48,572 nt of DNA from Piscinibacter caeni. Its GTDB lineage: Bacteria; Pseudomonadota; Gammaproteobacteria; Burkholderiales; Burkholderiaceae_C. The notes below the pieces were generated by a model. The model was given only the letters and a program-made list of their open reading frames with translations, was not told where the DNA came from and ran no database searches. The position numbers were made by a program, and so were the translations under genes. Shown one piece after another: positions 1-48,572 of this stretch (position 1 is the stretch's first letter; each line of letters begins with the position of its first letter). The stretch covers positions 16,059 through 64,630 of the forward strand of contig KZ836115.1 in the NCBI GenBank assembly GCA_003265685.1, in the 5' to 3' direction.

Positions 1-524
1 CCCGCCAGCGCCCCAGTGTGCGCGGCGCCGTCGATGCCGAGCGCAAGCCCCGAGACGATCGTCCAGCCCGCCACACTCAATTCACGACCGAAAGCGAGCG
101 CATGCTCACGTCCCTGTGGCGTCGGATTTCGACTGCCCACGATGGCGATGCTGGGGGCCACGGCGAGGTCGGCGCGCCCGGCCAGGTGCAGCAGCAGGGG
201 CGGGTCGGCGGTCTGCAGCAGCAGCGGCGGATAGCCGGCGTCACCCAACGTGACGATGGCGTGCGGCTCGTCGCCATCGGCCAGCCAGGCCTCGGTGCGC
301 CGGAGCAGGTCGTCGAAGCCATCGGGCGGCCGTGCCAGGAGTTCGGCCACTGTCGCGCCGACGACGGCGCGGCGGTCGGCCACGGTGCAGCCGAGCACCG
401 CCTCGGGGGAGCCGAAGGCCATCAGCAGCTTGCGCGCCGACACCCTGCCGAGCCCCGGCGTCGCCATCAGGCGCAGCCAGGCGGCCAGTTCCTCGCGGGT
501 CCTGCGCGGCGCGGCGCCGGACAT
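1..524 (-). CDS. dprA: DNA processing protein DprA, N-terminal part (cut by window edge)
   Basis: Translating the minus strand from the ATG at 524 gives 174 residues running off the left edge. DprA loads RecA onto incoming single-stranded DNA during natural transformation. The N-terminal part has a helix-hairpin-helix-like stretch (LMATPGLGRVSARKLL, about residues 19-34). The start of the Rossmann-like DprA core follows, with IAIVGSRNPTPQG and then VSGLALGIDGAAH near the cut, both hallmark DprA motifs. The start lies 13 bases after the stop of the LysM gene, so the two are probably co-transcribed; LysM-dprA is a common betaproteobacterial pair. The C-terminal half, including the usual DML1-like domain, is outside the window. 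Identity is secure; only completeness is unknown. Confidence 0.95.
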   Translation of the reverse strand, partial: MSGAAPRRTREELAAWLRLMATPGLGRVSARKLLMAFGSPEAVLGCTVADRRAVVGATVAELLARPPDGFDDLLRRTEAWLADGDEPHAIVTLGDAGYPPLLLQTADPPLLLHLAGRADLAVAPSIAIVGSRNPTPQGREHALAFGRELSVAGWTIVSGLALGIDGAAHTGALA

Positions 525-537
525 CGCGGCGCGCGTT

Positions 538-1695
538 TCAGGGCTGCGTGAAGCGGTCGCCGGCCTGCACCGGCTCCTTGACCGACAGGATCAGCGCGTA
601 GGACACGCGGTCGAATACCCGGAAGACGAACAGCATGCCATGGCGCTCGTCGGGCAGCTTGAGGGTCGGCCGCGACGCATCGGTGCGGTCGATCACCTTG
701 GTCCCCGAGCGCCACAGCGCGAACACATGGCCGCGCTCGACACCGTCGCGCGTGCCCTTGTTCAGCGCGACGATCTGGTTCTGGCCGGCCGTGATCGCGT
801 CGCCGTAGACGGAAACGATGTAGCCCTCCAGCGCGCCTTGCGGCGCGTGCGGCGCGTAGTTGGTGTACTCGCGCGCCGGGGCCGGCGCGAGGCGGTCGCC
901 GATGTTGGCTTCCTGCTTGACGCTGGTGACGCTGAAGGTCGCCGGGATGATCTCCGGCTTGCCGTCCGGCCCGTTGCGCGTCTCGCCCTGGCGTGCGTAC
1001 TCGGCGGCGCCGACGTACTGGCCTTCGTAGCCGAGGATCTCGCCGGTGATCGGGTCCTTCAGCGGCTTGGCCTCGCGGAAGATGCGGAAGTCCTTCTGCA
1101 TCGGGATCTCGCCGCGCACGTAGGCGCTGTCGCCACGGCCGAGCAGCACGCGGCCTTCCTGGGTGGCGACGATGCGCGGCGCGGTCGCCAGCTCGTTGGC
1201 CTGGAACACCACCGCCTCGTTGAGGAAGGGTTCGATCAGGTGGAACGGGATCGACGGGATCGAGCCGTCGTCCGTCGACGACGCACGCACGCGCGGCGAC
1301 AGCTTGATCGTGCCGTCGGCCAGCTGCTGGCCCATGCGCAGCCGCGCGCGGCCGCCGGACTTGTCGAGATACAGCACCTGGCCCGGGTAGATCAGGTGCG
1401 GGTTGCGGATCTGGTCGAGGTTCATGCCCCACAGCTCGGGCCAGCGCCAGGGGCTCTTCAGGAACATGCGCGAGATGTCCCACAGCGTGTCGCCGCGCTT
1501 GACGGTGTGGCTGTCCGGCGCATTGGGTGCGAGTTCGGACAGCGGCACGCCGGCCTGGGCTACCTGCTGCGCCGTGCCGCGCTGCTGCGGCGTGACCGGA
1601 TAGTTGACGGCCGACGCCGGGCCGGCGAGGCTGGCGGCGGCGAGCACGACGGCACCCGCGAGAACGGTGGTGGACAGAGGCGGGCGACGCTTCAT
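538..1695 (-). CDS. Secreted LysM peptidoglycan-binding protein
   Basis: A 385-residue exported protein. Residues 1-29 form a signal peptide (basic MKRR, hydrophobic core, ending ASA). A single LysM domain at about 61-110 opens with SHTVKRGDTLWDIS and contains NPHLIYPGQVL. LysM domains bind N-acetylglucosamine glycans of peptidoglycan. The remaining 270 residues are a conserved region of unknown role found in similar betaproteobacterial proteins encoded before dprA. The ATG at 1695 was chosen over one 33 codons upstream because it begins the signal peptide and has GGAG about 8 bases before it. It is divergent from def across a 238-base gap holding a candidate promoter within an inverted repeat. 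The LysM call is firm; the cellular role is unknown. Confidence 0.9.
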   Translation of the reverse strand: MKRRPPLSTTVLAGAVVLAAASLAGPASAVNYPVTPQQRGTAQQVAQAGVPLSELAPNAPDSHTVKRGDTLWDISRMFLKSPWRWPELWGMNLDQIRNPHLIYPGQVLYLDKSGGRARLRMGQQLADGTIKLSPRVRASSTDDGSIPSIPFHLIEPFLNEAVVFQANELATAPRIVATQEGRVLLGRGDSAYVRGEIPMQKDFRIFREAKPLKDPITGEILGYEGQYVGAAEYARQGETRNGPDGKPEIIPATFSVTSVKQEANIGDRLAPAPAREYTNYAPHAPQGALEGYIVSVYGDAITAGQNQIVALNKGTRDGVERGHVFALWRSGTKVIDRTDASRPTLKLPDERHGMLFVFRVFDRVSYALILSVKEPVQAGDRFTQP

Positions 1696-1806
1696 GGGAT
1701 CGGGTCTCCGGGGCGCACGGGCGGGGCGGTCGCGCGGTGGGGTTACTGAGCCAGGCCGTTCCGGAAGCCGGCACGGTTCGGCGAAAATCCTCATTCAGTT
1801 TCGTAG

Positions 1807-1835
1807 ATTCTGCCGGTAAACCCTTGTCGTCGCAA
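1807..1835 (-). promoter_or_regulatory. Candidate sigma-70 promoter of the LysM-dprA operon inside a 9-bp inverted repeat
   Basis: On the minus strand TTGCGA (1835-1830) and CAGAAT (1812-1807) are 17 bases apart, each matching 4 of 6 consensus positions. The pair is bracketed by perfect 9-base inverted arms, CAGTTTCGT at 1796-1804 and ACGAAACTG at 1835-1843, which could be an operator. The promoter call is an inference from spacing and position. Confidence 0.4.
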
Positions 1836-1860
1836 CGAAACTGGGCTCGCGCGGCCCATC

Positions 1861-1878
1861 GTGTGAGGCCTGTCACAC
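1861..1878. promoter_or_regulatory. CRP-type palindrome between the LysM gene and def
   Basis: TGTGA-N6-TCACA occurs exactly (1862-1877), extended by one G/C pair on each side. These are the complete core half-sites of the classical CRP (cAMP receptor protein) consensus. It lies 57 bases before the def start and 166 bases before the LysM start, so it could act on either gene or be chance. Confidence 0.45.
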
Positions 1879-1933
1879 ACTGGCTCGTTGTGAACGCTCC
1901 ACAAGCGGTTCGGGCAGAATCGAATGGATACAC

Positions 1934-2449
1934 ATGGCCCACCTGCCCATCCTCCGCTACCCCGATCCGCGCCTGCACACCGTCGCCAAGCCGGTGGCGC
2001 AGGTCGACGACCGCATCCGCCGCCTCGTCGACGACATGCTCGAGACGATGTACGCCGCCGACGGTGTCGGCCTGGCAGCGACGCAGGTCGACGTGCACGA
2101 GCGCGTGATCGTCATCGACACCTCGGAAGACCGCAACCAGCCGCGCGTGCTGATCAACCCCGAGCTGATTGCGCGCAGCGAGGAGATGAGCGTGGCCGAC
2201 GAGGGCTGCCTCTCGGTGCCGCAAATCTACGACAAGGTGCAGCGCCATGCCCGCGTCACCGTGCGGGCGCTGGGGCGTGACGGCCAGCCGCACGAGTTCG
2301 AGGCCGAGGGGCTGCTCGCGGTGTGCGTGCAGCACGAGATGGACCACCTGATGGGCAAGGTGTTCGTCGAATACCTCAGCCCCCTCAAGCGCGACCGCAT
2401 CAAGACCAAGATGCTGAAGAAGACGCGCGACGAGGCGCTGCGCGCCTGA
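1934..2449 (+). CDS. def: Peptide deformylase
   Basis: A 171-residue metalloenzyme that removes the N-formyl group from nascent proteins. All three family motifs are present: GVGLAATQ at 44-51, EGCLSVP at 90-96 (metal ligand Cys92), and QHEMDHL at 133-139 (His134 and His138 as metal ligands, Glu135 catalytic). Length is normal for a type 1 Gram-negative enzyme. It is followed after 5 bases by fmt, the formyltransferase that adds the group removed here, the classic def-fmt pair. A CRP-type palindrome lies upstream. Confidence 0.98.
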
Positions 2450-2454
2450 GCCGG

Positions 2455-3414
2455 ATGCGCGTCGTCTTCGCCGGCACGCCCGAGTTCGCGCGGGTCGCGC
2501 TGCAGCGCTTGCACGAAGCAGGGTTCACGATCCCGCTGGTGCTGACGCAGCCCGACCGCCCGGCCGGCCGGGGCCTGAAGCTGCAGGCCTCGCCCGTCAA
2601 GCAGGTCGCCCAGGCGCACGACATCGCCGTCGCCCAGCCGCGCAGCCTGCGGCTGGACGGCAAGTTCGCGGACGATGCCGCGGCCGCCCGCGCCGCGCTG
2701 CTCGAGGCGCGGCCCGACGTGATGGTCGTGGCGGCCTACGGCCTGATCCTGCCGCCCTGGGTGCTCGAGCTGCCGCCGCGCGGCTGCCTGAACATCCACG
2801 GCTCGCTGCTGCCGCGCTGGCGCGGCGCGGCGCCGATCCAGCGCGCCATCGAGGCGGGCGACGAGCGCACCGGCATCACCATCATGCAGATGGACGCGGG
2901 GCTGGACACCGGCGACATGCTGCTCGCCGAAGCGGTGCCGATCGCCGCCGACGACAGCGCCGCCACGCTGCACGACAGGCTGGCCGTGCTGGGCGGCCGG
3001 CTGATCGTCGAGGCGCTGGAACTCGCTGCCTGCGGGGGCCTGGCCCGCACACCCCAGCCGGCCGAGGGCGTGAGCTACGCGCACAAGATCGACAAGGCGG
3101 AAGCCGCGATCGACTGGCGCGCCGACGCGGCGGCGATCGAGCGCCGACTGCGTGCGTTCGACCCCTTCCCGGGCGCGACCACCACGCTCGACGGCGAGCC
3201 GCTCAAGTGCTGGCGCGGCGCGGTCGCCGCCGGGCAGGGCGCGCCGGGCGAGATCCTGGCGGTGGACGCGGCCGGCATCGAGGTGGCCTGCGGAATCGGC
3301 TCGCTGCGGCTCACCGAACTGCAGCGCGCCGGCGGCAAGCGGCTGCCGGCGCGCGCTTTCCTGCAGGGGCTACCGCTGGCGCCGGGGCGGGTGCTCGGCG
3401 GCACGGCCGATTGA
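2455..3414 (+). CDS. fmt: Methionyl-tRNA formyltransferase
   Basis: A 319-residue enzyme that formylates initiator Met-tRNA using 10-formyltetrahydrofolate. The N-terminal formyltransferase domain begins [12 protein letters not shown]. It carries the catalytic Asn113-x-His115 in [16 protein letters not shown] and Asp151 in DAGLDTGD. The C-terminal OB-like tRNA-binding domain starts at about residue 205. The ATG at 2455 lies 5 bases after the def stop, and the protein aligns from its first residue with the family start. Length and motifs are complete. Confidence 0.98.
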
Positions 3415-3469
3415 ACTCCCCGGCCCCGCCCGCATCTACGCCGGGTCTGACAACGGAGGTTCACGCCCC

Positions 3470-4312
3470 ATGTTCAATCTGATGAAGACCGCCATCCTGA
3501 TGGCGGCCATCACCGCCCTGTTCATGGCCATCGGCGCCATGCTCGGCGGGCGGGCCGGGATGATGCTCGCGCTCGTGGTCGCGCTGGGCATGAACTTCTT
3601 CAGCTACTGGTTCTCCGACAAGCTGGTGCTGCGCATGTACAACGCGCGCCAGGTCGACGCGACCAGTGCGCCGCAGTTCTACGCGATGGTGCAGGAGCTG
3701 GCGCAGCGCGCCGGGCTGCCGATGCCGAAGGTCTACATCATCGACGAGCAGGCCCCGAACGCCTTCGCCACCGGCCGCAACCCGCAGCACGCCGCGGTCG
3801 CCGCTACCACCGGCATCATGCGCGTGCTCAGTGAGCGCGAACTGCGCGGGGTGATGGCGCACGAGCTGGCGCACGTGAAGCACCGCGACATCCTGATCAG
3901 CACGGTCAGCGCCACGATGGCCGGCGCCATCTCGATGCTGGCCAACTTCGCGATGTTCTTCGGCGGGCGCGACAGCGAGGGCCGTCCGGCCAATCCGATC
4001 GCCGGCCTGTTGGTCGCGCTGTTGGCGCCGATCGCCGCCAGCCTGATCCAGATGGCGATCAGCCGTGCGCGCGAGTTCGAGGCCGACCGCGGCGGCGCCG
4101 AGATCTCCGGCGACCCGCGCGCGCTCGCCTCGGCGCTGGAGAAGATCCACGCCTTCGCGCGCGGCATCCCTCTGCCGGCGGCCGAGCGCCACCCCGAGAC
4201 GGCGCAGATGATGATCATGAACCCGCTGCGCGGCGGGGGCCTGAGCGGCCTGTTCTCGACCCATCCGTCCACCGAGGAGCGGGTCGCGCGCCTGCGGGCG
4301 ATGGCCGCCTGA
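3470..4312 (+). CDS. htpX: Membrane zinc metalloprotease HtpX
   Basis: A 280-residue inner-membrane protease of family M48 that degrades misfolded membrane proteins. Two transmembrane helices occupy about 8-48. The zinc site is HELAH (131-135) with a third ligand, Glu204, in REFEADRGG. Two further hydrophobic segments lie at about 147-163 and 176-198. The start is set by an AACGGAGG ribosome-binding site 11 bases upstream. It follows fmt by 55 bases, an order common in betaproteobacteria. Confidence 0.97.
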
Positions 4313-4338
4313 GGCCACCCGGCGGCGGCGGGCCGGGC

Positions 4339-4365
4339 TCAAGTCCGACCCGCCCGGGCCGATAA
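4339..4365 (+). promoter_or_regulatory. Sigma-28 (FliA)-type promoter
   Basis: TCAAGTCC (4339-4346), an 11-base spacer, then GCCGATAA (4358-4365). The -10 element matches the enterobacterial FliA consensus in all eight positions and the spacer length is exact. The -35 element matches TAAAGTTT in 5 of 8 positions. Transcription would start at about 4372, only about 4 bases before the lipoprotein ATG, implying a nearly leaderless message or use mainly for downstream genes. Confidence 0.55.
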
Positions 4366-4375
4366 GCCCGGGACC

Positions 4376-4747
4376 ATGCGTCGGTTCATCGTCCTCCCTC
4401 TGGTGCTGGCTGCCCTGGCCGGCTGCGATGCGTTGGGCATCGACTCGCCGGAAAAGGTGGCCGCCCTGCGCGAGGCGGACGGCAAGGCGATCGGCGGCGC
4501 CTGCCGCCACGCCGGCCGCGCGATCGAGGACTGCTATGCGCTGAACAGGAAGGCCGACCGCGCCGCGGTATTCGCCGGCTGGCGCGAGATGAACGACTAC
4601 ATGCGCGAGAACAAGATCGACGAGGTGCGCCCGCAGATCGCCGGGCAGCCCGCGTCGGCGCCGACCACCTCGGCCGCCGCGCCCGAGGACGAGGCCCCGC
4701 CGGAAAAGGCCAAGGGCAAGCCGAAGGCCAAGCACAAGGACGCCTGA
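4376..4747 (+). CDS. Small lipoprotein of unknown function
   Basis: A 123-residue predicted lipoprotein. Residues 1-15 form a signal peptide ending in lipobox LAGC (Cys16). The mature part is helical and charged, with two more cysteines in ACRHAGRAIEDCYALNRK that could form a disulfide in the periplasm. It ends in an Ala/Pro-rich and then Lys-rich tail (about 85-123) that looks disordered. No family was recognised. A sigma-28-like promoter directly precedes it, hinting at co-expression with motility genes, although no flagellar gene is in the window. The azlCD pair follows after 34 bases and could be read from the same promoter. Confidence 0.8.
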   Translation: MRRFIVLPLVLAALAGCDALGIDSPEKVAALREADGKAIGGACRHAGRAIEDCYALNRKADRAAVFAGWREMNDYMRENKIDEVRPQIAGQPASAPTTSAAAPEDEAPPEKAKGKPKAKHKDA

Positions 4748-4781
4748 GCCCGGGCGGCGGCGCTGCCGCCACAATCGGCGC

Positions 4782-5510
4782 ATGCCCCGGCTGCGCGACC
4801 TGATCCACGACCCCCACGCCCGCCGCGGCGCCCGTGACCTGCTCGAGTTCGCCCCCGGCATCGCCGCCTGGGGCGTGGTGACCGGTGTGGCGATGGTCAA
4901 GAGCGGCCTGTCGGTGCCGCTGGCCATCCTGATGTCGCTGACGGTGTTTGCCGGCAGCGCCCAACTCGCCTCGCTGCCGCTGCTGGCCGCCGGCGCGCCG
5001 ATGTGGGTGATCTGGGCGGCGGCCACCTGCGTCAACCTGCGCTTCGTGATCTTCAGCGCCCAGTGGCGCCCGTTCCTCGGGCACCTGCCGCGCGGCCGGC
5101 GCATCGCCCTGGCCTACCTGCTGGCGGACCTGAACATCATCGTGTTCCAGCGCGCCTGGCCGAGCGGCCGGCGCGAGCCGGGCCAGCTGCGCTACATCCT
5201 CGGCGGCGCGCTCCCGCTGTGGGCGGTGTGGCAGGGCGCCTCGATCGCCGGCATCCTGCTCTCCGGCGTGATCCCGACGGCCTGGGGCCTGGGCTTCGCC
5301 GGCACGCTCGCGATGCTGGGCCTGACCTACGGCCTGCTGACCGACCGCAGCACCTGGACGGCGGCGCTGGTTGCCTCGGCAGCGGCGGTCGCGGCCTACG
5401 CGCTGCCCTTGAAGCTGAACATCGTGGTGGCCATCGCCGCCGCCGTCGCCGCCGGCCTGTTGATGGACCAGGCCGCGCGCGCCCACCGCCACCTTACGGG
5501 GCAGTCATGA
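4782..5510 (+). CDS. azlC: AzlC-family branched-chain amino acid exporter, large subunit
   Basis: A 242-residue multi-pass membrane protein. AzlC forms the large subunit of a two-component exporter for branched-chain amino acids and analogues. The sequence shows the family opening (GARDLLEFAPGIAAWGVVTG), SLTVFAGSAQLA at about 46-57 and CVNLRFVIFSAQWRP at about 81-95. Several more hydrophobic helices run to the C terminus. It overlaps the next gene by 4 bases (ATGA), as expected for azlC-azlD. The substrate is not determinable from sequence. Confidence 0.92.
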   Translation: MPRLRDLIHDPHARRGARDLLEFAPGIAAWGVVTGVAMVKSGLSVPLAILMSLTVFAGSAQLASLPLLAAGAPMWVIWAAATCVNLRFVIFSAQWRPFLGHLPRGRRIALAYLLADLNIIVFQRAWPSGRREPGQLRYILGGALPLWAVWQGASIAGILLSGVIPTAWGLGFAGTLAMLGLTYGLLTDRSTWTAALVASAAAVAAYALPLKLNIVVAIAAAVAAGLLMDQAARAHRHLTGQS

Positions 5511-5839
5511 GCCACGACCTCTCCACCGCGCTGACCATCCTCGGCCTGGCCGCGGTCAGCGTCATCACGCACGGCTTCTTTCTTTTTCCCGAGCGGGAGG
5601 TCAAGATCCCGGGCTGGCTACAGCGAGGCCTCAAGGTGGCGCCGCTGGCGGCACTGGCCGCCGTCGTGGCGCCCGAGATCGTGTTGACCCAAGGTCGGCT
5701 CATCGACACCTGGCAGGACGCCCGGCTGCCCGCCGTCGCCGCCGCGACCCTCTGGTACGCGTGGCGGCCCGGCGTGCTGGGCCCGCTGCTCGCCGGGCTG
5801 GCCGTCTTCCTGCCGCTGCGCCTCGCGCTCGGCTGGTGA
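5507..5839 (+). CDS. azlD: AzlD-family branched-chain amino acid exporter, small subunit
   Basis: A 110-residue small membrane protein, the usual partner of AzlC. Hydrophobic helices lie at about 6-26, 44-62 and 89-107. Its ATG overlaps the azlC stop (ATGA), indicating translational coupling. Sequence conservation in AzlD is low, so the call rests on size, topology and position. The next gene, pgk, has its own upstream region. Confidence 0.88.
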   Translation: MSHDLSTALTILGLAAVSVITHGFFLFPEREVKIPGWLQRGLKVAPLAALAAVVAPEIVLTQGRLIDTWQDARLPAVAAATLWYAWRPGVLGPLLAGLAVFLPLRLALGW

Positions 5840-5867
5840 CGCGCCGCGCCGCCGGTTGATCCGACCA

Positions 5868-5889
5868 TGTAACCAAGTTACCTTATCAT
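5868..5889 (+). promoter_or_regulatory. HexR-like palindrome and -10 element before pgk
   Basis: TGTAA-CCAAG-TTACC (5868-5882) contains the perfect inner palindrome GTAAC-CAA-GTTAC and resembles the remembered HexR operator pattern (TGTAA-N5-TTACA) with one mismatch. TATCAT (5884-5889, 5 of 6 for a -10 element) follows at once, so a bound repressor would block RNA polymerase. No good -35 was found. A third GTTAC lies at 5900-5904. Confidence 0.35.
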
Positions 5890-5907
5890 CCACTACAGAG
5901 TTACGCC

Positions 5908-7101
5908 ATGAACGTTCTCCGTTTCTCCGATCTCGTCGCCGCCGGCAAGGTGGCGGGCCAGCGGGTCTTCATCCGCGCCGACCTCAACGTGCCGCAGGAC
6001 GACGCCGGCCGCATCACCGAGGACACACGCATCCGCGCCTCGGTGCCCTGCGTGAAGCTGGCGCTCGATGCGGGCGCCGCCGTGATGGTCACCTCGCACC
6101 TGGGGCGCCCGACCGAGGGCGAGTTCAAGCCCGAGGATTCGCTCGCGCCGGTGGCCGCGCGCCTGGGCGAGCTGCTCGGCCGCGAGGTGAAGCTCGTCGC
6201 CAACTGGGTCGATGGCGTGCAGGTCGCGCCCGGCCAGGTGGTGATGCTCGAGAACTGCCGCCTCAACAAGGGCGAGAAGAAGAACAACGAGGAGCTGGCG
6301 AAGAAGATGGCCGCGCTGTGCGACATCTTCGTGCACGACGCCTTCGGCACCGCGCACCGCGCCGAGGCCTCGACCTACGGCATCGCGCAGTTCGCCAAGG
6401 TGGCCTGCGCCGGCCCGCTGCTGGCGGCCGAGATCGACGCGATCTCCAAGGCGCTGGCCAACCCGAAGCGCCCGCTGGTGGCGATCGTCGCCGGCTCCAA
6501 GGTCTCGACCAAGCTGACCATCCTGCAGAGCCTGGCGAAGAACGTCGACCAGCTGATCGTCGGCGGTGGCATCGCCAACACCTTCATGCTGGCCGCCGGC
6601 TTGGCCGTCGGCAAGAGCCTGGTCGAGAAGGATCTGCTCGAGGACGCCAAGGCCGTGATCGCCGCGATGAAGGCACGCGGCGCGGCGGTGCCGATCCCGG
6701 TGGACGTGGTCGTCGCCAAGGAGTTCAAGGCCGACGCGACGGCGACCGTCAAGGCGGCCACCGAGGTCGCCGACGACGACCTGATCCTCGACATCGGGCC
6801 GAAGACCGCGGCCCAGCTCGCCGACATGCTGAAGGCCGCCGGCACCATCGTCTGGAACGGCCCGGTCGGCGTGTTCGAGTTCGACAGCTTCGCCAAGGGC
6901 ACCGAGGCGATCGCGCGGGCCATCGCGGCCAGCAGCGCGTTCAGCATCGCAGGCGGCGGCGACACGCTCGCGGCCATCGCCAAGTACGGCATCGAGAAGC
7001 AGGTGGGCTACATCTCCACCGGCGGCGGTGCCTTCCTCGAGGTGCTGGAGGGCAAGACGCTGCCGGCCTTCGAGATCCTGGCCCGGCGCGCACAGGCATA
7101 A
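5908..7101 (+). CDS. pgk: Phosphoglycerate kinase
   Basis: A 397-residue cytosolic glycolytic/Calvin-cycle enzyme that interconverts 1,3-bisphosphoglycerate and 3-phosphoglycerate with ADP/ATP. The N domain begins [13 protein letters not shown], has [10 protein letters not shown] for substrate binding, and carries [13 protein letters not shown]. The C domain has [19 protein letters not shown] and GGGDTLAA, the nucleotide-binding motifs. Full length. It is followed by pyk after 58 bases, so the two are probably one transcription unit linking lower glycolysis. The upstream gap carries a palindrome next to a good -10. Confidence 0.98.
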
Positions 7102-7159
7102 CTGTCATGCCGATGGCGCGGGCCGGACGAACCGACAATCCACGACACAAGGAGACTCC

Positions 7160-8590
7160 ATGACCCGCGCCACCAAGATCGTCGCCACCCTCGGCCCGGC
7201 CTCGAGTGCGCCCGACGTGCTCGAGCGCATGATGCGCGCCGGGGTCGACGTCGTGCGGCTCAACTTCTCGCACGGCAAGGCGCAGGACCACATCGACCGC
7301 GCCACCCTCGTGCGCGAGGTGGCGGCGCGGGCCGGCAAGGAGGTCGCCATCATGGCCGACCTGCAGGGCCCGAAGATCCGCGTCGGCAAGTTCGAGGGTG
7401 GCTCGACCATGCTGCAGGTCGGCCAGCATTTCGTCCTCGATGCCGCGTACAGCGAGCTGGGCAACAACGAACGCGTCGGCCTGGACTACAAGGACCTGCC
7501 GCGCGACGTGAAGCCCGGCGACACGCTGCTGCTCAACGACGGCCTGCTCAAGCTCACGGTGGAATCGGTGCGCGGCGAGGAGGTGCACACCACCGTCGCG
7601 CTGGGCGGCGAGCTGTCCAACAACAAGGGCATCAACAAGGCCGGCGGCGGCCTGACGGCGCCGGCGCTGACGGCCAAGGACATGGAAGACATCCGCACCG
7701 CGATGAGCTTCCAGTGCGAGTACCTCGCGGTCAGCTTCCCGAAGAACGCGACCGACATGGAGATGGCGCGCCAGCTGGCCAACGTGGCGGGCGAGCCCTG
7801 GCGCCACAAGCCGGCGATGATCGCCAAGATCGAGCGCAGCGAGGCGATCCCCGTGCTCGACCAGATCCTGAAGGCGAGCGACGGCATCATGGTCGCGCGT
7901 GGCGACCTGGCGGTCGAGGTCGGCAACGCCGCGGTGCCGGCGCTGCAGAAGAAGATGATCCGCATGGCGCGCGAGATGGACAAGGTCGTCATCACCGCCA
8001 CGCAGATGATGGAGTCGATGATCGTCAACCCGGTGCCCACTCGCGCCGAGGTCAGCGACGTGGCCAACGCCGTGCTCGACGGCACCGACGCGGTGATGCT
8101 CAGCGCCGAGACCGCGGCCGGCAAGTTCCCGGTCGAGACGATCACGCAGATGGCCGCGATCGCACTCGAGGCCGAGGCGGCCGAGGACGGCTCGATCGAG
8201 ACCGACTTCACCAACAAGCGCTTCGGCCGCATCGACCAGTCGATCGCGATGGGCGCGCTGTTCACCGCGCATCACCTGGGCTGCAAGGCGATCGTCGCGT
8301 TGACGGAATCGGGCTCGACGGCGCTGTGGATGAGCCGGCACAACATCAAGGTGCCGATCTATGCGCTGACCACGCAGCTGATCTCGCAGCGCAAGATGAC
8401 GCTCTACCGCAACGTGCGCGCGCTGCTGATGCCCAGCCACAGCGACCGCGACACCGCGCTGGTGGCGGCCGAGAAGCTGCTGGTCGAGCGCGGCGTGCTG
8501 CGCCCGGGCGACACCTACGCGATCACCTGCGGCGAGCCGATGGGTTACCCGGGCGGCACCAACATGCTGAAGGTCTGCCGCGTCGCGTGA
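7160..8590 (+). CDS. pyk: Pyruvate kinase
   Basis: A 476-residue enzyme converting phosphoenolpyruvate and ADP to pyruvate and ATP. Visible motifs are TKIVATLGPAS at the N terminus, LNFSHG, MADLQGPKIRVG, the metal/substrate site AKIERSEA, GIMVARGDLAVE and ATQMMESM. The C-terminal allosteric domain follows. The ATG at 7160 has an AAGGAG ribosome-binding site 5 bases upstream. With pgk before it and ppsA 1.4 kb further on, the enzymes for both directions of the phosphoenolpyruvate/pyruvate step lie close together. Confidence 0.98.
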   Translation: MTRATKIVATLGPASSAPDVLERMMRAGVDVVRLNFSHGKAQDHIDRATLVREVAARAGKEVAIMADLQGPKIRVGKFEGGSTMLQVGQHFVLDAAYSELGNNERVGLDYKDLPRDVKPGDTLLLNDGLLKLTVESVRGEEVHTTVALGGELSNNKGINKAGGGLTAPALTAKDMEDIRTAMSFQCEYLAVSFPKNATDMEMARQLANVAGEPWRHKPAMIAKIERSEAIPVLDQILKASDGIMVARGDLAVEVGNAAVPALQKKMIRMAREMDKVVITATQMMESMIVNPVPTRAEVSDVANAVLDGTDAVMLSAETAAGKFPVETITQMAAIALEAEAAEDGSIETDFTNKRFGRIDQSIAMGALFTAHHLGCKAIVALTESGSTALWMSRHNIKVPIYALTTQLISQRKMTLYRNVRALLMPSHSDRDTALVAAEKLLVERGVLRPGDTYAITCGEPMGYPGGTNMLKVCRVA

Positions 8591-8619
8591 TGAAGCACCC
8601 GGTCCTGGTGTACCAGGCC

Positions 8620-8636
8620 CACCCGCCGGGCGGGTG
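8620..8636 (+). terminator. Hairpin downstream of pyk
   Basis: CACCCGC, a 3-base loop, then GCGGGTG: a perfect 7-base stem 29 bases after the pyk stop. There is no T run, so it is a GC-rich terminator or mRNA-end structure at best. A second perfect hairpin (8640-8657) follows at once. Confidence 0.4.
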
Positions 8637-8639
8637 CGC

Positions 8640-8666
8640 GGCCGCCTTGGGGCGGCCCGGCGCCGG
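8640..8666. repeat. Dispersed GC-rich repeat, copy 1
   Basis: GGCCGCC-TTGG-GGCGGCC forms a 7-base hairpin (8640-8657), followed by the palindrome CCGGCGCCGG (8657-8666). The 21 bases at 8646-8666 recur identically at 28700-28720, also between two genes. From memory, such sequences are common intergenic repeats in Burkholderiales genomes. Confidence 0.6.
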
Positions 8667-8696
8667 CCGCGCCGCGGCAGGTCAAGAGTGCGGCCA

Positions 8697-9908
8697 ATGA
8701 GTGCGGACCTGTCCCTGGAGGACATCCGCGCTGCCGCCGAGCGCCTGCGCGGCGAGGTGGTGGACACGCCTTGCCTGCACTCGCGCACGCTGTCCGCGCT
8801 GGCCGGCTGCGAGGTGTTCCTCAAGTTCGAGAACCACCAGTTCACCGCCTCGTTCAAGGAACGCGGCGCGCTGAACAAGATGGCGCAACTCAGCGACGCG
8901 GAACGTGCCGCCGGCGTGCTGGCCGTCTCGGCGGGCAACCATGCGCAGGGCGTGGCCTACCACGCGCAGCGCATGGGCATCCCGGCCACGATCGTGATGC
9001 CGCGCTTCGCGCCGGCGGTGAAGGTGGAGAACACGCGCCGCTTCGGCGCCACCGTCGTGCTCGAGGGTGACACCTTCGACGATGCGCGCGCCCACGGCCT
9101 GGCGCTGGCGCAGCAGCGCGGCTTCACGCTGGTGCATCCCTACGACGACCTGGCCGTCGCGGCCGGCCAGGGCACGATCGCGCTGGAGATGCTGGCCCAG
9201 CAGCCGCAGCTCGACACCCTGGTCGTCGCGATCGGCGGGGGCGGCCTGATCGCCGGCATGGCCACCGCGGCGCGTGCGCTCAAGCCCGACCTGCAGGTGT
9301 TCGGCGTGCAGACCGAGCGCTTCCCGGCCGCCTGGGCCGCGGTGCACGGCGTGGCGCGCGAGAGCGCGCAGGCCACCATCGCGGACGGCATCGCGGTGCG
9401 CGTGCCGGGGGCGCTGACGCTGCCGATCATCCGCGAGCGCGTGCACGACGTGCTGCTGGTGGCCGAGGAAGACATCGAGCAGGCGATCCTGCTGCTGCTG
9501 GAGATCGAGAAGACGGTGGTCGAGGGCGCCGGCGCCGTCGGCCTGGCGGCGCTGATGAAGCACCGCGAACGTTTCGCCGGGCGGCGCGTCGGCCTGGTGC
9601 TGTGCGGCGGCAACATCGAGCCGCTGGTGCTGGCCGAGATCATCGAGCGCGGCATGGTGCGCTCCGGCCGGCTGGCGCGGCTGCGCCTGGACATCCGCGA
9701 CGTGCCCGGTGCGCTGGCCGAGGTGGCCACCGCGCTCGGCAAGCTCGGCGCCAACATCGACGAGGTGCAGCACCAGCGGGCGTTCACCTCGCTGTCGGTC
9801 GAGCGGGCCCAGATCGAGGTGGTGGTGCAGACGCGCGGCGTGGCGCACATCGAGCAGATCCTCGCGTCCTTGCGCGAGCAGGGCTACCGGCCCGAACGCA
9901 TCGGTTGA
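8697..9908 (+). CDS. ilvA: Threonine ammonia-lyase (single C-terminal ACT domain)
   Basis: A 403-residue pyridoxal-phosphate enzyme deaminating threonine to 2-oxobutanoate. PLP-binding Lys54 is in SFKERGALNK; the phosphate-binding loop is IGGGGLIAGMA. A C-terminal ACT domain spans about 326-403 (ARLRLDIRDVPGALAEVATALG). This short form with one ACT domain differs from the about 500-residue biosynthetic IlvA with two ACT-like repeats, so it may be catabolic or feedback-controlled differently. The ATG at 8697 lies 106 bases after pyk, past two hairpins and a repeat, so it probably has its own promoter. Serine is a possible second substrate. Confidence 0.93.
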   Translation: MSADLSLEDIRAAAERLRGEVVDTPCLHSRTLSALAGCEVFLKFENHQFTASFKERGALNKMAQLSDAERAAGVLAVSAGNHAQGVAYHAQRMGIPATIVMPRFAPAVKVENTRRFGATVVLEGDTFDDARAHGLALAQQRGFTLVHPYDDLAVAAGQGTIALEMLAQQPQLDTLVVAIGGGGLIAGMATAARALKPDLQVFGVQTERFPAAWAAVHGVARESAQATIADGIAVRVPGALTLPIIRERVHDVLLVAEEDIEQAILLLLEIEKTVVEGAGAVGLAALMKHRERFAGRRVGLVLCGGNIEPLVLAEIIERGMVRSGRLARLRLDIRDVPGALAEVATALGKLGANIDEVQHQRAFTSLSVERAQIEVVVQTRGVAHIEQILASLREQGYRPERIG

Positions 9909-9972
9909 CGCGCCTCAAGCGCCGCGGGTGCGCGGGGCCGGAGGATGAGGGCTTCCGCCACAGGAGCCCCAC

Positions 9973-12363
<2,391 letters not shown>

Positions 12364-12380
12364 GCCGCCGCTCAGGCGGC
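12364..12380. terminator. Hairpin in the ppsA / GHKL-regulator convergent junction
   Basis: GCCGCC, 5-base loop, GGCGGC, beginning one base after the ppsA stop and covering the stop codon of the convergent gene. It is symmetric, so it could act for both transcripts; no T tract is present on either side. Confidence 0.35.
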
Positions 12381-13400
12381 GTCGCGCCGCACCGCGTCGA
12401 TCATGGCCTCGACACGCGGCGCGGCGCGCACCGGCACGAGGGCGGTGCCGGGGTGGGCACGGGCGAACACGCGGAACAGTTCGTCGGCGAATCCATGGCC
12501 GACTGCGCTGATGCCGTCGAAATCGAGTTCGGCCCGTGCGAAGCGGGCCAGGCGCTCGGCCGCGAGTCGCGCCTGGGCGCGCGACTCGAGCCCGGTCTGC
12601 GCGCCGGTCAGCAAGGCCAACGGAACCCGCGTGCATTCGAAGGCGTAAGCGTCGCCGCCCAGGCTGTGGCTGCGGAGGACGTCGTCGACACGCTGCGGCG
12701 TGTCCAGCGCGATGCCGACGAATACCGAGGTGCCACGGTCGGTTGCCGCGCGCGCGGCGCGCCAGCGGCCGCCGTCCCAGGCGCGGCGTTGGAAAGCGTG
12801 GCGGTTGGCATGCAGGTCCAGCACGTCGGCGAGGCGGGCGGTGAAGAACAGGCCGCGGCCGCTGTGGCGCTCAGGCTGGCTGCTCAGCCTGCCCTTGGCC
12901 AGCTCGAGCGTCGCGCGCGCCGGGTCGTCGATGCCGAAACACTGCCCGATGCGCGCGTACAGGCCGCAGCCGTCGTCCGAGACGAGCAGTTGCAGGTGGC
13001 TCGCCGTCTGGCGCATCGACACGACCACCTGCGTGCCGCCGCTGTGGTCGATCGCGTTGTTGACCAGTTCGGTGAAGACATGCTGTGCGATGCGGGCCAG
13101 CTCGGCCGGCAGCGCGAAGCAGGGCGCGAAGTCGCGCGCCCAGGGGGTGTGTTCGTCCAGCCCGGCCAGCGCGTAGCGCCGCACGACTTCGCGCAGCAGC
13201 CCGGGGGCGTGGCGCGGCCGGCGCGGCGTGCCGGTGGACACCAGCCACTGGGCGCCGACCAGTTCGCCCAGCAGGCGCCGAGCCGTGCGGCGCCCCACCG
13301 ACAGGCGTTCGGCCAGGCGGTCGGCGAGCGCCTCCGGGTGGCGCAACGACTCCTCGGTGATCCAGGGCGTGACGGCGGACAAGGTCGGACGACGGGGCAT
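12372..13400 (-). CDS. HTH - GHKL ATPase - STAS-like DUF4325 regulatory protein
   Basis: A 342-residue cytosolic protein of three parts. Residues about 10-75 look like a winged helix-turn-helix ([20 protein letters not shown]). Residues about 100-225 are a GHKL ATPase domain with N box [10 protein letters not shown] (111-120), DDGCG (142-146) and GRGLFF (181-186). Residues about 275-335 match DUF4325, a STAS-like domain ([21 protein letters not shown]). GHKL plus STAS-like parts recall anti-sigma and anti-anti-sigma partner switching in one chain. The first 13 residues suit the ATG at 13400. It is convergent with ppsA and divergent from fba. Target and signal are unknown. Confidence 0.88.
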
Positions 13401-13574
13401 GGTGGAAGATCTCCCGCCGCGAGTGTTGCGCCGCTGCCGTGCCGGCCAACGCTCGAACAGGCGGGCATTGGCGCCTCATTCGCCGCGACCCGCTGGCTAG
13501 AATGAAGGCAATGCGCCGGGGCGGACCACCCGGTCTCGGCCGGCCAGCACGCCCATTCACTTCCGGAGACTCGC

Positions 13575-14639
13575 ATGCCCCTCGTCTCGATGCGCCAGCT
13601 GCTGGACCATGCCGCCGAAAACGGCTATGGCATCCCGGCCTTCAACGTGAACAACCTCGAGCAGGTGCAGGCGGTGATGACCGCGGCCGCCGAGGTCGGC
13701 GCGCCGGTGATCCTGCAGGCCAGCGCCGGGGCGCGCAAGTACGCCGGCGAGCCCTTCATCAAGCACCTGATCCTGGCCGCCACCGAGCAGTGGCCGAACG
13801 TGCCGCTGGTGATGCACCAGGACCATGGCCAGAGCCCGGACGTCTGCAAGGGGGCCATCGGCCTGGGTTTCAGCTCGGTGATGATGGACGGCTCGCTGCA
13901 GGCCGACGGCAAGACCATCGCGAGCTACGACTACAACGTCGACGTCACCAAGAAGGTGGTCGACATGGCGCATGCACTGGGCGTGACGGTCGAGGGCGAG
14001 CTCGGCTGCCTCGGCTCGCTCGAGACCATGCGCGGCGACAAGGAGGACGGCCACGGCACCGACGCGACGATGACGCGCGAGCAGTTGCTGACCGACCCCG
14101 AGCAGGCGGCCGACTTCGTCAAGCGCACCCAGCTCGACGCGCTGGCCATCGCGATCGGCACCAGCCACGGCGCCTACAAGTTCACCCGCAAGCCCACCGG
14201 CGACATCCTGGCGATCGACCGCATCAAGGAGATCCACCGCCGCATCCCGAACACGCACCTGGTGATGCACGGGTCGTCGTCGGTGCCGCAGGAGCTGCTG
14301 GCCGAGATCCGCCAGTACGGCGGCAACATGAAGGAGACCTATGGCGTGCCGGTGGAGGAGATCCAGGAGGCCATCAAGCACGGCGTGCGCAAGATCAACA
14401 TCGACACCGACATCCGCCTGGCGATGACCGGCGCGGTGCGCAAGTTCCTGCACGAGCACCCGGAGAAGTTCGATGCCCGCGAGTGGCTCAAGCCGGCGCG
14501 CGAGGCGGCCTACAAGGTCTGCAAGCAGCGCTACCTGGAGTTCGGCTGCGAGGGCCAGGCCGGCAAGATCAAGCCGCAGACGCTGGCCGAGGTGGCCGGT
14601 CGCTATGCGCGCGGGGAGCTGGCGCAGACGGTGGTCTGA
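13575..14639 (+). CDS. fba: Fructose-bisphosphate aldolase, class II
   Basis: A 354-residue zinc aldolase that splits fructose 1,6-bisphosphate into two triose phosphates, or joins them in gluconeogenesis or the Calvin cycle. MHQDHGQ holds catalytic and zinc-ligand residues; [16 protein letters not shown] and VMHGSSSV carry further ligands; [11 protein letters not shown] binds phosphate. It belongs to the longer Calvin-cycle-like subtype with an EYxxFG-like C-terminal end ([15 protein letters not shown]). GGAG lies 6 bases upstream. TAGAAT at 13498-13503 is a plausible -10 without a clear -35. A strong terminator follows. Confidence 0.97.
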
Positions 14640-14662
14640 GCGCCCCCGGCCCCGAGCGCAGG

Positions 14663-14686
14663 ACCCGGCCTTGGCCGGGTTCTTTC
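14663..14686 (+). terminator. Rho-independent terminator after fba
   Basis: ACCCGGCC-TT-GGCCGGGT (14663-14680) is a perfect 8-base stem with a tight loop, followed by TCTTTC. It lies 23 bases after the fba stop and separates fba from the pur operon. Confidence 0.85.
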
Positions 14687-14758
14687 ATTCAGGTCCTTAG
14701 AATCATGGGCCCCTTTCCGACGCCTCTCCCACGGCCGTCCGCGTGCGCAGGAGTTCCC

Positions 14759-15661
14759 ATGGATGACGCCCTCTACGACATTCCCCTCACCTCGCTGCCG
14801 CTGCTGTCCAAGGGCAAGGTGCGCAACAACTACGCGGTCGGCGAGGACCGGATCCTGATGGTGGCGAGCGACCGCATCAGCGCCTTCGACGTGATCATGA
14901 ACGAGCCGATCCCGGGCAAGGGCAAGCTGCTGACGCAGATGGCGCTGTTCTGGTTCGACAAGCTCAAGCATGTCGTGCCCAACCACCTCACGGGCGAGGA
15001 TCCCGAAAGCGTCGTGGCTCCCGAGGAGCGCGAACTCGTGCGCGGGCGCTCGATGCTGGTCAAGCGGCTCAAGCCCTTGCCGATCGAGGCGGTGGTGCGC
15101 GGCTACCTGGCCGGCAGCGGCTGGAAGGAGTACCAGCAAAGCGGCACGGTCTGCGGCGTGAAGCTGCCGCCGGGACTGAAGCAGGCCAGCAAACTGCCCG
15201 AGCCGATCTTCACGCCGGCGACCAAGGCGGAGATGGGGCAGCACGACGAGAACATCGACTTCGACCGCGCCTGCGCCATCGTCGGCCGCGAACTGGCGGA
15301 GAAGGTACGCGAGGTCTCGATCCGGCTATACAAGGAGGCCGCCGACTACGCGCTGGGCAAGGGGATCATCATCGCCGACACCAAGTTCGAGTTCGGGCTC
15401 GACGAGGCTGGGAGACTGACCTTGATGGATGAGATGTTGACGCCGGATTCGTCGAGATTTTGGAGGGTCAGTGAGTATGTGGAAGGGGCTGCGCCTGCCG
15501 GGCTTGACAAGCAGATACTTAGAGATTGGCTCGAGCGAGCAAACGTTGATGGCGCAATCTGGAACAAGTTGGCACCAGCGCCAATGCTTGACAAGACAGT
15601 CGTAAGCACTACCCGGTCCGCCTATGTTGATGCTTGTGCTGCCTTGGGGGTTCGACTGTGA
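14759..15661 (+). CDS. purC: Phosphoribosylaminoimidazole-succinocarboxamide synthase (SAICAR synthetase)
   Basis: A 300-residue enzyme joining aspartate to CAIR with ATP in purine synthesis. [55 protein letters not shown] and [12 protein letters not shown] are all present, and length is normal. The ATG at 14759 follows AGGAG by 6 bases; TAGAAT at 14698-14703 is a possible -10. Oddity: codons up to about 15405 are GC-rich like the rest of the window, but the last about 85 codons use AGA, AGG, ATA and many A/T-ending codons. Composition stays low through the next gene and into purE, so this gene is probably a recombinant mosaic, though its frame is intact. Its TGA overlaps the next gene's GTG. 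Confidence 0.97.
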
Positions 15662-16905
15662 CTTCGGGAATTCTCGATGAGCTTGATAGAAGCATAAGCG
15701 CGTGCAGTAGCGAATTGGGGGCGGCATTGCTTCGTGCTGAAAGGGCATTGCATATGGCCCGCCGCGGTGGTGAATATGAGCGTTGCGCAGCAGGAGAAAT
15801 TGAAGCGCTGCGAAGAGTCAACTTGTCGTGGGGGCATCCGAGCCTTAGTGCGTGGTGCAACGTTGCGGAGGGGATGCTCAGCCTAACAATTGACGAGTAT
15901 GCTCGCGCTGACGACAGATTGGAGCGTGCGCGGGTCGTATCAGATTCAGTCGGCGATCGACGAGTCCAATCGTGGGCGGTAGCGCTGCAAGCATTCATAA
16001 GCTACGTACGTGACCAATTTAGGGATGCTGTCCGTAGAGTTCGTCAGGTTATTGATTGGGCTGGCGATGCGGATCCGCTTGCACTAGCGAGAGCAAAAAT
16101 GCTTGTAGGTGAACTCCTTCATTACGCTGGAGAGTTCGAGCTTGCACGTCCTTGGTATGACGAATCTCGTAGCCATGCGATCTCCCGTAGGGATGACGGC
16201 TTCCAAAGCGCGTTGCTATTCAACATTGCTTCGCACCACTTCTCGCTTCTTCGGCAAGAATATGTGCGAGGGCGGAGTTCGACAACGTTTGCGCGCATGG
16301 TAGTGCTGGCAGTAGAGTCGGTTGAGAACTATGACGAATTGGTCGACATAACAAGTCAGGAGTCGCTGTTGTCGGCGCTTCGAGCATCAATTGATGCATT
16401 CTGCGGTAAGTTCGCAGAGGCCGACGCCCGTCTGCAAACCTTGCAGATGATTACCAAGGATACTGGGGTGACGAATTTCAATTCAATATGTCTTGCGGAT
16501 CGTGCATTCTGCTTGCTCAGAATTGGAGAGCGCAATCGAGTCATTCCCGCCGCAATCGAGGCGGAGGAGGCAATTCCCCGATCCGAACACCCTGAAAACG
16601 CTGCCTATACGAGGGACAGATTGGCACAGGTATATCTGGAAATCGGACTTGAGGATCGAGCGGCAGTTTTGCGAGAGGCTGCGGAGAAGGACTGGAGACG
16701 ATTCGAGGCCAGGCAAGCATTCGCATTGGATTGCCTACGGGAATTCAATTTTCTGTGATGGAGTTCTTCAAGATCCGAGCGGGTGTACGGCAATGAACCC
16801 AGGAATGATATCGATAGTAATGGGGTCGGTGTCGGATGGAGAGGTCATGCGGCAGGCGAGGGACTTACTGGACAGGTTTGAGTTGTCTTGCGAAACATGC
16901 GTCAT
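15410..16905. other. Low-GC mosaic segment spanning the purC end, gene X and the purE start
   Basis: Composition falls abruptly within purC just after its [10 protein letters not shown] motif and recovers in purE near ISAHRMPDD. Hand counts on 60-base lines give about 50% GC at 15541-15600 and 40% at 16441-16500, against 72% at 17461-17520. Boundaries are by eye, to within about 20-30 bases. No transposase, integrase or flanking repeat is seen, so homologous exchange with a lower-GC donor fits better than insertion by a mobile element. Confidence 0.8.
15658..16758 (+). CDS. Helical-repeat (TPR-like) protein of unknown function embedded in the pur operon
   Basis: A 366-residue protein, probably cytosolic, with no signal peptide or membrane helix. 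Much of it is paired amphipathic helices at roughly 40-residue spacing, with TPR-like positions (for example [21 protein letters not shown], and the stretches around residues 70-90, 110-130 and 270-300). I do not recognise a specific family. The GTG at 15658 was chosen because it overlaps the purC TGA (GTGA); an ATG eight codons earlier lies inside purC. Codon use is strikingly AT-rich compared with the rest of the window. Lying between purC and purE, it would be co-transcribed with purine genes, but nothing shows a purine role. It may be passenger cargo, a regulator or a defence gene. Confidence 0.8.
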
Positions 16906-17302
16906 CTCCGCCCACCGCATGCCCGACGATCTGTTTGCCTTCGCCGAGCAGGCCGCCTCGCGCGGCGTGAAGGCCATCATCGCGGGGGCGGGAGGTGCGG
17001 CGCACCTGCCTGGCATGCTGGCCGCCAAGACCACGGTGCCAGTGCTCGGGGTACCGATCCCGAGCAAGCACCTGCAGGGCGTCGATTCGCTGTACTCGAT
17101 CGTGCAGATGCCCAAGGGGATTCCGGTGGCCACCTTTGCCATCGGGGCCGCCGGCGCGGTGAACGCGGCGCTCTTTGCGATCGCGATGCTTGCCAATGAG
17201 GACCCGGCCCTGCGCGCCAAGCTGGAGGCCTATCGGGCCGAGCAGACCGCCAGGGCGCGCGCCATGACGGCGGAGCTGCAGAAGGATCTACCCGCGCCAT
17301 GA
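16793..17302 (+). CDS. purE: N5-carboxyaminoimidazole ribonucleotide mutase
   Basis: A 169-residue enzyme converting N5-CAIR to CAIR, working directly after PurK. VMGSVSDGEVM (phosphate loop), ISAHRMPDD (catalytic His), GAGGAAHLPGM and VPIPSKHLQGVDSLYSIVQMP are family signatures. Length is usual. The ATG at 16793 was taken; one at 16805 is also possible, and neither has a strong ribosome-binding site. The first about 38 codons are AT-rich with ATA codons like the preceding gene, and the remainder is GC-rich, marking a recombination breakpoint inside the gene. Its stop overlaps purK by 4 bases. Confidence 0.97.
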   Translation: MNPGMISIVMGSVSDGEVMRQARDLLDRFELSCETCVISAHRMPDDLFAFAEQAASRGVKAIIAGAGGAAHLPGMLAAKTTVPVLGVPIPSKHLQGVDSLYSIVQMPKGIPVATFAIGAAGAVNAALFAIAMLANEDPALRAKLEAYRAEQTARARAMTAELQKDLPAP

Positions 17303-18471
17303 GCTCATCAGCCCCTTTCATCGGCCCCGGCGCCACGCTCGGCGTGATGGGCGGCGGGCAGCTCGGGCGCATGTTCGTGCATGCCGCGCAACGCCTCGGC
17401 TACCTGACCGCGGTGCTCGACGAAGACCCGGCCAGCCCTGCCGGCCGGGTGGCGCATTACCACGTGCAGGCCGGCTACCTCGACGAAGCCGGCCTGGCGC
17501 AGCTGATGCAACGCAGCGCCGCCATCACCACCGAGTTCGAGAACGTGCCGGCCGCCGCCTTGCGCACCTTGGCCGCACACCGCCCGGTGGCCCCCGGCCC
17601 GGAGGCGGTGGCCGTGTGCCAGGACCGTGCCGCCGAGAAGGCGCATTTCGTCCGCAGCGGTGTCGCCTGCGCGCCGCATGCATCGATCGAGACGCCCGAG
17701 CAGCTGGCCGCGGTCGACGCGCGCCTGCTGCCCGGCATCCTGAAGACGGCCCGCCTGGGCTACGACGGCAAGGGGCAGGTCCGGGTCGATGACCGCGCGG
17801 CGCTGGCGGCCGCCTGGGATGCGCTGAAACGCGTTCCCTGCGTGCTCGAGCAGCGCCTCGACCTGGCCTTCGAGATCAGCGTGATCGTCGCGCGTGGTGC
17901 TTCCGGGGCGCTGGTGCACTTCCCGCCGCAGCACAACCTGCACCGCGACGGCGTCCTGGCCGTCACCACGGTGCCGGCGCCCGGCCTGGACGCCGCGCTG
18001 GCCGAACGGGCGGTCGCGTCGGCCGGCCGCATCGCCGCCGAGCTCGGTTACGTCGGCGTGCTGTGTGTCGAGTTCTTCGTGCTGCGCGACGGCTCGCTGC
18101 TGGCCAACGAGATGGCGCCGCGGCCGCACAACTCGGGCCACTACAGCATCGATGCCTGCGACCTGTCGCAGTTCGATCTGCAGGTGCGCGCGCTGACCGG
18201 CGCGCCGTTGGTCGCGCCGCGGCTGCACTCGAGCGCGGTGATGCTCAACCTGCTCGGCGATCTCTGGTTCCGCGACGGCTCGGCCGAGCCGCGCGAACCC
18301 GACTGGGCCGCCGTGCTGGCCTTGCCCGGCGCCCATCTCCACCTGTACGGCAAGCTGCAGGCGCGCGCGGGCCGCAAGATGGGGCACCTGACCTGCACCG
18401 CGGCCACCCCCGAGCAGGCCCGTGCCACGGCGCTCGAGGCCGCGGCGGTGCTCGGCATCGCGCCGTTCTGA
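17299..18471 (+). CDS. purK: N5-carboxyaminoimidazole ribonucleotide synthase
   Basis: A 390-residue ATP-grasp enzyme that carboxylates AIR with bicarbonate and ATP, supplying PurE. The N-terminal Rossmann-like domain begins LGVMGGGQLGRMF. The ATP-grasp core has KTARLGYDGKGQ and VLEQRLDLAFEISVIVAR. NEMAPRPHNSGHYSIDAC is the catalytic/metal region, and HLYGK lies near the C-terminal end. The ATG overlaps the purE TGA (ATGA), so the two are translationally coupled. Composition is normal for the window. Confidence 0.98.
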   Translation: MSSSAPFIGPGATLGVMGGGQLGRMFVHAAQRLGYLTAVLDEDPASPAGRVAHYHVQAGYLDEAGLAQLMQRSAAITTEFENVPAAALRTLAAHRPVAPGPEAVAVCQDRAAEKAHFVRSGVACAPHASIETPEQLAAVDARLLPGILKTARLGYDGKGQVRVDDRAALAAAWDALKRVPCVLEQRLDLAFEISVIVARGASGALVHFPPQHNLHRDGVLAVTTVPAPGLDAALAERAVASAGRIAAELGYVGVLCVEFFVLRDGSLLANEMAPRPHNSGHYSIDACDLSQFDLQVRALTGAPLVAPRLHSSAVMLNLLGDLWFRDGSAEPREPDWAAVLALPGAHLHLYGKLQARAGRKMGHLTCTAATPEQARATALEAAAVLGIAPF

Positions 18472-18482
18472 CGCGCCCCGCG

Positions 18483-19466
18483 ATGCTGCTGGCCGGTGAG
18501 GACCCCACCGCGGTCGAACGTGCCGCGCAGGTGCTGGCCGAGGGCGGGCTGGTCGGCCTGCCGACCGAAACCGTCTACGGGCTCGGCGCGCGCGCCGACC
18601 GCGACGAGGCCGTGGCGGCGATCTTCGCCCTCAAGGGGCGGCCGAGCGACCATCCGCTCATCGTGCACATCGCCGAGCCGGAGGATGCGGCGCAGTTCGC
18701 CGCCGACTGGCCGCCGGTCGCGCAGCGACTGGCGCAAGCCTTCTGGCCCGGGCCGCTGACGCTGATCGTGCCGCGCCGCCCCGAGCGGGCCGCGGCGGCG
18801 GCCGCGGGGCAGCCGTCGATCGGCCTGCGCTGCCCCGCACACCCGGTGGCGCAGGGGCTGCTGCGCGCGGCGCGCGAGCGCGGTGTGCCCGGCGTGGCGG
18901 CGCCCAGCGCGAATCGCTTCGGCCGCATCAGCCCGACCCGCGCCGAGCACGTGGTCGAGGAGTTCGGCGAGGCCCTGCTGGTGCTCGACGGCGGGGCCTG
19001 CCCAGTCGGCATCGAGTCCGCGATCGTCGACTGCACGCGCGGCCACCCGGTGCTGCTGCGCCCCGGCCAGCTCGGCCGCGAGCGTCTCGAGGCCGCGGCC
19101 GGCGAGGCGCTGCGCGAGCCCGACGAGGCGGCACCGCGTGCCTCGGGCACGCTCGAGGCGCACTACGCCCCGCGCGCCCGGCTGCGCCTGATGCCCGCGC
19201 TCATGCTGAACACGGCGTTGCAGGTGCTCGGGCCGGGCGAGGTGAAGCTGGCGCTATATTCCCGCACGGTCCGCCTGCCGCCCGGCTCGCGGCTGCGGCA
19301 CAAGCCGATGCCCCTGCAGGCGGACGCGGCAGCGCACGATCTGTTCGCCGACCTGCGCGAGATCGACGCGCTGGGCGTCGACCTGATCTGGGTCGAGGAG
19401 CCGCCGCCCGAGCCGGCCTGGGATGGCGTGCGCGACCGCCTGCGGCGAGCCGCCGCCGCCTCCTGA
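18483..19466 (+). CDS. sua5: L-threonylcarbamoyladenylate synthase, long Sua5 type
   Basis: A 327-residue enzyme making threonylcarbamoyl-AMP from threonine, bicarbonate and ATP, the first step toward the t6A modification of tRNA. The N-terminal YrdC domain (about 1-205) has GLPTETVYGLGARAD, KGRPSDHPLIVHI, FWPGPLTLIVPR and APSANRFGRISPT. The C-terminal Sua5 domain (about 220-327), absent from the short TsaC form, follows a linker with SGTLEAHYAPRA. It begins 11 bases after purK. tsaB, the partner for the next t6A step, is 2.5 kb downstream, so part of the t6A pathway is local. Confidence 0.95.
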   Translation: MLLAGEDPTAVERAAQVLAEGGLVGLPTETVYGLGARADRDEAVAAIFALKGRPSDHPLIVHIAEPEDAAQFAADWPPVAQRLAQAFWPGPLTLIVPRRPERAAAAAAGQPSIGLRCPAHPVAQGLLRAARERGVPGVAAPSANRFGRISPTRAEHVVEEFGEALLVLDGGACPVGIESAIVDCTRGHPVLLRPGQLGRERLEAAAGEALREPDEAAPRASGTLEAHYAPRARLRLMPALMLNTALQVLGPGEVKLALYSRTVRLPPGSRLRHKPMPLQADAAAHDLFADLREIDALGVDLIWVEEPPPEPAWDGVRDRLRRAAAAS

Positions 19467-19502
19467 CCCCGCCGCCCCGCACCACTGACCATCAGCCACA
19501 CC

Positions 19503-20471
19503 ATGAATCTCCCGATGCGAATGCTGCGCCGTGGCGCAGGCGCGCTGTCCCTGGCGGCCACGCTGCTGCTGGCATCCTGCGGCGGCGGCGACCCGGTGGT
19601 CGCCTTCAACCCCCAGCGGCTGATCGCCTTCGGCGACGAGGACAGCCTGGTCACCGACGAGGGCCGCAAGTACACCGTCAATGCGCTGGCCGCCAACAGC
19701 ACGACGGGTGCCCTCGACTGCACGGTCAACCTGGTCTGGGTGCAGCGCCTGGCGGTGGACTTCGGGCTGGTGCTGCCGCAGTGCAACCCGAACAACCTCG
19801 AGAACCTCGGCAGCCTGATGTACGCCACGCCCGGCGCCAAGGTGGCCGACCTGGCCGAGCAGGTGACCCAGCACCTCGCGCTGGACACCTTCGTGCCGCG
19901 CGACCTGGTCACGCTGATGGCCGGGCGCAACGACGTGCTCGACCTGTACCGCCAGTACCCGGCCACCGGCTCGGCCGAGCTGCTGCAGGCCGCCGGCGAT
20001 GCGGGCCGGCTGCTGGCGGCGCAGGTCGGTCGCGTCGCGCGGGCCGGCGGCAAGGTGCTGGTGTCCACCGTGCCCGACCTCGGCTACTCGCCGTTCGCGA
20101 TCAAGGAGAACAACGACACCGGGGATGCCACCCGCGCGGCGTTCATCTCCCAACTGGTGGCCGCCTTCAACGAGGGGCTGCGCCTGGGCATCCAGGACGA
20201 GACCGGCGACCGCGTGGCACTGATGCTGACCGACGAGCTGGTGCAGAGCATGGCCAAGTTCCCGCTCAGCTACGGCAACATGCGCGATGTGACGACGGCC
20301 GTGTGCGACCCCGCCAAGGCGCCGACCGTCACGCTGTGCACCACCGACACGCTGGTGACCGACGGCAACGCGTTCCTCTGGCTGTGGGCCGACGACACCC
20401 ACCTGAGCCCGAACGGCCATGCCTACATCGGCGCACTGGCCAGCTCGCGGGTGCGCACCAACCCGTTCTGA
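19503..20471 (+). CDS. SGNH/GDSL-like hydrolase lipoprotein with altered block I
   Basis: A 322-residue predicted lipoprotein (lipobox LASC, Cys26). SGNH-type features follow: block I reads FGDEDS (residues 43-48) instead of GDS, block II resembles YATPGAKV, block III is AGRND, and block V is DDTHLSPNGH near the C terminus, with the Asp-x-x-His pair. The fold call is therefore fair, but the usual nucleophile position after GD is Glu. Ser48 might serve, or activity may be lost or different. Substrate unknown. It follows sua5 by 36 bases and is convergent with dacB. Confidence 0.82.
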   Translation: MNLPMRMLRRGAGALSLAATLLLASCGGGDPVVAFNPQRLIAFGDEDSLVTDEGRKYTVNALAANSTTGALDCTVNLVWVQRLAVDFGLVLPQCNPNNLENLGSLMYATPGAKVADLAEQVTQHLALDTFVPRDLVTLMAGRNDVLDLYRQYPATGSAELLQAAGDAGRLLAAQVGRVARAGGKVLVSTVPDLGYSPFAIKENNDTGDATRAAFISQLVAAFNEGLRLGIQDETGDRVALMLTDELVQSMAKFPLSYGNMRDVTTAVCDPAKAPTVTLCTTDTLVTDGNAFLWLWADDTHLSPNGHAYIGALASSRVRTNPF

Positions 20472-20481
20472 CCCGCTCCGT

Positions 20482-21918
20482 TCAGTTCTGGCTGTCCAGC
20501 GGCGCGCCCGAGGCCAGCGGCTCGGTGATGGCCCACTGCACCAGCGCGTCGAGCGCCGGCCGGGCCGCGCCGGCATTGGCGTGGTTGACCACCGCCACCA
20601 GCACGTAGCGCCGTCCCGAGGCGGCGAGCACGAAGCCGGCCACGCCGGCCACGTCGCGCAGCGAGCCGGTCTTCAGGTGGGCGCGGCCGGCCGGCGCCCG
20701 CGAGCGCAGCAGTGTGCCGTCGGTGCCCGAGACCGGGAGCGAGGCGAGCAGTTCGGGCATCACCGGGCTGGACCAGGCGGACTGCAGCAGGCGCGCAAGC
20801 TGGTGGGCGGACAGCCGCGTCTCGCGTGACAGCCCGGAGCCGTTGTCGAGCACCGCGCCCTCGGCCGCGCGGGCGCCCAGCCGCTCGGCGAGCCAACGCC
20901 GCAGCACCTCGCGCGCCGCCTCGGGCGTGCCGGCCGCGCCGCGCACCAGCCCGAGCGTGAGGAACAGCTGCTGCGCCATCACGTTGTTGCTGAACTTGTT
21001 GATCTCGCGCACCACCTCGGCCAGCGGCGGAGAGACCAGCGTGAAGCTCGGCACCGTCGCGGGCGCGGGGCCGTCGCGCACCGTGCCGCTCAGGCGCCCG
21101 CCCAGCTCGCGCCACAGGCCGGTCAGCAGCCGTTCGTCGTAGCGACGCGGGTCGGCATAGGCGAGCGGCCACTGCTTCTCGCCGCAGGCGAGCGGGAAGC
21201 TGCCGCCCAGGCGCACCCGCTGCGCATCGCCGAAGTCGGCCTTCAGCTCGCCGCGCCAGTCCGCGCAGGGACTGCCGGACAGCGGCACGCTCGCGGGGGC
21301 GGCCACGCCGGCCAGCGTCGGTTCCACGCCCACCAGCGCGAGGCCGCGTGCCGCGTCGGGCGTGAAGCTCAGGATCACCGAGCGGTACGCGAGCAGCAGC
21401 GCATCGGCGCGCACGTTGTACGGCCGCAGCGGCTCGCCGTCGAAGTCGCCCGGCGCCTGCTCGGCCACGGCGAAGGCGCTGCGATCGAGCACGATGTCGC
21501 CCTGGATCTCGCGCACGCCCAGCGCCTGCACGCGGCGCAGCAGCAGCCAGAGCCGCTCGGGCACCAGCTTCGGGTCGCCCTGGCCCTTGATCACCAGGTC
21601 GCCGCGCAGCACGCCGTCGGCCACGCTGCCGTTCAGCCACACCGGCGTGCTCCAGGTCCAGCCCGGGCCGAGCAGGTCGAGCGCGGCGTAGGTGGTCCAC
21701 AGCTTGGTCAGCGAGGCCGGGTTCTGCGGCTGCTCGGCCTGCCAGGCCAGCCGCGTGCGGCTGCTGCCGGCCTCCTGCACCACCACCGAGAGTGCCTCGG
21801 GCGGCACCCGGGCCCGCTCGAGCGCGGCCAGCACCTCGGGCGGCAGCCGCGCCGCGGCCAGCGTGCAGAACGTGGCGCCGAGTACGGCCAGCACACGGCG
21901 GATCCAGGGCAGTCCCAT
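20482..21918 (-). CDS. dacB: D-alanyl-D-alanine carboxypeptidase/endopeptidase (PBP4 family)
   Basis: A 478-residue periplasmic class C penicillin-binding protein that trims D-Ala from, or cleaves cross-links in, peptidoglycan. An N-terminal signal peptide spans about 1-23. The catalytic triad motifs are SLTK (Ser69-Lys72), SNN in KFSNNVMAQQL, and KTG in LKTGSLRDVAG. The large insert between the first two motifs is typical of PBP4. The ATG at 21918 starts the signal peptide and sits inside an 8-base inverted repeat. It is divergent from tsaB with only 42 bases between. Confidence 0.96.
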   Translation of the reverse strand: MGLPWIRRVLAVLGATFCTLAAARLPPEVLAALERARVPPEALSVVVQEAGSSRTRLAWQAEQPQNPASLTKLWTTYAALDLLGPGWTWSTPVWLNGSVADGVLRGDLVIKGQGDPKLVPERLWLLLRRVQALGVREIQGDIVLDRSAFAVAEQAPGDFDGEPLRPYNVRADALLLAYRSVILSFTPDAARGLALVGVEPTLAGVAAPASVPLSGSPCADWRGELKADFGDAQRVRLGGSFPLACGEKQWPLAYADPRRYDERLLTGLWRELGGRLSGTVRDGPAPATVPSFTLVSPPLAEVVREINKFSNNVMAQQLFLTLGLVRGAAGTPEAAREVLRRWLAERLGARAAEGAVLDNGSGLSRETRLSAHQLARLLQSAWSSPVMPELLASLPVSGTDGTLLRSRAPAGRAHLKTGSLRDVAGVAGFVLAASGRRYVLVAVVNHANAGAARPALDALVQWAITEPLASGAPLDSQN

Positions 21919-21937
21919 GCGTGGATGATCGCATGGG
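21914..21937. promoter_or_regulatory. 8-bp inverted repeat over the dacB start codon
   Basis: CCCATGCG (21914-21921) and CGCATGGG (21930-21937) are perfect inverted arms around an 8-base spacer. The left arm contains the dacB start codon. It could be an operator in the short dacB/tsaB divergent gap or a hairpin hiding the dacB start in its mRNA. Confidence 0.35.
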
Positions 21938-21960
21938 CCCCGTGACCTACACTCGACCGC

Positions 21961-22650
21961 ATGACCCGGTTGCTTGCCTTCGACACCTCGACCGAGGTCA
22001 TGAGCATCGCGCTCGTGCACGAGGGCGGCACGCTGCAGCTCGAGTCGGCCGGCGGCGCCCAGGCCTCCGCGCGGCTGATCCCCGAGATCCTCGCGCTGCT
22101 GGCGCGTGCCGGCTGCCGCCTCGCGGCGCTCGACGCCATCGCCTTCGGCGCCGGACCGGGCGCCTTCACCGGGCTGCGCACCGCCTGCTCGGTGGCGCAG
22201 GGCCTGGCGCTGGGGGCCGGCAAGCCGGTGCTGCCCATCGACTCGCTGCGCATCGTCGCCCAGGACGCCGCGGGCGCGGACGGCTTCGACGGCTGGGTGG
22301 CGATGGACGCGCGCATGGACGAGGTCTATGCCGCGCGCTACCGGCGCGACGGGAGCGGCTGGCAGGTGCTCGACGCGCCGGCACTGTGGACGCTGCCGGC
22401 GCTGAACGCGCGCTGGGCGGCCGAGCCGCCACGCCGGGTGGCCGGCAGCGCGCTCGCCGCCTTCGGCGCACGCCTGGCCACCGGCGCGGCGGCCTGTCAC
22501 CCACACACGGCGTCGCGGGCCGCCGCGCTGGCGGTGCTGGCGTGCGAGGCCTGGCAGGCGGGCGCCGGACTGGACGCGGCGCGCGCGTTGCCGGTGTACC
22601 TGCGCGACAAGGTCGCGCTCACCACCGCCGAACGCGAGGCCGCCCGTTGA
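21961..22650 (+). CDS. tsaB: tRNA threonylcarbamoyladenosine biosynthesis protein TsaB
   Basis: A 229-residue ASKHA-fold protein that pairs with TsaD (and TsaE) to move the threonylcarbamoyl group onto A37 of tRNAs. LLAFDTSTEVMSIAL opens the first lobe; FGAGPGAFTGLRTACSVAQGLA is the family signature at about 61-82; MDARMDEVYAARY is also typical. The catalytic partner tsaD is not in the window. The stop overlaps the start of rimI, as in many proteobacteria. Confidence 0.97.
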   Translation: MTRLLAFDTSTEVMSIALVHEGGTLQLESAGGAQASARLIPEILALLARAGCRLAALDAIAFGAGPGAFTGLRTACSVAQGLALGAGKPVLPIDSLRIVAQDAAGADGFDGWVAMDARMDEVYAARYRRDGSGWQVLDAPALWTLPALNARWAAEPPRRVAGSALAAFGARLATGAAACHPHTASRAAALAVLACEAWQAGAGLDAARALPVYLRDKVALTTAEREAAR

Positions 22651-23144
22651 GCGCGCTGCCCGACGACGGCCGCCTGCTGCTGCCGATGGGCATCGGCCAG
22701 CTCGACGCCGTCATGGCGGTCGAGACCGCGGCCTACGAGTTCCCCTGGACACGCGGCAACTTCATCGATTCGCTCGCCGCCGGCTACGCGGCGCAGGTGC
22801 TGTACGGCGCGGGCGGCGAGCTGCTCGGCTACTTCGTGGCGATGGGCGGCGTCGACGAGATGCACCTGCTCAACATCACCACGGCGCCGCCGCACCAGCA
22901 CCAGGGCCATGCCCGCTTCATGCTGGACGCGCTGGTGGCCCTGTGCCGGCGCCGCGGCGCGCAGCGCCTGTGGCTCGAGGTGCGGCGCAGCAACCTGCGT
23001 GCGCAGTCGATCTACCGGCGGCGCGGCTTCGCCGAAATCGGCGTGCGGCGCGGTTACTACCCGGCGCCGCAGGGCCAGCGCGAGGATGCGCTGGTGATGA
23101 GCCTGGACACCGGGGCCGACGGAGGCCGCGATGCGCTGGACTGA
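22647..23144 (+). CDS. rimI: Ribosomal-protein-alanine N-acetyltransferase
   Basis: A 165-residue GNAT acetyltransferase that in E. coli acetylates the N-terminal Ala of ribosomal protein S18. YEFPWTRGNFIDSL, NITTAPPHQHQGHARFML (acetyl-CoA pocket; the usual R/Q-x-x-G/A reads HQGHA), LEVRRSNLRAQSIYRRRGF and the final RRGYYPAPQGQREDALVM are family landmarks. The TTG at 22647 overlapping the tsaB stop (TTGA) keeps the normal N-terminal length. The next in-frame ATG (22686) would cut residues that align with the family. Confidence 0.94.
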   Translation: MSALPDDGRLLLPMGIGQLDAVMAVETAAYEFPWTRGNFIDSLAAGYAAQVLYGAGGELLGYFVAMGGVDEMHLLNITTAPPHQHQGHARFMLDALVALCRRRGAQRLWLEVRRSNLRAQSIYRRRGFAEIGVRRGYYPAPQGQREDALVMSLDTGADGGRDALD

Positions 23145-23934
23145 ACGCCAGCGCGCGCTGCTGGAGGCCATGGGCCTGCGCCTGTGGGTGCCGGCCGGCG
23201 TGGCGCAGCCCGAACCGCTGCCGGAGCTGGCGCTCGAGTCGACCACGGCGGACACGGCGGCCGACGCGCCTTCTCCGGTCACTGCCCCCGAACCGACCCC
23301 GCCGCCGAGCGCTCCGGCGGCGGCCCGCCGCCCCGCCGGCGTGGCCACGATGGGCTGGGCCGCGCTGCGCGAGGCCGTCGCCGGGTGCACCGCCTGCAAG
23401 CTGTGCCAGGGCCGGCGCCAGACCGTCTTCGGCGTCGGAAACGAACAGGCGCAGTGGATGATCGTCGGCGAGGCGCCCGGCGAGCAGGAAGACCGCCAGG
23501 GCGAACCCTTCGTCGGCAAGAGCGGCCAGCTGCTCGACAACATGCTGCGCTCGATCGGCCTGACACGCAGCCCCGGCGAGCCGTCGCGCCAGGTCTACAT
23601 CGCCAACACGCTGAAGTGCCGCCCTCCGGGCAACCGCAACCCGGAACCCGAGGAGCTGGCGCAATGCGAGCCCTTCCTGATCCGCCAGATCGAGCTGATC
23701 CGCCCGCGCATCATCCTCGCGATGGGCCGCTTCGCGGTGCAGAGCCTGCTGCGCAGCCACGAGCCGATCGGCCGACTGCGCGGGCGCGTGCACCGCTACC
23801 AGGGCGTGCCGCTGATCGTCACCTACCACCCCGCCTACCTGCTGCGCAACCTGGAGGACAAGGCACGCGCCTGGGACGACCTGTGCCTCGCGCGCGAGAC
23901 CTTCGCTGCCCTGCCGGCCGAGGCCAGCGCATGA
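23131..23934 (+). CDS. Uracil-DNA glycosylase, family 4/5, iron-sulfur type
   Basis: A 267-residue DNA repair enzyme that excises uracil. A 4Fe-4S cluster is predicted from Cys86-x2-Cys89, Cys163 and Cys179 (C-x15-C), with an extra Cys92. Active-site motifs are GEAPGEQED (113-121) and TYHPAYLLR near the C terminus. CRPPGNRNP follows the third cysteine. Residues 25-70 are a Pro/Ala-rich, probably disordered extension. The ATG overlaps the end of rimI by 14 bases, and the stop overlaps the next gene by ATGA. Confidence 0.95.
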   Translation: MRWTERQRALLEAMGLRLWVPAGVAQPEPLPELALESTTADTAADAPSPVTAPEPTPPPSAPAAARRPAGVATMGWAALREAVAGCTACKLCQGRRQTVFGVGNEQAQWMIVGEAPGEQEDRQGEPFVGKSGQLLDNMLRSIGLTRSPGEPSRQVYIANTLKCRPPGNRNPEPEELAQCEPFLIRQIELIRPRIILAMGRFAVQSLLRSHEPIGRLRGRVHRYQGVPLIVTYHPAYLLRNLEDKARAWDDLCLARETFAALPAEASA

Positions 23935-26390
23935 AGACCGGCGCCGGCGAGCCGGCCCTGTTCGACGAAGCCGCCTGGGACGCGCTGCCGGGCATGCTGC
24001 TGATGCTCGACCGGGCCGGCGCGCTGCTGCACGCCAACGCCGACGCGGTGCGCTTCGCCGGCCGGCCGCTGGCGGCGCTGCATGGCCGACGCTGGCACGA
24101 ACTGCTCGCGCCGCCGGCCTTGCAGCAGCTGCTGGCCGCGCTGGACGGCACGGCCGACTTCGCGCTCGAGCTGCCGATGCAGCCGGCGGGCACGGCCGCC
24201 GACGCACCGGCCTGGGTGCGCTGGGCCGGGCGCTGGCAGGCGGCCGGGCAGCACTGGCTGTGCCTGCTGCACGACGCCGGCGCGGCGCGCCGCTCCGAGG
24301 CCGAGGCGCGTGCCCAGGCGGCGCTGTTCCGCCTGCTGGCCGACAACGTGCCGGTGCTGATCGCCTACTACCGGGCGAGCGATTTCCAGTGCCGTTTCGC
24401 CAACAAGGCCTATGCGCACACCTTCGGCACCGACGAGCACGCCATCGTCGGCCGCACCTTCGCCGAGGTGATCGGCGCCGAGGCCGCGGCGCAGATCCAG
24501 CCCAGCGTCGACCTGGTGCTGCGGCGCCAGCAGCCGGCCTCCTACGAGCGCGAGCTGACGCGCGCCGACGGGAGCCCGCGCTGGATCGACGTCAACCTGC
24601 TGCCGCATGTCGAGGAGGACGGGGCCACGACGGGCTGCTTCGTGCTGATCTCCGACATCACGCGCCACCGCCTGGCCGAGCGCGCGGTGCGCGCCTCGGA
24701 GGAGCGCCTGGCCAAGTTCATGCAGGCCAGCGCCGAGGGCATCGTGTTCCACCACGACGGCGTGATCACCGACGCCAACCCGGCCCTGTGCGCGCTGATC
24801 GGCTACCGGCTCGACGAGCTGCTGGGCCGGCGCACGCTCGATTTCGTCGCTCCCGAACAGCACGTCAAGGTGACGGCGATGGTCGCCAGCGCCGCCGAGA
24901 CGCCCTACGAGAGCGTGCTGCTCGACAAGTCCGGCCAGCGCATCGCGGTGGAGTTCATCGGCCGCACGCTGCAGCACCAGGGCCAGGCGATGCGCATGTC
25001 GATCGTGCGGGACATCCGCGACCGCCAGGCCGCGCAGGCGCGCATCCACCACCTCGCGCACCACGACGCGCTGACCGGCCTGCCCAACCGCATGGCCTTC
25101 ATGGAGCAGCTGCAGCTCGAGATGGCCGCGGCCGACGCGAAGGGCAGCCGGCTCGCGCTGCTGTTCGTCGACCTGGACCACTTCAAGCGCGTCAACGACT
25201 CGCTCGGCCACCTGGCCGGCGACACGCTGCTGCGCATCGTGGCCGAGCGCATCCTCGGCTGCCTGCGCGCCACCGACCGCGTGGCGCGTTTCGGCGGCGA
25301 CGAGTTCATGGTGCTGCTGCAGGGCATCGGCTCGCCCGGGCAGCAGCGCGACGACGTCGACGAGGTCGCGCGCAAGCTGCTGACGGTGATCGCCGCGCCG
25401 CTGATCGCGGAGGGCGGGCCGATCTCGGTGGCGCCGTCCATCGGCGTGGCCTTCTACCCGGGCGACGCGCGCAGCGCCGACGAGCTGGTGCAGCACGCCG
25501 ACAACGCGATGTACCAGGCCAAGGCGCGCGGCCGCGCGCAGCACTGCTTCTTCGACCCCGGCATGGCCGACACCGCCTACGCCGCGCTGGTGCTCGAGGG
25601 CCAGCTGGCGCACGCGCTCGAGCGTGGCGAGTTCGAGCTGTACTTCCAGCCGCAGCAGCGCGCCCGCGACGGAACGCTCGCCGGCGCCGAGGCGCTGCTG
25701 CGCTGGAACCACCCCGAGCGCGGCCTGCTGACGCCGGACCAGTTCATCCCGGTGGCCGAGCGCCAGCGCCTGATGCTGCCGATCGGCCAGTGGGCGCTGC
25801 GCGAGGCGGCGCGCTGGGCCGCCGCCTGGCATGCGCAGGGCCTGGGCGTCGCGCCGGTCGCGGTGAACCTGTCGACGGTGCAGTTCCAGTCGGTCGGCTT
25901 CGTCGAGGCGGTGGCGCAGGTGCTCAAGGAGGAGGCCAGCCCGGCGCTGGTGGCCGGCCTGCTCGAGCTCGAGCTGACAGAGCGCATGCTGATGGACGAC
26001 CTCGGCGAGGTGAAGCACCGCCTGCAGCGCCTGAAGGCGATGGGCCTGGGCATCGCGGTGGACGACTTCGGCACCGGCTACTCGTCGCTCAGCCACCTGA
26101 AGGAGCTGCCGATCGACAAGGTCAAGATCGACCGCTCCTTCGTGCACGACCTGCCCGGCAACCTCGACTCCGCGGCGATCACCCGCGCCATCATCGAGAT
26201 GGCGCGCAGCCTCGGGATCACCTCGATCGCCGAAGGCGTGGAGACCGAGGCGCAGCGCGACTTCCTGGTGGCGCGCGGCTGCGACGAGCTGCAGGGCGAG
26301 CTGATCGGCCGCCCGATGCCGGCCGCCAGCCTGCAGCAGTGGGTGCAGGCGCGCTGGCCGGCCCGGCTCAGTCCGCCTTCGGCGCCTTGA
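23931..26390 (+). CDS. PAS-PAS-PAS-GGDEF-EAL cyclic-di-GMP signalling protein
   Basis: An 819-residue protein without clear transmembrane segments, so probably cytosolic. Three PAS-like sensor regions lie at about 15-115 (weak), 128-245 and 255-370. The GGDEF domain has GGDEF at 455-459, preceded by RxxD (RATD) five residues earlier, the inhibitory I-site. The EAL domain has EAL at 587-589, ELTER, DDFGTGYSSL and EGVET. Both catalytic motifs are intact, so synthesis and breakdown of c-di-GMP are both possible. The ATG overlaps the glycosylase stop (ATGA), making it the fourth member of an overlapping chain with tsaB and rimI. It overlaps convergent glmU by 23 bases. Confidence 0.95.
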   Translation: MKTGAGEPALFDEAAWDALPGMLLMLDRAGALLHANADAVRFAGRPLAALHGRRWHELLAPPALQQLLAALDGTADFALELPMQPAGTAADAPAWVRWAGRWQAAGQHWLCLLHDAGAARRSEAEARAQAALFRLLADNVPVLIAYYRASDFQCRFANKAYAHTFGTDEHAIVGRTFAEVIGAEAAAQIQPSVDLVLRRQQPASYERELTRADGSPRWIDVNLLPHVEEDGATTGCFVLISDITRHRLAERAVRASEERLAKFMQASAEGIVFHHDGVITDANPALCALIGYRLDELLGRRTLDFVAPEQHVKVTAMVASAAETPYESVLLDKSGQRIAVEFIGRTLQHQGQAMRMSIVRDIRDRQAAQARIHHLAHHDALTGLPNRMAFMEQLQLEMAAADAKGSRLALLFVDLDHFKRVNDSLGHLAGDTLLRIVAERILGCLRATDRVARFGGDEFMVLLQGIGSPGQQRDDVDEVARKLLTVIAAPLIAEGGPISVAPSIGVAFYPGDARSADELVQHADNAMYQAKARGRAQHCFFDPGMADTAYAALVLEGQLAHALERGEFELYFQPQQRARDGTLAGAEALLRWNHPERGLLTPDQFIPVAERQRLMLPIGQWALREAARWAAAWHAQGLGVAPVAVNLSTVQFQSVGFVEAVAQVLKEEASPALVAGLLELELTERMLMDDLGEVKHRLQRLKAMGLGIAVDDFGTGYSSLSHLKELPIDKVKIDRSFVHDLPGNLDSAAITRAIIEMARSLGITSIAEGVETEAQRDFLVARGCDELQGELIGRPMPAASLQQWVQARWPARLSPPSAP

Positions 26391-27762
26391 CCGGCCGCGT
26401 CCAGCCCGGTAGCGACACCGGCTTGGCGCGCGCCACGGTCAGCTGCCCGGCCGGCGCGTCCTTCGAGAGCGTGGAGCCGGCGCCGATGGTCGCGCCGGCG
26501 CCGATCGTCAGCGGCGCCACCAGCACGCAGTTGCTGCCCACGTGCACGTTCGCGCCGATCACGGTGCGGTGCTTGTTGGCGCCGTCGTAGTTGGCGGTGA
26601 TGCTGCCGGCGCCGTAGTTGACCTTCTCGCCCACCGTCGCATCGCCCAGGTAGGCCAGGTGGTTGGCCTTGGCGCCGCGCGCCAGCGTCGAGTTCTTCAC
26701 CTCGACGAAGTTGCCGATGTGCACCTCCTCGCCCAGGTCCGCGCCCGGCCGCAGGCGGGCGAACGGCCCGACCAGCGCGCGCGGCCCGATGCGCACGCCG
26801 GCGGCCTCGCCGTCCATGTGGGTGAACGGGTGGATCACGGCGCCGGCCTCGATGCGCGCATTGCGGATCACGCAGTTCGCCGACACGCGTGCGCCGTCGC
26901 CGAGCTCGACGCGGCCCTCGAACACGCAGTTGACGTCGATCTCGACGTCCTGCCCGCAGACCAGCTCGCCGCGGATGTCCAGGCGCGCCGGGTCGGCCAG
27001 GCGCACGCCGGCCTCCATCAGGCGCTCGGCCAGGCGGCGCTGGTAGCGGCGCTCCAGGTCGGCCAGCTGCAGCGGGCTGTTGACGCCCAGCACCTCGGCC
27101 TCGTCGTGGGCGTGCGTGGCCACCACGCCGACATGCTCGCGCACCGCCATCGCCACCACGTCGGTCAGGTAGTACTCGCCGGCCACGTTGTGATTGGTCA
27201 GGGCCGCGAGCCAGCGCTTCAGCGCGGCCGTCGGCGCGGCCATCACGCCGGTGTAGACCTCGCGGATGCGGCGCTGCGCCGGCGTCGCGTCCTTGTGCTC
27301 GACGATGCCTTCGATGGTGCCGCCCACCGGGTCGCCGCTGCGCACCACGCGGCCGTAGCCGGACGGGTCGGGCAGCACGATGGTCAGCAGCGCCAGGTGG
27401 CGGCCGGCGCAGGCATCCACCAGCGCGCGCATCGTGTCGGGCTCGATCAGCGGCACGTCGCCGTTGAGGATCAGCGTGACGCCTTCGTCGTGCAGCAGCG
27501 GCGCCGCCTGCTGCACGGCGTGGCCGGTGCCGAGCTGGGGCGTCTGGCGCACGAACTGCAGATTGGGCGCCGCCACGGCGGCCTCCACCTGCTCGGCGCC
27601 ATGTCCGGTGACCGCGACGATGCGCTGGGCATGCAGCGTGCTTGCCGATCGCAGCACGTGCTCCAGTAGACTGAGGCCAGCCAGGCGGTGCAGAACTTTC
27701 GGCAGGGCCGACTTCATGCGGGTGCCCTTGCCGGCCGCCATGATCACGATGTCCAGGGCCAT
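26368..27762 (-). CDS. glmU: Bifunctional UDP-N-acetylglucosamine pyrophosphorylase / glucosamine-1-phosphate acetyltransferase
   Basis: A 464-residue cytosolic enzyme for the last two steps to UDP-GlcNAc, precursor of peptidoglycan and lipopolysaccharide. The N-terminal uridyltransferase (about 1-230) has IMAAGKGTRMKSALPKVLH and LILNGDVPLI. The C-terminal left-handed beta-helix acetyltransferase (about 250-450) shows hexapeptide repeats and RPGADLGEEVHIGNFVEVK, NYGAGSITANYDGANKHRT. Full length. It is divergent from the DUF6279 lipoprotein with 31 bases between starts. Confidence 0.98.
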   Translation of the reverse strand: MALDIVIMAAGKGTRMKSALPKVLHRLAGLSLLEHVLRSASTLHAQRIVAVTGHGAEQVEAAVAAPNLQFVRQTPQLGTGHAVQQAAPLLHDEGVTLILNGDVPLIEPDTMRALVDACAGRHLALLTIVLPDPSGYGRVVRSGDPVGGTIEGIVEHKDATPAQRRIREVYTGVMAAPTAALKRWLAALTNHNVAGEYYLTDVVAMAVREHVGVVATHAHDEAEVLGVNSPLQLADLERRYQRRLAERLMEAGVRLADPARLDIRGELVCGQDVEIDVNCVFEGRVELGDGARVSANCVIRNARIEAGAVIHPFTHMDGEAAGVRIGPRALVGPFARLRPGADLGEEVHIGNFVEVKNSTLARGAKANHLAYLGDATVGEKVNYGAGSITANYDGANKHRTVIGANVHVGSNCVLVAPLTIGAGATIGAGSTLSKDAPAGQLTVARAKPVSLPGWTRPVKAPKAD

Positions 27763-27793
27763 GTCGTCGGTACTTTCGCGAGGTGGGGTCCAA

Positions 27794-28651
27794 ATGCTGT
27801 GCCGGATTATCGTGGCGCTGCTGCTGCTCGCCCTGGGGGGGTGCAGCGCGGTGCGCCTGGGCTACAACCAGGCGCCGGACCTGGCCTACTGGTGGCTCGA
27901 CGGCTACGTCGATTTCGACGAGGTGCAGACGCAGCGCACCCGCGACGGCCTGCGGCGCTGGTTCGACTGGCACCGCCGCACCCAGCTGCCCGACTACGCC
28001 CAGCTGCTCGCGCGCGCCCAGGTCGAGGCGCTGGGCGACGCCACCCCCGACCAGGCCTGCCGCTGGTGGGACCGCCTGCGCGAGCGCGGCGACCTGGCCC
28101 TCGGCGAGGCGATGCCCTACGCGGCCGACGTGCTGCCGCTGCTGGGCGCCGCGCAGATCCGGCACGTGGAGCGCCGGCAGGCCAAGAGCAACGACGAGTT
28201 CCGCCGCGAGTACCTCGACGAGGATCCGGCGCGGCGCCTGCAGGCCAACGTCGATCGTGCGGTGGACCGCGCCGAGCTGCTCTACGGCCGGCTCGACGAC
28301 GCGCAGCGCGAGCGGGTCGCCCGGCTGGTGGCCGGCTCGCCCTTCGACGCCGAACTCTGGCTGGCCGAACGCCGCGCCCGCCAGCAGGAGGCCCTGATGC
28401 TGCTGCGCCGAGTGACCACCGAAAAGCCCGGCCGCGACACGACGATCGCCATGCTGCGCGTCTATGCCGACCACCTGACACGCTCGCCGCGCGAGGACTA
28501 CCGGCGCTACCAGCAAAAGCTCACGCAGTACAACTGCGCCTTCGCCGCCACCTTGCACAACATGACGACGCCGGCGCAGCGCCAGACGCTCGTCGGCAAG
28601 CTCAAGGGCTGGGAGAGCGACCTGCGCGTGCTGGCCAGCGACGCGCCCTGA
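27794..28651 (+). CDS. DUF6279-type lipoprotein
   Basis: A 285-residue predicted lipoprotein. Residues 1-15 are a hydrophobic signal ending in lipobox LGGC (Cys16). SAVRLGYNQAPDLAYWWLDGY directly after the lipid site, then VDFDEVQTQRTRDGLRRWF and HRRTQLPDYAQLL, are what I remember as typical of DUF6279 lipoproteins. The rest is charged and helical, presumably periplasmic. The ATG at 27794 was preferred over 27761 because it gives a proper lipoprotein signal and has AGGTGGGG upstream. Function unknown. Confidence 0.85.
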   Translation: MLCRIIVALLLLALGGCSAVRLGYNQAPDLAYWWLDGYVDFDEVQTQRTRDGLRRWFDWHRRTQLPDYAQLLARAQVEALGDATPDQACRWWDRLRERGDLALGEAMPYAADVLPLLGAAQIRHVERRQAKSNDEFRREYLDEDPARRLQANVDRAVDRAELLYGRLDDAQRERVARLVAGSPFDAELWLAERRARQQEALMLLRRVTTEKPGRDTTIAMLRVYADHLTRSPREDYRRYQQKLTQYNCAFAATLHNMTTPAQRQTLVGKLKGWESDLRVLASDAP

Positions 28652-28699
28652 CAGGGCCCCCCAGTCGCTGCGCTCCTGCCCCCGAGGGGCGCCGTCCGG

Positions 28700-28720
28700 C
28701 TTGGGGCGGCCCGGCGCCGG
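28700..28720. repeat. Dispersed GC-rich repeat, copy 2
   Basis: These 21 bases are identical to 8646-8666. Upstream sequence (28652-28699) is also rich in C/G runs (GCCCCCGAGGGGCGCC), suggesting a longer repeat unit. It fills most of the 80-base gap between two convergent lipoprotein genes, a place where such repeats could terminate or insulate transcription. Confidence 0.6.
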
Positions 28721-28731
28721 ACTGTCCGCCG

Positions 28732-29358
28732 CTATGACGACGGCTTGCTCGGGTCGATCGGCGTGGTCACGCGGCGCGGGTTGACGCCGCCGGTCGGGAA
28801 GTCCTTCATCGCCGCCTCGAACATGGCCGGCAGCAGCGAGCGGATCGCCGGCGACGAGCCGTCGTTGGTGGCGCGTGCCTCGAACAGCGGCTGGGCGCTC
28901 TGGCGGTCGCGGATCAGCAGGGCCACCTCGCGCTCGTAGTTCGTCGTCGTGGTGGCGAAGCCGAAGCCGAACCCCGGGCCGGGCCGCCAGTAGGGGCGGC
29001 CCCAGCGGCTGTAGTACAGCCCGCCGCGCCACCAGAACGGATCGTCGTAGTAGAGGTACTGGTCGGTGGCGTCGACCCGCGCGCCGAGCTGCACGACGTA
29101 CTCCGCGCTGCGCGCATCGGCGGCCGGCGTGAAGCCGGCGAGCTCGAGTGCGCGGCGGGCGGAATCCTCCAGCAACTGCTGCTGGTCCGGGCGCGCCTGC
29201 TGCGAGGGCAGCCGCTCGAAGGCGTAGCTGCCGGGCTTGCGGTCGGCCGGCCACTGGCTGAAGCTGGAGACTTCGCTCGTCAACTGGTTCAGCGAGGCGC
29301 AGCCGGCCAGCAGCAGCGCGAGGCCGGCGGCGAGCAGAGAGGTCAGGGTGCGTGACAT
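28732..29358 (-). CDS. DUF4136-like lipoprotein
   Basis: A 208-residue predicted lipoprotein: signal 1-19 with lipobox LAGC. The order of a YAFERLPSQQ-type strand, paired helices with conserved ARRALELAGF, VQLGARVD, an aromatic/Gly-rich DDPFWWRGGLYY segment and EREVALLIRDRQSAQPLFEARA fits DUF4136 lipoproteins. The ATG at 29358 begins the signal peptide and has GGAG 7 bases upstream. It follows ttcA on the same strand (34-base gap), so it may be the last gene of that operon. Function unknown; an outer-membrane location is likely. Confidence 0.82.
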   Translation of the reverse strand: MSRTLTSLLAAGLALLLAGCASLNQLTSEVSSFSQWPADRKPGSYAFERLPSQQARPDQQQLLEDSARRALELAGFTPAADARSAEYVVQLGARVDATDQYLYYDDPFWWRGGLYYSRWGRPYWRPGPGFGFGFATTTTNYEREVALLIRDRQSAQPLFEARATNDGSSPAIRSLLPAMFEAAMKDFPTGGVNPRRVTTPIDPSKPSS

Positions 29359-29392
29359 GGGGGACTCCTGCGCGCCGGGGAGCGGGCCGTGG

Positions 29393-30286
29393 TCAGTCGT
29401 CGCGGTGGATGCGGATCGGCGCTTCGGCCGGGCCGCAATCCTCCTCCTCGTCGAACGCGCGGTCACCGTCCGGGTTGACGACACCCGTGGTTTGGAGCGT
29501 CGTGAACGGATAGAGTTTCCTGTCCATCATGTGCGAGGGCACGATGTTGCCCATCGCGGTGAAGATGTTGTCGAGCCGGCCGGGGAACTGGCGCTCCCAT
29601 TCGCGCAGCATCTTCTTCATCTGCACGCGCTGCAGGTTCTCCTGGTTGCCGCACAGGCTGCAGGGGATGATGGGGAACTGCCGGTGCGCGGCCCAGCGCT
29701 CCAGGTCGGTCTCGGCCACGTAGGCGAGCGGGCGGATGATGATGTTCTTCCCGTCGTCGCTCACCAGCTTGGGCGGCATGCCCTTCATCCGGCTGCCGAA
29801 GAACATGTTCATGAACAGCGTCTGCAGCATGTCGTCGCGGTGGTGGCCGAGCGCGATCTTGGTCGCGCCGAGTTCGCCGGCCACGCGGTACAGGATGCCG
29901 CGGCGCAGCCGCGAGCACAGGCTGCACATGGTCTGGCCCTCGGGGATCAGGCGCTTGACGATCGAGTAGGTGTCCTGGTTCTCGATGTGGAAGGGCACGC
30001 CGCGGCTGGCCAGGTACTCGGGCAGCACGTGCACGGGGAAGCCGGGCTGCTTCTGGTCGAGGTTGACGGCCACCAGCTCGAAGGCCACCGGCGCGCGCTG
30101 GCGCAGGTTGATCAGGATGTCCAGCAGCGCATAGCTGTCCTTGCCGCCGGAGACGCAGACCATCACCTTGTCGCCGGGCTCGATCATGTTGAAGTCCGCG
30201 ATCGCCTGGCCGACCTGGCGGTGCAGCCGCTTGGACAGCTTGTTGACCTCGCGCGTGTGCTTCGCGTCCTCGAGCACGGCACTCAT
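29393..30286 (-). CDS. ttcA: tRNA 2-thiocytidine(32) synthetase
   Basis: A 297-residue iron-sulfur enzyme that thiolates cytidine 32 in certain tRNAs. The PP-loop ATP site is SGGKDS (46-51). Cluster cysteines are Cys121 and Cys124 ([11 protein letters not shown]) with Cys209/Cys212 (PCSLCG). ALGHHRDD follows the first pair, as in the family. The ATG overlaps the folB stop by 4 bases (ATGA), so translation is coupled to pterin-synthesis genes upstream. Confidence 0.97.
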
Positions 30287-30678
30287 CGTTGTTCCTTCAC
30301 GGCAAACACCTCGCAGCCGACCGCGGCGCAGTCGGGGTACACGTCGGGCTTCTCGGTGGACACGCGCACCGCGCGCACGCCCGGGTGCGACAGCAGCTCG
30401 GCGAGCAGGTCGTCGCACAGCGTCTCCTGCAGCTCCACGTGGCCGCGGGCGATGCGCCGGGCCACCGCCTCGCGCACGAAGTCGTAGTCGACCACCTCGT
30501 GCAGTTGGTCACTGGCCGGTGTCGAGTGCGCCAGCGGCACGAACAGGTCGACGTTGATGACGACGCGCTGCGCGCCGGTCTTCTCGAAATCGTGCGCGCC
30601 GATGCGCATCTGCACCACATGGTCGCACAGGAACAGGCGGCGGCAGCCGGCCAGGCGCGGGTCGCCGGTCCAGCTCAT
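30283..30678 (-). CDS. folB: Dihydroneopterin aldolase
   Basis: A 131-residue folate-synthesis enzyme cleaving 7,8-dihydroneopterin. [16 protein letters not shown] near the start, [29 protein letters not shown] and [20 protein letters not shown] follow the FolB fold. Length is normal. It is linked by ATGA overlaps to the SDR gene before it and to ttcA after it. Confidence 0.92.
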
Positions 30679-31451
30679 CGGGCCGCCTCGCGCACCAGAT
30701 GCACCACGTCACGCGCCTGCGGCGCGAGGTGCTGGCCGCCGTCGACCAGCAGCGTGGTGCCGGTCACCGCCCGCGCCTCGATCAGGTAGGCCACCGCCCG
30801 CGCCACGTCTTCCGGGGTGGACGAGCGGCCCAGCGGCGTGAGCCGGTGCGCCGCCGCGAACTCGGCCTCGCTCATGTCACCCGAGGGCAGGGTCACGCCC
30901 GGCGCGACGCCGCACACACGCACGCGCGGCGCGAGCGCCTGCGCCAGCACCACCGTGGCCTCGCGCAGCGCTGCCTTGGAGAGCGTGTAGGAGAGGAAGT
31001 CCGGGTTCGGGTTCCAGAGCTTCTGGTCGAGCAGGTTGATCACGCAGCCCTCGCCGCCGCGCGCGGCCAGGTGCGCGTGGAGCGCCTGCGCGAGCAGGAT
31101 CGGCGCGGCCGTGTTGCAGCGCCAGTGCGCGTCCATCGCCGCATGGCCGAAGCTCGCGGCATCGTCGGGCTCGAACAGCGAGGCGTTGTTGACCACGGCG
31201 TCGACGCGCCCGAGGCGCCGCACCGCGGCCGGCAGCAGCGCGCGCGTGGCGGCCTCGTCGGACAGCTCGGCGGCGAAGTCCTCGGCGCGCGCGCCGGCGG
31301 CGCGCAGCGCGGCCAGCGTCGCCTGCGCCTCCTCGGCGTGGCCGCGGTGATGCAGTGCGATGTCGTGCCCGCGCGCCGCCAGTTCGAGCGCGATGGCGCG
31401 GCCGAGCCGGCGCGCGGCGCCGGTGACCAGCACGACGGGACGATCGACCAT
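30675..31451 (-). CDS. folM: Short-chain dehydrogenase, FolM/pteridine-reductase-like
   Basis: A 258-residue NAD(P)H-dependent SDR. Its cofactor motif is T10-G-A-A-R-R-L-G17, the TGxxxRxG form typical of FolM and pteridine reductases rather than the usual TGxxxGxG. VNNASLFEPDD, NLLDQKLWNPNPDFLSYTLS with the Tyr-x3-Lys pair, and VAPGVTLPSGDMSE also fit that subgroup. Coupling by ATGA to folB supports a role in reducing dihydropterins. The ATG at 31451 is 18 bases from the divergent methyltransferase start. The SDR call is certain; the FolM-like role is an inference. Confidence 0.85.
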   Translation of the reverse strand: MVDRPVVLVTGAARRLGRAIALELAARGHDIALHHRGHAEEAQATLAALRAAGARAEDFAAELSDEAATRALLPAAVRRLGRVDAVVNNASLFEPDDAASFGHAAMDAHWRCNTAAPILLAQALHAHLAARGGEGCVINLLDQKLWNPNPDFLSYTLSKAALREATVVLAQALAPRVRVCGVAPGVTLPSGDMSEAEFAAAHRLTPLGRSSTPEDVARAVAYLIEARAVTGTTLLVDGGQHLAPQARDVVHLVREAAR

Positions 31452-31469
31452 GGTTCCTACAATGCCGCG

Positions 31470-32567
31470 ATGCAAAACGACGAGCCCGACAGTGTATCGG
31501 CCGCCCTGCGCCGGCGAATCCACGGGGCCATCGCCGAGGCGGGCGGCTGGCTGGGTTTCGACCGCTTCATGGAACTGGCCCTGTACGCACCCGGCCTGGG
31601 CTACTACAGCCGCGCGGCGCGCCAGTTCGGCCACGAGCCGGGCTCGGGCAGCGATTTCGTCACCGCGCCGGAACTCTCGCCGCTGTTCGGCCGCGCGCTG
31701 GCGCGCCAGCTGCGGCAGGCGCTCGACGCCGCGCGGGCCACCGAGGTGGTCGAGTTCGGTGCCGGCTCGGGCGCGCTGGCGGCGCAATTGCTCGAGGCGC
31801 TGGGCGACGCGGTGACGCGCTACACCATCGTCGACCTGTCCGGCGCGCTGCGCGAGCGCCAGCGCGAGCGACTCGCGGCGCACGCCGGCAAGCTGCGCTG
31901 GCTCGACCACTGGCCCGAGGCGATCGAGGGCGTGGTGGTCGGCAACGAGGTGCTCGACGCGATGCCGGTGCAACTGCTGCACTTCGACGGCGAGGAATGG
32001 GCCGAGCGCGGCGTGGGGGCCGACGGAGAACGTTTCGTGTTCGCCGACCGCCCCACGCCGCTGCGCCCGCCGGTGGCCGGCTTCGCGGTGCCGGGCACGG
32101 TGACCGAGGTCCACCGCCAGGCCGATGCCTTCGTCGCGACGCTGGCGCGGCAGCTGGTGCGCGGCGCCGTGTTCCTGATCGACTACGGCTTTCCCGAGGC
32201 CGAGTACTACCACCCGCAGCGCCACGGCGGCACGCTGATGTGCCACCGCGCGCACCAGGCCGATGCCGACCCGCTGGCCGACGTGGGCGAGAAGGACATC
32301 ACCGCGCATGTGAACTTCACCGGCATCGCGCTGGCCGGACAGAACGCCGGGCTGGACGTGCTGGGCTACACCACCCAGGCGCATTTCCTGATCAACTGCG
32401 GCCTGCTCGAGCTGCTGCAGGGCGCCGACGCACGCAGCGTGGCCAACGCGCAGAAGCTGCTGACCGAGCACGAGATGGGCGAGCTGTTCAAGGTGATCGG
32501 CTTCGGCCGCGGCATCACGATCGACCCGCTCGGCTTCGCGCGCGGCGACCGCACGCACACGCTGTAG
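31470..32567 (+). CDS. SAM-dependent methyltransferase, MidA/NDUFAF7 family
   Basis: A 365-residue class I methyltransferase. Landmarks are FMELALYAPGLGYYSR, GSDFVTAPELSPLFGRALA, the SAM motif VVEFGAGSGALAAQLLEAL, VVGNEVLDAMPV, FLIDYGFPEAEYYHPQRHGGTLMCHRAH, and DITAHVNFTGI. In mitochondria, family members methylate a complex I subunit; the bacterial substrate is unclear. An NDUFA9-like protein, another complex I assembly relative, is encoded at 37.7 kb. It is followed after 11 bases by a DUF2905 gene. Confidence 0.92.
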   Translation: MQNDEPDSVSAALRRRIHGAIAEAGGWLGFDRFMELALYAPGLGYYSRAARQFGHEPGSGSDFVTAPELSPLFGRALARQLRQALDAARATEVVEFGAGSGALAAQLLEALGDAVTRYTIVDLSGALRERQRERLAAHAGKLRWLDHWPEAIEGVVVGNEVLDAMPVQLLHFDGEEWAERGVGADGERFVFADRPTPLRPPVAGFAVPGTVTEVHRQADAFVATLARQLVRGAVFLIDYGFPEAEYYHPQRHGGTLMCHRAHQADADPLADVGEKDITAHVNFTGIALAGQNAGLDVLGYTTQAHFLINCGLLELLQGADARSVANAQKLLTEHEMGELFKVIGFGRGITIDPLGFARGDRTHTL

Positions 32568-32578
32568 CGGGAGCCGCG

Positions 32579-32770
32579 ATGCGCTGGCTGCTGATCTTCC
32601 TGCTCTCGTTCCTGGTCTTCCAGGGTCTGGCCGGCTGGCTGCGCCGCATCGGCCTGGGCCGCCTGCCGGGCGACTTCAGCTTCCGCTGGCGCGGCCGCGA
32701 GTGGCACGTGCCGCTGGCCAGCAGCCTGCTGCTGAGCATGCTGGCGATGCTGGTGGGGCTGCTGGTCTGA
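32579..32770 (+). CDS. DUF2905 small membrane protein
   Basis: A 63-residue protein with two transmembrane helices (about 3-22 and 46-63) separated by RRIGLGRLPGDFSFRWRGREW, the conserved loop of DUF2905. GGGAG lies 5 bases before the ATG. It is the last gene of the methyltransferase operon and marks the left border of the accessory cassette. Function unknown. Confidence 0.9.
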   Translation: MRWLLIFLLSFLVFQGLAGWLRRIGLGRLPGDFSFRWRGREWHVPLASSLLLSMLAMLVGLLV

Positions 32771-32853
32771 GCGGGCAGGCCCTGCACGCCGCTCGACGAG
32801 GCCTCGTCCCCATGGCCGGTCGGCGCCATCGCCACGCCTGCCGGCGAACCGAG

Positions 32854-33429
32854 TCAGCCGCGCAGCCACACGAACAACAGCGCAAGCCCGAGGAGGGCGC
32901 CCAGGTCGTAGGTCAGCTTCATGAACAGGGCGGTGGTCCACTGCCTGCGGTCGAGCAGGTCCATGACCTGAAGGGCCTTGGAGCGGGTGGGTGCGATCTG
33001 CAGCGCCCAGTCGTTCCCCTGACGCTGCATCTCGTTCAGCGCGCCCGACGACAGGGTCTCGAGCAGGGTCCGCCGCAGCAGGTTGATCTTGCTGCGATAG
33101 CGCTCGGTGGCCTTACGCTCGCTGAGCGCGATATACCGGAAAGCGAGCGACAGCAGCAGCAGCCACAAGCCGGCCAGTCCGCGCAGATCGGCCGCCATCG
33201 CGACGAGTGCCGCGGGCCGGGGCGATGTCGCATGCATGGCCGCGGCGAGCACGATCGTGGCAACCAGGCAGTAGCCGAGAAACAGCTTCAAGCGCTTCTC
33301 CTCGAGCCCGCCGAGGTGGCGCCAGGCGGCATCGAACTCCGCCAGCAGGTAGCGGATACCCGCCTCGCCGATCGGGGCATGCCCCGGGCCGTCGATGCCG
33401 GCAGGCGTTGTGGTTTCCGGTGGACTCAT
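32854..33429 (-). CDS. Cassette gene 3: three-helix membrane protein of unknown function
   Basis: A 191-residue protein. Hydrophobic helices lie at about 47-67, 80-102 and 170-189; a charged cytosolic-looking helical region (about 103-168) includes a basic ERKATERYRSKINLLRR stretch. I recognise no family. It is the last gene of a three-gene minus-strand cassette, 50 bases after the gene upstream, and ends 83 bases from DUF2905. Composition is less GC-rich than the flanking housekeeping genes. A membrane effector or partner for the first cassette gene is a speculative role. Confidence 0.75.
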   Translation of the reverse strand: MSPPETTTPAGIDGPGHAPIGEAGIRYLLAEFDAAWRHLGGLEEKRLKLFLGYCLVATIVLAAAMHATSPRPAALVAMAADLRGLAGLWLLLLSLAFRYIALSERKATERYRSKINLLRRTLLETLSSGALNEMQRQGNDWALQIAPTRSKALQVMDLLDRRQWTTALFMKLTYDLGALLGLALLFVWLRG

Positions 33430-33479
33430 CGTGGCTGGTCGTGGTGGCGCTGCGACGCGCCGTGGTGCGGGGCCGGCAT

Positions 33480-34754
33480 TCAGGCCGCCGGCGGGAGGGG
33501 CATCGAGAAATCCGCGGCCGGTCGCCAGGTCAGCGCGCCGAGGCTCTCGGCGTCGGCCAGCGCGCGGTAGGCGCCGATCGCTTCGTAGGTCATGCGGATC
33601 TTCAGGTCCGGCCGAAGGTCATGGATCTTCTCGTCGCGTGCCAGCCTGATCTCGGGAAAGTCTTCGCCGTACTCGTGCGCCTCCGGGGCCACGCCCTTCT
33701 TCTTTCGTTGTTCGATGATGACCTCCTTCAGTTCCAAGGGATCGCAATCGAAATCGGCGACGAAGAAGATCTGCGGCTTCCCGGCACGCGGCAGCTCACG
33801 CGCCATTTCGAGGACGGCGATCCGGTAGTTCACGCCCTCGACGCCGATGGCCGGAATGCCGCACTCCTTGGTGATCTCGCGCACCATGCCGCGCACCATG
33901 CCGTAGGCCAGCGAGGCCGGGTCAACGTTGCCGTCGCTTCGGCAGATGTCCTGCCACTCGAGCACGCCTGATGACGAGACGTGCATGCCCGCCTTCATCA
34001 CCGCCATCGGCTTGCCTTCTTCCGCGCGGCCCTTCCGGTCGTTGAACACCAGGGTCCTGCCCTTAGCCAGGAAGAGGCACGCCACGCCCAGGCCGTTGGC
34101 CAGCGGCGAGTCGGTCCAGCGCGCGAAGCCGCCCTGGCGGCTTGCCAGCTGCCGCAATGTTCTTCCGCCCAGGCTCGACAGTGCCTCGTCGCAGTGCAGG
34201 TTGGACAGGCTCGAATCCAGGTAGCTCGCCTTCTCGAGCGACAGTCGCCCTGCCCCGGGGTCGAACTCCGCGAGTCGGACAATCGTGTTGATTTCGCAGC
34301 GTCGGAACCGGTCCGGCCAACGGATCGGGAACAGATCGAAGTCCGGGCAGGCCAGCTCCGACTTGTTCAGATGGATGTGCCGGTCCGCCAAGGCCGCCAG
34401 TTCGACGCCGACGGCATCGGCGCCCGTGACACCGAGCTCCTGCAGCGCACGATGGATGTCCCAGTACGCGGCCGGCGCAGGCCCGGGCATCTGCAGCGAG
34501 TCGATCGACACTGCCCCGACGCCTTCGGCGCCGGTGCCAGCCACGCGCACCGGCATCCTGTCGGCGTACCAGTGTCCCCAAGATTCGTCGCCGTAGGTGC
34601 AGGCGAGCGTCGCGAACTTGGGGTAGGCCTCGCGCAGGAAGCGGTGCGCACCCTGCTTGAGTTCCTTCAGCTTCGCGAAGCGTTCCTCGGGGGCCAGGTC
34701 GGCGTCGAGCTTGATGTCGAAATCGACGAACCGCCTTCTCGGCGTGGTCATCAT
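33480..34754 (-). CDS. Cassette gene 2: protein with degenerate Nudix-like segment
   Basis: A 424-residue soluble protein without signal or membrane helix. The N-terminal about 150 residues are unrecognised (an odd FATLACTYGDESWGHWYADR stretch is rich in aromatics). The middle, about 155-300, runs from CEINTIVRLAEFDP through an N-x-LGVACLFLAKGRTLVFNDR strand pair to VREITKECGI (291-300). This recalls a Nudix hydrolase ending REx-x-E-x-GI, but the preceding Gly-x5-Glu of a true Nudix box is missing, so catalysis is doubtful. The start overlaps the stop of cassette gene 1 (ATGA); a second ATG directly follows the first. A nucleotide-sensing role in an accessory system is inference only. Confidence 0.75.
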   Translation of the reverse strand: MMTTPRRRFVDFDIKLDADLAPEERFAKLKELKQGAHRFLREAYPKFATLACTYGDESWGHWYADRMPVRVAGTGAEGVGAVSIDSLQMPGPAPAAYWDIHRALQELGVTGADAVGVELAALADRHIHLNKSELACPDFDLFPIRWPDRFRRCEINTIVRLAEFDPGAGRLSLEKASYLDSSLSNLHCDEALSSLGGRTLRQLASRQGGFARWTDSPLANGLGVACLFLAKGRTLVFNDRKGRAEEGKPMAVMKAGMHVSSSGVLEWQDICRSDGNVDPASLAYGMVRGMVREITKECGIPAIGVEGVNYRIAVLEMARELPRAGKPQIFFVADFDCDPLELKEVIIEQRKKKGVAPEAHEYGEDFPEIRLARDEKIHDLRPDLKIRMTYEAIGAYRALADAESLGALTWRPAADFSMPLPPAA

Positions 34755-35524
34755 GCGGCCTCCGCGCCGGAGCGGACACGATCGCGGTACTGCCGGTACC
34801 CGCGCTTCTCGAGGGCGTCCGCCAGGAATGCGATCGCCCGCCGGTCCCGTCCGTCGGGGGCGGCCCCGGCACGCAGGCGACAGACGAACGGCAGGTAGAA
34901 GAGCAACTCCACGTCCGAGAGAGATCCGGACAAGGTCTCGTCACCAAAGTCGAGCAGGTCGAGCATGGCCAGGTAGGCGTGCTGGAAGCTGTGGGCCTGA
35001 CGACCTAGGTGCAGGTTCAATGCCCGCCCGTCGACGATCTTCGTGACGAGGCTGGACTGCTTCGACTGAGACGTACCGGCGTCCGACAGGCGCTGCACCG
35101 TGTTGAACTCGTCGTTGACCTCCCTGAAGAACCGCATGAAGGCCTCGCGCCCGGTCCAGACGCGATCGTCGGCGCCCAGCTGGACATACTGGATGGACAT
35201 CACCGCAGCCTCGTAGCGCTGGATGGCCGCGGCCACCTGCTGCCGTCGGGCCTCGCTGAGCTGCAGGCGGAATGTGGCGAGCACGAACAGGATGGTGGTG
35301 AACGACAGGAACGGATTGAGGAAGTCCCCCAGCTGGCCCAGCTGCGCACGGGCCTCGCTGACATCCTTTGGCAGCCAGGCATCGAGCGTGAGCCATCGGT
35401 CCGGCGTCAGCCATCGCCCCTGCAGCACGACGACGTGCACGGCCGCATAGATCAGCAGCGACATCAGCAGGACGCCGACGGCGACCAGGACGATGTACGC
35501 AAGCACGCTTCGCCAGGGCTTCAT
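34751..35524 (-). CDS. Cassette gene 1: two-helix membrane protein resembling putative phage abortive-infection proteins
   Basis: A 257-residue protein. Transmembrane helix 1 is at about 8-34. After a short loop, GQLGDFLNPFLSFTTILFVL leads into helix 2 (about 68-88), then RLQLSEARRQQ and a helical cytosolic domain with FMRFFREVNDEFNTVQ and HSFQHAYLAMLDLLDFG. This layout and the NPFLSF segment recall the putative phage abortive-infection (putAbiC) family, a similarity from memory. It is the first gene of the cassette, with its own promoter and a hairpin before a purine-rich GAGGGGAAGGGA ribosome-binding region. It is coupled to the next gene by ATGA. Confidence 0.75.
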   Translation of the reverse strand: MKPWRSVLAYIVLVAVGVLLMSLLIYAAVHVVVLQGRWLTPDRWLTLDAWLPKDVSEARAQLGQLGDFLNPFLSFTTILFVLATFRLQLSEARRQQVAAAIQRYEAAVMSIQYVQLGADDRVWTGREAFMRFFREVNDEFNTVQRLSDAGTSQSKQSSLVTKIVDGRALNLHLGRQAHSFQHAYLAMLDLLDFGDETLSGSLSDVELLFYLPFVCRLRAGAAPDGRDRRAIAFLADALEKRGYRQYRDRVRSGAEAA

Positions 35525-35539
35525 CGATCCCTTCCCCTC

Positions 35540-35555
35540 TGGAGGTAGTCCTCCA
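35540..35555 (-). promoter_or_regulatory. Hairpin before the cassette ribosome-binding site
   Basis: TGGAGG-ACTA-CCTCCA on the minus strand, a perfect 6-base stem ending 16 bases before the first cassette ATG. It contains an SD-like GGAGG in its 5-prime arm, but the purine run GAAGGGA nearer the ATG is the likelier binding site. Confidence 0.4.
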
Positions 35556-35581
35556 CGCCACGTTGTGACGATGTGCGGGGG

Positions 35582-35609
35582 AGCGTACCGGGCGTTGCCG
35601 CCCTGTCAA
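35582..35609 (-). promoter_or_regulatory. Candidate promoter of the accessory cassette
   Basis: TTGACA (35609-35604, perfect -35) is followed after 16 bases by TACGCT (35587-35582, 3 of 6 for a -10). The spacer contains a GGGCG-GCAA-CGCCC hairpin (35603-35590) that could be an operator or a residual terminator of cca, whose stop is just upstream at 35624. Confidence 0.5.
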
Positions 35610-35623
35610 CTGCCCAGCCGATG

Positions 35624-36850
35624 TCAGCCCTCCAACCCGCCGGCGACCGCCCGCGCACGGGCCTGATGGATCAGCTCGCCGATCTCGGGCCCGCCCACGC
35701 CGCGCGCGGCGGCCTCGCGTGCCAGCGCGGCGGTGTCGACGCCGCGCGCCAGGCGCAGCGCGGCGAGCAGGCGCTCGCGCGGGGGATAGGCCTCGTCGGC
35801 GTGGCCGGTGCGGCCGCGCGCGTCGCACTCGCAGGCCAGCAGCAGCTCCTCGAAGCGCTCGGGCCGGCGCAGCGCGTCGCAGCGCTCCAGCAGGCGCAGC
35901 ACGGCGGCGGCGGCGAGCGTGCCGCTGCGGTGCACGTGGCCATGCTCGCGCGCCACCACCTCGGCCAGCTCGCGGCAGGCCGCCGGCACGCGCCAGCGCT
36001 CGGCCACGTCGTGCAGCAACGCCACGCTGCGCTCCTCGTGGCCGCGGTGCCGCGGCAGCTCGTCGGGCGGCGTCGTGCCCTTGCCGAGGTCGTGGCACAG
36101 GCAGGCGAAGCGCACCGCGAGCGGGGCCCCGAGGCGCGCGGCCATGTCCAGCACCAGCATCAGGTGCACGCCGGTGTCGATCTCTGGATGGTGCTCGGCC
36201 GGCTGCGGCACGCCCCACAGGCGATCCACCTCGGGCAGCAGGCGCGCCAGTGCGCCGCCCTCGCGCAGCAGCTCGAACAGGCGGCTCGGCCGGCCCTCCA
36301 TCAGCCCGCGCGCGAGTTCCTGCCAGACCCGCTCGGGCACCAGCGCGTCGACCTCGCCGGCCGCGACCATGCGCCGCACCAGCGCCATCGTCTCCGGGGC
36401 GACCGTGAACTCGGGCCAGCGCGCCGCAAAGCGCGCCAGGCGCAGGATGCGCACCGGGTCCTCGGCGAAGGCCTCGGACACATGGCGCAGCACCCGATGC
36501 GCCAGGTCGCGCGCGCCGCCGAACGGGTCGACCAGCGTGCCGTCCTCGCGCTGCGCCATCGCGTTGATGGTCAGGTCGCGGCGCGCCAGGTCCTGCTCCA
36601 GCGTCACCTCCGGCGCGGCGTGGAACACGAAGCCGTGGTAGCCCGGCGCCGTCTTGCGCTCGGTGCGCGCGAGCGCATGCTCCTCGCGGGTCTCGGGGTG
36701 CAGGAAGACCGGGAAGTCGCGTCCCACCGGCGCGAAGCCCATCTCGAGCATCTCGGCCGGCGTGGCGCCGACCACGACCCAGTCGCGATCGCCCTCGGGG
36801 AGGCCGAGCAGGCGGTCGCGCACGGCGCCGCCGACGAGGTAACGCTGCAT
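35624..36850 (-). CDS. cca: Multifunctional CCA tRNA nucleotidyltransferase with HD domain
   Basis: A 408-residue enzyme that adds or repairs the 3-prime CCA of tRNAs. The N-terminal polymerase head begins MQRYLVGGAVRDRLLG, with the catalytic acidic pair in DRDWVVVG. RRDLTINAMA and EDPVRILRLARFAARW are class II nucleotidyltransferase motifs. A C-terminal HD phosphohydrolase domain has CHDLGKG, as in the E. coli enzyme. The ATG at 36850 matches the family start. It forms the right border of the cassette and follows gst by 44 bases. Confidence 0.97.
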   Translation of the reverse strand: MQRYLVGGAVRDRLLGLPEGDRDWVVVGATPAEMLEMGFAPVGRDFPVFLHPETREEHALARTERKTAPGYHGFVFHAAPEVTLEQDLARRDLTINAMAQREDGTLVDPFGGARDLAHRVLRHVSEAFAEDPVRILRLARFAARWPEFTVAPETMALVRRMVAAGEVDALVPERVWQELARGLMEGRPSRLFELLREGGALARLLPEVDRLWGVPQPAEHHPEIDTGVHLMLVLDMAARLGAPLAVRFACLCHDLGKGTTPPDELPRHRGHEERSVALLHDVAERWRVPAACRELAEVVAREHGHVHRSGTLAAAAVLRLLERCDALRRPERFEELLLACECDARGRTGHADEAYPPRERLLAALRLARGVDTAALAREAAARGVGGPEIGELIHQARARAVAGGLEG

Positions 36851-36894
36851 GCGGCGCAGTGTAGGCGCCGTGCCGGGCTGACGAGGGCAGCGCT

Positions 36895-37575
36895 TCAGCG
36901 CTGCGTGCGGTAGGGCTCCTCGAAGGCGAGGAAATCCTGCTCGGCCAGCGCGTCGGCCACCCAGGCGGCCACGCCGGGCAGCGCGCGCACCCGCTCCACG
37001 TAGGCGGCGATGGCCGGCGGCAGCGGCACGCCGTAGGTGACGAAGCGCATCACCACCGGGGCGAAGTAGGCGTCGGCGATCGTGAAGGCGCCGAACAGCA
37101 GCGGCCCGCCGGAGGCCTCGAGCAGCCCGCTCCACATCTGCACGAGGCGCTCGCGGTCAGCCCGCACCGCCGCCTGTTCGGCCAGCATGCGCCGGCCGAC
37201 CTCGGGCAGCCGCGCCTCGATGTTCATCGGGAAGGCGCTGCGCAGCGCGCCGAAGCCCGAATGCATCTCGGCGCAGACGCTGCGCGCGCGGGCGCGGGCC
37301 GCCACGTCGGCGGGCCACAGCTGCAGCGCCGGGAAGCGCTCGGCCAGGTATTCGGCGATCGCCAGCGTGTCCCACACCGCCAGCTCGCCGTCCAGCAGCA
37401 CCGGCACGCGCCCGGCCGGGCTGATGCGTGCCAGCCGGGTCTTGAACTCGGAGTCGGGCGTGAAGGCGTCGAAGCGCAGCTTCACTTCCTCGAACGCGAT
37501 GCCGGCCTGCTTCATCAGCACCCAGGGGCGCATCGACCAGGACGAGTAGTTCTTGTTGCCGATCACGAGCTGCAT
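36895..37575 (-). CDS. Glutathione S-transferase family protein
   Basis: A 226-residue cytosolic protein. The N-terminal thioredoxin-like domain has NYSSWSMRPWVLMKQAG (candidate catalytic Ser), AGRVPVLLDGELAVWDTLAIAEYLAERF with the Asp-Ser/Thr glutathione site. A helical C-terminal domain includes FGAFTIADAYFAPVV. A strong AAGGAGG precedes the ATG. The type is common in Burkholderiales beside cca; substrate unknown. Detoxification or thiol chemistry is likely. Confidence 0.93.
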   Translation of the reverse strand: MQLVIGNKNYSSWSMRPWVLMKQAGIAFEEVKLRFDAFTPDSEFKTRLARISPAGRVPVLLDGELAVWDTLAIAEYLAERFPALQLWPADVAARARARSVCAEMHSGFGALRSAFPMNIEARLPEVGRRMLAEQAAVRADRERLVQMWSGLLEASGGPLLFGAFTIADAYFAPVVMRFVTYGVPLPPAIAAYVERVRALPGVAAWVADALAEQDFLAFEEPYRTQR

Positions 37576-37684
37576 GCGCGTCCTCCTTGACGAGACGGCA
37601 TGCTAGCCAGCCTGCCGCGCCGGCGGGTTGACGGATTTGCATCGCCGCGATGCGCGGCACGCATGCGGGTCGCTCCGGGCCGGC

Positions 37685-38644
37685 TCAGGTGCGCCGGGCG
37701 CGCGCGCGCCAGGGGTCCAGGCGCGCCGGCCCCTGGCCGGCGGCAAGGTACTGCGGCGCGACGGCGTCCATCGCCGCGGGCCGGAGGCCGAGCCGGTCCA
37801 GCCCCGGCAGCGTGCCGCTGGCCACGCTGGGCACGCGCATCGAGTCGATGTTGTCGCGCGACATCAGCGGCTCGCCCGGCAGCAGCTCCATCAGCGTGGC
37901 CTGCAGCCGGCCGATGGCGTCGGGCAGCGGGAACACCGGCCGCGGGTGGCCGGCCCAGCGGCCGGCCGCCTCGACGATCTGGCGCAGCGTGTAGGTGTCG
38001 GGCCCGGTGCATTCGATCACCTGGCCGATGGTCGTCGGGTCGTCCAGGCAGCGCACCACGGCCGCGGCCACGTCCTCGACCCAGACCGGCTGGTAGCGCG
38101 ACTCGGCGCCTGCCAGCGGCATCAGCGGGGCGAAGGCCTGCAACTGCGCGAACAGGTTCAGCAGCCGGTCGTGCACGCCGAAGATCAGCGAGGGGCGCAG
38201 CACGGTCACGTCCAGCCCCGAGCTGCGCCAGACGGTCTCGCCGGCCGCCTTGGAGCGCAGGTAGCGGCTCGGCGCCTCGGCGGCGACGCCCAGCGCGCTG
38301 ACATGCACCACGCGCCGCACGCCGGCCTTCGCGCAGGCCGCGGCCAGGCGCTGCGGCAGCTCGACATGCACCTGGCGGAAGCGCTCCTCGCTGCCGTGCA
38401 GCACGGCCACCAGGTGCACCAGTGCGTCGGCGCCCTCGAGCAGGCGCGCCAGCGCGGCCGGGTCGGACAGGTCGGCCTCGACCGGCTGCACGGTCGGCAG
38501 CATCTGGATGGGGCGGGCGTGCGCGATTCGCCGGGTCGGCACGACGATGCGGCCGCTCGCGCCGCCGCTGCGCTCGACCAGCTTCTCGCAGACGCTGCGG
38601 CCGACGAAGCCGGTGCCGCCGGTGACGACGATGTTGGAGATCAT
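37685..38644 (-). CDS. NAD(P)-binding epimerase, complex I NDUFA9-like
   Basis: A 319-residue extended/atypical SDR. The cofactor loop is VVTGGTGFVGRSV. HLVAVLHGSEERFRQVHVE, VSALGVAAEAPSRYLRSKAAGE (Tyr-x3-Lys) and VLRPSLIFGVHDRLLNLF match the NDUFA9 (complex I 39-kDa subunit)-like subgroup. In bacteria this protein is not a proven complex I subunit. The ATG overlaps the slt stop (ATGA), so the two are coupled. The opening MISNIVVTGGTGF fixes the start. Confidence 0.93.
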   Translation of the reverse strand: MISNIVVTGGTGFVGRSVCEKLVERSGGASGRIVVPTRRIAHARPIQMLPTVQPVEADLSDPAALARLLEGADALVHLVAVLHGSEERFRQVHVELPQRLAAACAKAGVRRVVHVSALGVAAEAPSRYLRSKAAGETVWRSSGLDVTVLRPSLIFGVHDRLLNLFAQLQAFAPLMPLAGAESRYQPVWVEDVAAAVVRCLDDPTTIGQVIECTGPDTYTLRQIVEAAGRWAGHPRPVFPLPDAIGRLQATLMELLPGEPLMSRDNIDSMRVPSVASGTLPGLDRLGLRPAAMDAVAPQYLAAGQGPARLDPWRARARRT

Positions 38645-40671
38645 GGCAGTTCCTTGTCGATCGCCGGTGCCGGACCCTCGCGCGGGCCGATCGAGCGGCC
38701 CAGGCGCGCCTTCAGCGACGGGGCCGGCTCGCTGCCCAGCAGCGCGGCATAGATCGCCGCGTTGCTCAGCACCTTCTTCACGTAATCGCGTGTCTCGTTG
38801 AACGGGATGTTCTCGGCCCAGGCGGCCGGCTCGAGCACCGGCCCCTCGCGCCAGCGGCGCGGCCGGCTCGGGCCGGCGTTGTAGGCGGCCGCGGCCATCG
38901 CCTGCGAGCCTTCGAAGTCGTCCAGCACCAGCTTCAGGTAGCTGGTGCCCAGGCGCAGGTTGGTGTCGCGGTCGGTGATCTGCTCGGTCGTGAAGTCCAG
39001 GCCGATCTTGCGCGCCGTCCAGCGCGCGGTGGCCGGCATGATCTGCATCAGCCCCGAGGCGCCGACGCTGGAGCGCGCGTCCATCACGAAGCGCGATTCC
39101 TGGCGGATCAGCCCGTACACATAGGCCGGGTCGAGCCCGATCTCGCGGGCATGCGCCTGCACGTCGCGCCGGAACGGCGTCGGGAAGCGCTGCTCCAGGT
39201 CGATCTCGCCGCGGGTGCGGTCGCTGGTGTTGATGCAGCGGTCCCACACCTCGCGGTTGCAGGCGCGCTGCGCGGCGGCGAGCAGCTCGCGGTCGCCCAT
39301 GCCGCGCAGCGAGTAGTTCCATTCGCGCACGCCCTCGCTGCGCAGGCCCAGCGCGATCAGCTGCAGCGCGCGCGTCAGGCCGGGGTGCTGCTCGGCCGCG
39401 GCCACCTCGGCCTCGGTCAGCGGCGCGGGCCTGGGCGGCAGCACCAGCGGGTCGCCGATCTCCTCGGCCGCCAGCTTGGCATAGAAGCTCAACGGGCCGG
39501 AGATGCCGGCGAGCATGTCCTGCGCCAGCGCGGCCATGCCTTCGCCGTCCTGCGAGCTGGCGGCCAGGGCCTTCAGGCCGCGCGCCTTCCAGTACACCCA
39601 GGCCAGGTCGCGCTGCTCGGCCGGGCTCATCGCGTTGATCGCCTTCAGCACCTGCTGCCAGCGCGGCTGGCCGCCGTCGGCGCGCAGCGCGGCGCGCACC
39701 TTCCAGGCGAGCATCTCGTCCGGCCAGTCGGGCTCGGCGCCGCCGCGGCTGGCGCGCAGTTCGGCGCGGCGGAAATGGTCCGACGCGTCGGGCAGCAGCT
39801 TCAGCGCCGCCTGCTTGCCGACACCGGCCCAGGCCCAGGCGGCCAAGTCCGGCGGCAGGGCGCGGTCCCAGCGCTCGTTGAGCTGCGCGGCAGCGGCATC
39901 CGGGTCGTTGGCCGCCATGCGCAGCAGCGCCAGCGTGGTCAGCTCGGCGCTGGTGCGCTGGGTGGCCGAGGCGCTCCGGGCGAGGTAACGCGCCGGGTTG
40001 TCGTTGATCTCGCCCAGCGAGGTCGCCAGTCCGGGCGAGAGCAGGGCGACGGCCTGGCGCACCGCGCGTGGGCGACCGGCATCCATCGCCACGCGGGCCT
40101 TGCGCCAGACCTCGAGCGCGCCGAACTTGCGCGCCTCCACCAGCGCCTGCGCGAGCAGGCCGCAGCCGTCGTCGGCATCGCGCTGGGCCAGCCAGGCGGC
40201 CAGCGCGGCCTCGCGCACGTCCTTGCCGGCCTGGTGCTCGATCAGCAGCGCGTAGCAGCTGACCTCGCGGTCGTCGTTCATGCGAAAGCGCGGCTGGTCG
40301 ACGGCGAAGTTGGCCCAGTCGCGCCGCCGGCCGAGCTCGAGCAGCCAGTCGTTGCGCAGCCGGTCCTCGACGTAGGTGCCGCTCCAGCGGGCGTAGAACG
40401 CGTTCAGCTCGTCCTGCTGGGCCTGCGCCAGGCGGTTGTTCAGCTCCCAGTAGTCGACCCACATCGCCAGCGGGTGGCGCAGCGCGCCGGCGGCGCTGCG
40501 CAGCGTGGCGAGCTTGGGACCGTCCTTGCGGCGCCAGGCCTCACGCGCGTCGACGATCAGGTTGTCGCCGTCGGCCGCGCGGGCCGCCGGAAGGGTGGCC
40601 AGCACCAGGGCCGCCAGCAGCCCGGCGCCGAGGCGACGCCAGCGGTGCCGCCCATATACTGCCTTCGCCAT
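38641..40671 (-). CDS. slt: Soluble lytic murein transglycosylase
   Basis: A 676-residue periplasmic enzyme cleaving peptidoglycan glycan strands to 1,6-anhydromuropeptides. The signal peptide ends near residue 31 (ARA). A long alpha-superhelical region follows to about 500. The catalytic SLT domain has IRQESRF (catalytic Glu at about 523), SVGASGLMQIMPATA and AAYNAGPSRPRRW. The ATG at 40671 gives a good signal peptide; an upstream start would add 49 unlikely Arg/Ala-rich residues. It heads slt-epimerase-gst-cca on the minus strand. Confidence 0.95.
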   Translation of the reverse strand: MAKAVYGRHRWRRLGAGLLAALVLATLPAARAADGDNLIVDAREAWRRKDGPKLATLRSAAGALRHPLAMWVDYWELNNRLAQAQQDELNAFYARWSGTYVEDRLRNDWLLELGRRRDWANFAVDQPRFRMNDDREVSCYALLIEHQAGKDVREAALAAWLAQRDADDGCGLLAQALVEARKFGALEVWRKARVAMDAGRPRAVRQAVALLSPGLATSLGEINDNPARYLARSASATQRTSAELTTLALLRMAANDPDAAAAQLNERWDRALPPDLAAWAWAGVGKQAALKLLPDASDHFRRAELRASRGGAEPDWPDEMLAWKVRAALRADGGQPRWQQVLKAINAMSPAEQRDLAWVYWKARGLKALAASSQDGEGMAALAQDMLAGISGPLSFYAKLAAEEIGDPLVLPPRPAPLTEAEVAAAEQHPGLTRALQLIALGLRSEGVREWNYSLRGMGDRELLAAAQRACNREVWDRCINTSDRTRGEIDLEQRFPTPFRRDVQAHAREIGLDPAYVYGLIRQESRFVMDARSSVGASGLMQIMPATARWTARKIGLDFTTEQITDRDTNLRLGTSYLKLVLDDFEGSQAMAAAAYNAGPSRPRRWREGPVLEPAAWAENIPFNETRDYVKKVLSNAAIYAALLGSEPAPSLKARLGRSIGPREGPAPAIDKELP

Positions 40672-40702
40672 CGCTCGAAAAGTCAACGTCGTTCCAATCG
40701 TC

Positions 40703-41281
40703 TTGTCTGCCGCGCCGCCCGCTTCCGACCGCTCGCTGCTGCGCCGGCGCCTGCGTGCCGCGCGCGAGCAGTTCGCGCAGGACGCCGCCTTTGCCGCCGC
40801 GCATGCGGCGCTGGCCACCCGGCTGTGCAGCGTGCTGCACCAGCTCGAGCCGCAATGCCTCGGCCTTTACTGGCCCATACGATCCGAATTTAACGCAGTG
40901 GTTGCGCTGCGCGACGACCCGATGTGCGACCGGATTGACTGGGCCCTGCCCTACACGCGGCGCGAACCGCGCGAGATGCAGTTCCGGCACTGGGACCGGG
41001 AGCCGCCACGCCTGCTGGACGAATGCCGCATCCCGGCCAGCGACGGTGCCCCGGTGGTGCCCGATGTCGTGCTGGTGCCCTGCGTCGGCTTCACGCGCGA
41101 GGGCTACCGGCTCGGTTACGGCGGCGGCTACTTCGACCGCTTCCTCGCCGCCCACCCGCAGGTCACCGCGGTCGGCGTGGCCTGGGCGGCCGCGCAGATC
41201 CCGCTCGAGGCGCTGGCGCCGGCCGCGCACGACCTGCCGCTGATGCTGGTGGTCACCGAGCAGGGTGTGCTCGGCGGTTGA
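40703..41281 (+). CDS. 5-formyltetrahydrofolate cyclo-ligase, paralogue 1
   Basis: A 192-residue enzyme converting 5-formyl-THF to 5,10-methenyl-THF with ATP. LLRRRLRAAREQF near the start, LYWPIRSEFN, PDVVLVPCVGFTREGYRLGYGGGYFDRFLA (the substrate/ATP signature) and AHDLPLMLVVTEQGVL are typical. No ATG lies near the expected start; TTG at 40703 gives the usual length and keeps 31 bases from divergent slt. A second cyclo-ligase gene lies at 43.0 kb. The two differ in many positions outside the GYGGG motif. Confidence 0.9.
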   Translation: MSAAPPASDRSLLRRRLRAAREQFAQDAAFAAAHAALATRLCSVLHQLEPQCLGLYWPIRSEFNAVVALRDDPMCDRIDWALPYTRREPREMQFRHWDREPPRLLDECRIPASDGAPVVPDVVLVPCVGFTREGYRLGYGGGYFDRFLAAHPQVTAVGVAWAAAQIPLEALAPAAHDLPLMLVVTEQGVLGG

Positions 41282-41287
41282 GCGAGG

Positions 41288-42277
41288 TCAATCGGCCTCG
41301 CCCGGCCCGGCGTCGTCGGTGCCGGCCTCGCCGATGGCCTCGCGCGTGAGCGCGGCCTGCGCCTCGACCCAGCCGCAGAACTGCTGCACCTCGGTGCGCG
41401 TGCGGCCGCCCGGGCCGGCGAGCAGCCAGTAGGCGTACGGGCTGGTGATGCGCCCGGCTGCGCCGAAGGGTTCGACCAGCTCGCCGCGTGCCAGCGCATC
41501 GAACACCAGGGCCAGGCGAGCCAGCGCCACGCCGTGGCCGGCCAGCGCCGCCTGCACCTGCTGGTAGGTGAAGTTCAGGTACAGCCAGCGGCGCGGCTGC
41601 AGCGCCGGTTCGCCCTGCGCCGTCAGCCAGTGGCGCCAGCTCAGGTACTCGCTGCTCGGGCGGTTGTCGTCCTCTTCCGCGAGCGTGTGCTGCGCCAGGT
41701 CGGCCGCGCAGGCGAGCGGCGGCGCGGCGCCGGCCCGGATCTGCTCGAGCAGCTGGCGGCTGACCACCGGGGTCAGCACCTCGCCGAACAGCCGCTGCGC
41801 GCCGGCCGGCGCCTGGGCCGGGCTGCAGTAGCGCAGCGCCAGGTCGAGCTCGGGGTCGTCCAGGTCGGACAGCGCGTCGTGCGCCGAGACGCGGATGTCG
41901 ATGTCCGGGTGCTGGCGCTGGAAGGCCTCGATGCGGGGCAGCAGCCACAGCGACGCGAAGGAGGCGAAGGTCGACACGTTGACGCGCCGCCGGCTGCGGT
42001 GCTCGCGGATCTGCCGCACGCTCGCGTCCAGCCGCGCGAGGAAGGGCTCGACGCTGCGCAGCAGCAGCGTGCCGTCCTGCGTCAGCTCCACGTGGCGCGT
42101 GCCGCGCACGAACAGCGGTGCGCCGAGTTCGTCCTCCAGCCCCTTGATCTGGCGGCTGATGGCCGATTGGGTGACGAACAGTTCCTCGGCCGCCTCGCTG
42201 AAGCTGAGCCGGCGGGAGACCGCCTCGAAGGCGCGCAGGTTGCCCAGCGAGAGTGGGCGGCGGCGTGGGGTATTCAT
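41288..42277 (-). CDS. LysR-family transcriptional regulator (GcvA-like)
   Basis: A 329-residue regulator. The N-terminal winged HTH (about 8-68) reads LGNLRAFEAVSRRLSFSEAAEELFVTQSAISRQIKGLE. A periplasmic-binding-protein-like effector domain follows, with LALRYC and WLYLNFTYQQVQAALAGHGVAL of the GcvA-like subgroup. It is divergent from a DUF2917 gene, a pair often seen in Burkholderiales, so the 88-base gap is its probable operator site. The effector is unknown. Confidence 0.94.
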   Translation of the reverse strand: MNTPRRRPLSLGNLRAFEAVSRRLSFSEAAEELFVTQSAISRQIKGLEDELGAPLFVRGTRHVELTQDGTLLLRSVEPFLARLDASVRQIREHRSRRRVNVSTFASFASLWLLPRIEAFQRQHPDIDIRVSAHDALSDLDDPELDLALRYCSPAQAPAGAQRLFGEVLTPVVSRQLLEQIRAGAAPPLACAADLAQHTLAEEDDNRPSSEYLSWRHWLTAQGEPALQPRRWLYLNFTYQQVQAALAGHGVALARLALVFDALARGELVEPFGAAGRITSPYAYWLLAGPGGRTRTEVQQFCGWVEAQAALTREAIGEAGTDDAGPGEAD

Positions 42278-42368
42278 GAGTTCATCGCATCAATCAGCGT
42301 GTCCGATTTCATTGGATCACAGAGGGCAGTGCGCCGATGATTGCACCATCCGAACCAGGAGATTGATG

Positions 42369-42752
42369 ATGAATGCGCAACACCACACGGCCCGCACCTG
42401 GCACCTCGACGCCGGACGGGCGCAGCGCCTGGACCCCACGCCGGGCGAACTGACCGTGCTCAAGGGCCGCGTCTGGGTGACCGGGCAGGGCGACGGCGAC
42501 GACCGGGTGCTGTCGCGCGGCGAGCGGCTGCACATCGGCGCCGGCAGCGACGTGGTGGTCGAACCCTGGGACCGCGCGCACGGTGCGGTGCTGCACTGGG
42601 CGCCTCAGCGCCGCGGCGCGCGCGCCTTCGGGCTGCGCGCCTGGGTGGCCGGCTTCTTCGCCGCCCTGGCGCGCAGGGCCGCCTCGAGCGCGAGCCGGGC
42701 CCAGGGCCGCATCAGCGCGGGCGACTCCATCGCCTCCTCGGGCGCGCTGTAG
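42369..42752 (+). CDS. DUF2917 domain protein
   Basis: A 127-residue protein. DUF2917 is recognised from TWHLDAGRAQRLDPTPGELTVLKGRVWVTG and DRVLSRGERLHIGAGSDVVVEPW, a beta-rich cupin-like stretch (about 8-75). ATG at 42369 was taken because AGGAG lies 7 bases before it; 42366 is the alternative. The last about 49 codons lie antisense to the TfoX-N gene and are Ala/Arg/Ser-rich, so the true protein may rely only on the first 80 residues. It is divergent from the LysR gene and probably controlled by it. Confidence 0.85.
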   Translation: MNAQHHTARTWHLDAGRAQRLDPTPGELTVLKGRVWVTGQGDGDDRVLSRGERLHIGAGSDVVVEPWDRAHGAVLHWAPQRRGARAFGLRAWVAGFFAALARRAASSASRAQGRISAGDSIASSGAL

Positions 42753-42991
42753 TAGCCCAGCGTCACGCTGCGCCCCTTGCCGTCGTAGACGAAGGGGGCG
42801 CAGCCGGCGGCCTCGAACTGCGGCCGGGTCCGATCGTCGGCCTTCAGGTAGATGCGCTCGAAGGCGATCAGCGCGACGAACAGGTCGTCGAGGTACAGGC
42901 CATGGCCGCCGAACATGCGCCGCGAGCGCGCGGCGCCGAGCGGTGCGAGCAGTTCGAGGCAGTGGGTGACGAAGCCGTCGGCCGGGGCCAT
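42605..42991 (-). CDS. TfoX N-terminal domain protein
   Basis: A 128-residue small protein. FVTHCLELLAPLGAARSRRMFGGHGLYLDDLFVALI, YLKADDRTRPQFEAAGCAPFVYDGKG and LGYYSAPEEAMESPALMRPWARLALEAA follow the TfoX_N domain. TfoX is a competence regulator in some gammaproteobacteria, but stand-alone N domains have no proven role. ATG 42991 was chosen because MAPADGF begins the domain. Its 3-prime 148 bases overlap the DUF2917 gene tail to tail. Confidence 0.9.
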   Translation of the reverse strand: MAPADGFVTHCLELLAPLGAARSRRMFGGHGLYLDDLFVALIAFERIYLKADDRTRPQFEAAGCAPFVYDGKGRSVTLGYYSAPEEAMESPALMRPWARLALEAALRARAAKKPATQARSPKARAPRR

Positions 42992-43016
42992 GCGTCCAGT
43001 CTTGCACAATCGGCGC

Positions 43017-43592
43017 ATGGAACTCACCGACCGCGAGGCGCTGCGCCGGCGCCTGATCGCCGCCCGCCAGGCCTTGCCCGACCGGCTCGAGCGCGCCGTG
43101 CAGCTGCAGAGCGTGCTGCGGGTCTGGCTGGTGGGGCGGCCCGAGAGCTCGATCGGCGCCTACCAGCCGATCAAGGGCGAGTTCGATCCGCTGCCGGCGC
43201 TCTACCGCTGGACCGAGGGCGCGCCCGAAGGCGTGTCACGCCGCATCGGGCTGCCCGTGGCCGACCGGGAGACCGGCTCGCTGCGCTTTCACGTGTGGTA
43301 CCCGGGCTGCCCGATGGAGCTGGACGCCTTCGACATCCCCAAGCCCAAGGACACCGAGGAATTTCATCCGGACCTGCTGGTCGTGCCCTGCCTGGGCTAC
43401 GGCCCGGCCGGCGTGCGGCTGGGTTATGGCGGAGGGTTCTTCGACCGCACGCTGCGCTCGCTGCGGCCCCGCCCGGTGACGGTCGGGGTGTGCTACACGC
43501 ACGGCTTCCTGCCGCTGCTGCTGCCCAGCGAGCAGGACGTCCGGCTGGACGTCATGCTCACCGAGGACGGCGTGATGTGGGAACGCCCCTGA
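43017..43592 (+). CDS. 5-formyltetrahydrofolate cyclo-ligase, paralogue 2
   Basis: A 191-residue member of the same family as the gene at 40.7 kb. LRRRLIAARQALP, GAYQPIKGEFD, DLLVVPCLGYGPAGVRLGYGGGFFDRTL and VMLTEDGVMWERP are typical. It is divergent from the TfoX-N gene (25 bases) and abuts ompW so that the two stop codons read TGATCA. Either copy may be the main enzyme; paralogue 2 has a normal ATG start while paralogue 1 needs TTG. Confidence 0.93.
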   Translation: MELTDREALRRRLIAARQALPDRLERAVQLQSVLRVWLVGRPESSIGAYQPIKGEFDPLPALYRWTEGAPEGVSRRIGLPVADRETGSLRFHVWYPGCPMELDAFDIPKPKDTEEFHPDLLVVPCLGYGPAGVRLGYGGGFFDRTLRSLRPRPVTVGVCYTHGFLPLLLPSEQDVRLDVMLTEDGVMWERP

Positions 43593-44213
43593 TCAGAAGC
43601 GCATGCCCACGCCGATGCCGACCAGCAGCGGATCGACCTTGAACTCGCCGGCCTTGACGCCGTTGGACTTCACGTCGGTGCGGATCTGCACCTTCTTGAC
43701 GTCCAGGTTCAGGTAGACGTTGTTGGCCACCTCGAAGTCGAAGCCCGCGCCGACGGCCAGGCCGGTGCTGCTCTTGTCGATCGAGGGCCCCAGCGAGGCG
43801 ACCACCGGGTCGAAGTTGACGCTCGAGAAGCGCGTGTAGTTCAGACCGCCGCCGACGTAGGGCTTGAACGCGCCCAGGCCGGTGAAGTGGTACTGCAGCG
43901 ACAGCGTGGGCGGCAGGTGCTTCAGGGTGCCGATCTTCGTGCCGTTGGAGCGGATGTCGTGCTTCTGCGGGTAGGTCAGCACCAGCTCGGCGGCCAGGTT
44001 GGGCGTGAAGAAGTAGGAGATGTCGAACTCGGGGAACACCTTGTTGTTCACCGAGAGGCCGAGGCCGGTCGAATCCTTGTTGGCGCTGTCCAGGCTCAGC
44101 GCGTGCACGCGCACCATCCACGGGCCCGACTGGGCCTGCGCGGCGAACGGGGCGACGAAGCCGGCGGCCAGCGCGGCGGCGAGGGCGGCACGGCGGATGT
44201 TCTTGCTCATCAT
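43593..44213 (-). CDS. ompW: OmpW-family outer membrane protein
   Basis: A 206-residue outer-membrane eight-stranded beta-barrel. The signal peptide (about 1-28) ends AQA. GPWMVRVHALSL, FPEFDISYFFTPNLAAELVLTYPQKHDI, HLPPTLSLQYHF, FKPYVGGGLNYTRF and the terminal VGIGVGMRF (C-terminal Phe, Bam recognition) are OmpW hallmarks. ATG 44213 was preferred over 44222 and 44210 because AGGA lies 9 bases before it. That ribosome-binding site lies in the 3-prime arm of a 9-base stem. OmpW channels small hydrophobic molecules. Confidence 0.95.
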   Translation of the reverse strand: MMSKNIRRAALAAALAAGFVAPFAAQAQSGPWMVRVHALSLDSANKDSTGLGLSVNNKVFPEFDISYFFTPNLAAELVLTYPQKHDIRSNGTKIGTLKHLPPTLSLQYHFTGLGAFKPYVGGGLNYTRFSSVNFDPVVASLGPSIDKSSTGLAVGAGFDFEVANNVYLNLDVKKVQIRTDVKSNGVKAGEFKVDPLLVGIGVGMRF

Positions 44214-44220
44214 GGTCTGC

Positions 44221-44261
44221 ATTCCTGTCTGTGGTGACGAGGGTTGGTCCTCGACAGGAAT
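44221..44261 (-). promoter_or_regulatory. Ribosome-binding-site-sequestering hairpin of ompW mRNA
   Basis: On the minus strand ATTCCTGTC (44261-44253) pairs perfectly with GACAGGAAT (44229-44221). The inner stem CGAGG/CCTCG (44253-44249 with 44242-44238) sits within the loop. The 3-prime arm holds the AGGA ribosome-binding site and an upstream ATG, so the folded RNA would block translation. Confidence 0.6.
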
Positions 44262-44316
44262 TCCATGCCCGCAACGCGGAATTGATGTTGCGGTGAGTCA
44301 AGCACGCCCGGACGAC

Positions 44317-44337
44317 GCGGCGTGCACGCCACGCCGC
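44317..44337 (-). terminator. Hairpin after metF
   Basis: GCGGCGTG, 5-base loop, CACGCCGC: a perfect 8-base stem 22 bases beyond the metF stop. There is no T tract, so it is an end-of-operon structure of uncertain type. A 7-base inverted repeat (CCGCAAC 44269-44275 / GTTGCGG 44287-44293) lies between it and ompW. Confidence 0.5.
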
Positions 44338-44359
44338 CCCGCCCGGGCGCTGACCCAGG

Positions 44360-45211
44360 TCAAACGGCCCGGGTGCCGAGGCGGCGGCAGATCTCCAGCG
44401 CCAGCGCGGACTGGTTCAGCGTGTAGAAGTGCAGGCCCGGCGCGCCGCCGTCGATCAGGCGATCGCACAGCCGCGTCACCACGTCCAGCCCGAAGGCGCG
44501 GATCGACGCCGCGTCGTCCATGAAGCCTTCCATCTTCAGCGCCACCCAGCGCGGGATGTCGATGCCGTCGCGCGCGGCGAACTGCGCGATGCGCGCGTAG
44601 TTGTGGAAGGGCATGATGCCCGGCACGATCGGCACGTCCACACCCAGCGCACGCACCTCGTCGACGAAGTGGAAGTAGGCCTCGGGGTTGAAGAAGAACT
44701 GCGTGATCGCCGCGTCGGCGCCGGCATTCACCTTGTCGGCGAAGTGCTGCAGGTCGCGCTTCGCGTAACGCTGCTGCGGGTGGTATTCGGGGTAGGCCGC
44801 CACCTCGATGCGCCAGTCGGGCCCCTGCGTCTCGCGGATGAAGGCGATCAGTTCGGCCGCGTAGCGGAACTCGCCCGCCGTGGCCGTGCCGCTGGGCAGG
44901 TCGCCGCGCAGCGCGACCAGGCGCCGGATGTCCTGTGCCCGATAGGTGGCGAGGATCTCGCTGATGCCTTCGCGGGTCGAGCCGATGCACGACAGGTGCG
45001 GCGCGGCCTCGTGGCCCATCGCGGCGATCGTGGCGACGGTGGCGAGCGTCTTCTCGCGCGTGGCGCCGCCGGCGCCGTAGGTGACGCTGAAGAACTCCGG
45101 CTGCACCGCCGCCAGCTCTTCCACCACGCCCTTCAGCTTCTCGGCGCCGACCGGGGTGTTGGGCGGGAAGAACTCGAAGCTTACCGGCACGGACAGCGTG
45201 CTTTGATTCAT
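44360..45211 (-). CDS. metF: 5,10-Methylenetetrahydrofolate reductase
   Basis: A 283-residue flavoenzyme reducing methylene-THF to methyl-THF for methionine synthesis. SFEFFPPNTPVGAEKL, FFSVTYGAGGATREKTL, PHLSCIG, LVALRGDLPSG, QFFFNPEAYFHFVDEV and VPGIMPFHNY are family motifs, and length is normal. The ATG overlaps the tlyA stop (ATGA). As third gene behind the SAH riboswitch, it would rise when SAH builds up, matching its role in regenerating methionine. Confidence 0.97.
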   Translation of the reverse strand: MNQSTLSVPVSFEFFPPNTPVGAEKLKGVVEELAAVQPEFFSVTYGAGGATREKTLATVATIAAMGHEAAPHLSCIGSTREGISEILATYRAQDIRRLVALRGDLPSGTATAGEFRYAAELIAFIRETQGPDWRIEVAAYPEYHPQQRYAKRDLQHFADKVNAGADAAITQFFFNPEAYFHFVDEVRALGVDVPIVPGIMPFHNYARIAQFAARDGIDIPRWVALKMEGFMDDAASIRAFGLDVVTRLCDRLIDGGAPGLHFYTLNQSALALEICRRLGTRAV

Positions 45212-45963
45212 GTGGGTTGCTCCTCGGGCCGGGCCCGGATGAAGAACTCGCGGTTGCCGTCGCCGCCGGCGATGGGGCTCGCGAACCAGTCGCTCACCTG
45301 CAGGCCGCAGGCGGTGCAGGCCTTGCGCAGGCGCTGTTCGACACGGGCGTAGGCTGCCGGATCCCTGACGATCCCGCCCTTGCCGATGTCGGCCGGCTGC
45401 AGCTCGAACTGCGGCTTGACGAGCAGCAGCAGTTCGCCGCCGGGCGCGAGCCGCGGTGCGAGTGCCGGCAGCACCAGGGTCAGCGAAATGAACGACAAGT
45501 CGCCGACGATCAGGTCGTAACACGGCCGCGGCAGCCTTGCCTCCTGCAGCGCACGGGCGTTGAGGCCTTCCAGCGCCGTCACCCGCACATCGCTGCGCAG
45601 GCGCGGGTGCAGCTGGCCGTGGCCGACGTCGATGCCGGTCACGCTCGCCGCGCCGCGCGCCAGCAGCACGTCGGTGAAGCCGCCGGTGCTCTGGCCGACG
45701 TCCAGGCAGTGCCGGCCTTCGACCGCGAGTCCGGTGTGCGCCAGCGCGCCCTCGAGCTTGAGCCCGCCGCGCGACACCCAGCGCAGCTCGGCGTCGTCGG
45801 CGATCTCCAGCTCGCAGGCCTCGGGCAGCTCGTCGCCGGCCTTGCGCGGCACGGCCCAGCCCGCCGGCGCGCGCCAGCGCACCGCGCCCTGCGCGATCAG
45901 CCGCTGCGCGGCCGAACGCGAGGGCGCGAGGCCGCGCTGCACGAGCAGCTGGTCGGCCCGCAT
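45208..45963 (-). CDS. tlyA: TlyA-family rRNA 2'-O-methyltransferase / S4-domain protein
   Basis: A 251-residue protein. An S4 RNA-binding domain (about 1-60, MRADQLLVQRGLAPSRSAAQ) joins an FtsJ-like methyltransferase. The conserved Lys69 is in SRGGLKL, the SAM loop is CLDVGQSTGGFTDVLL (86-101), followed by GDLSFISL and VKPQFEL. Members methylate ribosomal RNA ribose or act as haemolysins in some reports. It lies between ahcY (13-base gap) and metF (4-base overlap), so a SAM-using enzyme is placed under SAH control. Confidence 0.93.
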   Translation of the reverse strand: MRADQLLVQRGLAPSRSAAQRLIAQGAVRWRAPAGWAVPRKAGDELPEACELEIADDAELRWVSRGGLKLEGALAHTGLAVEGRHCLDVGQSTGGFTDVLLARGAASVTGIDVGHGQLHPRLRSDVRVTALEGLNARALQEARLPRPCYDLIVGDLSFISLTLVLPALAPRLAPGGELLLLVKPQFELQPADIGKGGIVRDPAAYARVEQRLRKACTACGLQVSDWFASPIAGGDGNREFFIRARPEEQPT

Positions 45964-45976
45964 CGCCAGCCTGCGC

Positions 45977-47410
<1,434 letters not shown>

Positions 47411-47463
47411 GTGAAGCTCCATCGATCGAGGAACCCGCACGCCGAGCCAGGGGGAACTTGCAT

Positions 47464-47557
47464 GCTCACCCACGAGGTTTCTCGTGCGGGTGAGCGCCGT
47501 TGCAGAAGGGTTTCCGAGCCTGGGGTCCTGGGCGGACCTTGCAACGCTCCTCGGAAC
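47464..47557 (-). promoter_or_regulatory. S-adenosylhomocysteine riboswitch with downstream competing hairpin
   Basis: On the minus strand CCGAGGAGCGTTGCAA (47554-47539), CCAGGCTCGG (47523-47514) and TGCAACGGCGCTCACC (47504-47489) follow the SAH aptamer consensus as remembered. GAGC-GTTGCA pairs with TGCAAC-gg-CGCTC (P1), and CCGAG pairs with CTCGG. Overlapping the 3-prime side, GCTCACC-CG-CACGAG pairs with CTCGTG-GGTGAGC (47495-47464), sharing GCTC with P1, so the two folds exclude each other. SAH binding would favour expression of ahcY. No T run follows, so whether the platform acts on transcription or translation is open. Confidence 0.92.
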
Positions 47558-47564
47558 GGGGCGC

Positions 47565-47570
47565 ATTCTA
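47565..47570 (-). promoter_or_regulatory. -10 element of the SAH-riboswitch operon
   Basis: TAGAAT on the minus strand (5 of 6 for a -10 element). Transcription would begin about 7 bases downstream, right at the first bases of the aptamer. No -35 match was found at the expected distance. Confidence 0.45.
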
Positions 47571-47607
47571 GCGCGCGCCCCGGCGGCCTGCCGCGTGCAG
47601 AATCCCC

Positions 47608-48381
47608 ATGATGAGCGTGCTCGACAGCTTCCGCATCGACGGCCGGATTGCGTTGGTGACCGGCTCCTCGGCCGGCATCGGCCTGGCGTTGGCGCGTGCG
47701 CTGGCGCAGGCCGGCGCGACGGTGGTGCTCAACGGCCGCGACGCCGCTCGCCTCGGCCAGGCCGGCGCCGCGCTGCGCGCCGAGGGGCATGGGGTGCACG
47801 AACGTGCCTTCGACGTGACCCGGCGCGAGGCGGTCGACGCCGCCGTCGCGGCCATCGAGGCCGAGGTGGGACCGATCGACATCCTGGTCAACAACGCCGG
47901 CATGCAGCGCCGCGCGCCGTTCCAGGACTTCGCCGCCGCCGACTGGGACGCGATCATGCGCACCAACCTCGACAGCGTGTTCCACGTCGGCCAGGCGGTG
48001 GCGCGCCGCATGATCCCGCGCGGCCGCGGCCGCATCGTCAACACCTGCTCGGTGATGAGCGAGATCGGCCGGCCCGGCATCGCGCCCTACACCGCCAGCA
48101 AGGGCGCGCTGAAGATGCTCACCAAGGGCATGGCGGTCGACCTCGGCCCGCTGGGCATCACGGTCAACGGCATCGGCCCGGGTTACTTCCGCACCGAGCT
48201 GAACCAGGCGCTGGTGGACGACCCGGCCTTCAGCGCCTGGCTGGTGGGCCGCACGCCGAGCCGGCGCTGGGGCGAGCTCGACGACCTGGCCGGCGCGGTG
48301 GTGTTCCTCGCCAGCGACGCGGCGCGCTTCGTCAACGGTCACATCCTGTACGTCGACGGCGGCGTCACCGCGACGCTGTGA
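47608..48381 (+). CDS. SDR oxidoreductase, gluconate 5-dehydrogenase-like
   Basis: A 257-residue classical [20 protein letters not shown] is the TGxxxGIG cofactor loop, VNNAGMQRR the NNAG motif, and Ser with YTASKGALK the catalytic set. [29 protein letters not shown] and [22 protein letters not shown] resemble gluconate 5-dehydrogenases. That would place it in 5-keto-gluconate/gluconate interconversion, but substrate is not certain. ATGs at 47608 and 47611 are both possible. It is divergent from ahcY; the DMT gene start overlaps its stop. Confidence 0.9.
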
Positions 48382-48572
48382 GCCGCGCCGCCTTCGCGAC
48401 GCTGCTGCTGATCGCCTTCGTCATGGGGGCGAACCATGTCGCCGCGCGGGTGGCCTTCGACCATGGCACCGATGTCGCCACCGCGGTGGTGTTCCGCAGC
48501 GGCGTCACCGCGCTGGTGGTGGCCGTGCTGCTCGCGCCGCAGCGCCGCCAGATCCGCTTCGAGGCGCGGCAC
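48378..48572 (+). CDS. EamA/DMT-family transporter, N-terminal part (cut by window edge)
   Basis: GTG at 48378 overlaps the stop of the preceding gene (GTGA) and opens a frame of 65 codons to the window end. The translation has a first transmembrane helix (LLLIAFVMGANHVAARVAF) and a second (ATAVVFRSGVTALVVAVLL), with the helix pattern and Arg placement of the drug/metabolite transporter superfamily. Substrate is unknown. Coupling to the SDR suggests co-expression. Confidence 0.8.
   Translation, partial: MSRAAFATLLLIAFVMGANHVAARVAFDHGTDVATAVVFRSGVTALVVAVLLAPQRRQIRFEARH

Follow-up and report, generated by a model that had tools for sequence, protein, structure and literature searches.

Three genes of Piscinibacter caeni, called A, B and C here, make up a real insertion at the site between cca and a DUF2905 gene, and B, by prediction a relative in fold of the human Nudix protein NUDT22, has opened the way to a family of bacterial proteins whose N-terminal parts have been exchanged repeatedly for TIR domains or membrane segments. 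This bacterial NUDT22-like family, and the domain shuffling within it, is the most useful result of the analysis; a literature search, with subscription journals and preprints outside its reach, returned no description of such a family. I would give a probability of roughly 40% to the reading that the cassette is a horizontally acquired operon in which a nucleotide-binding B controls one or both membrane proteins and so brings about a defence-type growth arrest. The evidence comes from the 48,572-nucleotide stretch of DNA that was analysed (the window) and from genome, plasmid and viral sequences searched with its proteins.

The cca-DUF2905 site and its insert

The three intact frames are co-directional, as had been originally predicted, and lie on the minus strand between cca and DUF2905 in the transcription order A (35524..34751, 257 aa, a membrane protein judging from hydropathy and its relatives), B (34754..33480, 424 aa, a soluble NUDT22-like protein with a degenerate Nudix box) and C (33429..32854, 191 aa, a membrane protein). 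The TGA stop of A and the ATG start of B overlap by four bases (ATGA), and about 50 bp separate B from C. Genus-wide DNA comparison and the junctions place the inserted segment, 2855 bp long, at 32769..35623 between the 3' ends of DUF2905 and cca. When the genus (8 genomes) was searched at the DNA level, both flanks were recovered in 8/8 and the cassette in 1/8, its own genome, which bears out the idea of an accessory cassette in a location otherwise conserved in the genus. G910, the relative with the most similar flanks (93% identity), has 8 bp between its DUF2905 and cca matches versus the 2855 bp here, and three more have flank-to-flank gaps of 18 bp (G909), 46 bp (G911) and 39 bp (G091, from match coordinates); gaps this small (8-46 bp) mean that the site is empty in all four, so the empty DUF2905-cca sites looked for in relatives do exist. 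The two flanks sit on two contigs in G912, and nine further genomes of the family, whose cca has no DUF2905 gene closer than 1.5 kb, are uninformative on occupancy.

Other DNA occupies the site in two relatives, 503 bp in G908 (L064:570-1072) and about 1.05 kb in G193, and the site therefore accepts varied cargo and is a small integration spot. Inspected by eye, the DNA at the G193 site (L032:2718-3730) resembles the gene of a membrane protein of cytochrome oxidase subunit III type. A permissive site of this kind, together with the lack of co-occurrence of the three genes elsewhere, is what one would expect if A, B and C were unconnected orphans that drifted in and have no joint function, an explanation that I consider improbable in view of three frames that are intact, co-directional, overlapping or closely spaced and matched in composition. 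Their G+C contents are 66.3, 66.4 and 67.7% (A, B and C) with GC3 of 0.86-0.875, versus 76.7% and 0.956 for the flanking cca and 72.2% and 0.965 for gst, and the hand counts of G+C made earlier in three 60-base stretches (60.0%, 66.7% and 76.7%) were correct. The insert as a whole has a G+C of 67.25% against a mean of 71.1% for equal-length segments of the window, 33/458 of which are at or below the insert value; since 32 of these 33 start at 12.9-16.0 kb, in another low-GC stretch, and the remaining one overlaps the cassette, low G+C alone does not make the cassette unique. Across the window, G+C is lowest in that other stretch, around fbaA and purE (12900-18800), with a minimum of 60% over 2.85 kb, and the protein encoded at 12372-13400 has HATPase and STAS-like DUF4325 domains.

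Upstream of the gene A start, a perfect inverted repeat read from the sequence (TGGAGG-N4-CCTCCA, 35540..35555) is a possible operator, and the RNA of this region folds no better than shuffles (z -0.81). Farther upstream, within the insert, a minus-strand TTGACA hexamer read by eye (35604..35609) is a possible -35 box, with a poor hexamer downstream of it, and a consensus promoter scan of the insert reported no promoter. Neither long terminal repeats nor a matching terminator marking the insert were found, none of A, B and C resembles an integrase, and Pfam, run on 18 further frames from the window, gave no recognised defence family.

B, a predicted NUDT22-type protein, and its bacterial family

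B has no membrane segment by hydropathy. NUDT22 is its top match by profile (E 0.06), all three of its matches up to E 10 being Nudix proteins, and it is also the top structural match of the predicted model of B, which agrees with the NUDT22 fold even in the part before the Nudix domain; the first 154 residues are a low-confidence part of the model. B is accordingly described here as a predicted NUDT22-type Nudix fold, and the degenerate Nudix segment suspected earlier in this gene has been upheld by predicted structure and made more precise. The canonical Nudix box has the form GX5EX7REUXEEXGU, and B has no intact version of it, a Lys replacing one Glu and the preceding stretch misfitting the spacing. 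Human NUDT22 (PDB 5lf9, 5lor, 5lou) is likewise an outlier, a Nudix protein without a conventional box, and E293 and E297 of B align with the two Glu of its QEICDE segment; B differs from it in being bacterial, in an identity of 18%, in the Lys that stands between these two Glu where NUDT22 has Asp, in the overlap of its gene with a membrane-protein gene, and in having relatives with TIR or membrane fusions. Because B keeps both aligned Glu, it may simply be an enzyme. Pfam gives no Nudix match for B, nor for those of its relatives that were submitted, and Pfam, PADLOC and NCBIfam yielded nothing for B above cut-off, with a single PHROGs match at E 0.13. A phmmer match of B in the PDB to the designed protein 7on6 (E 6.2e-4, residues 123-158, no stretch passing alone) was taken as a match of composition.

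Relatives of B are rare. Of 250 family genomes, its own is the one with a match at E <= 1e-3; seven others give matches at E 1e-3 to 1e-2 which, short and to varied parts, were taken as chance. A sample of 300 genomes from the order yielded one distant relative, from Undibacterium (G482); in 398 genomes of the phylum B matched its own genome alone, and in 200 genomes of the order profile A2 likewise matched just that genome. Single-sequence searches with B of genome contigs and viral contigs were empty, and a profile was needed; viral contigs also gave nothing with the B-like part of the Undibacterium protein or with an earlier B-family profile. Two plasmid relatives were reached from the Undibacterium protein, the plasmid and phage searches with this protein group being otherwise empty. 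A profile of four family proteins then recovered ten genome-contig loci, including the Undibacterium gene again, and a profile of 13 added one viral contig and one further genome, G596, which matches part of the profile only (E 8.7e-9). Without double counting there are 14 relatives: proteins of Halomonas, Sulfitobacter, Lentibacter, Martelella, a prophage, Undibacterium, G596, four Clostridia metagenome-assembled genomes (MAGs), Psychrobacter, Acetoanaerobium and an Arthrobacter plasmid.

The relation lies in the NUDT22-like part. Against 12 of these relatives (200 shuffles each; the prophage and G596 proteins were left out), residues 155-424 of B are related to 12/12 (z 9.8-39.9) and residues 1-154 show no relation to any (z -1.3 to 2.0), and alignments of 13 and 12 rows give Y178, N185, D189, R201, S216, N220, G223, R240, R319, G325-K326-P327 and F331 as invariant. 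What precedes this part varies across the family. Two of the 14 relatives, from Undibacterium (PF13676, 1.4e-11) and G596 (PF13676, 1.3e-17), are fused to TIR, and six carry N-terminal membrane segments, two each in the proteins of the four Clostridia MAGs and of the Arthrobacter plasmid and one, at the same threshold, in that of Acetoanaerobium, so that membrane coupling recurs. Five are soluble and unfused, among them the closest relatives (Halomonas, Sulfitobacter, Lentibacter and Martelella; 30-33%), and the Psychrobacter protein, whose frame starts near the locus edge, was left unclassified. In the four Clostridia MAG proteins both Glu of the Nudix box are lost, as would suit the binding of a ligand better than catalysis in those members.

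The Undibacterium aquatile fusion (L023:7203-10938) has close behind it the gene of a PGDYG protein (PF14083, 5.4e-22) with four predicted membrane segments, and the two are likely to form a two-gene conflict system. Its TIR part resembles PADLOC ThsB models (2.6e-6); no PADLOC model matches the PGDYG protein, which is also without a SLATT match, its SLATT likeness being by eye only. A hydropathy segment flagged inside the Undibacterium TIR domain was taken as false. The G596 protein (L068:676-2265) is a single chain in which the TIR domain is followed by one membrane segment and accompanied by a NUDT22-like part. The prophage-borne relative (L069:4470-5756) occupies a cargo-like position, its gene being oriented against the phage genes that were read, in a prophage-like contig recognised by lysozyme (7e-42), DUF968 (8e-58), KilAC (4e-26) and, weakly, Nu1; the gene of a small membrane protein lies near it on the phage-gene strand.

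These members bear on a serious rival, that of an accessory sugar-nucleotide enzyme in a metabolic, envelope-related cassette, in which B would hydrolyse UDP-glucose or UDP-galactose as human NUDT22 does, A and C would be envelope proteins, and surface polysaccharide or nucleotide salvage would be altered, with phages affected indirectly or not at all. The fold and the two kept Glu of B are in its favour, and PMC10101856 describes the conversion of UDP-glucose into glucose-1-phosphate and UMP by NUDT22. The Halomonas relative of B, moreover, stands behind an O-antigen-ligase-like gene and then a glycosyltransferase-like gene, the latter ending about 12 bp before it (both named by eye). I nevertheless regard this explanation as unlikely overall, since the family includes TIR fusions, a prophage-borne member and the four membrane-fused members without either Glu, and since the insert contains no glycan gene (frames, Pfam); a screen of human Nudix proteins (PMC5688067) reportedly left NUDT22 without a clear substrate. 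The B relatives of Sulfitobacter and Lentibacter (L020:5263-8720, L021:5343-8738) begin 3-40 bp behind uvrB, which was named by eye and runs in the same direction, and the neighbours of the closest relatives look no more like defence than like metabolism.

The membrane proteins A and C

A has two transmembrane segments near its N-terminus (about residues 7-25 and 65-83) followed by a soluble part, by hydropathy, with a LGQLGDFLNPFLSF motif at the second segment. Beyond its own genome, its relatives at E <= 0.001 among 250 family genomes are two, a protein of G082 (L013; E 1.7e-7, shuffle z 18.6) and one of G186 (E 1.1e-7; truncated by the contig end), and the N-terminal membrane part with the LGQLGDF motif is common to A and the proteins of G082 and G186. 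The G082 relative carries DUF4760 (PF15956, 2e-11); A shares its N-terminal membrane part with that protein but gives no DUF4760 match of its own in Pfam, and the C-terminal part of A aligns with it weakly (z 1.8, 19/300 shuffles as good). A also matches phrog_8999 (E 8.1e-6), a PHROG of unknown function, and in Pfam, PADLOC and NCBIfam neither A nor C has a match above cut-off; viral contigs gave no relatives, and the PDB nothing from the sequence, with ExbD at E 0.12-0.18 from the profile of A.

The original prediction compared A with AbiC-like abortive-infection proteins, and by eye the likeness to putAbiC (PF16872) is there, in two N-terminal membrane segments with an LGQ.GD motif at the second. 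As a statement of membership it had to be rejected, because A has no PF16872 match at E up to 10 and aligns with one member (L042) no better than with shuffles (z 0.1); the comparison is with this one member, 1/60 relatives having had one and plasmids none. The G082 relative of A does reach z 3.7 against the same member (1/300 shuffles as good), and on this alignment A may have a very distant tie to putAbiC.

The G186 relative of A sits directly after a HepT gene (PF01934, 2.6e-27), which counts in favour of the defence-type operon reading as well. This neighbour, along with the tight A/B overlap, the small size and patchy occurrence of the cassette and the putative operator upstream of A, could be accommodated by a toxin-antitoxin-like pair in which A and/or C would be a membrane toxin, B would neutralise it, either directly or through removal of a nucleotide that activates it, and the cassette would mainly keep itself; against B being large and having an enzyme fold, and with no toxin-antitoxin family matched by A, B or C in Pfam, PADLOC, NCBIfam or PHROGs, there is little chance that this is the answer. 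The G186 relative is also preceded by a nucleotidyltransferase-like gene (L012:616-1926, by eye).

For C, three membrane segments by hydropathy agree with the three-helix membrane protein first described. It has no relatives at E <= 0.001 beyond its own genome among 250 family genomes, none was found in plasmids or viral contigs, the PDB gave nothing, and its single-sequence model, all-helical with a pLDDT of 50.5, is too poor for a structure search. A SLATT or 8xMP reading gained no clear support: Pfam offers at most a sub-threshold 8xMP (E 0.14), neither Pfam nor PADLOC a SLATT match above cut-off, and the comparison with the PGDYG protein encoded next to the TIR fusion of Undibacterium stays at shuffle level (z 2.2, 17/300 as good). 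One might then suppose that A and B are a two-gene system and C an unrelated passenger in the same inserted segment, as the 4-base overlap versus the roughly 50-bp gap before C and the absence of C relatives wherever searched would allow; C matches A and B in strand, G+C and GC3 and lies within the same insert, and I find this supposition quite unlikely.

A defence-type reading of the cassette

The co-occurrence check proposed with the original prediction went against a fixed three-gene system: no relative of A or C was found at the 14 B-family loci (best E 0.099; flanks up to about 8 kb, several shorter), and the three-gene unit is therefore known from one genome. Nor did profile searches of the three proteins against defence models succeed, no PADLOC 2.0.0 family matching any of them up to E 10. 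What stands of the anti-phage idea is context, in the TIR fusions, the membrane fusions, the one prophage-borne relative and the patchy occurrence, and a defence role is thus best called possible. PMC7159879 and PMC9503650 present TIR, Nudix and SLATT modules as components of nucleotide- or NAD-linked conflict systems, and the likeness to the TIR/SLATT nucleotide-centred systems presented there lies in the two TIR-fused relatives of B and in membrane proteins that occur as partners or fused parts; the cassette differs from them in having no TIR or SLOG match, and no match sets A or C as SLATT.

In the operon reading favoured here, B would bind, and perhaps cleave, a nucleotide, which might be a UDP-sugar, as with human NUDT22, because of the fold, or an NAD/ADP-ribose type product because of the TIR link. 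B would act on or beside the membrane protein A, with C a further membrane component, and if stress or an infecting phage altered this nucleotide, one or both membrane proteins would be set free or activated, with damage to the membrane and a halt of growth as the outcome. The A/B overlap suggests that A and B act jointly, and the repeated link of a NUDT22-like part to TIR and to membrane segments suggests that a nucleotide is read and a membrane or NAD-consuming effector controlled; this link occurs in the relatives, its counterpart in the window being the A/B gene overlap only.

A broader and more tentative reading, less likely than not, is that the NUDT22 fold is a constant bacterial sensor coupled variously to TIR, to N-terminal membrane segments or, as in this cassette, to separate membrane proteins from overlapping or neighbouring genes, with box residues intact in some members and lost in others, that this would be an undescribed class of nucleotide-controlled immune module, and that human NUDT22 shares ancestry with a conflict module. 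The TIR fusion would give this human Nudix outlier possible prokaryotic relatives in conflict systems, and it will be interesting to ask which nucleotide the NUDT22-like module reads and whether it controls a membrane protein. Among smaller observations on the family, the gene after the relative of B resembles a PP2C phosphatase at two loci (L028:1131-1937, E 0.018, below cut-off; L017:6761-7558, by eye), and one membrane-type relative (L026:471-3227) continues in a single frame into a pfkB-family kinase (PF00294, 3e-25).
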